Notes under the pieces: generated by a model
Told to the model about the DNA's origin: nothing
Seen by the model: the letters and a program-made list of their open reading frames with translations, nothing else
Database searches by the model: none
NCBI RefSeq assembly: GCF_041381155.1
Contig: NC_091142.1
Location: forward strand, 6,699,778-6,763,777
Reading direction: 5' to 3'
Origin: Argopecten irradians
Lineage: Eukaryota; Mollusca; Bivalvia; Pectinida; Pectinidae
Length of the DNA: 64,000 nucleotides
Translations under genes and position numbers: made by a program
Shown here: positions 1 through 64,000 of the stretch, piece by piece
Position numbering within the stretch: position 1 is the first letter of the stretch
Layout: every line of letters begins with the position of its first letter

Positions 1-1558
1 CATCTATTTATTGATCAGACATACTCTTTAAGGCTAAAGCAGATATATTAAAAAACATGAAGAGTCTGGATTACTTTTGGTTATAAATACTGATTTAGGG
101 ATTCTTTTTATTTATTCGATATTTATACATTTTTACACAAAGTTCCACCAATACCTGTTACAGGCTATGTTAACCTAACTTCATGTACATGTATCTGTTT
201 TGTAATAACAATTGTACTCATGAAGTTAAAGATGCTCAACCGCTGACAAATGGTATTTTTTCACTACCAAAAACAGGAGTAGACGATTTAGTATTTTCTT
301 AAGTTACAAAACTTACTTACTTTACACCATTATCACCAATGAAAAGTTTGAGCTTCTAATTTTATTTCACGTTAAAAATATGAAAAATTATTAATTGCAT
401 CCCGAAAAAATTCCGTGGCACTATATTCTATATGAAATGAAGTACTGATTGTGCATGCTCCATACACAAAATACATAATCTTATACTTATTTTTGTGTAG
501 ATTAGACATATATATATATATACACGATTAAACATCAATTATTGTACAAATGTGGAATATTATTTAGCTCTGTCGGCGGTGGAGCATCATTAAGTGATGA
601 CATAAATAATTAGTTTTAATGAAAGTTAATTATGTCCTTTCGTGCTGTATCAGTTAGTGACAGTTACCGTTATCGATGTTGATTTGTACTTTACACTTAT
701 ACTACAAACTACTTTATCAGAAGGTACTTAACAGTTAGTACCATTGTTGTATATTTACTTACCTGTGTCAGTTTTATACTACATTTAATGTCTATTGCAC
801 TTCTCTATAAGTTTAAACTCAATACAGGTTAATATTTTATATCATTATGTTGCAATTGATTAAAGTATCAGATAACCTGAGAAATACCTGTATGGGTGGA
901 TTATACATAAGTGTTGATCCAAATTTTGTGACAAGAAATGAATTTTAAAATTTTCGAAAATGGTTATAGATTAATTTAAACTTCATAATTTTAAATACCA
1001 TAATTCTTGCTTAGGAGACAGATTCCTGGGACAGATTTCAGAACTGACTTTTTAATATTGACCATCTATCTAGTGATCAGACAGACTCTTTAAGGTTAAA
1101 GCAGTCTATTTAGAAATCAAGAGTGTAGTGTGTATTAGGTTTTAAGTTCTGAATTTTTATTTTATTATATTTTTTACATAGAATTGATTTTTGCACTTTT
1201 GTATTTTTCACCACCTCCAGAGTCAATGTTAAACTGATCTTTTGTATATCAATGAAGATTTGGCTAGAATTTATGCATTATTTGATGAAAGTTTATTTAT
1301 TACATCTGTGTACTAATAACCATTAATTAGCCATTTTTTTCCATGAATGCATATGCTATAAACTTAATTTATAAGTTTACCATAATGAATTGTAAACTTA
1401 TGCTATCTGTGATAATTATAAATTTATATTTATATTAAAATAAATTGTTACAAATTTTATTTTTAAATATATCTCTTTAGTTTGTCATTATTTCAAGTAC
1501 CCGGTATACAATTTTCCATCTTCAAAGCTCCAGAGGTTACTTCCACTGTGGTTATATC
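1..1558. repeat. 1.55 kb dispersed repeat, copy 1
   Basis: This stretch matches 15447-17005 in the same orientation with only scattered differences. It probably begins before the window. Each copy contains an internal direct repeat about 1060 bp apart: position 1 onward resembles 1063 onward, and 15447 resembles 16507 (shared words 'GATCAGAC' and 'CTCTTTAAGG'). A TTAA-flanked short element sits inside both copies and carries the same variant (GCTCAACC instead of GCTCCACC), so it was already there when the unit duplicated. I see no coding sequence in it. Confidence 0.8.
226..593 (+). mobile_element. TTAA-flanked MITE family 1, copy 1
   Basis: A non-coding element of about 365 bp bounded by TTAA, with terminal inverted repeats AGATGCTCaACCGC and GCGGTGGAGCATCa. 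Four more copies lie at 15676, 23757, 34450 and 57915. TTAA target sites are typical of piggyBac-type transposases, so a piggyBac-mobilised MITE is the best guess. It has no transposase of its own. Confidence 0.75.
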
Positions 1559-1593
1559 ACAGTTAAATGACTATATCTATATTTCTAAGGTAT

Positions 1594-2302
1594 GTGCCTT
1601 ATTTTCATAGATTGTCAAAATCTACTGTTTTCTGCTACCTAACCTTAGGGTAGCAGTGTACAGCAAGACCGAATGGCCATGGTGAGATTTTTATTAAGCA
1701 GAAAGCCCCTGTTTTACTATATGCATAAAAAATTTAAAAATGTATATGTAATAAAATTGGTGAATTCAATCTAGATAATTATGTGCAGGCTTCACATTTG
1801 CATAAAGAAATTCCCCAAAATGTGTTCGAGATTAATGTTTTATAGGGTATCCGAATGTGCGTCTAAGATGGAAAAACTCACTACTGTAGCAGCAGAAATT
1901 GATAGCCGGGGTACGAGGTAAGATTGCTCAAACGTTTTAACGGGTGTTACATAACCCCAGGTTCGCTCCTGTCCAGTATCATGGATTTATTAGATATAAT
2001 TGACAAACACTTTTGTAAAAGTTCTGGTATATTTATTATGTTAACAAGAATGATATAAGGTTACAATAAAGTACACTGATATGTAATTTTGGAACAGATA
2101 CTTCAGTTGCTGTTTTGTTATAATATTAGTAAAAATGTCGATACGTTAGCTCATCTGGTGAGATCGTACTGAACTTGTAATAGTTACGATCGTTTATGAT
2201 AAAAATCTAAATAATAGAGCCAAAATGACTTGTGCTAATAATTTCAGTAGAGGTTGCTTCCCTTGGATCGTATCACATCAACTTGTAAGCATTTTAAGTA
2301 TA
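1594..2302 (+). other. No firm gene; one weak exon candidate
   Basis: Between the dispersed repeat and the retrotransposon I see no convincing gene. One open segment, 1846-1917, lies between an acceptor-like 'GTTTTATAG' and a donor-like 'AG|GTAAGA' and would encode SECASKMEKLTTVAAEI followed by DSRGTR. It has no recognisable relatives or neighbouring exons, so I leave it as a possibility only. Confidence 0.2.
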
Positions 2303-2508
2303 ATTATACCGGCGCGTAATGTCGACAAGGGCTAGCTTGTTGGACCAAGCAAGTGAATGAAAACCAACAACATGATATGAATTGAAAATGGCCGTTTATT
2401 ATGATAAACGACGAGATATGACATAAACATAAAATGATTCTTTCAATCATTTTTATAAAGCATATAAGCAAAATAAAGATATGGTCCAAGGTGGGGATAA
2501 AAAGCGCC
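2303..2508 (-). repeat. Ngaro split direct repeat B2 (outer end)
   Basis: This 206-bp segment matches 3018-3223 in the same orientation without visible differences, with a constant offset of 715 bp. It forms the downstream outer edge of the element. Outside it, the sequence stops matching at once. Confidence 0.9.
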
Positions 2509-2734
2509 CCATCCATAGTTAACGAAAATTCTTACATAAAGTACATGTTATACCTATTAAGTTAAACATGAAAAGAATCTAGACATGTGTCATGGTCAAA
2601 AGCAAGATACAACTTGCAAGGATGCAACTCGATACAAAGACAACATATGTTCAAACTATAATATTATATAAAAGCTATTCCGTAACGAAACCTTTTGGCC
2701 ACAGAATTGAGGAAGGTCATGGGGAGGAGGTGGG

Positions 2735-3018
2735 TGCTGATAAAATATTGAAAAATATCAGAAAAACTGACCTTGATCTGTGTCCATCTTGTAATAAAGT
2801 GGGTAATGAAGCTGACACACGCGCACTGGTCAGTAGATAATACTGCGCGTGATGAGACCTTGACCCAATTACCTCTTACTTGCCCCTAGACCCTCCTCTC
2901 AGAAAAATAGCACGGAATATAACAACGTACAAAATATTAATATGAAACATTAATATTTTTTTTAAAACAAACTACTTGCCTGTATAAAATACATTAAAAT
3001 TGAAATTTTAATTTACCA
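2735..3018 (-). repeat. Ngaro split direct repeat A2 (internal)
   Basis: This 284-bp segment matches 9555-9838 with a constant offset of 6820 bp. It abuts repeat B1 at position 3018, the B1/A2 junction characteristic of this element group. Confidence 0.9.
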
Positions 3019-3223
3019 TTATACCGGCGCGTAATGTCGACAAGGGCTAGCTTGTTGGACCAAGCAAGTGAATGAAAACCAACAACATGATATGAATTGA
3101 AAATGGCCGTTTATTATGATAAACGACGAGATATGACATAAACATAAAATGATTCTTTCAATCATTTTTATAAAGCATATAAGCAAAATAAAGATATGGT
3201 CCAAGGTGGGGATAAAAAGCGCC
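3018..3223 (-). repeat. Ngaro split direct repeat B1 (internal)
   Basis: Second copy of the 206-bp B repeat, directly joined to A2. It follows the recombinase frame and the hairpin cluster in element orientation. Confidence 0.9.
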
Positions 3224-3636
3224 ACAATGTTTATCAGAAACTCCTGATTTACTCATGAGTTACTGATAAACATACCCCACCAAAGCCCTAGTCGACATTG
3301 AATATTTGATCTAGTGGATAATATGTATAATTGTATAGAAAAACCTGACGAAAAATTAGGTAAACAAAATGTGTCAAGGCTTGTGCCCTTGACGAAGACA
3401 CTGTAAATCTTTGAAAGCACATATATATACAAAAAGCCTTCTAAAGCGTAAACACTGAAAAGAAGTGAAAAGTTCATTGTACGTTAGTACACACAACCAC
3501 TCAATTTATGGATGCCAAAGTCTTTCAGTAAGTATATATGGTAAGATAGTAGTGTCCGTTTTAAGTATAGTAAACACGTTGATACACATCCTCCAGTCAG
3601 CATCCAGCCGCCCTTAGTTACTCAAACATAGTAAAT

Positions 3637-4027
3637 CAACTTCGACCCAATGCCCAAGTTGATATGAAACAACCCCTCCAATTTATGGATGCCAAAGTAT
3701 TTCAGTAATATAAGTATATATGGTAAGATGTCTCCAGTCAGCATCCAGCCGCCCTTAGTTACTAAAACATAGTAAATCAACTTCGACCCAATGCCCAAGT
3801 TGACATAATACAAAAGTTTAACAAAAATGGTTACAAATAATTTGTTATAGTTGCTATAGTGCAATGTGACCGTTGTTCTTCGACCCAATGCCCAAAAACA
3901 ACTTATTACCATAACACTCGGTGTACAAAATCATATATGACACAGTATTAGATGTACAGCTTTTAGAAGTATTGCACAGTTTTTACCAATAAGACAAAAT
4001 TGTTCTTCGACCCTATGCCCAAGAACA
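3637..4027 (-). other. Four hairpins with one conserved loop in Ngaro 3' region
   Basis: Four short inverted repeats (3637-3661, 3778-3802, 3872-3902, 4001-4027) share the central 13 bases CGACCCAATGCCC, with one base changed in the last. The flanking arms differ between copies but still pair: CAACTT/AAGTTG twice, GTTGTTCTT/AAAAACAAC with one mismatch, and TGTTCTT/AAGAACA. The first two copies sit in a tandem duplication of about 140 bp, so they are not independent. Arms that change together around a fixed loop suggest a structured RNA signal in the element transcript. The function is unknown. Confidence 0.7.
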
Positions 4028-4099
4028 TGAATTAAATGGTTTGTATAATAACATTATTTCCAACCATACTAACCAGCCTGATCTATTTCCTAGAATAGA

Positions 4100-5011
4100 C
4101 TAATTGTCATAGAATGTAGGTAATCGTATATACCGTTTGAAAGCAAGAGATCTCCATCTGCCCATCTGTTGGATCTCCTCATCGGGTATGCCTGCAGCTG
4201 CAGCTGAACTTGCAGCGCCTATGCGAAAGCTATGGCTGGAGTAACTATTTGGGGGTAGACCTGCTGCGATCACCGTCTGTTTCATACATATGCCGAAAAA
4301 ATGGTAAGAAATTGGTATATTTGGTGCCAGCCGAAACAGTGGGCCTGGTGTGGTCCCCCTTAATCTAATGTATTGCTCGAGAGCCAGTACTGGGCAGATG
4401 GAGGTATCCTGTTTCCGATCAATCGATATAACCACAGGACGAATATTATAGTTTCCCTTGTAGGAATGAAAAGTGATCTCTAACCGTGTTATAGAAGAAT
4501 GATCTGAAACAAGTCTTAAATCTTCATATTGTAAAGCATGTGAACTGCCGTTGCCAGATATCATCTCTCCTACTCTAAGGAATGCGTGAAAAGCTAATAG
4601 ATACATCGCTTTCAACAGAATTTGCTGAAAGTACGAAAGGTTTGTATGTGCTAAAGCCTGAACCAGACGTCTCAAAATAGACGGTGTAATAGGGAGTCTG
4701 GAGTCGGGTTGATATGATCCCCTTTGCACCGCTACTAGGATTTTTTTAATCAGAAATGAATTGGCTGGATCACTGAAACCTGCGAGTTGATTGATGTAAC
4801 CGATGCCTGCTACATATGTTTTTATAGTGGCAGCTGCAAAGTGTTTGCTAAATAGGTGTGCAATAAAATAGACTAAGGTGTCAACTGAGGTTGGAAGGCA
4901 ATTGATACCTTGGAGGGATGTTTGTACAAATTCGTGCAATAAATGAAATGCACGAGAATATGTTTGCTGTGTTGACGTTGAAACTGCAGATGTTAACAAT
5001 GACTCAACCAC
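4100..5011 (-). CDS. Ngaro tyrosine recombinase
   Basis: A 303-aa frame with the layout of DIRS/Ngaro recombinases: an N-terminal DNA-binding part, then FLRVGE around residue 146, then near the C terminus SHSFRIG, GRWRS and a tyrosine in KRYIR, which correspond to the conserved R..HxxR..Y catalytic set. It would integrate the circular DNA copy. It starts just after the RT frame ends (6 bp apart). Confidence 0.9.
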   Translation of the reverse strand: MVESLLTSAVSTSTQQTYSRAFHLLHEFVQTSLQGINCLPTSVDTLVYFIAHLFSKHFAAATIKTYVAGIGYINQLAGFSDPANSFLIKKILVAVQRGSYQPDSRLPITPSILRRLVQALAHTNLSYFQQILLKAMYLLAFHAFLRVGEMISGNGSSHALQYEDLRLVSDHSSITRLEITFHSYKGNYNIRPVVISIDRKQDTSICPVLALEQYIRLRGTTPGPLFRLAPNIPISYHFFGICMKQTVIAAGLPPNSYSSHSFRIGAASSAAAAGIPDEEIQQMGRWRSLAFKRYIRLPTFYDN

Positions 5012-5016
5012 ATCAT

Positions 5017-6855
5017 TCAGACTTTCATCAGGGCTGGATGAATAAGGACTGGAAGACTGTCCATGTGAGGTGCAAGGTCCCGAAAGTTTGTGACCTGCAA
5101 ACGAGACAAACGGTCAGCTAAAACATTTTTCTTTCCCATAATGTGAACAGATGAGAATAAGAAGTTATTCTTCAAAGACTGAACAATGAGACGGCGTACC
5201 AATTTCATTACAATTGAATCCTTGCTTGTGTGCTTAGTCAATATGGTTACCACCGCCTCGTTATCACAATGAAACATAATGCATTTATTGCGTAAATGGT
5301 CAGCCCAAATTTCTACAGCTAAGACTATGGGGAACAACTCCTTAATGGTAATATGGTAAGATCTAAAATGGTCCGGCCATTCTCCATAAAACCATTGTTT
5401 GCCAAACACTGCTCCATATCCTATACCACTGGCATCAGTATAAAAATGTAAATGTTCAGAGTTATCCCAACGGTCTGGTAAGAACAAAGATATACCATTG
5501 TAACCCACCACAAACTCTAACCATGCCTTTATATCTGCTTTGGCCTCTCTATTCAAACGAATGAAATGATTTGGCTTAGATATTCCACGTGTCAGATCGA
5601 TCAGACGACGTAGAAATGGTCTACCTGGTGCAACCACCGTACAGGCAAAGTTAAGTAGACCGATCAAGGATTGTAACTCTTGGAGAGTAACTTTTTTCTT
5701 TCTGTTGAATTTGCCAAGCAATTCTGTGATTTTTTGGATTTTGTCTGATGGAAGCCGTGCTTCCATTTTATCGGAATCCAATTCTACCCCTAAAAATGTA
5801 ATAACTGTTGTAGGCTGAACTGTTTTGGTATGTTTTATTGGTATTCCCATGCGCTGACACAGAGCTAAAAATGTGGTTAGATCTTTAAAGCATTTATCTG
5901 AAAGGGGGGGACCTACAAACAGGAAATCATCCAAAACATGAACAACTCCAGCAGCTTGAAATTTGGTAACCATGATCCAATGCAGAGCAGTGCTCAGTTC
6001 TTCAAACAAATTACAGGAAATAGAACAACCCATGGGTAACACTTTGTCATAGTAAAACTTCCCCTCAAGTTTCATACCCAATAATTCATAGTCTGATGGA
6101 TGTATTGGTAAAATTCTAAATGCATTTTCTATGTCAGTCTTAGCTAATAATGCACCCTGTCCCTTTAACCGAATTAATTTTATGGCATCGGAAATTGTTT
6201 GATATGATACTGTGGCATCTTCGCGTGAAATTCCATCGTTGATGGACGACCCTTCAGGATAGGAAAGGTGATGAATTAACCGAAATTCATTTTTTTCTTT
6301 TTTGGGCACTAAACCCAATGGAGAAATGTGAATATTAGGCATTGGAATATGATCGAAAGGGCCCGCTATCCTTCCCAGTGAAACCTCTTTTTCAATCTTT
6401 TCTTTTAAAGTTGACTTATTATCATCTGCTGATTTTAAATTTTTTGCATCTCTAAATTGGCGTGGGCCCGTGTATTGTAACAAAAACCCTTCAGAAAACC
6501 CCAACAAAAGTTTATTGGATTTTAATGTATCATATCCCTGTAAGTATTGTTCTAGAACCTTAACACTAACGGGAGTGGGAAGGGAACTTTTTGAATTATT
6601 TATTTTGATTGGATTGGTCTCTGTTCTGAGCGAACTGCTTATTTGCATTGTTGCTGGTGTTGGTCGAGTTGTTTGCGCTTCGTGGGGTGTTGGTGTTTCT
6701 ACACTGTTTTGCGTGGTGCCCTCCCCCACATTTTGTACATGTATGGGGAAACCTACATTGTTGTCCCCTTGCACAGGAGCCATATTGTAAGAAATCCCAA
6801 CATTTCCCCTTTGGTTTTTTACCATTTCCTTGAGCCTGTTGGGGGGCTCCCCCAA
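5017..6855 (-). CDS. Ngaro reverse transcriptase-RNase H
   Basis: A 612-aa frame. The reverse transcriptase part spans about residues 150-400, with the palm motif VLDDFLF (the YxDD-box position of this group) and the upstream AKTDIENAFR. RNase H follows at about residues 470-600, with FYTDASGIG, an IKEL helix, CDNEAV and a final ADRLSR. No methyltransferase domain is visible, which favours Ngaro over DIRS1. It overlaps the Gag-like frame at 6596-6855; overlapping frames are common in this group. Confidence 0.92.
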   Translation of the reverse strand: MGEPPNRLKEMVKNQRGNVGISYNMAPVQGDNNVGFPIHVQNVGEGTTQNSVETPTPHEAQTTRPTPATMQISSSLRTETNPIKINNSKSSLPTPVSVKVLEQYLQGYDTLKSNKLLLGFSEGFLLQYTGPRQFRDAKNLKSADDNKSTLKEKIEKEVSLGRIAGPFDHIPMPNIHISPLGLVPKKEKNEFRLIHHLSYPEGSSINDGISREDATVSYQTISDAIKLIRLKGQGALLAKTDIENAFRILPIHPSDYELLGMKLEGKFYYDKVLPMGCSISCNLFEELSTALHWIMVTKFQAAGVVHVLDDFLFVGPPLSDKCFKDLTTFLALCQRMGIPIKHTKTVQPTTVITFLGVELDSDKMEARLPSDKIQKITELLGKFNRKKKVTLQELQSLIGLLNFACTVVAPGRPFLRRLIDLTRGISKPNHFIRLNREAKADIKAWLEFVVGYNGISLFLPDRWDNSEHLHFYTDASGIGYGAVFGKQWFYGEWPDHFRSYHITIKELFPIVLAVEIWADHLRNKCIMFHCDNEAVVTILTKHTSKDSIVMKLVRRLIVQSLKNNFLFSSVHIMGKKNVLADRLSRLQVTNFRDLAPHMDSLPVLIHPALMKV

Positions 6856-7936
6856 GAAAGGGCTGGTTTTTAGTCACTGCTCTAAGACCAATACCTAATG
6901 CTTGGACATACAGTTCTTGATTAATTACTCCCCATAGCATGCTGGGGTTGACCTGAAACCATTTCCTGAAGTTGCTATCATAGAACATGCTAGCAGCAAA
7001 TCCAGACCTACGGGCCAATGTTTGAACTATGTCAGCATATTTCATCAAACCTTCCATATGTTGTGGATGGCTTCTTACATACAATGCTACATATGTATGG
7101 AAGGCCTGGAGCCAATGTTCAATAGATTTAATTTGAACTTGTTTAGTTTTTGGTACAACCGACACCTCCCCATTATGGATTTGGAATTGATACAAATCTT
7201 GGGAAGATGAGGTTGCGAGTAACTGGCCTAATTCTACAAATTCATTGTTTTGAATTTTTGCTACTATCTTAGGGTCAACATTAGTGCCTAGGGGTCTGGA
7301 TATGCTGCTTGCTTCGTCACCTGTTATAGTGTTAACAACATTGGATATTGGCGGCTGGATGGTGGCTGGAAGTGTTGCTGTTGGACCCGATGTTGAAACC
7401 GGAAGGTGATGATTGAGAGTCAGCATTTGTCCATTTTGGCTGAGGTGATCCTGTGTTGATGTCCTTGTAACACCGCTATATTGATTTTCACAAAGAGCCG
7501 AGCCGGTGATGTTTGGTCCTAATGGGTTAATGTTCTGGGTAGGAACTGCCGTGTTGTTCAGGTGAGCTGTAGAACTGGCTGCAGCACTCGGAGCCTGAAG
7601 CCCCGGCAATACTGAGGCTACACCTTTCTCCAGCATCTGTTGAAGCAATTCTGACGCTATTTCTCTTGCTGTGGGGAACACTGAAGCATTTGTGACCGGA
7701 TTGAGTGGATTAGAGTTAACTGTAGCATTTACAGGAACATCATTCACTGTGGCGGCATGTACAGTAGCCACAGTCACTGGAGCATTCTCTGGTGCATGTT
7801 GCGGAATTTCAATGTTTTGAGCTGTACTTCGTGGTGTACTTTGTAGTGTTTCCCCCTGATTAGTGCGGAGTTCTGATCGTCTACGAGTGGTGACCAAACT
7901 ATGTTGGACTGCTGCCCTTCGTCGTGGCCTCCTCAA
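6596..7936 (-). CDS. Ngaro Gag-like protein with zinc fingers
   Basis: A 446-aa frame. Residues 1-240 are a low-complexity Thr/Asn/Ala/Pro-rich region, followed by a conserved globular part (about 265-360). Near residue 380 there is a CCCH finger (C-x8-C-x5-C-x3-H) followed by a knuckle C-x2-C-x3-H-x4-C. By position and zinc fingers it is the nucleic-acid-binding structural protein of the element. Confidence 0.8.
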   Translation of the reverse strand: MRRPRRRAAVQHSLVTTRRRSELRTNQGETLQSTPRSTAQNIEIPQHAPENAPVTVATVHAATVNDVPVNATVNSNPLNPVTNASVFPTAREIASELLQQMLEKGVASVLPGLQAPSAAASSTAHLNNTAVPTQNINPLGPNITGSALCENQYSGVTRTSTQDHLSQNGQMLTLNHHLPVSTSGPTATLPATIQPPISNVVNTITGDEASSISRPLGTNVDPKIVAKIQNNEFVELGQLLATSSSQDLYQFQIHNGEVSVVPKTKQVQIKSIEHWLQAFHTYVALYVRSHPQHMEGLMKYADIVQTLARRSGFAASMFYDSNFRKWFQVNPSMLWGVINQELYVQALGIGLRAVTKNQPFLGGAPQQAQGNGKKPKGKCWDFLQYGSCARGQQCRFPHTCTKCGGGHHAKQCRNTNTPRSANNSTNTSNNANKQFAQNRDQSNQNK

Positions 7937-8326
7937 GGGGCCGATATGCTCTGGGAATAATGTAAAATGGATTAGAAAGTCATCCTACAGATGAACAGCA
8001 TTAATAAAGTACTATGGAGTAGACAGGACAATGAAAAATCTTAGCCTTCTCAATTTAACTGATCATTATTAATTTCAAGTAAAGATGTTGATCTTTACTA
8101 ATTATTAACAGTACTGCCCTATATCTACTCATTCTGTATGTAATAGACAGATGACCTGTCGGAACAAATTAAAATTAATTGCACTCAATATATGTGATGT
8201 GAAATTAAGATGAGATAAAAGCTCATTTTACCAAGCTAAGTATTTAATGAAATGTTGTAAAATATTCACCAGTGGGAATAAGCATTATGTACAGTATGTG
8301 TTATCAATTCTAGTTTAATCTAGTTT

Positions 8327-8560
8327 GTTCAACAGAATACTGGCATTCTGCACAAACTATAGATAGGCACTCGTTCAACAGAAAGTCTATTTCTGCACAA
8401 GTCCATACGCTTTGAAGATAATTATTCTTTGTTCAACAGAAAATTAATATCTGCACAAAGAGACACAACCCATGCGATTGTTCAACAGAAATCTACCATT
8501 TCTGCACAACCATGTAATTATCATGACTGCATGCTCAACAGAATAATGAAATCCTGCACA
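8327..8560 (-). other. Five spaced hairpin motifs in Ngaro 5' region
   Basis: Five copies of a motif, GTTCAACAGAAA, 5-8 variable bases, then TTTCTGCACAA, lie at 8327-8356, 8373-8400, 8431-8459, 8480-8509 and 8533-8560, spaced about 46-58 bp. CAGAA and TTCTG form a stem and the bases between them vary. Some copies extend the pairing with different bases (CAGAAT/ATTCTG against CAGAAAT/ATTTCTG). They lie between the hydrolase and Gag-like frames. The regular spacing and preserved pairing suggest binding sites on RNA or DNA, possibly for packaging. That role is inference. Confidence 0.7.
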
Positions 8561-8931
8561 TACATGTTATCAATAGTAATGGATAGGAAATGTCAGAGAC
8601 ACGTTAACGTTAACCCATAGCATGCCTGTAGTATAACAGTACAGGAAACCCACGTGCGATAACTTGTATAACAGCACAGCTAGATACAAAACTGTATGAA
8701 TATAGCCAAACCAGGTTATTCCGTTATCGTGACATTAATCTCTCCGAATCCTACAATGTCTAAATAATTCATACTCACATGGTAGCCTAGCCACCGTAAA
8801 CCACTAAGTAAAGATCATGTGAACAGCGAGTCGCGCTCTAAAATTAGACCGGAACGTAAACAAACTTGGGCGGAAGCCGTCTATACCAATGTACTTGCGC
8901 AGTGAGTAACAACTACGTCATAACCCTTACC

Positions 8932-9537
8932 TTATGCAAATGAGCTACGGCCCCTGCGGGTCAATTTTTGGCCCCACAGCACAGCGCCCCGTACTGATAA
9001 TCTGTATGTACGTAATCCCTCACGGGAAAGATGGACTCCGTCATGACACAATTTATCAAAGATACCATCCTTTAGTCCTTTATGTCGCCAATAAAAACAG
9101 TTCTTTTCTACACTACAAAGATGTTTGATGGCCCTGTTCACAAAATCCACAGCAGCATTATACTCTGTAACTGGCACGTTACGTGTGTTAGCCCTATACA
9201 AAAGTTGCATAACACCGACCAGCTCAACACCAAAGCCATTAATTAGCCACTGAACAACGGAGAACAAATCCCGTGCTAAAGTCTCTCGTATAACCAAATA
9301 ATCACTACAGTCAAGGTCATTTCCTCCTATTTGTAAAAGGACAATCTTCGGTCTTATATCCTGAATGGGACGTGACATGTCAGAAGTAAACAAATGGCGT
9401 ATCCTCCCGCCACTCCTCCCAACACAATGTACATTCAGTGAGTTATCCAAACCTAAATTATCCCATGTCCCTGACATTTGACCGCCCAAACGTCTAACGA
9501 AACTGTGACCTAGTATGATAACTGACGTTTGATCCAT
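8932..9537 (-). CDS. Ngaro-encoded SGNH-hydrolase-like protein
   Basis: A 201-aa frame. Near the N terminus is IILGHSFVRRL (the GDS-like nucleophile block), then GRSGGRIRHL, then LLQIGGNDLD (the GxND block) near residue 90, and DGVHLSREG (the DxxH block) near residue 170. These are the ordered blocks of SGNH/GDSL hydrolases. Some Ngaro elements are known to carry such a frame; its role in the element is not established. It lies just inside repeat A1. Confidence 0.8.
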   Translation of the reverse strand: MDQTSVIILGHSFVRRLGGQMSGTWDNLGLDNSLNVHCVGRSGGRIRHLFTSDMSRPIQDIRPKIVLLQIGGNDLDCSDYLVIRETLARDLFSVVQWLINGFGVELVGVMQLLYRANTRNVPVTEYNAAVDFVNRAIKHLCSVEKNCFYWRHKGLKDGIFDKLCHDGVHLSREGLRTYRLSVRGAVLWGQKLTRRGRSSFA

Positions 9538-9554
9538 GGTATTTCTTTCAAATA

Positions 9555-9838
9555 TGCTGATAAAATATTGAAAAATATCAGAAAAACTGACCTTGATCTG
9601 TGTCCATCTTGTAATAAAGTGGGTAATGAAGCTGACACACGCGCACTGGTCAGTAGATAATACTGCGCGTGATGAGACCTTGACCCAATTACCTCTTACT
9701 TGCCCCTAGACCCTCCTCTCAGAAAAATAGCACGGAATATAACAACGTACAAAATATTAATATGAAACATTAATATTTTTTTTAAAACAAACTACTTGCC
9801 TGTATAAAATACATTAAAATTGAAATTTTAATTTACCA
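9555..9838 (-). repeat. Ngaro split direct repeat A1 (outer end)
   Basis: This 284-bp repeat matches 2735-3018 and forms the upstream outer edge of the element. The match ends at 9838, where unrelated sequence begins. Confidence 0.9.
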
Positions 9839-10956
9839 GTAAAACTCATATTCACATTGTTTCCTTTATAACGTATATCGTCTGCTTTTGGAAGTATCCC
9901 ATAATGCATCACGTCGTTGTGTAGGTAAACCAACGTAAAATAACATTAACGTAAATAGTAAGTAATGCTCGAATATATAGAACACTAGTATTGAGAAACC
10001 AAACAAACTTGGATGCCTACCCATCGTTTAGGTGTAACTGACGACATCCTCTAAGGTAAGGTTGTGAAGTCTGAAGGTATTATGACCAGCAGAATGTGAG
10101 TCGAAGATCGAACTGACGTTTGACGTTTTCGGGCGGCCTTTTATACTCGCCGCCGAGACCCTATTGAACAATCAGAATCGAGCTTACATGTTGTGACGTC
10201 ACAATCTAGATGCCGCCAAACTGTAAACACCTGCCGCTCTCTGGCATGGAATTTCGCATAATAATCGGCTTTCTGATGGTTTAGAGTGCATACAACAATA
10301 ATACACGAATTAATAACATAATGAAGAATCTAAACATGCTTCGTTTTCAGTATAAGGTAAGATAATCGACCTGTAATCGTCTTCAATTGTCTGAATCAAA
10401 GTTGATGAATCTCGCCATTTTGAATGGCATGCTCGATCCGCCATGTCAAAGTTGTCGGGGATTTCCGTTATAAATCAAGTATAATATATTTACGTCAGGA
10501 TATATCTCATGTTTTATAAACATAGATATTATGATTATCTGCTAAAAGTAGATACTGTAATATTCGTAACAATTGCTCAAACGTTTAATGATATACATAT
10601 GTCGAAATAGGCTCAGTTCCGCTATCACGGCAGTGATGCTTGGTTTTAAACTGTGTTAAAGAAAAAAAATTCTCCTAGATGGGATGTAATTTTGGGTTGA
10701 AAATCCCAATTTTTTGCATTTTTCAAAACAACAAATTTGGTTACCATGGTTTTTACAGGCTCACAAAACCACAAAAAGCGGACCTGTTCAAAAATGAACT
10801 CTGCATAACAATTGCAACTGTTGTGTAGATTAAAATATCTATACTTTTATATAGATGTTACTTAAGGTTAAAAAGCTGTGTGTACATAATTGAAGCCTGC
10901 ACTTTATTTTGCTGATTTTTTCAAATCTACTGTACACTGGCACCTAGTAGGCTGTT
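9839..10956. other. No gene seen
   Basis: This AT-rich non-coding DNA lies between the retrotransposon and the next gene. A TGACGTCA palindrome at about 10194-10201 would fit a CREB/ATF site. I found no exon with paired splice sites or a recognisable product. Confidence 0.4.
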
Positions 10957-11144
10957 ATGCGGGAGGAGTTATCGTCCTTGTTTCTAATGACGTTAACAAT
11001 TAGAGTTATTTCCCCTTGTTATTGTTATCGTTGCCTGAGTTTACGCGCGGTAACAACACAAAGTGCCTTTCTACAAATTTTCGTCTTACGAACTATCGTT
11101 CTACAAACTCATCACTTTATTGGTCTTTATCTTCGGGAAACATC
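10957..11144 (+). other. Possible 5' noncoding exon of the 12.4 kb gene
   Basis: A clean donor, CATC|GTAAGT, at 11144/11145 lies upstream of the acceptor at 12411 that precedes the first coding exon. The region before it could be a noncoding first exon, and the intron would contain the 42-bp minisatellite. The exon start is a guess; transcript data would settle it. Confidence 0.3.
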
Positions 11145-11277
11145 GTAAGTATATCAGTGTAAAAGGAGCGGGTCGTTGTGATTTGTATTTAGTGTTAAAT
11201 AGGCCTCTGTTACCCAGCTGACGAAGTATGTATGCTTCTTTCAATCTTTGGCACAGTCGGCAGAGTAGTTTTTACCC

Positions 11278-12335
11278 ATCTTTACATTACTTACGTTTAT
11301 CCCTCTCTCACTATATTGTATATTATATTACTAAGGTTTATCCCTGTCTCACTATATTGTTTATTATATAACTAAGGTTTACCCCGTCTCACTATATTGT
11401 ACATTTTATTACTAAGGTTTATCCCTGTCTCACCATATTGTATATTTTATTACTAAGGTTTACCCCGTCTCACTATATTGTACATTTTATTACTAAGGTT
11501 TATCCCTGTCTCACCATATTGTATATTTTATTACTAAGGTTTATCCCTATCCCACTATATTGTATAATATATATAATCAGGTTTACTCCTGTCTCACTAT
11601 ATTGTATATTATATAACTTAAGTTTACCCCTGTCTCACTATATTGTATATTATATAACTTAGGTTTATCACTTTCTCGCTATATTGTAATTTTATTACTA
11701 GGGTTTATCCCTATCCCACTATATTGTATATTAAATACCTTAGTTTTATCCCTGTCTCACTATACTGTATATTATATAGCTAAGGTTTATCCCTGTCTCA
11801 CTATATTGTACATTTTATTACTAAGGTTTATCCCTATCCCACTAAATTGTATATTATATAACTTAGGTTTATCACTCTTTCACAATATACTTCATTATAT
11901 TACTTAGCTTTTTATCTCTTCCACTATATTGTATATTATATTACTTACTTATTATATCATTCTCTCATTATATTAATATTATGTTACGTTGGTTTATTCC
12001 TCTCCCACTATATTGTATATTATATTACTTAGGTTTATCCCCCTCACACAATATTATATATTATATTACTTAAGTTTATCATTCTCCCACAATATAGTTC
12101 ATTATATTACTTAGTTTTTGTCTCTTCCACTATATTGTATATTATATTACTTACTTGGTTTATCCCTCTCTCACTATATTGTATATTATATAACTTAGGT
12201 TTATCCCTCTCCCACTATATTGTACATTATATTACTTGGGTTTATCCCTGTCTCACTATATTGTACATTATATAACTAAGGTTTATCCCTGTCCTACTAT
12301 ATTGTATATTATGTTACTTAGAATTATCCCGAATA
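11278..12335. repeat. 42-bp minisatellite, about 25 copies
   Basis: A tandem array built on the core CCCTGTCTCACTATATTGTA plus TATTATATTACTAAGGTTTAT, with units of 41-48 bp. Units differ mainly in TGTCTC versus CTCCC and in the AT-rich half. The array ends about 80 bp before the first coding exon of the 12.4 kb gene. Short open frames within it are by-products of the repeat. Confidence 0.95.
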
Positions 12336-12417
12336 AACTATTTTCTAGTAATTCCAGTAATAAACTGAATACGATTTTCAAATGTATATAAGACTAATTA
12401 CAATTTTACAGTTAACC

Positions 12418-14503
12418 ATGGATTGCGGTTACGATTCAGAAGACCAAGTTTCTGGTTTCCTGAACAATGTAGTGGACCAATCGATAAGCGACCTTATGGA
12501 GGAAGATGAAAAAAATCCTCAGATAGATTTTGGAGCTCAGAAACCAAACATGAATCAAGAGTTTCCAAAGACCAAATCTCTACCCTCATTAGAAACAAAC
12601 GTAGACAGTCAGAAATACAAGCTATCAATGACACCTTCGCAGCCTGGCATAAACAGAAGGCCAACAAAGGTCGTGATGGATAACAAAGATTTAAGACGAA
12701 ATCTTCTTCAAAGGCAATACAAACAGGCTGTAATCGACCAGCGTGCCAACAAAGCACCAGGAACAAGGGAGGAACCAGATAAACCTAGGAAGGCAACCAC
12801 AGCAGACCTCCGATTAGATCCTTCATCTACTTCAGACCAAAAACCTGGCCAAGCCAGTCCTGCAACTGATACAGAAACCACAGATCCATCATCAAGTGAA
12901 AAAGCAGAACAAGACACAGAGGAAGATATGGATAAGAATATTGACGACTTCGTTAATATTTCACTTTCCTCTATTACGAAGGAGGAGATGTTAGACGAAC
13001 ATGTCGATGACTTCGTGAGTTCATCATTGATGAGGATTGTAGGTGACGATACAGCAATGGTTCTGATGGAAGACAATGAAAAGGAAATGCATCAAGATGT
13101 CAGAAGTGAAGATCATAAGTTAGGGACAATTGACATCGTCGGAGAAGCTAAAAAAGAAATAGAACAATTCCACACAGACAAAGATGGACACTCAACACCC
13201 ACTGCCGATATCAATGAGAAGAAGGTTAATGATATCGAGGCTAAGGATTTAGGTGAGCAAGAAAGTCTTCAGCCGAAATTGTATACCGCTCATAAATATC
13301 TAACTATGATTTGACCTTTTTGTTCTTTACTAAGTTGTTTGGGCCTGTCGTTTTTATAACGGATGTAAAATTATTGGACTAAAATTGAATCAATGTGCTG
13401 TATTTGCATATAACATAGTTATCTGCTATTGCATATAGGTATTGATTGTTATGACGTCAATGTTTGTGAGCGTAACGTCATACCTTACAGAAAAACACGA
13501 CATATGTTTCGTTTCTCTCACGAAATAATTACGTCACGATGGCTACCTACCTGCATTGGAGAATTTAACTCTATCATATACCAACTCAAAAAAAGTACAA
13601 GTGTATGCATGTTCGATAGATATTTTGATAATTCACAACCAAAGACACTGTAACCACAAACGTATTTCTCCCGTAATTTACAGATTTGGCTGAGACTATT
13701 GACAGTGCTGTTCCGGAGAATAAAGCTTCCAATCGGAGTGTGTTCGGTTTCTTTATTGTAAGTATTTCAAAGCGTTTTGTCACAAAAACCTCTGTAATTT
13801 TCAGTAGTTTTTTTTATATCTTAAATTGTTTATTAAAAGTTTTTTAAACTCCTACTTAGTACTTTCATGATCATCAAATGTTGTAATAATGTATCACATA
13901 TAAATAAAATTTCTCGTCTGTTGTACACGGTTATTCTTTTTCAAAATGACTCAATGATATATTAGATATGTTATCAATCATTGGAAAATGTTTTGTAATT
14001 CAGAGGAGAAGATCTACAGGCTCATTAAAATTGAGGTATCCCTGCCTCCAGCTAGTATGTGGAAACTCTAAAGGTAATTATAATGTCATATTTCACAAAC
14101 ATATTATACTTTGCAAATAACAACAAATATATAAATATATAATAATATAAATATCATTATATTTATTTAATCTATGAAAATATGAATATTTTACTTACAA
14201 GACAATTCAGCTGACACAAGGCAAAGTTCTTAATACATGTACTTATGAAATGTAAGTTTGATGTGAAATATGGTAGTCTTTCTTTAGAACTACATAGAAC
14301 ATTATAAGCTTTACAGGCCTGTTGGGCCTCTTGTACCAGTCTGAGAGTATACTTAAAATCTTATTCTAATTTTAGTTGAAGATTCTGACAATTTTGCGGA
14401 AAACAAGAACACCAGCCGAACCAAGAAACCCGGTTTTCTAAGAAGATTATTCTCATGTCTGAGGAGGGAAGGAGGTCGAGTAGACCCCCGCAATGATGAA
14501 TGA
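12418..14503 (+). CDS. Unrecognised acidic protein, four coding exons
   Basis: Exons 12418-13252, 13684-13757, 14004-14073 and 14376-14503 join in phase (835+74+70+128 nt) to give 368 aa. All introns are GT..AG and an acceptor (TTTTACAG) ends at 12411, just before the ATG. I do not recognise the family. The protein is hydrophilic and rich in Asp, Glu and Lys. Three segments share one hydrophobic spacing: LNNVVDQSISDLM (15-27), IDDFVNISLSSI (175-186) and VDDFVSSSLMRIV (196-208). They look like amphipathic helices and resemble the PKA-anchoring helix of AKAPs, with Ser where Ala is common. The C terminus is basic with one Cys (GFLRRLFSCLRR, about residues 345-356) and could attach to membranes. 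AKAP-like function is inference only. A readthrough of exon 1 would stop at 13314. Confidence 0.75.
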
Positions 14504-15284
14504 AAAGTTTAATATGGATGTGAAAAGTTTGATGTAGAATTTATATGATATCATCAAAAGAAAGAGGTTGGAAATATATATTTGGTTATTATAATTGATA
14601 TATAACTGAAAAGCAAAAATATTCCATAGAAGATCATTGATGATATTACCAGTAAAGATATAAAAGAAGATTGATACAATTTATAGTGATTTGGATTATC
14701 ATCAGATGATTTTATTTTAGTTTTTAGTACATTTTGCTTGTTAGCAGAGACAATTACTAATGTACACCTATAGCGTTATGAATGAACGGGCAGTTCTTGA
14801 AGGATAAATACGGTCTCCATGGTATTTATTGTCCAGCTCAAAAAAAAAGTATTCCAAATGGAAACTTTATTTAGTTAAAAAAAAACATATTGCAATTATG
14901 TTTTATATTTGCTTTATGTAATTCTTATTTGTTTGAAATATATGCAAAACTCATTTATTGATTTGATGGTTAAAGCATGGTATAATGCGAGTGCCACGAT
15001 GATTTTATGTTTACTTTTTGTATTACCTATTTATTTATTGGATATATCTTTTGTAAAGTTCTTAAGTTGAAGCTTTCAAAATTATATCTAACTCAGGTTA
15101 AAGTTTTCAAAGTTGTATTTAACTCAGTCATTTAGATAACAATTTTTACATGATGTACACTTTGATATTAAGTTATATTTTTGTAATTCAATGTATTTCA
15201 AGAAATGTTTAAAGTCACTTTGACGAATATGTAGACAATATTGATATCATTATGGTTCCAAAGTGTTATACTGAAATACTAGTA
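14504..15284. other. 3' flank of the 12.4 kb gene; no other gene seen
   Basis: AT-rich sequence after the stop codon, probably including the 3' untranslated region. No additional exon or recognisable element was found. Confidence 0.4.
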
Positions 15285-17010
15285 TGGTTGGATTATGTAT
15301 AAATGTTGGTCTAAATTTTGTGACAAAAACTCTATTTTTAAGCTAAAATGGTTATAGATTAATTTATAGTTCACAACTTTAAATATCATAGTTCTTGCCT
15401 CGAAGACAGATTCCTGGGACAGATTTCGGAGCCGGTTTTTAAAGATTGACCATCTATTTACTGATCAAACCGACTCTTTAAGGTTAAAACAGATATATTA
15501 AAAACATGAAGAGTCTGGATTACTTTTGGTTATAAATACTGATTTAGGGATTCTTTTTATTTATTCGATATTTATACATTTTTACACAACGTTCCACCAG
15601 TACCTGTTACAGGCTATGTTAACCTAACTTCATGTACATGTATCTGTTTTGTAATAACAATTGTACTGATGAAGTTTAAGATGCTCAACCGCTGACAAAT
15701 GGTATTTTTTTCACTACCAAAAACAGGAGTAGACGATTTAGTATTTTCTTAAGTTACAACACTTACTTACATTACACCATTATCACCAATGAAAAGTTTG
15801 AGCTTCTAATTTTATTTCACGATAAAAATATGAAAAATAATTAATTGCATCCCGAAAAAATTCCGTGGCACTATATTCTATATGAAATGAAGTACTGATT
15901 GCACATACCCTATAGACAAAATACATTATCTTATACTTATTTTTGTGTAGATTAGACATATATATACACGATTAAACATCAATTATTGTACAAATGTTGA
16001 ATATTATTTATGCTCTGTCGGCGGTGGAGCATCTTTAAGTGATGACATAAATAATTAGTTTTAATGAAAGTTAATTATGTACTTTAGTGCTGTATCAGTT
16101 AGTGACAGTTACCGTTATCGATGTTGATTTGTACTTTACACTTATACTACAAACTACTTTATCAGAAGGTACTTAACAGTTAGTACCATTGTTGTATACT
16201 TACTTACCTGTGTCAGTTTGGTACTACATTTAATGCCTATTGCACTTTTCTATAAGTGTAAATTCAATACAGGTTAATATTTTGTATCCTTATGTTGCAA
16301 TTGATTAAAGTATCAGATAACCTGAGAAATACATGTATGGGTGGATTATACATAAGTGTTGGTCCAAATTTTGTGACAAGAAATACATTTTTAAATTTTC
16401 AAAAATTGTTATAAATTAATTTAAAGTTCATGATTTTAAATACCATTTTCTTGCTTAGAAGACAGATTCCTGGGACAGATTTCGGAACTGACTTTTTAGT
16501 ATTGGCAATCTATCTAGTGATCAGACAGACTCTTTAAGGTTAAAGCAGTCTATTTTGATATGCAGAGTAGTGGGTTTTAGGTTTTAAATTCTGAATTTTT
16601 ATTTTATTATATTTTTTTTTTTGTTACATATAATTGATTTTTGCACTTGTGCATTTTTCACCACCTCCAGTTGCAAGGTTAAACTGAACTTTTGTATATC
16701 AATGGAGATTTGGCTAGAATTTAGGCATTATTTAATGAAAGTTTATTTGGTACATCTGTATACTAATAACCATTAATTAGCCATTTTTTTCCATGAATGC
16801 ATATGCTATAAACTTAATTTATAAGTTTACCATAATGAATTGTAAACTTATGCTATCTGTGATGATTATAAATTTATATTTATATTAAAATAAATTGTTA
16901 CAAATTTTATTTTTGATATATCTTTTAGTTTGTCATTATTTCAAGTACCCGATATATATTTTTCCATCTTCAATGCTCCAGAGGTTACTTCCACTGTCGT
17001 TATATCCACC
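15285..17010. repeat. 1.55 kb dispersed repeat, copy 2
   Basis: Matches 1-1558 from 15447 on. The 15285-15500 segment is itself a direct repeat of 16340-16570 (both with 'CAGATTCCTGGGACAGATTT'). The copy contains a TTAA-flanked MITE at 15676-16038. It ends near 17005, at a segment (CTCCAGAGGTTACTTCCACT) that also resembles the inverted repeat at 58.8 kb. Confidence 0.8.
15676..16038 (+). mobile_element. TTAA-flanked MITE family 1, copy 2
   Basis: Second copy, lying inside the duplicated 1.55 kb unit. It shares copy 1's variant left end, so it moved with the duplication rather than by a separate insertion. Confidence 0.75.
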
Positions 17011-17399
17011 CCTGGACTATCTCATACATATAATAAAACTTAAGGCATGCGCAGTTCAAGAGATTAAAATCGACCAATCGCGGGCCAGCAGAAACTTTCT
17101 TTGAAGACTACAAACAGGTTGTCAACTACAAAGCCGCAAAGTCGATCACAATGTACCGTTATTCGATTTTTGTAATGCAAATTAAAGGACCAAATAATCT
17201 GTTCACCCATTGGCACAGACAGAGCCTTCAGTTTTGATATGGCATAATCAAGGGACGGATATTACGACACCTGAATGTTGAGGATGGAATGATAATTTCC
17301 ATGCAAAACGTAACAGTTTTCAAATTTTTTCTACCCATGAATCGCAGCAGTTACCGATCTGAATGTTCCATGTAGAATGTAAAAGTTACCTTGTAATAC

Positions 17400-17730
17400 A
17401 GGGCTGATTAAAATCTGCCAAAAGTGGCGATCAAACTTGGCTAAGCCCTTAAGGCATTTAACTTTGTTTCCAAGTTTTAACAATATTAGTTTTAACATGT
17501 GTTAGTTATTACACAGAAACTGCAGAAAAATGGCATTTGTAGTAAATTAAAGGGCCATAACTCTGATAAATAACATCCACTGAAAGAGTTGATCGGACCT
17601 GACCAGGTACTTAAGGCATTCAACCTTGTTACCAAGTTTGAAGAAAATCGCTAAATATTTATAACAGTTGTTGTACGGAAGTGGCAGAAACTGACTTTTT
17701 TTATTTATTTAGGCAAAGGGCCATAACTCC
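17400..17730. repeat. Molluscan-style interspersed repeat, two diverged units
   Basis: Two related units of about 155 bp each run from '..CTTAAGGCATT(T/C)AAC.TTGTT.CCAAGTTT' to 'AAAGGGCCATAACTC'. The 'GGGCCATAACTC' word is common in bivalve genomes. I see no coding potential. Confidence 0.55.
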
Positions 17731-18147
17731 GAATGTACTGTTTGAAACGGAAGGATGACGAGAAAACATGGTTTCATAAATAAAACATTCATATATATAT
17801 ACAGTATATTAATTGGTTTACAACGAGTATACAAATCACATCAAACGTCAATAAAATAATGTGCAAATTGCAACCATATTAAAAATATGTCTCGAATGAA
17901 TGCTCTTTTCTTATGATATTTTATGAAATGAGTTTTTAAACTTCAAGACGAGTTTGGTTATATCATATATACATATTACGTTTTCTACATGAAGCTACAA
18001 GTCATGACTTCACAATGAATTTTCAGCCAATGAAAATCGCTGAAAGTGGTTGCAAATATAACACATGGGCCAAGTCACTGGATATCAGGCGGATTATGTG
18101 ATAAAAACATATATCCTCTTTAGCCAGTGAACAATGTGAAAACGTCC

Positions 18148-18425
18148 TTACATTTCTACGAGACACCATAGTGCCATCCCAGAGGATACTATCGCTGCTT
18201 TAGCCGAGGCTGAAAGACCGACAACTCCGAAAGATTGTAGAGTAGAGAACAGTCCCCCAGAAGCTACACTTCCCCCATAGCTGGACCTCCAAGCTGCGGC
18301 CACGGTACCCTTTCCTACTCCTCCTGTGCCGAATCCGAAAAGGCCAAGGGCAGGAGCAAATCTGGCCACACCGATACCGCCTATTCCTCCAGCTACTAAG
18401 GCAGCTGACATGCATCCCCAACTAA
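18148..18425 (-). CDS. IFI6/IFI27 (ISG12)-like protein, main exon
   Basis: An exon following the acceptor ATTGTAG at 18426-18432, in phase 1 and ending at a stop at 18148. It encodes about 92 aa, very rich in Gly, Ala and Ser: AALVAGGIGGIGVARFAPAL, then GGVGKGTVAAAW, then SVASGGLFSTLQSFGVVG. This matches the Ifi-6-16 family pattern (human IFI6 has GGGVPAGGLVATLQSLGA). Family members are small hydrophobic mitochondrial or ER proteins linked to innate immunity and apoptosis. No N-terminal exon was found. The frame also stays open upstream to an ATG at 18462, which would give a complete 104-aa protein without an intron. Which of the two is real is undecided. Confidence 0.7.
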
Positions 18426-19590
18426 CTACAATATTAGAAATAGTCAGTTTGAAGTTTACCATTCTATTTTAGCAAATAAACAGTTATATTGCTGATTGAG
18501 TATTATTCAATTTTTTATTCAAGATTAGGATATTTTCTCTCGTTTATGGAAATAAATTCGGCGGAATTGTACATTAAATTCAGTTTGTAGTTAAGCACAG
18601 GTTTTCATATTTTTGATATGCATTGATGTGAAACATTCTTTTAGTGTTCCAGCATAGCTAATCAAGTAGTCTCATCGATAAGTCGATATATACAACACTT
18701 AGAATTATTGTTATTGTAATCATTTCTTTTATCTATTTTCTGTAGATTCTCACACAGGCTCAACCCATCCGTTTCGTGATATTGCTACACCAGATAATAA
18801 ATGTCAATGTAGATACTGGCAATTATCATACATTCGATTTAAAAGTAACACAAAGCTTCATCAAAGTGGCAGTCTGTATTTGGTTTACTTTTCAGAAGGA
18901 TTTTACGGAGCTGAAAGTATCACATTTGTTAATAATTGACATGACCGAAAATAGCACTCAAAATTTTGACATTTCCTGTTTTTCAAATGTAGCCGAAATT
19001 TGTTAGATTTTAGTCATCATTTATCTACAAATGTGTAATTATAATATGATGTTATTGATACTCTTGAAAAAATTATATAGTTTAACGACATAAAACCTGA
19101 GTTCAACACCGTTTTGGATAAACCTGTCATACACCTCTACGGACAATAAAACTGGCTCCTGAGACCTTTTGATTTTTTAAACATACAACTGCATTGCAAC
19201 GGTTGGCATTAATGTTGCAACATATAACATATTGTTTTAATAAAATTGGTTCGTGGCCAATTTTCCATTTTCCATGAAAGAGGTTCTTTCTAATAAGCAT
19301 AATATTCATCGATATATACTAGTATCTTTTTGCAAACTAGATAGAAAAAAAGGCATTTTATCCAAACTGTTTTTTGAGAAACGTCGGAAAAAGTATATAT
19401 TTTTTTCTTGTGGTTGTTTTATTATGAATTTTGTATATTTTGTTAAAAGCTCAGTACACATTTTATGTCGAGTTTGGTATACATTTTATGTCGAGTTTGT
19501 TATATATTTTATTCAATGCTTAGTACAGATTGCATTCAAAGTTTATCATACATCAGTATACATTTTATTTTGACTTTGGCATACCTTCTA

Positions 19591-21062
19591 TTAATATCGT
19601 GGTAAACGTTTTTTCTCAGGTTCTCTTTTCAGGTTGTTCCGGACCGCGTATATTTTTAGCCTGTACCATGTGTTGTCCTCCAGGTCTTCTAGCAGTACTG
19701 ATGGATTTTTTTGTCTCATATTCTCTCATGAAATCGTAAGTATCTCCCGAAACCACATTGCCACCAGAGAGAGCCCATCTCAAATCAAATGATATGGAAG
19801 TAACTTTTCTCCATGTTAACTTACCAGGCCTATTAGGATCTGTGAAAATGAAACTAAGTAATTATTTTAAGACTTAATTCTTAATGGATATGGTATTTCT
19901 TAAGATATTTCGTTAAATACATAACTTTGCTGTGAATCCATAAATATTAAAATCTTATCTTTATCAATTAATTTTAAGACTTATCTATTAATGGAGGAAG
20001 ATTTTCGTTAAACCCATAACATTGCTGTGAATCCATGAAGATAAAAGTCTTACCATTGTCAATTAATGTTAAGATATATTTCTAAATGAAGATGAAATTA
20101 CGATAAACCGTAATGGAGTCCAAAATTATTAGTCTAATACAGCACTTATCATTTTCTTAACAATTTTATGTAGATTAATATAAAGTTGATTTCTATAAAG
20201 TGGGTCGTCTTATGTTCCCAATCATTGTCCTAATTACTGTATGTTAATTGACTTTCACTACGCCACGCGGCAAAACAGACAAATAAAATTGCATTACTAA
20301 CTGCAAACATAGATTTACAAAGTGAATCTTGCATTTTTGGCGCGCTCGGTGACGTCATCTTAGGCCATAGATATTTTTATATTATAATTGTAATTGATAT
20401 ATTTTTTTTATTCCTTGTTTTTACTTAGGAAACATAGTGGGGCTTTAAATGTCCAAGCGTTTCGGAAACGAATAGCAAATAGGTTAATCACCAATCATAA
20501 CGTTCTTATGTGAATCTTTGTTACAATGAAGGTTGATTTAGCTATTATGCCGTCTGGCACAGTGCTTATCAAATAACGCGCGGTAATTAGAAAGGCGCCG
20601 GGAAACATAAGACGACCCGCGTTATGAAAATTAGCATAACAAATTATGATAAGGGAAGAATTAGTAAACTAATAACACTTGAAACTACAAAATTATCAAA
20701 AGTATTTAGCGAAAGTTACTGACTGAGATGACATTGATGGCTTTAGTGGATGACCTAATTTCTTGACTGGGTTCATAATATTAGGATACTAACAAGTTGT
20801 AACGATGATGTTCTGTGAAATAACTCTTTGTGTCACTCCACACTCGCCAAGATCTTATACATTTCTCCGGGCATCAGTTCATCTATATAACTAGATGTTT
20901 CGTCTGCTCCCACGGTTATGATGTTAAAATTTTCGGAGTATTCCAGAGCCCATTGGACTTCATAGCTGTCTGCTGCATGACTGAGTGGACGCTGCCATTC
21001 AAGCGATATGGAGTTGGTGTTCTTTCTCGTGACGACTAGTTGATAGATTGCCAAATCTAAAT
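19591..21062 (-). CDS. Fibronectin type III protein, 3' part, frame slip
   Basis: Exons 21062-20837, 20754-20720 (a 35-nt microexon) and 19839-19591 join in phase. The first ends in ..GEMYKILASVE, the microexon adds SSTKAINVISV, and the last begins NPNRPGKLTWRKVTS. Together they hold two fibronectin III domains: SISLEWQRPL..SYEVQWALEY..YIDELMPGEMYKI and SFDLRWALSG..TYDFMREYE..LLEDLEDNTWYRLKIYAV. In the second domain the frame changes within a run of seven A on the coding strand (near 19708): the sequence before it reads in one frame and VLLEDLEDNTWY after it in another, so one A is extra. The predicted end is ..EPEKKRLPRY. Upstream exons were not resolved. Such domains occur in cell-surface and secreted proteins. 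Confidence 0.6.
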
Positions 21063-22768
21063 CTACAAATAAAAAGTATAAAATTGTTTGTTATTTACAG
21101 ATGTGAACTATACATATCCATAAAAAACAATATAGAAATTGTTTGATTGGTTTGTATTCACTTTGATATCAACATGAAAATATATCATTTGTGCATTTGT
21201 AAAATTCATGTACCACGTGATACTCCTTTTAATGCATTGGACAATCTTTTCTGATGCTGGCGATTATTTTCTGTACTTCTGGTAATACTCACACAGAAAA
21301 GATTTGAGATGTTGAGAACTGGGGCATTACATGATCAAAATAACAGTTTTACAAAGTATAAAAACATTTTAAAGTGCCTGTAGAATGTCCTCTTGATGTG
21401 TAGATAATGAAGACAGCTCTCTTGGTTAAATTTGTGATGTACATGTACATGAGATTGACACTGACTTTTGACCCAAATAACCTTTGATCTTGCTCCAGTC
21501 TTGTTTGCTATTTATTTTCTGTATTTGAACATTTCTAAAATGAACACTACATAATCAAACAACTCAGACAAATGACATATATTATTTTATTTGGTTTATT
21601 GTTCATAAATTATTCAAAAGTTATACATACTAGGTATGTAAACATGCAATAATCATTATTATTCCTTTTTTCATTTGTGTGAAGCAGAAATGAATTATTT
21701 GAAAATATCCTGGTGATAATAGTAAAGAACTATGCTAGGTTTGTACTTCAAGTCTGAATCTGTCCTTCCTTCTTGAAAATAATTTCTTTCTGGTTCATAA
21801 TGGGTACATTACAAACAGACTTTATTTTCTTACTGTCAGTTTTGATCTCAGAGATACATATAGTTGTTTTTCCCTTTTATTTTTGGGCGAGCTGCCATCA
21901 CATCTTGCACTTGTGTCATCTGGTTGAAGGTCCCATACATTCTATAAAGAAAATATGGAGTAAATGTCAGTTATGTACAGAGATAAATACTGTATACATG
22001 CATGTACCTTATCTTTCAGTGAAAGCCTACATGTAAAACTAACTACACGTAGTTCCAATTGTTTTCTGTCAAACACAAATTTATAACAATTACACATCTT
22101 TTGAACACAAGTTTATCAAAATCAAACCTCACTAGATACTAAGTTAGTCATTTCTTGAATTAAAGGTCTAGGCATTTTCATGTGAGGAATAATGGTACTA
22201 ATTAGTGCCAGAATTTATGTAGCCTAAATGTATTGGACATAATATATAATACATATTGTAAAAAGTAATTCAATATTCTTTACTTACACCACTTATGATG
22301 TATTGGTGTGAATTTTATATAATTAAGATCAGCAGATAGCATAACGAGTACGTGACTAAGTAACTTTAAGTCTAAAAAACAATCTTACACACACGGGCAC
22401 TGATGAAGCAAGTTTGAAAGTGGCTTCTTTAATACAGTAATATCCATAGCATACAGTAAAAGGATATATATTTCACTGCATATGCATAAAATTATAAATA
22501 CACAAATAGATATCGGAATAGATATCACACTCCTGACGTTGTAACAGTACGTACACTGAAGAATGCGATCAGCTTTTAGGCTAAGGAAAGGCGTATAATA
22601 CGACTCTATGCATGCTTCTGTTGTAATCCAAGATTAAATCTGTTATATGTTCCCCAATTTATCAACACTTTTCCTGATTTCTTATCTCTATTTTACTATG
22701 GTACCAATTTCAAAAAGCGACCAAACACTTACAGAATATAACTGTTACCCCTTCGGGGCCCCACTCAC

Positions 22769-22990
22769 CTTATAGAGACGAAGAGAAGTCAGTTTATGTG
22801 GTTTTGGTAGATCATTCACAAATCATAGCTGTTGTCATAGCTCGAATTCGTTTCCATGTAATATTCTCACCAATTCACAACATTTTTAGTTTAAATAATC
22901 TCCTTATTCACTTCGAATCAGCAGTTGATTCTAAGCCGGTAAGCTTTCACTGCAAAGCTCGCTCCATTGCGGTAAACAACTTTTATGTCC
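22769..22990 (-). other. Possible noncoding first exon (minus strand)
   Basis: A strong donor on the minus strand, TATAAG|GTGAGT, sits at 22769/22768 and is preceded by sequence without a usable long frame. It could be the 5' exon of the FN3 gene downstream. No transcript evidence is available, and the upper boundary is arbitrary. Confidence 0.25.
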
Positions 22991-23215
22991 GGACATGCGC
23001 AAAGTAGCATTTCTAAACTTTGGGGGCGTTAACTATTGACTTTCTGTCGGACCGCGCATAAGTCTAAAATAAAATTTTGTATATTTATAACTTTGGACCT
23101 CTTAACTTTCTAGACTTGTAATTAGGGGAAAGTTCATAACTGTTTAGGGCTATTACACCATATCTTGTCATTGTTTGTTTTACGGACTCTGAAGGATACG
23201 GATTATGCGGCTAGT

Positions 23216-23760
23216 CAACTATATCGGAAAATCCCTAGTTCTAAAAGAAAGTAGATCAACCGGTTTTACTGTGATAGGTTAGAAAATCCCTTGGTGGTGA
23301 AATGCGTGTGAAATGTTCAAACTCGCTCGCTGTCCGCCATTACATATTATGGTCAAACATCTTGCATGCCGAACCCAGTCCCTTGCTCTTAGAGTAATGC
23401 TACTTTTGTCTAGAACTGCTCAAATCGCTCTGACAGAAGTGTGTTTACCTTATTAGGTGAATTGTCTTGCCTGAAAAATCATTATATCACCTCCATAGTG
23501 GTCATGTAGTTTATTTGTTTAACGTGCTTGGCTTTGGCTCGGGTATGGGTACAACGTACATATTACATATTGTACCTGCTTAATCATGTTGATCAACGAT
23601 TTGTAATTACAACGGTATCACTTATAATACTAAACAATATCGTGGAATTTGTCAATATTTTATATTATATGTTTCATAAGAAATGTAGAACAATACATTT
23701 ATGCCATATTTTGCTTCTTGGTTATGTAGAAGATTTAGCCTAAGTGAATTGTCCCTTTAA
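23216..23760 (+). mobile_element. TTAA-flanked MITE family 2, copy with decayed left end
   Basis: Matches 28800-29320 (for example 'CTCGCTCGCTGTCCGCCATT' and 'AGAACTGCTCAAATCGCTCT'). The right end is GTGAATTGTCCCTTTAA. The left terminal repeat cannot be found, so the start is approximate. Its final TTAA is also the first TTAA of the family 1 MITE at 23757. Confidence 0.75.
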
Positions 23761-24120
23761 AGATGCTCCACCGCTGACAAACGGTATTTTTTCACTTTTA
23801 AAAACAAGAGCAGACGATTTAGTATTTTTATTCAGTTACAAAAGTTACTTACTTTCCACCATTGCCACCATTGAAAAGTTTGAGCTTCTGATTTTACTTT
23901 AAGTTAAAGATATAAAAAATAATTAATTGCATCCCGAAAAAATTCCATGACACTATATCCTATATGGAATGAAGATCTGATTGTGCATGCACCGATGACA
24001 AAATAAAATATTTCATATTGCTTTTTGTGTTAATTAGACATATATATACACGATTAAACACCAATTATTGTTCAAATGATGAATATCATTTATGCTCTGT
24101 CGGCGGTGGAGCATCTTTAA
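23757..24120 (+). mobile_element. TTAA-flanked MITE family 1, copy 3
   Basis: The ends AGATGCTCCACCGCTGACA and TCGGCGGTGGAGCATCT are flanked by TTAA. It abuts the family 2 element and shares its TTAA, so one inserted at the edge of the other. Confidence 0.85.
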
Positions 24121-24377
24121 TATATTTTTGGGTTAAAAAGTCAAAAATATGAAGAATGCCGTTCCGCTTTCTGTCTATAATTTCATAAACCCAAAAGATA
24201 ATAAAAAAAAATCCTTTTAAAGGTAGATAGAGGAATTTTATTTGATTGTGTACCTATTTACCCTCGCTTCTAAGGTCATTACAGTTGTAAGTACATGTAC
24301 ACGTGTAGATATTGCGATAAAATTAAAAGATCATTACTCGCTGACGAAAAAAGCACATAAGTTCTATTATTGGTATA

Positions 24378-24478
24378 TTAACTCATTCACCCCTGAAATG
24401 TTATAATGGACTGGTCTAGTCTTTGATTTAGAAGAGTCAATATATATCTTCAGGGGAGAATGAGTTAACACCATAACT
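24378..24478. mobile_element. TTAA-flanked mini-palindrome family 3, copy 1
   Basis: About 100 bp with ends TTAACTCATTCACCCCTGAA and TTCAGGGGaGAATGAGTTAA. Related copies lie at 37613-37883 and 43569-43660 in the opposite orientation. It shares the inner words 'ATAATGGACTG.TCTAGTCTTTG'. Confidence 0.75.
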
Positions 24479-24988
24479 AGTTTATACTAAGCCACCTGTA
24501 TCCATTTGTGTGACCCAAAGCTGATTAAGATAATCATAAATAACGCCAGGTGTCAAATGAAATGAATTCATGCCTTCATAGTCAGTTGTTTTTCATTTAG
24601 GAGAAAAATATCTAATCTTGTAAACAGGATGTTGATATAAACAATAATGAATGACCGTTTCGGTAAATCAACAGAAAACAAGGATGGTACACATGAGGGT
24701 TTTAGCATTACTTCGTGTTTCATATTAAATAGGATACGTTAATCGTATTAACACTAATCCCACTCAAAGGTGCAAACTTTGAAAACAAACACTAAAAATT
24801 AATCACTAGACAAGCAAAGCAGGGTCTTTTCTTTTTCAATATCAATGTTTGTGGCACTTGCAATCTTCATTGCTGGAATAAAAAGAATGAAATATAACGA
24901 TATGTGATGTAGATAGTCGGAGATAAATGTGACATTTAGTATTTCGCAGCTTTCATATGTAAAGTCTGGCTACAATTATATCTTCAAC

Positions 24989-27189
24989 ATGACTAAAACT
25001 GTTTTTGTTTACCTCGTTCTCATCATCACTGCTTACGTTATTGTGGCTGAAGCGAAACACCTTTCACGTGAGTATTGTTTACGTGTAATTCAGTTACAAA
25101 CAGATATTAATAAGATTTTCATCGAATCAGGCGTAGACTTTATGATAATATACTTTATTAAGACTTGATAACATATTGAGTGATTACTTGTCTCACATAT
25201 GGTCAATTAAAAATGCACAAAATATACAATATTTACGATCATAGAGTAGTAAATAATGTAGAATTTTTGTGAATAAACATATTAGGTTGAGGATAATTAT
25301 TAAGAGGTTTATTTTTTTTAAATAGAATAATAATAGTAATCACGAATAAAAAAAACACCTGAATATTGATGAAATTAAAATGAAATGCAAGAAATATAAC
25401 AGATCCTTAAGCGCCCAGGTAGTAACAATTATATTTCTTGCGTATATTTTTTGCATCAACATTCAGTTTTTGCGTTGAACAAACGCCCACTACTATTTCT
25501 GTTGCTGTGAAATGTGTAAATAAGCAATTTAAAGCTTAAAGATTGCATTTAAGCATATAAACCATTTATAAAGTTTACTAACGTTCTTTAATATGTACGT
25601 TAAAAATAAATAATTAAAAACTTTAAGTGAGATAAACCCTGGATGTTGCTGTAAACCATCTTTCTTTCGCGTGTGATTTACTTTCGCGAGTTTCTCGATC
25701 AAAGGAAATTCGCGAAAGTTTATCTCCGGGAATTAACCTCTGCATCATCCATTTATATTGGAATACCAATTCTCAATAAAAATCGCGAACTTGTTTTGAA
25801 ATTGTTTATTTTTTCTGACAACGAACAATCGTGACCATATATTTTAATTAGGGGTTGTGGTGTACCATGCTAATGCAGAGAAAAAAATATTTACAAGGAA
25901 GTTCAATCGATGACGATACTAAAAAGTAAATAGGATAAACTATATAACATATACAGGGTGTCCAAAAGACATGTCCCGACTTTGACAGGTAAGAACTTTT
26001 GCAATACTAAACTTTTTTGAAAATTCAAAATGATTTGGAAAGCAGGAGTATCCTAATTTAACTTAATTATGTACAAATGTACAGATTACATCATCATTAT
26101 GTGTGATGACGTCATAAAAGAAATGATGACATCGATAATGTCACAATTTGGTTAGTTTCCAGCACCTTGAAGATTCAGGCTGAAGTTATTTAACTCGACT
26201 ATGCGGCTGGAAAAACGCCTACTTTAGTAAAGGAAATGTTATGAAAATGTCACCCAGATATATCTAGTCCGTCTACACACACAATGGCATGTTTTTTTTT
26301 TTTTTTTTTTGCTTTTTTTTTTTTTTTATAAGAAATGATGTCTATTATTTTTGAAAATAGCATACCGCATAGTTCAATAGTATGTACATCAACATTCTAA
26401 TCACTTCTTAAAATATTTAAGGATTGATTTGATATAAACAGACCGCAAGAGTGCACTCAGATTTTTGTCTTAAATTTATATAACATACAAAATATATTTA
26501 GATTGGTTTTCATAATTCAATTTCCTAAAGATAATCTCTTCAGAACTCATAATTCATCTCGGGACTCTTCTTTGCTCTGAAATCATTACACCGTTGTCTC
26601 AGCAATCATACACAGCGTTACGTAGATTTTAATCCAATGAAAATGCTCTTTATAAGTAAACTAAAATTATATGTAAATATTCTTAAACATTTTCACACAA
26701 TATGTATAACTGCAATATTTTTTTCAGAATCAACTAAGTCAAGTGCACTTGTCTCTCCTACGCCATCCGCTGGTGCCACGACCAATGATGTAGATAACTT
26801 GGAATCAAGGAAGGCACTTGCTGAATCCATTTTGAACATGGTCTTATCAAAAATATGTGGAAGAAGGAAAACTTTCGATCTGAGGAAGAAGAGATGCCAG
26901 TATATCAATAAAGGTAGAATAATCAAAGTACTGAAAGTACTTTTAGGCGAAGCATTGGTTCGAAGACAAAATTTAAATTCAGTGAAGTCTACTACAATGT
27001 ACATCAATATTAGTATTAGAATATAAAAAAAGTAAACATGAAACGATCCGCGTTATGAATTTAACATTTTACTCATTTTAATTAAATTTTTCAGAAGATG
27101 ATGATGATGATGAGTGTAGTGTAAATGATAAATTAGTAACTTTTGTGACTGTACAAAATTATCGATCTCGTTTCACATTCCCATTTTAA
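24989..27189 (+). CDS. Small secreted protein, candidate propeptide
   Basis: Exons 24989-25067, 26728-26913 and 27095-27189 join in phase (79+186+95 nt) to give 119 aa with GT..AG introns. Residues 1-22 are a signal peptide (MTKTVFVYLVLIITAYVIVAEA). A Ser/Thr/Pro linker follows, then a helix-like stretch ending LNMVLSKIC-GRR at 62-73 (Gly followed by two Arg is the usual amidation and cleavage site of neuropeptide precursors), then KTFDL and RKKR at 79-82 (a furin-like site), then CQYINKE, five Asp, and a third Cys at 96. There are three Cys in all. I do not recognise the family. A hormone or peptide precursor fits, and so would a short defence peptide. Both are inference. Confidence 0.65.
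25680..25719. repeat. Short palindrome with CGCGA arms
   Basis: Perfect 10-bp arms ACTTTCGCGA and TCGCGAAAGT are separated by 20 bp, inside the large intron of the small secreted protein gene. The same word style recurs nearby (CTTTCGCG at 25664, AATCGCGAAC at 25781), so it is probably a relic of a short inverted-repeat element. Confidence 0.5.
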
Positions 27190-27789
27190 AAACTAGAAGA
27201 CGTTTCGGAAAGGTAGTGGGCCTTTAACGGACACATATTTGTATGTAATTTGTTCAATTGTTCGCTGTTTGTTATGAGACGTACTGCTTTTTCCATTATA
27301 TGATAAATATGTTTTGCAGTTTTCGTGCACGCGTTTGGCAATCCTGGACTTGGGAAGTGAAATGCAACGAGCATGGAGACCAAGAGACAATTTTATACAA
27401 CTAACTGGATGGTGTGTGCTGCAACATATGTTCATCATGTACTGAAAATGTTTTCGAAAAATGTTTCTTTCATAATATTAGCGGAAGAATTTATAATATT
27501 GCCTTATACATATTAATAGTTTAAACTAGAAATTTCACATATATTCATAAATTTCTGTTTAGTTTAAACATATTATATTCGGGAAAAATTACTTGGCACA
27601 AGTTATTAAACTGATACAAAGCGCTTTCTAACACAAACTTCAATTATTTATCAACAATATGAAGATAACAGCCTAACTTATACGATACAACTGTGAGAAC
27701 TCCTATGTAGTATATTAAAACACAGCGATATTTTACAAACATCTTTATTTCTTTCATAGTCATTACATCAACGAATAATATATGAATAA
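27190..27789. other. No gene seen
   Basis: The 3' flank of the small secreted protein gene. Open frames on the minus strand here lack splice context and family resemblance. The AT-rich tail leads into the GA minisatellite. Confidence 0.4.
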
Positions 27790-28530
27790 AACTTGAGAGA
27801 GACGGTAAGAGGGAGAAGGAAGAGAAAGATGGTAAGAGGGAGAAGGAAGAGAGATGGTAAGATGGAGAAGGAAGAGAGAGATGGTAAGAGGGAGAAGGAA
27901 GAGAGATGGTAAGATGGAGAAGGAAGAGAGAGATGGTAAGAGGGAGAAGGAAGAGAGATGTTAAGATGGAGAAGGAAGAGAGATAGTAAGAGGGAGAAGG
28001 AAGAGAGATGGTAAGAGGGAGAAGGAAGAGAGATAGTAAGAGGGAGAAGGAAGAGAGATAGTAAGAGGGAGAAGGAAGAGAGAGAGGGTAAGATGGAGAA
28101 GGAAGAGAGAGATGGTAAGAGGGAGAAGGAAGAGAGATGGTAAGAGGGAGAAGGAAGAGAGATGGTAAGACGGAGAAGAAAGAGAGAGACGGTAAGAGGG
28201 AGAAGGAAGAGAGATAGTAAGAGAGAGAAGGAAGCGAGATAGTAAGAGGGAGAAGGAAGAGAGATGGTAAGAGGGAGAAGGAAGAGAGATGGTAAGAGGG
28301 AGAAGGAAGAGAGATAGTAAGAGGGAGAAGGAAGAGAGAGATGGTAAGAGGGAGAAGGAAGAGAGATGGTAAGATGGAGAAGGAAGAGAGAGATGGTAAG
28401 AGGGAGAAGGAAGAGAGATGGTAAGAGGGAGAAGGAAGAGAGAGACGGTGAGAGGGAGAAGGAAGAGAGATAGTAAGAGGGAGAAGGAAGAGATATAGTA
28501 AGAGGGAGGGAGAGGGAGAAGAGAGAGATA
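27790..28530. repeat. GA-rich minisatellite, about 28 copies
   Basis: A tandem array of a 25-27 bp unit (GATGGTAAGAGGGAGAAGGA plus AGAGA), varying between GATGG, GATAG and GACGG and between one and two AGAGA tails. On the minus strand it reads as long Ser/Leu/Pro-rich frames (SLPSPSYHLS), which are by-products of a repeat free of stops in several frames. Confidence 0.95.
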
Positions 28531-28745
28531 TATAGAAGAGGAGACAGAGAAATAGGGGACATAAGTGAGTGAGGGGTTAGAATATTTTCGTATCGAGAAT
28601 ATAATTATGAGAATGATTACAAATAAGAGCAATAATTCCTATGCTATTCTACTGATAAAAAACCCGTTGTGTTATATCTTATAAAAGGGCATGCTATTTA
28701 TTTAATGTTCTACGTGCGATATTTCAACTGATGTTAGCACATATA

Positions 28746-29320
28746 TTAAAGGGACAATTCAGGCTAAAAGAACATTAAAATTTGTACATATACCGGAAAA
28801 AACCCAGATCTAGTGGAAATTAGATCAGTCGGTTTCACTGTGATATGCCAGAAAAGCCCGTGGTGGCGAAATGCGTGTGGAGTGTTCAAACTCGCTCGCT
28901 GTCCGCCATTACACATTGTGGTCGAACATCTTGTATGCCGAACCCCGTCCCTTGCTCGTAGAGTAATGCTACTTTTGTCTAGAACTGCTCAAATCGCTCT
29001 GACAATAGTGTGTTTACCTTATTAGGTGAATTGGCTCGTCTAAAAAATCATTTTATCACCTCCACAGTGGTTATGTAGTTCATTTGTTTAACGTGTGTGA
29101 CGTTGGCTCGGGTATAGATACAGCGTACATATTTTACCTGCTGAATCGTATTGATCAACGATTTAATTACAGCGGTATAGATTAAAATACTAAACAATGA
29201 CGTGGAATTTGTCAATATTTTATGTTATATGTTTCATAAGAAATGTAGAACAATACATTTATGCCATATTTTGCTTCTTGGTTATGTAAAAGAATTAGCC
29301 TGAGTGAATTGTCCCTTTAA
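28746..29320 (+). mobile_element. TTAA-flanked MITE family 2, full copy
   Basis: 575 bp with terminal inverted repeats AGGGACAATTCAGGCTAA and TTAGCCTGAGTGAATTGTCC(CT), flanked by TTAA on both sides. A second copy is at 23216-23760. No transposase is encoded. Confidence 0.85.
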
Positions 29321-32300
29321 ATATATGGTCATCTTTGTTAATTCTAAATCTATATATATTTCTTTTATTTAATGTCATATTAAACTAAGGTTTTAACCAA
29401 ACCATATAGTATTGTCACTTTTGTACGTATAAATGTATCAAGGGTATAAACTCTGCATCTAAAAAGAAACATATTGTCGTGTTTTTTTTTAAGATAAACG
29501 GGCTATTAAAAGTAAATATTCTTACTTTAGTAAGTGGATGTTTAGCCAATTTCGACATACATGCAAGTGTCAATCGAACTTAACTCAGCTCTTAACAAAA
29601 CGAACGTTATTAATGATAAAAGTTTGAAGGAAATTGTAATTACCGCAGGGAAGCGAAGTGTCACAGACGGCCAAACCAAAATTAATATTGACTTAGGGTT
29701 AATCCCTTGGTCATGCGACTAAATCCCACTTCAGATGAGCCTGCACATTTAGGCCTGAATGGGCGACCAGTGGCTGAAATATACCCGTGAGTAGATTTGT
29801 TATTGAAAGACTTCATTAAAGCTCCGTCTATGATCAAAATTAATATCTTAGAATAATGAAATCACAAAACAACGTAAGTATATTCCATATTTTATTCGAG
29901 TAACTTTCAAACAATCACATGTGACAATATATATCTGATAAGACGACAAACCAGTCACATCACAACATTCAACCAATCACACTGATCCTCTCTACCGTCT
30001 GACACCATACACACGCCCACACTTAGTCACATGACTACCATTACCTCCAATCACAAGCCACCATTCTCCCAATTATATTTATAACAGCCAATGAAAACAA
30101 ACCAGACTGAGCAATAATGAATATCATCAACATCTGTGATAACCAAACATAACGAACCATACATAACAACCACGTGACTAGAGACAGAACCAGACTCGTG
30201 TGTAGCCTGGAGGCAGACCAAATATCATGTTGGGGATTCATATTTAGTCACTTTCTATCTTTTGAAGGCCAATATTATGTCGTTAGGAATTAAGACTGTA
30301 TCTTCATATTTAGTCAATATCTAACGTCTTAAAACCAATATTATGTCAGGGATGAAAATTGTATCTTCATATTTAGTCAATATCTAACTTCTAAATGCCA
30401 ATATTATATGTAGTCAGGAATCAAAATTGTATCTTCATGTTTAGTCACTATTTGATCCAAAGACTAATATCATGTGGTCAAGATCAAAATTATATATATA
30501 TTCATATTAAGTCAACAAATTTAAATGTATCCTAAAAGTCAAATTGATCATAATATGGAAATATTACCTACATGAAATAAAATGTATCCATCTTTAATCC
30601 TATATTAGAATACCTGTCGACTTTTCAAATTACGTGGATACCAACATAAACTTTCTTTGATTTAAAATAATCTGACCACCCAGGCGACTTAAAATTAATA
30701 TATTTAAGTGAAAATAATAATTGTGACTTGTTAGATAAACATGTTTACTGTGTATTTTAAGTCTGTTTTAATGATGTAGCACCAGACATGAGGCAGGACT
30801 TAAGGAGAATGTGTTAAAAGGCCTCAAATAAAGGGAGGTAATCTAAAAACTTCTTCACAAATCTACACAAATGTTTGGCATGTCTTAATGAGTTTTATGC
30901 GAGATCTAAATAAAATAACTTAATGTATTAAGTATATACAAACAATTAATGTAGTCACTACTACTTGGTATAGAACACAATATCCACACACAAACGCTAC
31001 ACTCAAACGCTGAACGATTTTCACTTTTCAAAGTGGTTTCAATTTTTGATATGCAAAATTAAAAGAGCGGACATTTACACGAAAGCTTTGAATTTCAAGC
31101 AAATTTAAAGAAACAATCGGCTATAATAGATATATCTTCTTCTGAATAAATACTTGTACCATTTTCATCAAATAGACATGTGTCTTGGTGAAAAAGAGAC
31201 TTGCACTTATAATCAATAGGTACACATTTTTTTTGTTATTTCATCGAATATCAACGACATACTTATTCAATAACACCTTTTAATACTTGACCACAAATAA
31301 CAATATATCAGGAAAGATCAGAGACTTTCATTTCAAACACTGGTCACTTGTAAAACTATCGAACTGTTTCACACACATAATGGTTTAGAAAAATGGTGAA
31401 AAATCCAGTTTAATGAAAAAAAGACAATGAAAATACTGCAACTTAAATGTGAAATTATCACTTTCGATAATTAAATTTTGATGTCATGTCTGTCAATGCA
31501 GTGAATGTGACCTTGAATGGTTTTTAATGGTGTAGATGTGATCTTTAATGGTGTTTGAGATTTTAATGGGATGAACATGACATATGTCATATGGTGTGTG
31601 TATAATTTTAAAACCATATATGTGACCATTGATTTTGAACCATTAGTGCAAGATCGAGGATGTGACCATATAATGCTCGAAAGGGTAATCAAATATATAA
31701 ATGTGAAGGATGTGGCAGTGTATTTAGAATTGCGGTTGGTAACATTAAGGTGTGGCCATTAATCTGAAACATCACAGGGTCTCTATCAGATAAGAACTTT
31801 CCGATGCACTCCACTCACACAATCACAAAGGAATGACAGAAACAAGTTAACAAGAATGGCAGGAAACTTTCTGGAACACAATGTTGAAAGACTTAGGGCA
31901 TTGCTATGTTCTGTGCCGATGTACACCTGCAGTTATCATATTTTACACTGGATATATCTCTACTATACAATACACTACCAGCTCAATTTTCAAACTTCAC
32001 GCTCGCAAATGTACTAGCACACCAAAGCACCATCATAATTGACCATTTGACCAGAATGGTATGCATAGTTGTACTGGTGAATGGCTAGAACACTCTTTCA
32101 GTCTTCACACAGAATCACATCACATAGCAACAATGTCACATCAATTTATAAATAACTTAAGCTAACTATTATGATCATCTTATCTATCCCATAAAGTTGT
32201 AATAACTTAAGCTAACTAGTCTATTATGACCATATCTATATCCGAAGAAGTCCATTTATTAACCACCTGATACATTTGAATATCTAAATTTTAATTTAAT

Positions 32301-33908
32301 CACTTGGTCTATACAATGCAGATCACATTTTTATGAATTGGCTGAGTTTATATTTGTGACCTTGAACATAGTGAAGTTTCGTGGGCAAGGTCACCAAAAC
32401 TAGTATTACAATGTCAAGGTCAAACATCTGTCATCAATTAATTTTCAATATAACATGTTTTAAATGCGGATACATGGATATGCAAATATAAAGCGAGAAA
32501 TTGGAATTTTTTTTTTTAAGTATCACAACAATTTCAAATGACATGTGCACCAAAATGGATCACTTTTTCAGTTTCTGTACTTGTAATCAAATTCAAGTCG
32601 TTCACGTCATCAGAGAATAAAATATACACAAGAAAATAAAACCTAAATGATGAGCAATTAATACACATAATGAATGTGATTTCTAGAATGTAACACATCA
32701 AATGAAAAAACTCTTAGAAACCATTTTTCTTTTTTCATATTTTTGACATTTATGGTCCGCTACAGAATATGGATTTGCCACAAAACTGTTTCCATAGAAA
32801 CAGAAAACAGTAAAATATTTCACTAAATAACATATTGATATAAACATATGTTTGAGAAAGTGACAATAAATGTATTTAAAGTGATGGTCGGGAATTCTTA
32901 TGTTTGTGATATTTTGTTGATCTATAAAATCAGAATTTTGAAGTTTCGACCACTAAACAAAACAACATAGATTAGATAAGAATGCCTGGTATTCAAGAAG
33001 GTGATTAAAATTGATTTATAGCTACAACGCAAAAGTTTGTCAAAAAATAACTAAGTAATTTGTTCAAATAATTTTACATGAAAATTGTGAAAGCCTTAAG
33101 GATTTTACAGTATAATTTTATTAATTTAAAAAATTGTAAAAATTAGGTATGACTTACGTAAATATATTTAGAATGACTGTTGTAAGCTATAAAATTGTAA
33201 AACTGGATCCCTTGGGAACAAGTAAGCATGGCGTATAGCTGTGTTACTGTGAACATCACACACAACTGTAATTTTGCAATGAAAAGTTGATTGTACAGAC
33301 AGTAGTACACAATATAAGGCAAAAATCATTTACGTCACAACCACGGATGGTTGACTTAAAGTCCAGAATAGACACTGGCTTACAGTGCAGATTGAACACA
33401 ATTGACAAAATAAATGAACTCGATAGGCGATGCAGTTTGACTGCCATGGCAAGCACATTGTGAGAATGAAACACCAAGCGATGGAAAGACATTATATCGA
33501 TGCAGCTAATTAAATTATTGCAAGGAAATATGAAAATGAAGTTTTAATACTTGTAATCAAATCACATTTTTTCTTTTTATCAGTATTCAATATTTAAAGT
33601 TAATGGAAGATTCTTAAAATGGTTAGATCAAATCATACTGGATAATTGCTAAAATAACAGCCCAGTTATGTGAAAGATTAAACTATTGGATATTTCACTT
33701 TCACAAAGGGAATCTGATACAGAGAAAGCTATATTATTACCTGTTTTTAACAAGCGTATCTAGCGTGTACAGCGTAGCTTGGATTAGAGCAGCACACTAT
33801 AGACACTTTGGCTGGATTGGTTGTTGAGTTAATATTAAGTCATTTTACAGGAACTTTCCATGCGTTTTCAGATGAGAACACAAATGACGGTGAAGCCGCA
33901 TGTTGGTA
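29321..33908 (-). other. SBNO downstream flank, possibly long 3' UTR
   Basis: 4.6 kb after the SBNO stop with no gene on either strand. It has few repeats compared with the rest of the window, which fits a long 3' untranslated region of SBNO (vertebrate SBNO1 also has a long one). Several minus-strand AATAAA words occur, including one at about 29893-29898, but the true end cannot be chosen from sequence. The open frames at 30041-30241 and 33256-33492 have no support. Confidence 0.35.
30235..30500. repeat. Degenerate tandem repeat, about 65 bp x 4
   Basis: Repeated words 'ATCTTCATATTTAGTCA.TATCTAAC' and 'CCAATATTATGT' recur every 60-70 bp with drift between units. It is non-coding. Confidence 0.6.
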
Positions 33909-36900
33909 CTAAAAGAGAAGCGGCATGCTGAGATGTGAAGAGGAACTCTCCTCATGTACTGGGTGTTTTTCTGTGAATGTCTGCTTGCAGTCTTGAGACA
34001 GAATGTTGCATAACGGAAGGACACAGTTATTGGGAATAAGGCTACCTGTAACACAGTAAATCAAACAGAATATTATTAACTCTGAATTCTTATTGTAATA
34101 CAACGTCACATCAATGTTCTGAAATGGACTGGATATTATTAATTTGGGTTTTACCACAGTATAAGCGTTTTCAGTTATGTTCTGAACTTTTACTCACCAA
34201 CGATTCTTTGGCCACTGTCTGTTCGTAGGCGAATGATTTGCATCTTGGAGTTAGCTCCCCCTGGCATTGAAGCAAGGACGCCCTCTACCTTGCTCCAGAC
34301 ACTGAGAACGGAGCCGCTAAGTACATGGAATGTTCGACTTCTCAGACCCACCTCACATGGCAGGTTTAAACTCACCTTCTTACAATTGCCCTTCCTGGAA
34401 AAAAAGGCAAATGATAAGTGGAGTTAATCATCAATTTAGATATCAAATTTTAAAGATGCTCCACCGCCGACAGAACATAAATGATATTCATCATTTGAAC
34501 AATAATTGGTGTTTAATCGTGTATATATATGTCTAATTAACACAAAAAGTAATATGAAATAATTTAGTTTGCCTTTGGTGCATGCGCAATCAGTACTTCA
34601 TTCCATATAGGATATAGTGCCACAGAATTTTTTCGGGATGCAATTAATTATTTTTCATATTTTTTAACTTGAAGTAAAATCAGAAGCTCAAACTTTTCGA
34701 TGGTGGTAATGGGGTAAAGTAAGTAACTTTTGTAACTGAAGAAAAATACTAAATCGTCTGCTCTTGTTTTTCACAGTGAAATAAGGCCGTTTGTCAGCAG
34801 TGGAGCATCTTTAAAATTTGAATGAAGTTTGTGCATAATTATAAAATGATACCCATCATCACTTCCATATGGCAAAATACAAACTACATAGCAAGGCTAC
34901 AAGATGTAGTTTTCTCGGTCCCAACAGGATTCTAGACAATTTTCTTATTGCTTTATTGTCCTTAAAGCAATAAGAAAATAAAGATTTTCTGTTTTAAACT
35001 TCATTCAATTTTAGGATTTTGTTTTATATTGCTATTTAGACCACCAATATGATAAGAACATTTCAAACCTAAGTTTAACTGTCACAAAATGATCACGCAA
35101 GGTTTATTTGAATAGATGTTATACAAATGATGCAAACAAAGGGAGAGAATTCTCCAATGACAAAGCCATAATATTATCAATACAATACTACATACCAATA
35201 TGCATGACTACAGATGGTTGCTGATAAATTGTACTGGTCGTCCCAAATCGGCCGAGCAGCATCGGGCAGTACCTGTAGAGAAGAGAGCACGTTTCATCAG
35301 ACGGTCTGTACAACTTTACTGTGAATGTACATATTTTAGTGCTTATTGCAGTGGAAATATGAGCTAAAATATCATTGCTTCAAAAACAAGTATGCTTGTA
35401 AAATCTACAAATACTTTCTATACTATTTAAAGACCATTTTAGCTGGTTCACTTTACTTAATGGTCTAGTGGAAGTTGGTTGGTAACTGGTCACATGGTTA
35501 TCATGTGACCGCATAACAAACATGTTTATCACGTGACCGCATAACAAATAGTCCTCATTCTGTAACAATTCACAGCATATAAAGCTTATGAAAGTCAGAC
35601 TTCAAAATGAAACCATCTTTCATTATTTCACTTTGTACAATTCAATTTAACTAGAGTAGATTTATTTGACACAAAATTTATTTTCATTCTTCAGGTAGCT
35701 TCTTTTTTTTTATAACATATAAAAAAAGACATAAATCTTGCACCTCCATATGCAACTGAAATGGGATGAGGTGTTTTGGTTTGAATTGTTTGAAATCCTG
35801 TTATATAATGACGTGCCAGGTTTAGGAAGTATGGAAGTACGGGCCATTTAGATTTGATGGGATGTGATACGACAGACATAGATGGGTAGAACTACTGACA
35901 GAAGCATAAAGACATACTTTTTTGTATTTTTTCTTGAGATTTGAGAGAGCCTCTGTGTGGACCTGTCGGCCAGTGTTAGGACGATAGACATTAAACATCT
36001 TCTCCTTCTTCTTACTCAACCCATAGTAGACGGCCAGGACTGCTGTCTTCTTCATACTCCGCTCCTAACAACATCACACACATACTAGTTATTATTTAAC
36101 ATACAAACAAATTTCCCTGGTATTTGTTTGAAGTATACTGTAAAAACAAACCTATTTTTGCATTGACTGAATTTTTTGTTTTCATGCTTATTAAACAATC
36201 TTTTCACAGTTATTTAATTTTGTGACGGAGTCATATGGTTCTATTTTGAATACAGTTCAAACATTTCTGCGGCAATCATCATTTTTAGTGATTTCTTAAC
36301 ACTCCCGAAATATGCATAATTTAGTCGCACTCACAAAAATAACTTGTTTACAGTAGCTGCTGACTATCTTATCTGATCAGACCAAATTAATGTCAGCAAG
36401 AACATTTCCACTTATCAAAGGACCTTACAATGTAGCAGAAAAATCACAACCTAATTAAGGTACCTCTCTTTTGGAAACTAAAATAAGATATAGTAATGGC
36501 CTTAGAATAAAATTGTTATTTCCTATGAAATGTTCATAGATCATACCTGTGTTGAGACATAAAATCCATCCTCAGATCCTGTGTATTTTCTCCAGATCTC
36601 AGTGGCCCCTGTCCAAGACATACCCCTCTCTACAGAAAACTGTAAATACCAAGAATTAAAACAGGATATTAGAATCTGTGATGTTCAATTATTTCATTAC
36701 ATAACTTCCCACAAACACCCATCATTACAAACATCAGACATTCCACAATCACCTCTCACTCCAATCTTTAAAATGAATGATAATTTTGTATTCCATTCTG
36801 TTTGTAGTGACATGATGATATCCAAACCTTACCGTGGTAAGCTCTGTCCTAGCTGTGTTTGTGGCCGTATTTCCTACAAACACTCTGGATTCTAACTTCT

Positions 36901-37547
36901 TCACACTTTCACAACCAGAACCAAGATCTGTAACAGAACAAAAAGGAATGAATCGATCGACTGGCCAGTCAGGGAAACTCATTTAACCAGTAAACTGATG
37001 AAGGATGCAGCAGATAATTGTAGACATTCTTTGATAAACTTGAAGTGTTTGCATGTGTAATTCTGGTAATACAAAATTGGTGAACTGGTGTATTAGTAAA
37101 AACAACTATGTATTTTGTTAAATAGAGGCCAAATCTTAAGATTCCACTAGCGTTTCACCACAGGGTCATTATTTTTAAATCAAGATGTAAAGACATATTG
37201 CCACAAGTTCTCCACCTCTAAATCGCAAGTTTGAATCCTATGTGGGACAGTTGCCAGGTACTGACTGATGGTCATTGTTTTTTTCTCCAGGTTATCTGGC
37301 TTTCCTCCACCAACAAACCTGGCATATCCTTATATTGCCATGGCTGTTAATAAGATTTTTAACTAATAAAATCAAAACAAAATGAAAGCAATATAATTAC
37401 CCAGAATGCCCATGTCCCATCGTCCATTTCTCTTGGCTTCCAGAATGATGGCCATGAGAGTTTGGGAGAAGTGTTTGAACAGTGCATTCTGTAGAGCCAC
37501 TTCCATGCCCAGGATCCTGTTCAGGAATTTACTGATGTTGTTGTAAT
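33909..37547 (-). CDS. SBNO: SBNO exons 25-31: C-terminal domain
   Basis: Contains [52 protein letters not shown], and ..[20 protein letters not shown], matching the SBNO1 C-terminal domain in order. The last exon reads [20 protein letters not shown] and then diverges from vertebrates, ending ..[10 protein letters not shown]. The final 30 residues are not conserved. Confidence 0.93.
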
Positions 37548-40500
37548 CTGTAACACAAAGAAAACATCCTGTGTAAAAGAAACTCACACAATGCCCTCGA
37601 CACCAGAGAAACTTAAAACTCATTCACCCCTGGAGAAACATTTACTCTCCAACCCATCCACCCCTGGAGAAACATTTAGACTCTCCAACCCATCCACCCC
37701 TGGAGAAACATTTAGACTCTCCAACCCATCCACCCCTGGAGAAACATTTAGACTCTCCAACCCATCCACCCCTAGAGAAACATTTAGACTCTCCAACCCA
37801 TCCACCCCTGGAGAAACATTTAGACTCTCCTTAATCAAGGACTAGAACAGTCCATTATCAAATTTCAGGGGTGAGTGATTTAAACAGTGGCAGCAAGAAA
37901 GACATATACATAATAATAATGTGGGTGCCAGACATAAGCTTAAAACATACACAATCTGATAGAAATATACATCACTCAGTTCAATAGTGGATCTGACAAC
38001 AACCCACAAGGGGTCACGTTCTGGTGACCTTTATACCACCTGTACTTCAGATCACATGCATTTTCTACACCTAGCTACATCAATTTAAAACAAGATTTTG
38101 ACACAAGATACATATACATTAAGCTTTGTTGTGCTCTTTGGGCAAGATGACGAAGTACAGGAAAACAATTCTAACAGCTTTTTCAAACTATTTTGTCCCA
38201 TGAAATTTACTTCAAAGATTCTGGAAGCAGCAATTTCATTGGCTAATTCCAAAGGTCACCAAAATGTCACCCTAATGGGATTTGTCAGATCCTGTATCAA
38301 GTGAAGTCAGAAAAAAATCTGTATTTTAATTAGATTGAAAACTACATGACTCATCCATAAAAAAGGCATTACAGTGGCATATGTTGTTGATAACTATCAA
38401 TTTGGACAAACCATTCAGTCTGTCAAAATGTGTCTAAACCTTGTGCTGACTGGCAACATCTTCACTTGCGTTGAGATATTTAGATTTCTTAAAAAAAAAT
38501 TTATTTTGTAATTACCTTTGTCCAGGGTTGGCATATTGATTCGTTCGTCCACAGTTACCACACCAACTCCAACAAGACCCTTCCTCACATCTGAAAATCA
38601 AAAGATTTCATGAAACACCTGCTTGTTAACACCTCCTTTTGGCAGAAATGACAGCGTTTTTTATTGATTTTATTTTGTACATGTCGCGGTGTTTGAATTC
38701 ACTGTGTACATAAAAAGTATTATATTAGGTCTTAAAACTACATGCGCTGTGTATTGTCTGAATTTACATGTCCCTGTGTCATGTAATGTCCTGTACATGT
38801 AAATGTGTGTGTATGTAAGTTGTTATGATGACATATGAGAGGTGAGTGAATGGATTGGTTGAGTGTGTCACATTGACCCTGCATGACCCTGTCCTTGCAC
38901 GTGCACGCCCACCCTGGTGGAAGCGTGTCCACACATTACATGGAAAATAGGCACCGGACAGATACCACCTATAGCTGGAAGCCTGTGTGCTTTACGGCCA
39001 CAGTGCTGAAAGGTATGTTTATTTAATATATAACTAGAAATAAAGGAATTAACATATTCTTCATAATGCAATATAATTCATTATGCAATATAATTAATAT
39101 ACTTTATAGTTTTCTGTTATAACTTCTTTAAATAAATTGTCCATAAACCTTTATAATATGTATATGTATAACAAAGAATCGCACGTGGTCCGTTAGGTTA
39201 GGGTAATGTATAGGGTCAAGTGATAGTAAACTAAATGTAATAACTCTGAAATTAAAATAGAATTTACTATAGATATATAATAAATAAGTACCTGTATATT
39301 ATATTTATTACTTTACAGTATAAATATGGCATATTATAGCTGGTACATTTATGCGTCCCTATGTTGTCAGGTATTGTTCTTTTTATTTCAGGTTATCTGT
39401 CTCCGTTTGTGTATAATAAATATTGTCAACTGTTCATAGTTGTTGGGAGTCTATTCACTCTCGTGACATAAATAACTGGACACCTTACCTGCATTAAAAT
39501 CTCCTTGGTAGTCTGAAGGTGGGGGGACTAGAGGGCTTTCAAACCCTAATGATGACTTCAGTACGTTCTCTAGGGATACACGGCCATACTGAAATCACAA
39601 TAATAGTTACATTACAGTTCTCTAAATGTTAGTCAATTAATCTATAAAATTGGTTGCCTAAAACCAACTGATGATTATTTAATAATTGGACCTTCCTCTT
39701 TATTATGTCTACTCAAATTTCTCTACTATATTTAGATGCTGTTAATTCATAGACCAAAAATCTACACATAACAAGACGAAAACTTCTTCAGTTTCTCAGT
39801 GATTTTTTAACAATGTAAAGTTCACTTTATATTGTTTTATAATAGGCTCCATAAGAATGATTGTCTATAACTTTACCTTGTTGTCGATATTAAAGCGACT
39901 GAGATCACGGGATTCTGTGGCTCTCCTGTCCCCATGTGTCAGAGCACCCTGTAGAAATTGGATCAAACAATATTATTGATCTTTTAAAACTAGGTAAAAC
40001 ACAGTTTAGCTTTAATACTGTAAACCAACTTATTTACCCTTGTGGGCAGAATTCGTAACAAGAGCTGTTGGAGAACAGCAAAGCTCGGCTATTCAGAAGA
40101 AGCTTAAACAATTGACGAAACAGAAACTTGCTCAAAAACTTTAACGTGAAATGGGACGCCAACATTGACGCCGACGTGACAACATTAGCTCCCCCTATTC
40201 TTTGAATAGGCGAGCTAAAAAATAATCCTAGAGAGTGCCACTAAAAGTACATTGGGACTAATTCGCATCCCACTTGATAACGAATAATTTGTGCGGGACT
40301 AGTGATTCTATTGGTGATAGAATGACGACAAAAGATGATATCCCATACAGAGGGAAGATTACAAAGAGTTACATTCAATCACCACTGGAGATACTAGTCT
40401 CGCACAAACGTTATCAGGTATCATGTGGTACATGTATTAGTTCCATTGCAAAACCACAATATTTCAACGTCACAAGATGTTTGTAAACAAAAATATGGAT

Positions 40501-43500
40501 CTAAATTGCCTCGAAAATTATTTGGTATTGTCCATGTACATACTTAGGTATACATGAAAGAATAGATTTTGTTGGAAAAGATATCAAATCAATCGGAAAA
40601 GAAATATGTAATTCACAATGCCATGGTCAGACTACATATAAAAGATTATTTTTTATGTTGCAGGACAAATACATTTTTATTGTCATAATCTATCAGCTGT
40701 ATTTCTACACAAAAACAGGTTTTCTTAACCATTGCCTTTATGTACCGATACTCACCAAGCTCTCGAGACGTTTTGCGACAGTGGAAGCAAATCTCTGTTC
40801 TCCTGCCAGCTCTGAGATTAAGAACACATACTCCGGGGCATGAACTTGGTTCGATCTGTGGGTACGACCTAAAAACAAACCAAGAAAATTTTAGAAAATA
40901 TAAACAAATGTAAGATTTTTTGATGTTGAAAAAGAAGATCACCCAAGGAATAAATTTAACAAAAATTATATTAGTAAAATTTTTGCTAAAATCAATATTT
41001 CCATTTTCACAAATTTGTGTCCCTTGTTGCCAAAATTGCAATTTTTGCAAATTCAAGTCCCTTACCCCAGGGATGTATTCAACAAACATAAAAATCATAT
41101 TGGTAGAAACCAAGAAACGAAAATGGATAATGTTTAGTAGGGCTCATTTGCTTTTTATTCTTTTATTTTGCTCTGCGTTCGCATTTTTTTTTTAATTATT
41201 GGTTATCTTTATTATTATTTCATTTTTTTTTGTTTTAATTTATAAGGTTTATGGAATCAGCTATGAAAGTACCTACCAAACTACCATTATTTTTCATTTT
41301 GCTTTCCGTTGCTTTCAAATTTTCTTTTTATTGGTTGTCTTATTTAAAAAAAAATTTTTTATATAAGGTTTATGGAAGTACCTACCAAACTGCTGTATAG
41401 CTCGGTCTGCACTCCACGGTAGCTCTAATGTGATATGGACACGCCTCTTCTGGTTGACTGCCCTCCTGTCGGCTTGGAGAGAGATACCAGAACTAGCGGC
41501 CTCCGAAATTATAGCAATATTCTGAGAAAGAATAATACACAGAAAATAAATCAACAAGGACTGGACTAGTCCATATTACATAAATGGAATGGAAGAAAGC
41601 ATAAAAAATAAACTTCTGTTGTGATGAAAGGTCTATAGATATTGTGAACCATCCTCCTTTTGCAGCTAATAAAATCATCCTCCTTTTGCAGCTAATAAAA
41701 ATGTTGCTATTTCCATTTCACAATAAGTTCGCGAATATTAACATTCACGGATTTAAAAGCTGAATGGAAATTCATATCTATTAAAGAAATGAAAATAATA
41801 TTTCATTGAGATAAACATTCACAATTTTACATTCATCCCAAACGTAAATTGGTTACCAGTTTTTGAAATATCTAATATCAACGAGATGAAATATGCAAGG
41901 TTACTGAGATGTAAAATTTAAAACATAATATAGTGTTGTAATTATTTACCTTTTCTCCGTCCATAAACCTTTGTTTCTCTGTAAGATTGAGGTATTCTAG
42001 TGGTACATCGGAGGCACTGCGTGACTCGTAACTAATGCCTTCGTCTGTACTCACAACACGTCCCTTCCTACCAGTCATCTGTAAAGTAAAACAACATGAG
42101 ATTCAAACGTTCACTTTGTCAAGGTCTAGAAGCAACATAAAAATCTTTGGTCAAACTGTTTTGATCAGTATTAATGGAAAAACAGAATCCTCTATTAAAC
42201 ATATCCACAGTAATTTCTTGTATCTATTACTGTAGCAGATCAAAAACAGGAGGCCCAGAGGGCCTGTAGCGCTCACCTGGTTTGTAATGCCAAGTAATGT
42301 TCTGAATACAGGATCATTATTTCATTTCTGAAGGAATTTAAAGATTTACCTGTAAATTCCCTATTGGGCCCTACTCTTTCTGCTCCAGGGGGTCAGAGCC
42401 AAAATTTATACAAACTCTGTTCCCCTTTCTCCAATGATATTTCTGGCCAAATTTGGTTATAATCCATGCGGAACTCTATGACTAGTAGCGATTTAAAGGA
42501 AATGTTGACTGATGGACGATTGACGCCTCGCCATGATATAAGTTCACCGGCCCTTCGGGCCAGGTGAGCTAATGAAAGAAACCCAGAGTGTGATTATTTA
42601 AGGCAAAACAAAATCAATACTTTCTTTATTGCTGGTCTATCACAGTCAATGGTTAAGTGGTTAGGTGGTTAGCCACAGGACTAATGATTGAGGATCCTTT
42701 GTTTGAATACTGACACAGGGGTTTCATTGTGTCACTGGGAAAGATACTTCAGCTTGATCAGTAGACATAACTGTATGTGATATGGCATTGTAAAAAATGT
42801 TTTATATAAGTTTTAAGTACCTAGATGGTAGCTCAGACTACGCTGTCCAAGGAATGAGAAAAATAACATTTTCTGAGCAGCTATTCTAAACTGTATTGGA
42901 ATTACTACACTTCTGTGATCTGGCGACATTTAAGACTCCATATTTTATCATACCTCTGCAACATTTTCTGTGCCTCCCAGTTCGTCTATTAGGTGGTCCA
43001 GTAAGTTAGGAGGCAGTTTGTCCCCGACCTCTTCTAAGGTGTCCAGTAACTCCCTCTTCATTGACACAGCTCTCTCTACACTGTCCATACCCAGAACTGA
43101 AACAATACACTCTTGATGAAGTTTTTTCTCCAAAAAAGATATTTTCTCCAACAAAACTAGGAAGACATAACTTTGTAAAATCGTGTTCCTGCCATATTTT
43201 GTTAGGGACGATAAAAATAAATGTGAACAAAATTTTTTTTTGTGTGCGATTAAATTTTCATATACTTTGTAGGAGATATGAAAATGCATAAACAAATCGC
43301 TGCAAACAAAAGGCTATTTAAAAAAAAAAATTTATGGCAAAGTTGTTCTGCGTGAAAACAAAATCAAGTTGCTGGAAAAACATTGAACAAGCTGGTTTAC
43401 ATAATGGTTTCCTTAAACCAGAATTGTATCCTAAGTCTTCGTTTCCATACACCATCACACTTTGCTTAAACTTATTTGACAAAATTCTTTTAATGTGAAG

Positions 43501-46500
43501 ATGAATCAAGCAGTGAAAACACACATATTGCCATGTGTTTATTTTTCTATGGGCGTCAGTAACGACCATTGAACTAATTCACCCCTGAAGGCACATTTAG
43601 ACTCTTCTAAATCAAAGACTAGAACAGTCCATTATGAAATTTCAGGGATAAATGAGTTAAGTCATGAAAGGACGCCAATACTTGTCCATACAAAAAAAAA
43701 GAGATGTAAAAGAGTTTCCCACAGTCTGTGTGATTTCAGCCTTTTAGAAAACACCATTGAGATTGTAAGAATTTTTTCTTCAAATGTTCTTGATATATGA
43801 TTAGTGTCTTCTGAGTCTTACCAGGCTGGTTGGAGCTGTTGTTAGTGGCGTTATTATTGCTAAGGTTGTTGATGTTCTCTTTGGTACTATGATTCTTTTT
43901 CATGAGTCCTGCGGCTGCCAACTGTTTGTCAAACTCTTCATCTTCATCTGCTTCTTTGTGTTTCTTCTTTTTCTTCTTCTTTGTTTTCTTGGACACTTTC
44001 TTATTGTTTGCTTTATTTTTCTTTTTAAGCCACGGATCTGTGTAAAAATGTCAAGGTATTAAGATTCTACCACATCTTATAAGATGAAATCTACAAGAAT
44101 AAATCTAAAAGAAACAAAGTTTGCAACAGCAAAGACTGAATTCAACTGGGCATGGATTTCACAATTACTGGGACTGAGAAAAATTTTAAAATCAAATTGA
44201 GTGTGTAAAATTTGACAACTACTGAGACTTTATTTTATTTTACAATCATAAGGATATCACATGCATGCTTTCAGGTGAATTACATACCATCATCACTATC
44301 TGATCCACTGCCAAAAGGGTTGAAGTTGTCAATATCGCCATCAGACTCAGAATTGCTGTCGTCTGCTCCAAAGTCCACACTGCTAGCTTCTGAGTCTGAC
44401 CGTAACCAATCCGAGTCACTATCATCAGAACCACTTGAGCTGTCGTTACTTTTCTTTTTCTTTGCACTTTTGTTATTTTTTTGGTCTGGTAAATAAATAA
44501 ATATCAATGGTGATAATTACATCTTAGAAGATAGACCAATCAGGTTTATCACGCAATTCTAATATCACAAACACTAATCTCAACACTCTTTCTTTCTATC
44601 GTACCTTTTTCTTCTTTCTTTCTATCCGTCACTTTACCCTCAATCGTTCTATTCACCTCTTCCTGTCTTTCTTCCTATCCTACATTTTTTTCCTCTTTCT
44701 GTCTATCCTACATTTCTCCTTGTTCTCTTTATCCCACCTTTTTCTTTCTATCCTAGCCTTTCCCCTCTTTCTTTCTATCATACCTTTTCTCCCACTGTTT
44801 TTTCTATTGTACCTTTACACTAGCATACCAAATTCCTTATTGTAGAACTGACTCTCGCATCCTCTCTTTCTTTCCCCATTTTATTCAAGACTTGAACTTT
44901 CTTCCCCCTGATATTGTAACTTCAAAGTCCCTAGACGACTTCAAAACTCATCTTTCATCTCTAATCTAAATTTTTCCTCTCTTTCCAAGTACATAGCCAC
45001 ACCTTCAACAATATTGACATGATCTTCAATGTGATGAAGTAGGTCGATTACTAGGTAGATATTAATGTACCTTTTTTCCTCTTCCTGTCGTTACGATTTT
45101 CTGGTGTAGGTGGGTTACTGCGATCAAGGAAGCTTGGATATCCACCAATCCCAAAGATGTCAAAAGTTTTCCGCCGATCAGGTGCTGGAAAATGTTTCTC
45201 CACTAATGTTTGAAACACACCCCTGTGAAAAAAAGATAGTAAAAGAATGATTTTCAGCTAAAAAATTCAATTGCTTCATTGAAACACCTATCTGACCCAA
45301 GGACTCTGAAATAAATTATATTGTCCAGGCCTGTATACTTTTTCTATTACTTATACGCTATCTTAAATAAATTCTGTAGTTCTATACTCTTTAAGCAGAG
45401 TGGTGATATTCCATTGGAACAAAATCCTGAATTCCATGGGTGCAATGAATTGTTATAATCATACTGGAATTCCAAAAAGCAAGAGTCCTCAGTTCTGGAG
45501 TTTGAGAATTGTTGAAAATATCCCCAAGAATTAGTAATATGCACTCTACATATATCAGTAACCATACAACATTAGGCCAAACAAAATTAATTGTTAGTTT
45601 CTCAGGCCACTTTTTTAAAAAGTCAGTGCGGGCGGCGGGAATATTTTTTTATTTTTTATTTCTCTGAAAACAAATGCGGCAGATAACATTTTATTTTTTT
45701 CTCACTTGAAGGACATGAAAATCAATGAAAACATGTGTAGAAAATGTAAATTCTTACTCAGTCTTTAAGAACAGCTTTTAAATATCTCAATCGTCACTAT
45801 ATCCAAAGAAAACCAGTTGAAAATACATAATCCTGGGAGGAAACATTCCGTTTTGAGCAAATGCTGACATCGGCAGCCATTTTTTACCGGAAATGAAAGG
45901 TGCATACTAAAATTGGAGCCAATTTCCAGGTGCGTTTTCGAATGGAAATTGCGGGCGAGTTCGAATGGAAATTTGGGGTGCGTTCGATGCGGCGGTCTCG
46001 ATTTTAATTTTTAAGTTATGGCGCATAAAAAAGTTGGTGCGGGGGGTAAATGTCGATGCAGCGGTGCCTGAGAAACTAAGAATTAATTTTTTTTGGCCTT
46101 AGTATGAGATGTAAATAACTGAAATTACATTTTAGAGAAATATTATTTTCAGATTTAGCTGGTTACAATATCTCTATAAACAAGTATGGAGATTAAGTAC
46201 TTACTTTGTTGTGGACACAAAATCATTGAGCTCTCCTCCATTCTCTTCTAACTGTTCTAGTGTTCTGGCTTCCCCAGTCGACTGGAGGCCGATCACAACA
46301 CACTGCAACACCGCAAAGTAACCCACATTATTCAGTGTGACATTATATACATTACTCAATATAACTGACAATGTATACACAGAAACAACTGCCGCTATCT
46401 CTATATATCAAATTAACATGAACACATTTGGGTAAATAAAAATACCTGGTAGGTGGCATAATTAAATACATGTACAACTATCAACAGACAATATTCAAAA

Positions 46501-49500
46501 GACTTTCTTGGTGTAGTTAATGGACAGGCTACAGTATACTTAGTTTAATTTCCTACTAACAGCCAGGGTCACTTAAGGACATCGCAGGTTTGTTAATAGA
46601 GGAAAGCCAGAGTACCTGGAGAACAACCACCAACCTTATCAGAGGCAACAGTACACTTATGACTTTTGGTACTAGTAAAACAGGCAGTTCATAGATTTAT
46701 CAGAGATGCTAGAGTTTTTACCTTGCCATTTCTAACAGCGTCCCTGGCCAGTCTGACACAGTGGTTAACTTTGGCAGAGATACAGAGATACTTGAAGAAT
46801 CGCTGATGAGCTGACCAGAACTGCCCCCACATTGTCTTCTTCATCCTTTGTTCAGCATCAATCAGCTCTGCAGCTTTCTGGAATCGGTCTCTAGCCACAA
46901 CCCACTGAACAAAGTGAAATAATAAAAATATCATCGAGGTCAATGGTTACATTTATATTAAGAATATTTATTTATCATGTATATCAACTGAAGGCATTAC
47001 GTTGATTTCGAGATCATAAAATGATGCGGCTTGAGTACAATTTACCATTGATTAGTCCCATCATTCAGTGATCATGATGATGTCACAAAAATCAAATAAA
47101 AATATGACGTTACAATCACTGGCATCTGTGACTAATTGACGATAAATTGAACTCGCCCACGTCGTTTTGGGATCCCGAAATTCTAAATGGATCGAAAATG
47201 TATTGCAAAGATAAAATCTTCACAACTGAACAAGTGAAAAGAGTCATATGGAAAGAAATCAAGTAAATTAACTCTACCTTATGGAGATATATGTATCAGG
47301 TATTATATTAGAACGAATATACGTACCCGGCCTACTATACCTTTCGGCCGGGTACGAATTGGTCCCTATGTGTTGTAGTGGAGCAGCGCCTCCGAAAATC
47401 ACTCGGGCACAATTTTCTATACTTTGTTGTAGGTTTCCGATTAATTTATGCATATACAAGCATTTCCATAATGTATTTATCCTAAACAAACATAAGTACC
47501 ATTCTTAATATCTACTATACCGCACACAAGACGTCAAATTCATAATTTGAAGACTTCCGGTATAAATTCTCGTCAGAAAGGCCTTCATATGTATATGTAA
47601 AAAAATAATGTCTCGCTGAGAATTTGATATTTTATACGGTTCAGTTTTATTGTCTAGGAAGTAAGCGATATAAAACAAATAAGATAAAATGCATGCAAAC
47701 GTTTTAATAATGGTTTGCATAACCATTACTTTGCTCCATTAGCAGTAATAGGCACCAATTGTAGCTCTAAAGACGACATCATTATCTGTCTAAAAGTCTT
47801 TTGAGCTACAATATTGCAGCTAGTATTATATATGTGTATTACAAACTACGCTAGTTAAGTAATTTTATTGGTCCCCAGAGGTTTGTTATATCCATATTTT
47901 ACTGTAATTACATAATCAGAACCATACAGAAGTTCTGTGGGATTATAGTTCTTGATTTTATGTTAAATCAAATTTCATTAAAAGTACACTTTAGAACTGT
48001 TCAAACCATTCAAATTAGAAATTATTTCATTGCTGTTAAATATTATCTTTCCTTACCATTTTCACGGCATCATTGTAAATGTCCACAAATTCTTTTTCAA
48101 GAGGAATTTCCTCAATCCTGAACGAGACTCCTTTGAAACTGAGTTGCCTAGCAATGTACATTCCACGTAGCTTCATGTCCATGGCTACCAGTTCCATAGC
48201 ACCGACACCCCTGGAAGCAAAATCAAACAAAACATATATCGGTTGAAGAATTGTTGAATGGCTAAAGTGCTAATGTTGTATTTGTTTCTGATATGCAACG
48301 TAAAATAAATTTTCTTGAATCTTGAAAGAATTCAATAATAATCTATCTGAGGGATGGCTGTATTGTAAGGATATCACCAGAATTTATTTATTTAATAATT
48401 TTGTTTATAAGGTATTAACAAACCAATAAATTAATACAAACCTGCGTTCAACAGCCTGAATGAAGTCGTTAAACTCTGGAAAGGGAGTACCCTGTCCCCA
48501 AAGACCTAACCTCGTCATGTATGCCATGTTCTTGGGTTCAGAAGCACCTACACATAAATTAAAAGTATGATTTTCCCTTTTACTCACCAATCTTTTTAGG
48601 AAATGTCTATTATGATTCATATGAAGTTTCAAGAGAGGCTGAGAAATGAGACTGAAGTTGTTGGTTAGAAAGACATCATCAAAATTAACAGATGGAAACA
48701 AAATGTTATTATAATTAACTGAACAACATAGTAAATTGAAGGAAAATCTTTGAGATTTCAAAATAGATTTAGGAATGACATTATTAAAGTAGACTGCTCC
48801 TGTGACAGATTGACAAATTTGATTATGGTTTTATGTCCTATCAACACTTTCGGTCATTTTTTTAATATTGACTTAGTATGAAAAGTTGAAGTTTCTAGAG
48901 AAAAATTATCAACCTACTAAATTCTGTGTACAGGTGAAAAGTTAAATCAGATTATTTGACCAACTAGCCACCATGACCCAACAGGTATGTTAAGGTGTCA
49001 ATAGGCTCTTACATGTCGTAAAGGATAAATTAAAACATGCTTACCTGTAGCACTTGCGTATACAATGCGAGCCAAAGGGAGACGATTTTGTAACTCGAGT
49101 ACGGTCTGTCCTGTTTTTGTGGGTTTACTGCTCCCGACAGGACACAGATTCTTGGCTTTGTGACATTCATCAAATATAATCTGTTCACTGTCAAGGAGCT
49201 GAATACTACTAATGATTCACTTAGCTGTTTACAACTCATCCAAGATACCCAGTTAACCCTTGACTTTTAACAGATTCAGAAGTCAAATCAATATTTATCA
49301 GAAATCTGAAGAGTCAAAACCAATGATAAATAGACATGTGCTTCACAACAGACAGTCAAATTTGATTTCTGAAAGTTAAAAACATACTCTAAGATGACCT
49401 GTAAATCTATTAGGTAAATGTTTTAAACTAATTTCAAACAGTATTTCAAAAAGTATGAAATAAGTGCCAAGGTATATTTTTCTTCAAAGTTTATTAATAT

Positions 49501-52500
49501 TAACAAGAAGAACTTCAAATAATTAAAAATTCATCAGGAAAGACATAAATGATTCAGCAATCTGATAGATAATCTTGAAATCTCTGTCTTAATTTGAAGT
49601 TCGGATGCAATGAGGCACAAGGCGCACATGTCCCCCACTTTATAGTGGGGAATAAAAATTATCTTTTGTGCCTTCATATTTGAGATACATATTAAACATA
49701 AATAATGTATTATAGCAGTAAAGGATACACAACCATCAAAGTCCTTGCCACACCACTTGAGCAGCTGTTTTAGCCTCGTCTTGTACTTGCCCCCACTCTG
49801 GCTTTCACCGATCAGTGAGGAATACGTAGCAAAGATCACTCCCTTCTTTACGCTACCGTTTTCTTTAGATGAGATCTTGGCATATTTAAACTGAAGAAAC
49901 AAATTACAATCTTTAAGGTTATACATCTAAACATCTTAACATAAGTCATGCGTTCATCTCATTTTATTTATTTATCAGTTTATATAATAACAGATAGGCA
50001 TAGACATGGACATGCATGTGACAGCTATGTTAATATTAATTAGAGGTTCCTTAGACAGGATTATGAATTTTCAAAATGAAACTCAAAATATAAACATTGC
50101 AAAATAACATTGGCACTGAAGAACTCTACATATTACCTATGAATTTTACTAAAGATGTTGTTAAAACTCACCTTGTTTAAGGGATGGACTTCTATCCGTC
50201 CTGCCCCGATGTCCCGCAAGTCGCGCTCTGCGTCCACTCTCAGGTCATTTGACACACTCAGCCTACAACATAAACATTACCGTTAACATTAAGGACTTTT
50301 TACATACAAAAATTAAAAAAAAATACAAAATAAACAGAAAATCTTAGTACACAAAAGACTGGTAGTAAATAGTAAGGACTTTTTACAGACCTTCTTTTGC
50401 AACAAAAACTACAAAACACTATTAATTTTATCTTTGAGACATGTGAACTATTCTGAGTTGTAAATGATTAGAGATATACTCTTTAATATTTAACTTATGG
50501 TTTAACTTCAATATTTTGTCAGAAACTGACCTCAACGCAAAATATTTACTGAGTAAACCAACATATTTTTGCAGTGTTTTCATGCTTAAATGGCCTTTAC
50601 TCAATGATTTAATTTTCGGAATCGACATTTGTTTGCTTCTATTTTAATTTTCGGAATCGACATTTGTTTGCTTTTATTTTATCTGTATTTGAAACATTTT
50701 CACTACCCCTCCCCCTTTTTTTTCTAAATTTTTTTTTGCGATTTCTTATTGCCCAGAGATACGCAAAATGTAACAGTAAAGTCAAAACATCCGTATGTGA
50801 TGCATAACATATCCTTTCTATTGTATTTAGAGGTCTACTGTACTAACAGCCACCTAGAGAACAAAACACTATCAATGTTAACACGTACCAGAGAGCTCGT
50901 TTCCTGCCCTGGATGTAGTTCTCGTAAATGATTCCCGCGATGGTTCTACCTTTACCGACACCAGCTCCATCACCTGCAACAAAGAGGGAACATAGCACTA
51001 TAAAAGAATGTAGACGTATAGGTCAGTTGTAGAATATATCAGGTATATTTCTAAGTTAACAATTTATTTTACCCTTTCCTGAAACTCACTTTTATTGACA
51101 ATGCATAGCTAAATTGTCTGTGGTTTACACGGATTGTATGTATATGCTATACTATAAGTGAAGTGACCATTCCCATCCCTTGTTAGTCTATTATTTTCCA
51201 CTATCTACCTGTCCACATTTGGTTGTGAATGTCAAATACCCAGATACAGAATGAGTACTAAATTTTGAGTACTTGGGGGACAAACTTTAGAACATGTGAC
51301 AGGTTAATTCAGTATTAAGGGCAGTTGCGATTGGAGTAATGACAAAATACGACAGGAGACATGGAATTCTCTCACACAATAAATTACCTATGAGGAATCC
51401 TCCTCGCTCCCCACATGGGAGGATTAAGTCATGTCGCTGTGAGGCGTACACAATGGACTCCAATTGTAAGGCGGAAAGGTCTCCATAGTCAATGGTAGAG
51501 TCAGGAATGGATAATTTGTACCAGATATCGGACGACTCAACACTGGACAGTGAGCTAGTCTCCACCACTGGGTCGGGGTGTTTCACACCCACCGTCACTG
51601 AAAGTTAATCAGGATGAATTCAGTATATTTAATTTGCTGATCTGATAAAAAGATATATTGATAAATATTTCAACCCAAAATGTTTCACAATAGCAATGGG
51701 TATGCCAGGTGTGCAGATGATTTTGTTAGACATATTTACATCATATTCAAAGGGGCATCATAACTCCTGGTCATATAAATGTAACAGTTTTTGAAGAAAG
51801 GTCCAAACATGTACAGAACTGAAGACTAAAACACTATGTAGCAGTGAGAAGTTTGACATATACTAGCATAGTATATGGTGTTTAAGTCTCCTTTCTTATG
51901 CAAATAATACATTGAAATCAAGTACTTTGAAGATAGGCCTAAAGGAAATAAAAGTAATGTAGACAATGCTGAGCAGTTAAAAAAACCTTCACCTACATTT
52001 ACTGGGCATGTAGTCAGCATATGTCTCGGCATGTCCTAGCTCTTCCACTTCATCCTCCACAAGTTCCTCATCCTCCAATATAGAAGGTGCACTCATCCCT
52101 GCTAGGCCATGCTAAAAACAAAATCCATTTATAAAAGTCAACTATCATTAAAATAAAACATCACTTTGGTATCTTTTTTATATTAATAACATTCAGCTTT
52201 TGTGCAGCAGTGTTACAGTCATTTTCTGAATGCTTTTTGGGCTGAATAAAATGTTCCTTTCCCAAAGAGAAACTTTGCTGTGTTTTATTAAAGTCATGTA
52301 AATATTTCCTCAAATAACAAAGAAACTAAAATATATATATATAATTTAAGGAGGAAAAAATGTAGTATTTTCCCAGTGGGACTAATTCATATACCATGTG
52401 ATACCCCATAACATTTGTGTGGTACTAGTACATGTATCTCCATTGGTGATGGAACGTAACTTTTTGTAAGCTTCCCATGGAAATGACATAAGCGATGGAT

Positions 52501-55500
52501 ATCATCTTTGAGCATAATTCCACCACCAATAGATGAATTAGTTCCATTTAAACATACATACAAGCCCCAGAAATTATCGAGTATGAAAATCAGTGATGTA
52601 CTGTAGTATGAAGAATTTACCTGAAAACCACCACCCATGTTCTTCATAACAGGCGCTGAAAAGTTTTTAAACTTGATGTCCTCATTGGACCACATTCTAG
52701 ACACGTCTTTATGTGACAAGTTAGTCTTTATATTGGCAATATTGGTCCCGGCTGTCGCCACATTTGTTCCACTGGAATTGACGATAATATTGTTCTTTGT
52801 TAAGGACAAACCACTGTTGACACTATGGGACACCTGTATGGTGCCAGATGTCTTTGGAATGAGCAGAGATTCCCCAGTACTCCGCTGCAGTAACGACACT
52901 GCATTCTGTAGTGTCCTGGCTGGACCAGCCTGACTGACAATCTGAATCGGTGAATTAGCATGCTGTAGCTGTGGAGAGAATGGGCGCTGATGAATTTGTG
53001 TCGCCACTCCTGTATGGTTTCCCTGGACTAGTTCTGCGATATTAGGAGCACTCTGAACAGTGGCAAGGCTGTGCCCACCTACAGTTCCAATGTTAGACCC
53101 ACCAGCTCCTGGTACGGCTCTTTTGATTATGATTTTTTTGCCTGCAAAGGATCCCCCAGCCAGGCTTCCCAAAGTAATTGCCCCGCTATTTTGGGGAATT
53201 TTAAGTTGGCCCTGTGCTCCGCCAACTCTTGTAATTTTGATGATGCGAGGAGTTGTGTTTCCTGAGGTAGCACTTGCTGCTTGCTGTATACTTATAGGAA
53301 TGGAATTAGCCACAGAGCTCTGAATACTTGATTTCGGTATCCGAATCATCGCTGGGGAGGATGCTGATCGACCCAGTGTAGATTGTAATGCCACCTTCTG
53401 ATGAACATTTCCAATCTGAAAATAGAGAAGCATGAATATTAATCAAAATAACTTCTTTCAAATTGATTTACATTTTGCAATATCATTAAAGACCATGGAT
53501 ATAATTTATTTACTTGTTCATTGATATGGTTTTTTCATTCTATTTAAAAAAACATGAGTAATTTATGGACATACCATGTGTTTTTATATCTGTAACTGCC
53601 GAATACTAAGTAAAGGTGGTTGAGTTGTTTGTCTTAGGGTAAAGTTGACTTTAGAGGGGGGAGGGGGGGGTCAATACAGTCTGGAGATAGTAGGGATAAC
53701 CTATAGCCCCTGGGGAGTGTGTGTGTAGGGAGGGTCAGAAATTTGTTACTATGGCCCCTGGGGAATGTGTGAAGGGAGGAGTCAGAGATTCGTAACTACT
53801 TACCTGATTAGGCTGGGTCCCAACAGTAGAAATAACCTGTACTCCCTGGGGGTTTGTGTGTGTAGGGAGGGAGTCATAGATTTGTTACTACGGCCCCTGA
53901 GGAGTGTGTAGGGAGGGGTCAGAGATTTGTTCCTATGGCCCTTGGGGAGTGTGTGTAGGGAGAGGGTCAGAGATTAAATACTATGGCCCCTGGGGAGTGT
54001 GTGTAGGGAGGAGGAGATTTGTTACTATGGCCCCTGGGGAGTGTGTTTAGGAAGGGGATCAGAGATTTGTTTCTATTGCCCCTGGGGAGTGTTTGTAGGG
54101 AGGGGGTCAGAGATTTGTTACTATGGCCTCTGGGGAGTGTGAGTAGGGAGGGGGGTCATAGATTTGTTTCTATGGCCCCTGGGGAGTGTGTGTAGGGAGG
54201 GGTCAGAAATTTGTTACTATGGCCCCTGGGGAGTGTGTGTGTAGGAAGGGGGTCTGAGATTTGTTACTACTTACCTGATTAGGGAGGGTCCCAACAGTAG
54301 GGATAACCTGTGATGTAGATGCCAGTTGTTTTAATGCATGAGAGAACACTGCTGACTGGCCCACTTGGGGCTGAGAAATGACGTTCCCATTCCATGTCAC
54401 TGGAGCAGCGACTGGTTGATGCTGGAGAAAGAAATGCATGATTTTTTTTATTGATTTAATAGATCTATGTTTAACTACCCTTAGTTTTCGTAAGTAATAT
54501 TGGTAACTTTTGAAGGACATCAGTTTTTTCTGTATCCACTAACATATTTGCAAACCGGTTCCTAATTATATAATTACCCATACCAGAATGAATCAGACTT
54601 ATTAATATAGAATCTATTTTCTGAAAGTTCATTGGTATTATTACCACCATAGTTGTCCAAGATATTTGTTTGGTTTTAAATGATTTTGATACAATATGCA
54701 ATTTGGTTGATCTGTGTACCTTTTGATTGATGAACTAAAAGGCCGCCAGATTATAAAAACGACCTTACGCTATAAATTATTGCATAATGCCTTGTATCAA
54801 TATAAATTTCAATATCTTTTAACCCTTGCCTTTGGGACTTCTTGATAGGCTACATTATTGATGGGTTCTTCTGCAACAGGTTCATCAAAGTCATCAAAGT
54901 CTCCCAAGATTCCAGATTCATCTAACGCTGCTGATAAGATGTCAGTGAAGGAATTCTGAAATTCGAGTTGAAAATGTTATTTCATCATAAAGAAGAGTTT
55001 ACTGTGAATTGCAAAATATATATTGAAAATAAAGAAACAGACTTGGCAAGACCTATTAGTAAATAGGGACTGGGATCATGATTTTTTTAATAACTCTGCC
55101 ACTGGTAAAAAACAAGTTGCTTTTTTGGTCCTTCAGCACAAGATTATAATAAAACAAGTTAATTCATTTCAATGTCATCCATTTGATCAATTCAAATAGT
55201 ATCTTTTGTAGAACAGTTCTGTAGCGGATTATCCTTGGTGACCAGTTTTATGTATAAACTCAAGCGATAAAATCTCGCTAAGGTGTCTCTTACACTATTT
55301 AATTATGAATGCATGTGTTTGATTGGCCTCCTGTTACACACGGCTTGTATGTCTGAACAGAAATAAAGTGACGGAAAACATTTTGGTGATATCCCTAATG
55401 AAAGGTGTACAAACAATTTCGTAAACTTAAAAAAACAGCGCCAGTTTATAAAAAAAAAATCAGTGATATAATACAACTTTCATATACATAAGCATAGCTT

Positions 55501-55949
55501 CAAGTCAACCTAGTATAGTTGGTAGCAGAGAATAGATTACTCTGATATCAATACCTCAGCATACGGCATGGCCGGTGTCCTTCAATTATTTTTTTCTAAT
55601 GAAATATTGGTAGAGTACTGTTGTAATTGTGGTCTTGTCTGAATACAGCAACTCTCAAAAACTGAATAATCGTGCAAACCAAACAATTTATGCCCTAAGC
55701 TGTTTTTATATTGACATGACATCATGTCTTGATTGCGAAATCATGATGATACATCGACGCAAATGTGTTCTACGCTGACGAAATAGAAACAAGGAAGAAG
55801 CACATGGGTACAATTACAAAATCATATTTAACATGTAAAGGGTAGGAAAATGATATATTTTTGTTAATGATTGGATATGTGGTGTATTTTATTATAATTG
55901 AAACGAAATTTCAAAGACCAAAACGCCTTACATTCGCTTCATTGGCCAT
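33909..55949 (-). CDS. SBNO: Strawberry notch homologue, 31 coding exons
   Basis: Nuclear transcriptional regulator with a DExD/H-helicase-like ATPase core; fly strawberry notch acts in Notch and EGFR signalling. Exons (high to low): 55949-55932, 54955-54824, 54421-54275, 53415-52621, 52111-51997, 51597-51388, 50973-50889, 50262-50172, 49890-49729, 49180-49045, 48547-48442, 48210-48057, 46904-46722, 46302-46205, 45222-45071, 44485-44288, 44037-43822, 43096-42954, 42078-41950, 41521-41386, 40868-40756, 39948-39877, 39588-39489, 38590-38516, 37547-37401, 36927-36833, 36639-36547, 36064-35918, 35272-35196, 34394-34198, 34045-33909. All have GT..AG borders, and the 4659 nt sum to 1553 codons in one frame (1552 aa; human SBNO1 is about 1393). 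Order: acidic start [20 protein letters not shown], long Ser/Gly/Asn linker, Walker [10 protein letters not shown] (about 475), DECH (589-592), acidic and Lys-rich linker (862-999), helicase C with [11 protein letters not shown] (about 1134-1143), and conserved C-terminal domain. No break was seen. The start is chosen because the short first exon reads in phase into a conserved second exon. Confidence 0.96.
34450..34814 (-). mobile_element. TTAA-flanked MITE family 1, copy 4
   Basis: Reverse-oriented copy in the SBNO intron between exons 29 and 30, with ends AGATGCTCCACCGCCGACAG and GTCAGCAGTGGAGCATCT, flanked by TTAA. Confidence 0.85.
37190..37365 (+). mobile_element. SINE fragment (mollusc core type)
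   Basis: A box-B-like GTTTGAATCC is followed by the words GGACAGTTGCCAGGTACT, TCTGGCTTTCCTCCACCAAC and AAACCTGGCATATCC..ATGGCTGTTAATAAG, which recur in bivalve tRNA-derived SINEs. A copy of the same 3' part lies on the other strand at 46545-46662. It is inside an SBNO intron. Confidence 0.6.
37613..37883 (-). mobile_element. Mini-palindrome family 3 with internal 36-bp array
   Basis: The outer parts match 43569-43660 (ACTCATTCACCCCTGGAGAA at the left, CATTATCAAATTTCAGGGGT at the right, TTAA on both sides). Inside, a 36-bp unit (CTCCAACCCATCCACCCCTG + GAGAAACATTTAGA + CT) is repeated about six times at 37630-37832. The element is 270 bp, against about 90-100 bp for its relatives. It lies in the SBNO intron between exons 24 and 25. 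The repeat is open in all six frames and encodes nothing likely. Confidence 0.8.
39489..43096 (-). CDS. SBNO: SBNO exons 18-23: helicase C-like lobe
   Basis: Includes [80 protein letters not shown] and [20 protein letters not shown]. The arginine-finger region [10 protein letters not shown] spans the exon 20/21 border. Close to vertebrate SBNO1 throughout, as expected for a gene under strong constraint. Confidence 0.95.
40057..40219 (+). mobile_element. Short Helitron-like element
   Basis: Starts AACAAGAGCTGTTGGAGAAC (with the hairpin GCTGTTggagAACAGC) and ends with a hairpin CCTATTC/GAATAGG followed by CGAGCTAAAA. A 3' hairpin shortly before a CTRR-type end is the hallmark of Helitron-like elements. 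It is about 160 bp, non-coding, in an SBNO intron. Compare 42247-42573 and 61506-62535. Confidence 0.55.
40254..40444 (+). mobile_element. GGGACTAAT inverted-repeat element, copy 1
   Basis: Ends GGGACTAATTC and ATTAGTTCC are inverted. The interior (for example AAAGATGATATCC, TTACAAAGAGTTACATTC, CATCATGTGGTAC-like words) matches 52378-52549 on the other strand. It is about 190 bp, non-coding. Confidence 0.65.
41157..41392 (-). repeat. Tandem duplication copying the exon 20 splice donor
   Basis: Two units of about 110-125 bp, each ending AAGGTTTATGGAA..AGTACCTACCAAACT. In the exon-side unit this is the border of SBNO exon 20 (CAGTTTG|GTAGGTACTTCC on the minus strand). The second unit places a near copy, AGTTTG|GTAGGTACTTTC, inside the intron at about 41264-41283. 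This yields a second donor-like site downstream of the true one. Confidence 0.75.
42247..42573 (+). mobile_element. Helitron-like element with GGCCC hairpins
   Basis: Starts AACAGGAGGCCCAGAGGGCC and continues TGTAGCGCTCACCTGG. It ends with GGCCCTTCGGGCC and then AGGTGAGCTAA. Both ends carry a GC-rich hairpin, and CTCACCTGG/CCAGGTGAG are inverted. It is about 325 bp, non-coding, in the SBNO intron between exons 18 and 19. This sequence type is frequent in bivalve genomes and transcripts. Confidence 0.65.
43569..43660 (-). mobile_element. TTAA-flanked mini-palindrome family 3, copy 3
   Basis: About 90 bp: AACTAATTCACCCCTGAAGG at the left, TTTCAGGGATAAATGAGTTA at the right, with TTAA preserved on the right only. 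The interior AGACTAGAACAGTCCATTAT matches the other copies. It contains just one copy of the segment that is amplified at 37.6 kb. Confidence 0.75.
44590..44830. repeat. CT-rich degenerate minisatellite
   Basis: Loose repetition of 'TTTCT(TT)CTATCCTACCTTTT' in the SBNO intron between exons 15 and 16. Units are 25-40 bp and poorly kept. It is non-coding. Confidence 0.6.
45572..46101. mobile_element. 530-bp MITE with about 38-bp terminal inverted repeats
   Basis: The left end TTAGGCCAAACAAAATTAAT then TGTTAGTTTCTCAGGC is mirrored at the right by GCCTGAGAAACTAA..AATTAATTTTTTTTGGCCTTAG. The interior has GC-rich patches (GTGCGGGCGGCGGGAA, GGTGCGGGGGGTAAATG), unlike the AT-rich surroundings. It is non-coding and lies in the SBNO intron between exons 14 and 15. 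The superfamily is unknown. Confidence 0.75.
46545..46662 (-). mobile_element. SINE 3' fragment (same family as 37.2 kb)
   Basis: The reverse complement reads ..TTCTCCAGGTACTCTGGCTT then TCCTCTATTAACAAACCTGC and GACCCTGGCTGTTAGTAGGA. It matches the core and tail of the SINE at 37190-37365. The tRNA-like head is missing. Confidence 0.6.
47323..47355. repeat. GC-rich perfect hairpin in an SBNO intron
   Basis: Arms GTACCCGGCC and GGCCGGGTAC are separated by 13 bp, in otherwise AT-rich intron sequence. It may be the centre of a decayed short inverted-repeat element. Confidence 0.5.
48442..50973 (-). CDS. SBNO: SBNO exons 7-11: ATPase core, first lobe
   Basis: These five exons carry the N-terminal lobe of the SF2-like ATPase. 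They are [20 protein letters not shown] (nucleotide-binding loop), [59 protein letters not shown] (DEAD-box position) and [20 protein letters not shown] (SAT motif). All motifs of the family are present and intact. Confidence 0.95.
52378..52549 (-). mobile_element. GGGACTAAT inverted-repeat element, copy 2
   Basis: Opposite-strand relative of 40254-40444 with ends GGGACTAATTCATA and GATGAATTAGTTCC. It lies just inside the intron after SBNO exon 4. The open frame that seems to extend exon 4 past its donor reads into this element and is not coding. Confidence 0.6.
52621..53415 (-). CDS. SBNO: SBNO exon 4: long low-complexity linker
   Basis: A single 795-nt exon encodes residues 100-364, rich in Ser, Gly, Asn, Ile and Gln (for example [18 protein letters not shown] and [20 protein letters not shown]). 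It ends with ..[20 protein letters not shown], which resembles the vertebrate RIWINDMKMRSFSP block just before the acidic HAETYAEYMP segment. It is much larger than any other exon of the gene and accounts for most of the extra length over human SBNO1. It is probably intrinsically disordered. Confidence 0.9.
53650..54270 (-). repeat. 46-50 bp intronic minisatellite seeded by an exon edge
   Basis: About eleven units (GGCCCCTGGGGAGTGTGTGT, then AGGGAGGGGTCAGAGATTTG and TTACTAT) run right up to the donor of SBNO exon 3. Within the array, at about 53805-53850, the last 36-37 nt of exon 3 reappear with the donor (minus strand CTACTGTTGGGACCCAGCCT then AATCAG|GTAAGTAG). A weaker trace (GGTTATCCCTACT) is at about 53690. 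So the array seems to have grown from the exon 3/intron 3 border. Confidence 0.85.
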
Positions 55950-56240
55950 CACTTGAGACTCGCGGCCGCACAGCTTTTCATTGCTGATTTACTCCACCAT
56001 ACTCTTCATTACCCAGAGTTCCGTAGTGTGTGACGTCAAAATAAAAAAATCTATTATTTGAAATGATATCTATCTTTTAGTTATTTACACCAATTTTAAG
56101 AATTGTATAATAGAAAATCAAATTACGAAGTTTATTTACTTAATGAATATGTAAATAATAATCTCACTGCTTCGAAATAATGCGAGATGTGAGATTGACC
56201 AATCAGAGGACGTAAACAACCAGACGAAATTTTGTTCAAG
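55950..56240. promoter_or_regulatory. Shared SBNO/KMT5A promoter region
   Basis: The space between the SBNO start codon (55949) and the KMT5A first exon (ending at donor CTTCAG|GTATTA, 56284) is about 0.3 kb. It holds a TGACGTCA palindrome (56031-56038, CREB/ATF-type), a CCAATCAG word (56199-56206, NF-Y-type) and a short GC-rich patch GCGGCCGC near 55962. No TATA box is evident for either side, as is usual for divergent housekeeping promoters. The exact transcription starts are unknown. Confidence 0.6.
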
Positions 56241-57022
56241 AAATTTTCAACACGAATTCGCGGGGGACGAAAGCTCATCTTCAGGTATTATTTTTTGTAA
56301 ACTGACACTAAGAGAGGAGCCATTGATATCATCTATGATGTAGGCCTATTTCTCTGTTTACCTTGCTAGTTTCATTTAAATAGTTAAATGAAACCACACT
56401 GCCTGCTAAATATCAATCTGTTGCCGGTAAGCACCAACAAGTTGACAAGGCCTGAACATCCATATTCGAAAATATTGTTGTTTGATGAACACTGGTGATC
56501 GCTGACTGATAACCTTTTCATTATCAATTCGTACGACATTGTTATTGTAAAACTGTTTTTCCAGAGGAAACTTTATGCCTTATTTCCGCTATCCATTGTT
56601 GTCCAACTTTAGTTAAGATTTATCATATGAGAGTGATCTCCCTTGGTCTACAAAAGTGTTAAAGCAATCAAAACATTAGGTCAGGTTTAATTGTTAGCAA
56701 AATAACGACAAATATTAAAATCATTGGTCACTGTTGGCTAACCAGTGCCCTCAAATGTTATTTTAACATTTTCATGTGCGGTTGCAACAGTACCTATCTA
56801 TAATATTTATTTGTAACAAGATAGATGAATGTCCATTGGTATAACAGTACTGCCGCACTAAAACACAAATGCTCAGGTACAATGATGCCTGTGCATGCAG
56901 CTACGATGAAATTGTTTGTTACACAAATTTCTGGCTTTTGTCGCAAGAATTTAATTGGGAATGATTTGTATGCATTTACAAACTTTAATAAAAAAATTGT
57001 TATGTCAATATTTGCAGGGAAT

Positions 57023-60000
57023 ATGGCTGATCATATTAAAGAGGAAACTCCAAATTCATCACCAGTAGCATCAAGGATCACAGATTACTTTCCTCCAAGT
57101 CCTCGACCCAATAAAGAAAAACTCAAAGGTAGGCAAGTCGTATGTTGTCATCAACAATATCTGGATAACTTTGATTTATTGACTGACAATGACTGTATAA
57201 CTGCTGACGCAATAAATATAATACCTTGATTGGATGCAGTTGATCACTACAGTAATATTTTGACAGTAACAGCCATATACTGACAGGCATCATTCCCGCG
57301 ACCTGTATGTCACCTGCCAGCACTGTAGGTATAAATCACTTGCACCGGGATGCAAGTTATCGAGACTGTAGCGATAGTATGCTGATTTATAACATATATC
57401 TAGTGATCAACTGTAACTGTTCAAGGTATTATTGCATAGGTGAATACATTGTTATTACTGATTTGGGAGTGAAGATTTGATTTAATGTCTTTGTTCCTTG
57501 AGTGTCCTTAACTGTGCACATGAAATGACTTTGTTGAAAATGAAATGCTGGAAATCAACAAAATAATACAATCTAAAACTAAAATCTAAAGATAAAATTT
57601 ATGACATTTACTCTGGTGTCCCAGCTAAAAGATAATAGTAAACATTTTTCCCTGACAGTGTTTTGATTTTAACATTGGATACACATATTAATTAAAAAAT
57701 CGAATCATGTTTGATCATTGATTCCAGGAGTTGATAAAATAAAGAAAGAAGACAAACAGAATGAGATACCTAATGGCATACTTACCCCTGATGCTTCTCC
57801 AGCTAAAGAGGACAGGATTAATATAAAGGAGGAGAAAAGTGACTCTGACAGCCAATCCAGTGTAGACCTTCCTTCTAAGCAGGTTTGTCAAGATCACACA
57901 AAATCAAAAGTGACTTAAAGATGCTCCACCGCTGACAAATGCTATTTTTTCACTATAAAAAACAGGAGCAGACGATTTAGTATTTTTATTCAGTTACAAA
58001 AGTTACTTACTTTACACCATTACCACCATTGAAAAGTTTGAGCTTCTAATTTTACTTCAAGCTAAAAATATGGAAAATAATTAATTGCATCCCGAAAAAA
58101 TTCCGTGACACTATATCCTATATGGAATGAAGTACTGATTGCGCATGTACCAAAGGCGAAATAAATTATTTTATATTATTTTTTGTGTTAATTAGGCATA
58201 TATATACATGATTAAACAACAATTATTGTTCAAATGATTAACATCATTTATGCTCTGTCGACGGTGGAGCATCTTTAATAAACTGTATTTCCTTTATGGC
58301 CCCTCCAAAATTGTCAATGTCCAGAATTCATCTAGAAATAATGGACCTTACATTATTTCAGGCAAAATTCTCCCTGCAGGGTCCATCATATATATTTCTT
58401 CCTGCTTTATTCACTTCTTTTTCGTTGCGAAGCATTATCATAATGAGTTTATCATTTTGATTTACATTTGCCCAAATAATCTTTCAGATTTTACTAGAAA
58501 ATGGAACTGGAGTGAAATCAGAAAAAGGAAAGAAGAGCAAAAAAGTGTCAGATTCTACCACAACCAGTGACACCTCACAGTCTAGAAAAGGCAGGAAAAA
58601 AACTTCCAAAAAGTAAGTATTTCTTCAATTTTAAATTAGCTCTAAAATGAACCTAAAAGAGAATATATTTTGAATAAGAATTCACTGCCCCCATTTAAAT
58701 ATATATATTTATCCTGTTTATCTTCTGTCAAAGCGAAAAATAATGTATATCTCTTAGGATCTACTCAAAGCCAGACAGAGTTTTAGTGTTGGGTGTTGCA
58801 CGTTCTCAATTCTCCAGGGGTTACTATCACTGTCATTATATTCACCCCTATAATATTTTAAAGGAAATCTCAAGGTGGATATGACAGTGATAGTAACCCC
58901 TAGGCCTAGATTGTTGCTATACATTTCTATATAAATGATATATAGTGGACAAAATCGGATTTGTTTTAGAGTTTTGTATTTGTATTCCAGAAATTCTGAA
59001 CCAGACCAACTGAACAACTCACTAGTCACAGATTACTTCCCCATCCGTAGGAGGCAGTAGGCGATGCAAATCTGAACTTGAGGTACAGTTAACCCACTAT
59101 CATTAAAATAAGGGCTTTTAAAATTGTCTTTCGTCTCATTGTCTGTCTGTCATAAACCCTGTCATAAACCTTGTTTATGGTTATTGATTTTTTAAGAAAA
59201 TTTTGAAATGGTATTTCTGAAAATTCATTGTATGTTTCTCTTTTAAAACATCCATCTTTTGACTAAAATCTAGATCTTTCAAGATCCGTTTTGAAACATA
59301 AATACAACATAATCTTAGACATTAATATTATTTTTGAATACCATTCGCTTTGTCTGCCTGTCATATAAGTAGTACTTGATAATAACATTTCTGAATGACT
59401 CAGAACATTACTTTATTAAAATCAAGTTATAACAAAATGATACGGTCCAGTGATCCTGTGATAATCCTGATACCAAAAGTCCAGAAAGAGGTGGTAACCT
59501 CGCAATCCAGACAGAAATGTCAGGGAGCAGATTTGATTATATAATAGTGTTGGGAATCAATTGCAATTTTATGATCGATCGTCAGTTGTGTGTAATCAAT
59601 TGATGATTGATTTAAATCAATCATTTTTTTTTTTTTTGCCACTGATGACCGTGTACGTTTTCCAGGAAAATCGTACAAACTTTCTTATTCACACATCGCT
59701 TATGTTTTCACAAATAAAATCATACTCATCTGAATGTTTATGTAACCCTGGTCAATACTATCCACAATATACCGCTCGGCAAGAGAGAACTTCTCTTTAG
59801 CTCAATCAGTTGAGCATCAGACTAGTAGGTCCAGAGTTCGATCCCTGGCAGAGGCAGGTCTTAAATTTATTGTAAATCCTGCAACCTGTTACATTTACAT
59901 TACTCCAGTACTTATATGTATGCGCTCTTTAATTGGTTTTAGACGCTTAATATTTGAAATGATGTGAACGAAAACACACACAAGCGATTGATTAGGACAG

Positions 60001-63000
60001 GTTTTACACAACATTTCTTGCATGTTTTATTGATTGACTAATTATACACTTTCGTTTAACATGATGTCGGACAATAATGACAAAACTCGATTACAGATTT
60101 CTTACTCGATTAATTGGTCAAACACTCAAAACGAATGATACTCGACGAACTCGATTAATCGGAACATCACTATTATATAAATTAACAGAATCTGGCAGCC
60201 CGGAAAATTGGCAAGCTGGACCATTTGGGAGGGGGACACATGTGTTTGGACAATCAAGGGATCACTGTATTGCTTTTCCAATCACACAGGTGATTAGTAT
60301 CTGTGTGTTATAAATATAATTTTATGTCCATTTTGGCTTTGTAGAAAGAAATATTGACCGATATTGAAGACAAAATCTTAAACAAGAAAGAAGAAGGATT
60401 AAAGGTTTGTTGCTCTTTTTGTCCTAAGTTCTCTTATTTGTAACCGTTTTGTTGGACTTTTAATGATGTTTATGGTAGTGATTGACTGCAAAATGAGATG
60501 AAGTTTTGTAATTGTACCCAAACATGCATGGAAGAAAAATCGGTGAAATATCAAGTGGATCATTAATTCAATTGGCATATTACTGAGAGGGCTAATATAG
60601 GCATTGCCTGTTGCCCAATCCCAATTGTAATATTACAATAAAAATATTCTAAAATGAAATATTTTCACCCAAACTTTGATGCCAACGGCAACTGAAATAT
60701 CACCGATATTTTCACTCAAACTTTGTTACCAATTAATATCACATTTAAAACATCTTATGTATGGTGTAAACTGCATTTAAAGACACATTTAGTAATGATG
60801 TGTATTGTTTGTATATGACAGATAGTGGAAATGGAAAACAAGGGACGTGGTATTGTCTCCACAAAAGCGTTCAAGCGTGGAGACTTTGTGGTGGAGTATG
60901 CTGGTGACTTGATTGCGCTATCAGATGCCAAAGAAAAGGAGAGAATGTACTCTGAGGATCCAGAGACAGGATGCTACATGTATTATTTCAGACACAAAAA
61001 TAATAGTTATTGGTAAATGAACATAATTTATTTCTAATGAAATCCCCTGTTCATGTACTTCTTAGTTGAGTTTCTAAAATCTTCCAGCACAATCAAGTTT
61101 AAACAATATCGCTGATTGATGCAATCAAGATAGTTGTGGAAACAAACAAAGCAAAAACTATTGTGAACTTTTCTATTTTTGCATAAATGAAATTTAAAAG
61201 ACATTAAGACCAGCCGAAATGTATTAAATACAAGTTTGACTCTAAACTTTAAAATTAAATTGATACGATACTGTTGTTCAAGCCCAAAAACATGAAGAAA
61301 AAGTTGCTTTAAAAATATTTTGGTTTACAGGGTGTAATTCAGCAACAAAATTACGCTGCAAAAACACCAAGTAACCCATACAGCTATCAAGTTCAATCTG
61401 CATACAATACAATGTAGAATAATCGTAATTCCTCTCTAAATAAAATTAACATAGATATTTGCCGTTCATATAATTCATATAGTAATTGGAAAAGTCCTAA
61501 TGGTATTTTTAGCCCACCATCATCAGATGGTGGGCTATTCAAATCGCCTTTCGTCCGTGGTCCGTCGTCCGTCAGTTAACAATTCTTGTTACCGCTATTT
61601 CTCAGAAAGTGCTAAAGGGATCTTTTTCAAATTTCATATATAGGTTCCCCTAGGACCCTAGTTGTGCATATTGCATTTTGGGACCAATCGGTGAACGTCG
61701 GCCATCTTGGATTTTGATAGTTAAAGTTTGTTACCGCTATTTCTCAAAAAGTGCTGAAGGGATCTTTCTCAAATTTCATATACAGGTTCCCCTAGGACCC
61801 TAGTTGTGCATATTGCATTTTGGGACCGATCGGTGAACAAGATGGCCGACAGGCAGCCATCTTGGATTTTGATTTGATAGTTAAAGTTTGTTACCGCTAT
61901 TTCTCAAAAAGTACTGAAGGGATCTTTCTCAAATTTCATATATAGGTTCCCCTAGGACCCTAGTTGTGCATATTGCATTTTGGGACCGATCGATGAACAA
62001 GATGGTCGACAGGTGGCCATCTTGGATTTTGATAGTTAAAGTTTGTTACCGCTATTTCTCAAAAAGTGCTGAAGGGATCTTTCTCAATTTTCATAAACAG
62101 GTTCCCCTAGGATCCTAGTTGTGCATATTGTATTTTGGGACCGATCGGTAAACAAGATGGCCGACCGACGGCCATCTTGGATTTTGATAGTTAAAGTTTG
62201 TTATCGCTTTTTCTCAGAAAGTACTCAAGGGATCTTTCTCAAATTCCATGCATAGGTTCCCTTTGTACCCTAGTTGTGCATAGTACCTTTTAGGACTGAT
62301 GCATAATGCCTTTCGGGACTGATCGGTAAACAAGATGGCCAACCAGCCGCCATCTTAGATTTCATTGTTGAAGTTTGTTACCACTATTTCTTAGAAAGTA
62401 CTATAGCGATCTGTCTCAAATTTTATATGTAGTGTGTTTGAAAAAGTTTGAAAAGCAGGGAAAAAATCTCTCTTTCCATTGTCAGACATAGATCATTCTT
62501 TGGTGGGCGCCAAGATCCCTCTGGGATCTCTTGTTTTTTATATCTTTCTGACACCTTGGAGTTGAAAAAGTCATATGTCAAGCGAATAATATCTTTGGAT
62601 TAATATAAATGTGCTATGAGATAGAAAAAATAGAAAAAATCTCTTTCATATGCTGGGTATGAAGGAAAGGAATATTTCACTATCAGAGTCACTTAATTAG
62701 GTACCTTTAAAACCCTTTGCAGTCTCTTTATGAGACTTATGTTGTTTTAATCCTGTTTCTATTAAGGTTTATCTTTAATTTATGTACTGTATTTAACCGT
62801 TTCAGTATTGATGCGACAGCAGAGAGTGGACGACTTGGTAGACTTATCAATCATAGCAAAACAGCTGCAAACTGCCGCACCAAGCTCGTGGAAGTGAACA
62901 ACAAACCCTACCTCACTCTGGTGGCCGCCAGGGATATCAGCTTAGGAGAGGAACTTTTATACGACTACGGTGATCGTAGTAAAACTTCATTAGAGTCTCA

Positions 63001-63019
63001 TCCCTGGTTAAAACAGTAA
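57023..63019 (+). CDS. KMT5A: Histone H4K20 monomethyltransferase (PR-Set7), one frame slip
   Basis: Monomethylates histone H4 Lys20; acts in mitosis, replication licensing and chromatin compaction. A noncoding exon ends at 56284. Coding exons: 57023-57128, 57728-57882, 58488-58612, 58991-59082, 60345-60404, 60822-61012 and 62806-63019. Apart from exon 4, the phases agree and predict about 313 aa (human 352 or 393 by isoform). Residues 180-305 are the SET domain: ENKGRGIVSTKAFKRGDFVV, ETGCYMYYF, GRLGRLINHSK, ARDISLGEELLYDYGDRSK, and the end ESHPWLKQ. Upstream lie Lys-rich linkers and two TDYFP motifs (20-24 and 142-146), the second in the PIP-degron position. Exon 4 is 92 nt where 91 is needed: CGTAGGAGGCAGTAGG runs into a stop, while one G fewer gives IRRSSRRCKSELE, matching human VRRSSRKSKAELQ. 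Confidence 0.92.
57915..58278 (+). mobile_element. TTAA-flanked MITE family 1, copy 5
   Basis: Ends AGATGCTCCACCGCTGACA and GTCGACGGTGGAGCATCT with TTAA on both sides. It begins 33 bp after KMT5A exon 2. Confidence 0.85.
58816..58901. repeat. Perfect 21-bp inverted repeat
   Basis: Arms at 58816-58836 and 58881-58901 (GGGGTTACTATCACTGTCAT and its complement) are 44 bp apart. The left arm and following bases resemble 16975-17010 (GAGGTTACTTCCACTGTCGT then TATATCCACCCCT) and 1531-1560, so this is a dispersed short palindromic element. It sits about 90 bp before KMT5A exon 4. Confidence 0.7.
59795..59862 (+). repeat. tRNA-like relic, probably a SINE head
   Basis: TTAGCTCAATCAGTTGAGCA looks like a box A and D arm, and AGAGTTCGATCCCTGG like a box B. 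The anticodon-arm spacing is about right, but the acceptor and T stems pair badly, so this is not a working tRNA gene. It lies in the KMT5A intron between exons 4 and 5. Confidence 0.4.
61506..62535 (-). mobile_element. Helitron-like element with internal 155-bp array
   Basis: On the minus strand it begins AACAAGAGATCCCAGAGGGA (with the hairpin GATCCC/GGGATC) and ends with the hairpin AGCCCACCATC/GATGGTGGGCT followed by AAAAA. Inside, about six copies of a 150-155 bp unit (TTGTTACCGCTATTTCTCA.., AGGTTCCCCTAGGACCCTAG, ATTTTGGGACCGATCGGTGA, GGCCATCTTGGATTTTGATA) span 61584-62440. It lies in the KMT5A intron between exons 6 and 7 and has no coding capacity. Confidence 0.65.
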
Positions 63020-64000
63020 TGGGTGCCTGGGTATAGAAATGGAAGCGATACATGTATTTGTGATTTTAAGATAAATTAATCATACAAATTCAGGTGTTTA
63101 AATAAGAATGTAACTCGGTTGTGTCAAGATCTGCCTTGGACATATGATTCCTTAATTGTCAAAATTTATGTTTTTAGCATTAAGTAAGTTATGGGGGGAA
63201 AATTGACATGCCTGGTAGTCAGTTTTTGACTTGCGTTTGTTTTGAGAAATCAGGGATTGCTGGTTTGATTTTAATAGGCTTTCCCATATGATTTATTTTT
63301 TTAAATTTATGTAAAACACAAATGAATTATGTTTTCTTACATACAGAAACTACCTGAAAAGACAATGATAATCCGCATGTGATTGTGTCGTAAAAGCCTG
63401 ATATTAAATTATGAATAACTTTAAAATATGTTGTGTCGGAGTCTGAGTGAATCTCTTGATGTTCTAAATTATATAGAAAAATATTATGATGGTATGTAGA
63501 ATTTTAAGATTTTGATCCACTAGCTGTATCAATGTGTTGATTTATAAGCTGGGCAATTTTGGGATGGGGTCTTTCACCTCATTTTGGGAATTATGAAATT
63601 GACAACATAGGAAGGAAATTGTCAATGTTTTTGACTTAAAAATTGATTAACAACAATTTTCAATGGGACATATTATTGGTCTCAAAGGCCATGTTATCAA
63701 GGACTGCTAATTTCTCGTATTATAAATTGAACATGAATGTGTGAGGAATAATTTTAATTGAGTTGTGAATTCAATTTCGTATTAATTTAAATTGAATTGT
63801 GAATACATTATCATTGAATACATTACTCAATCATGACATGTGACAGTTGAAACATTTTCATGACCTGTGAATGATTGACCCGTTAGGTAAACATCATTAC
63901 TAAAGAGTTTATGTACAACTCCAATGTCGGATATATTTGGCCAGCTTATGATATTCATAAGTATGCTTATGTATTGAAATAATGTCTATGCTCAGTTACA
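63020..64000 (+). other. KMT5A 3' flank
   Basis: AT-rich sequence after the KMT5A stop, probably 3' untranslated region at first. No further exon, element or clear polyadenylation site could be chosen. Confidence 0.4.

Follow-up and report, generated by a model that had tools for sequence, protein, structure and literature searches.

The 3' region of a retrotransposon in the genome of Argopecten irradians contains four short hairpins, which raises the question of whether they constitute an RNA signal maintained by selection and, if so, what reads it. They occupy positions 3635-4027 of the window (the whole 64,000-nt stretch of DNA that was analyzed), in a non-coding stretch between the tyrosine recombinase (YR) ORF and the split direct repeats B1-A2-B2. 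The preliminary description had reported a motif held fixed in four copies between arms that change and still pair, and had proposed selection on an RNA or single-stranded DNA structure with a recognized loop.

The element lies on the minus strand and has the sense order A1, GDSL/SGNH-type hydrolase ORF, Gag-like ORF, reverse transcriptase/RNase H (RT/RH) ORF, YR ORF, four hairpins, B1, A2, and B2, all of them on that strand. The YR ORF (4100-5011, 303 aa), which immediately precedes the hairpins when the element is read in the sense direction, matches PF00589 with an E-value of 4.8e-6 and 26.9 bits, a fraction of a bit below the cut-off of 27.1. The RT/RH ORF just upstream of it (5017-6855) matches RVT_1 (E 3.6e-9; 37.1 bits, above the cut-off of 29.6) and RT_RNaseH (E 3.3e-5; 24.4 bits, a fraction of a bit below the cut-off of 24.8). 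The Gag-like ORF (6596-7936) encodes a C-terminal CCCH finger at residues 379-398 (zf_CCCH_4, E 1.6e-4; 22.1 bits, 6.9 bits short of the cut-off of 29), followed by a CX2CX4HX4C knuckle that was read by eye. The GDSL/SGNH-type ORF (8932-9537) matches Lipase_GDSL_2 (E 1.2e-5; 26.3 bits, below the cut-off of 32.9). Repeat A1 (9555-9838) is 100% identical to A2 (2735-3018) over 284 nt, and B1 (3005-3223) is 98% identical to B2 (2291-2508).

Both the repeat plan (A1 ... B1 A2 B2) and the ORF order (Gag-like ORF, RT/RH, then YR) are those of Ngaro-like elements. The plan A1-[ORFs]-B1A2B2 is given for Ngaro elements in passages of PMC8547959, and an SGNH hydrolase ORF occurs in Xenopus Ngaro-like families according to passages of PMC9210276; the element is similar to Ngaro-like retrotransposons of the DIRS order in its repeats and in its Gag, RT-RH, and YR ORFs, and perhaps also in its putative SGNH hydrolase ORF. 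The split-repeat pattern is also common to PAT-like and VIPER-like elements, as stated in part of PMC6681497. Classification of the element as Ngaro-like is well supported, the name being based on its structure and on the preliminary description rather than on an RT phylogeny with named elements. A search for tRNA genes found none, no solved structural relative of Gag was obtained at E<=0.1, and none of four pattern matches to RT relatives in viral contigs was confirmed. The single-sequence AlphaFold model of Gag (mean pLDDT 37.4) was uninformative and was left unused.

Several further repeats were observed around the element. An inverted repeat at 3227-3273 (21-nt arms, 90% complementary, 5-nt gap) adjoins B1 on the side of the hairpin array. 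A direct repeat of approximately 1.5 kb (51-1558 and 15500-17006, 15.45 kb apart) flanks both the Ngaro-like element and a minisatellite at 11282-12330 that is formed by about 25.5 copies of 41-bp units. Most pieces of this direct repeat are 93-98% identical, with clearly less identity between 957-1104 and 16401-16548.

The four hairpins, all folding on the minus strand, share the sense-strand apex GGGCAU(U/A)GGGUCG. Hairpin 1, the nearest to the YR ORF (4001-4027), has its apex at 4008-4020 (GGGCATAGGGTCG, one mismatch to the motif) and a predicted energy of -12.0 kcal/mol (z -4.59). Hairpin 2 (3872-3902; -13.6 kcal/mol, z -5.35) has its apex GGGCATTGGGTCG at 3881-3893 and one G.U pair in the stem, whereas hairpins 3 (3776-3804, apex 3784-3796; -13.1 kcal/mol, z -4.57) and 4 (3635-3663, apex 3643-3655; -12.8 kcal/mol, z -4.32) share an 82-nt duplication that is 95% identical. 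Thus, the arms pair as originally claimed, and three of the four motif copies reported as fixed (3643-3655, 3784-3796, and 3881-3893) are exact; the fourth, 4008-4020, reads CGACCCTATGCCC and is one base off. The odd C/A pair of the copy at 3881-3893 (GTTGTTCTT/AAAAACAAC on the plus strand) becomes a G.U pair on the sense strand. In 100 shuffles of the window the motif was matched on average 0.31 times at two or fewer mismatches, and no shuffle reached four matches. Since hairpins 3 and 4 belong to one duplication, they are not independent, and the window alone provides only about two independent arm types; the weight of the evidence therefore comes from relatives elsewhere in the genome.

None of 200 shuffles was as stable as the sense folds of the four hairpins, whereas the plus strand, folded with the same RNA parameters, gave -4.8, -2.7, -4.6, and -6.1 kcal/mol (z -0.9 to -2.9). 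In the predicted sense fold, an outer stem of 7-9 bp is separated by a 1x1 G/G mismatch from an inner stem of 3 bp (GGC/GUC), which is capped by a pentaloop, either AUUGG or AUAGG. According to this prediction, the fixed "loop" is not bare but is itself structured, with its own inner stem. No Rfam family reached its threshold within positions 1-12000 of the window, the best score there being 21.7 bits where the gathering score is 50, and the four weak matches in this interval all lay away from the hairpins. A complement of the apex elsewhere in the element was found at 8 nt once (6338-6345) and at 9 nt never, and approximately 0.7 would be expected by chance according to our own estimate.

Relatives were sought among the 845,758,899 bases of the genome. 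The exact 13-mer GGGCATTGGGTCG occurs in 52 copies, compared with 2 copies of the reversed control. Fifty of these matches were inspected, the two on contig C250 being left out; 45 of the 52 are situated in hairpins or hairpin remnants, whereas five (L050 and L055-L058) have no pairing. In L055-L058 (contigs C143, C233, and C411) the 13-mer belongs to another small repeat, in which it is preceded by GTAAAtATCCGATC and has no pairing stem. A search of the same genome with the YR returned at least 131 matches, of which 81, higher-ranking and mostly reaching the end of the YR, were combined with the window into a set of 82 YR-anchored 3' regions. The apex GG[GT]CAT[TA]GGGTCG, hereafter type C1, was found on the sense strand in 22 of the 82 regions, with 77 occurrences. 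The motif is thus present in related elements, at least within the genome of origin, where the check was run. In one copy (C14:10886717-10886978), whose YR is 62% identical to that of the window, a 521-nt search matched only two 33-nt stretches, both at hairpins.

Contig C14 also contains two clusters of four C1 elements each (10732837-10755186 and 10870813-10894638). The orientation is the same within each cluster and opposite between them, and the hairpins are 7.2-8.1 kb apart; these clusters look like head-to-tail arrays of whole elements.

The stems of the C1 hairpins covary well beyond the background. Across 26 aligned C1 hairpins with seven stem pairs, 90.1% of cells pair, compared with 57.5% after shuffling, and the covariation score is 0.891, compared with 0.273; in both cases none of 500 shuffles was as high, and slid registers gave at most 0.284. 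Changes on both sides were seen for all seven pairs, but this count is uninformative, as 83 of 500 shuffles match it. In the arm swap of 14 distinct C1 hairpins, an average of 5.64 of 6 positions pair with their own arms and 3.58 with swapped arms (0/5000 as high). The rule for counting distinct hairpins varies by test: 26 clusters were used in the C1 strand count, 14 C1 hairpins in the arm swap, and 18 in the pooled strand test, both strand comparisons being described below.

Relatedness was taken into account by our own script modeled on R-scape, in which substitutions are re-placed along a FastTree tree in 400 simulations. For 59 C1 sequences (a set that omits 7 of 119 motif matches, one each from L050, L055-L058, L064, and L067, as outside YR arrays), stem positions account for the four top-scoring column pairs and for six of the top seven. 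In this set E-values below 0.0025 are reached by stem pairs 2 and 4, and the other stem pairs miss E 0.05. The summed stem score exceeded all 400 simulations both with YR-anchored sequences only (34) and with nothing dropped (66), in two versions of the null each. In these two sets the top rank among 561 column pairs is held by stem pair 4 and the next by stem pair 2, whereas with 66 sequences stem pair 1 falls to rank 11 and stem pair 6 to rank 19. Stem pair 5 reached E 0.007 in one of the four runs on the 34 and 66 sequences; only stem pairs 2 and 4 are individually below E 0.05 in every version. Covariation, for which the preliminary description had asked for a comparison with related elements, is consequently above background by shuffles, slides, and an R-scape-like tree null, all within one genome.

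The folding strand was assessed from mispairs and fold energies. At stem positions 1-5 of C1, the sense strand has 18 G.T compared with 2 A.C among 59 unique hairpins, and 10 compared with 1 among 26 clusters. With five apex types pooled (positions 1-6; the other types are introduced below), 39 G.U and 8 A.C pairs were counted, where arm shuffles expect 52.2 and 31.4 (p 0.0037). The sense fold is more stable than the antisense fold in 54 of 58 distinct hairpins, including all members of four types (18/18, 8/8, 8/8, and 14/14) and only 6 of 10 in type C8. The bias of G.U over A.C together with the fold stability favors the sense strand, and hence a transcript. Judging from pair composition and modeled energies, the folded strand is most likely sense RNA; sense single-stranded DNA would also fit, as G.T pairs are tolerated there. 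Selection on a structure with a recognized element, as originally proposed, is thus supported, and can be refined to a structured apex that most likely acts in sense RNA.

Type C1 is one of nine apex types seen in this genome. A further 33 of the 82 regions carry one of eight other apices: C2, G[TC]CAG-[CG][AG]TTTG[CG]-CTG (3 regions); C3, GGAGTAATTGGCTTC (5); C4, TTGCTTGGGCCG (9); C5, CAGGCGCGTGGGTCCCTG (3); C6, CTGTCTGAGGCGG (3); C7, GTCAGTACAGCCTG (4); C8, GTGGCGGCACGCCC (5); and C9, GAAGCGGGGGTC (1). In total, 55 of the 82 regions carry one class and none carries two. The number of copies per region is one in 2 of these 55 regions, two in 8, and between three and fifteen in 45. Neither the antisense strand of these regions nor approximately 50 kb of the remaining window, read on both strands, contains any class motif. 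Most types share a predicted plan, in which a free outer stem is followed by a 1x1 mismatch or a 5'-side bulge of 1-2 nt and then by a short inner stem that ends in a 3-6 nt loop.

The arm swap, in which own arms are compared with swapped arms, was passed by C1 (0/5000), C2 (1/5000), C4 (0/5000), C3 (0/5000), and C8 (4/5000). Two of these results depend on the register: C3 first failed (1525/5000) and passed after a 1-nt 5' bulge was moved into the core, whereas C8 failed in the first register (4116/5000) and in one shifted register (5000/5000) and passed in another. C5 failed in both registers (3352/5000 and 3380/5000 for one, 1556/5000 for the other). C6 and C7, with two distinct arm pairs each, and C9, with one, have too few for the swap. 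Covariation is thus statistically supported for five types of nine (C1, C2, C3, C4, and C8), with the reservation that the arm-swap shuffles ignore relatedness and the tree null covers C1 only. The inner stems also covary in two types, being GGAG/CTTC or GGGG/CCTC in 23 of 23 C3 hairpins and CAGG/CCTG or CAGC/GCTG in 26 of 26 C2 hairpins.

The apex types follow the phylogeny of the recombinase. A YR tree was built from 21 rows, in which each of C1-C8 is represented by one to four rows and two further rows, labeled apart, have no class; C9 was left out. The eight classes and the two classless rows need 9 changes on this tree, which is the minimum possible and was equaled by none of 200 shuffles. 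The weak points of this tree are the C5 clade (support 56/24), C7 with its single row, and the long branch of the classless L127.

The remaining 27 of the 82 regions have none of the nine motifs, and among them L044 contains decayed C1 hairpins and L069 contains C4-like apices. Two more of these regions, L025 (at about 152 and 266, sense coordinates) and L027 (at about 152 and 264), have two hairpins apiece whose apex reads AATGCAGGGCATT or GATGCAGGGCATT; these perhaps form a tenth type with too few copies for testing. Tandem units of approximately 40 bp in L027 (1194-1740, sense) and approximately 30 bp in L068 (929-1330, sense) are unlike the hairpin arrays. Blind scans did not recover the classes. 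A scan for 7-mer loops was noisy on both strands, and a scan for repeated cores, with own and crossed arms compared, gave 27 of 82 YR regions and 12 of 72 control pieces, with no separation; a control scored as high as any (best 5.20 against 4.33). For this reason the nine types were delimited by eye, with the original observation as the source of C1, and then tested on the same regions, so the class frequency is no blind estimate.

A fixed apex on a free but paired stem, present in several copies in a non-coding 3' position and folding on the sense strand, implies that something reads the apex in RNA, and the fact that exclusive apices track the YR tree within one host points to a reader encoded by the element rather than to a common host factor. 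We propose, with a probability of about one-half, that the hairpins are a multi-copy, clade-specific, cis-acting recognition tag on the genomic RNA of the element, read by an element-encoded protein for which Gag is the first candidate. Several apex copies would be bound by this protein, most likely the Gag-like protein through its C-terminal CCCH and CCHC zinc fingers, and each clade would thereby package and reverse-transcribe its own RNA, the several copies giving avidity. On this proposal the stem only props up the apex, so its sequence is free, and the apex would coevolve with its reader, which would lead to clade-specific tags inside one host.

Every type from C1 to C7 has at least one YR locus with a Gag homolog beside it, in alignments that pass residue 414 and so cover the finger region, whereas the homolog beside the C9 locus ends at residue 413. 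No Gag match was found beside C8 loci among the matches listed (95 of 380 candidates scored). Gag matches also adjoin YR regions with no recognized array (e.g., L071 and L086), so Gag alone fails to predict an array. The link of Gag to the hairpins is one of association only, from which its role as their reader, and packaging as their purpose, are inferred.

Other readers of the apex have to be weighed against Gag. The hairpins might instead be a 3' signal by which the reverse transcriptase of the element selects its template or initiates copying, comparable to the stem-loops at the 3' end of certain LINEs. Their 3' location, the RT/RH ORF just upstream of the YR ORF, and the clade-specific apices, which suit any element-encoded reader, are all consistent with such a role. 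However, the window array lies upstream of B1-A2-B2, away from the extreme 3' end, and three to fifteen copies in 45 of 55 regions go beyond what an initiation site needs, which makes the RT a rather unlikely reader. It is likewise unlikely that the hairpins recruit an RNA-binding factor of the host that would act in the nuclear export, stability, or translation of the element RNA. Repeated loops do recruit a host factor in retroviral constitutive transport elements, and sense folding in a 3' non-coding location suits an mRNA control element, but one conserved factor would favor one apex, whereas nine are found in one host and the eight placed types track the YR tree.

A role of the structure in single-stranded cDNA or DNA, for instance as a site for the YR, has in its favor that dyad symmetry always suggests DNA sites too and that YR elements recombine DNA intermediates. 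We regard it as very improbable, since the typical site of a tyrosine recombinase has conserved arms with a variable spacer between them, the reverse of the hairpin pattern, the window hairpins are outside the A/B repeats, and both the G.U over A.C bias and the fold stability favor the sense strand. Finally, the arrays could have arisen with no selection at all, from one inverted repeat that was locally duplicated and then drifted. Hairpins 3 and 4 of the window do lie in a duplication, and C6 and C7, like parts of C2, consist of near-tandem copies whose arms are alike. Drift, though, gives no compensatory change, and it is already contradicted for C1 by the excess of own over swapped arms (5.64/6 compared with 3.58) and by a summed stem covariation above all 400 tree simulations in both sets, so that we give this explanation almost no credence.

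The proposed tag can be compared with several known systems. Hepatitis B virus packaging signals comprise several stem-loops with RGAG loops as a common motif, as described in passages of PMC7612645, and multi-copy packaging signals with a shared loop motif are described, in the parts of the literature covered, for other RNA viruses as well. The similarity is in several stem-loops per RNA with a common recognition motif in the loop: at the DNA level, stem-loops of different stem sequence with one apical motif are present here too, and selection for pairing of their stems is indicated for C1 by tree null, shuffles, and swaps and for C2, C3, C4, and C8 by swaps only. In contrast, those signals are viral and their reader has been studied experimentally, whereas here the host of the signal is a YR retrotransposon and the candidate reader is a putative one; compared with the hepatitis B virus signals, the apex is longer, with a predicted inner stem and bulge, and the array is in the 3' region. 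In retroviruses, zinc knuckles of the nucleocapsid recognize G-rich hairpin loops of the psi signal, which is near the 5' end. The TIPIRT kissing loops of Ty1 are likewise at the 5' terminus, according to passages of PMC5454406. Both psi and TIPIRT resemble the present arrays as cis-acting hairpins, with an element-encoded Gag carrying zinc fingers in the case of retroviruses, and differ from them in being near the 5' end rather than in the 3' region. Neither is, to our knowledge, an array of one apex on free stems.

In LINE/SINE pairs, of which eel UnaL2 is an example, an element protein reads the conserved loop of a single stem-loop located at the extreme 3' end. A 3' RNA stem-loop with a conserved loop is common to both systems. 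Unlike the LINE type, the arrays comprise three to fifteen copies in 45 of 55 regions, and in the window they are upstream of the terminal repeats B1-A2-B2 rather than at the 3' terminus of the RNA. The words "hairpin" and "secondary structure" are absent from the main texts of PMC3783388, PMC9210276, and PMC6681497, and "hairpin" is absent from that of PMC8547959, so a hairpin array is not described under those words in these papers. Titles and opening lines of abstracts among the papers listed in the literature searches contain no cis-acting RNA signal for Ngaro and no such arrays in YR retrotransposons, which is no proof of novelty.

The arrays bear on the question of how a YR retrotransposon selects its own RNA for copying. 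The arrays may provide Ngaro-like elements with a code for self-recognition, in which the members of a clade share an apex that other clades lack and that would keep the RNAs of co-resident families apart in packaging and copying, a possibility to which we assign slightly less than even odds. Arrays of short hairpins with one fixed apex lend themselves to direct tests in vitro, and the nine apices in one genome constitute natural controls of specificity. Where the element proteins have decayed, the array may also be useful as a sequence mark, given that 45 of the 52 exact matches in 845.8 Mb are found in hairpins or their remnants.
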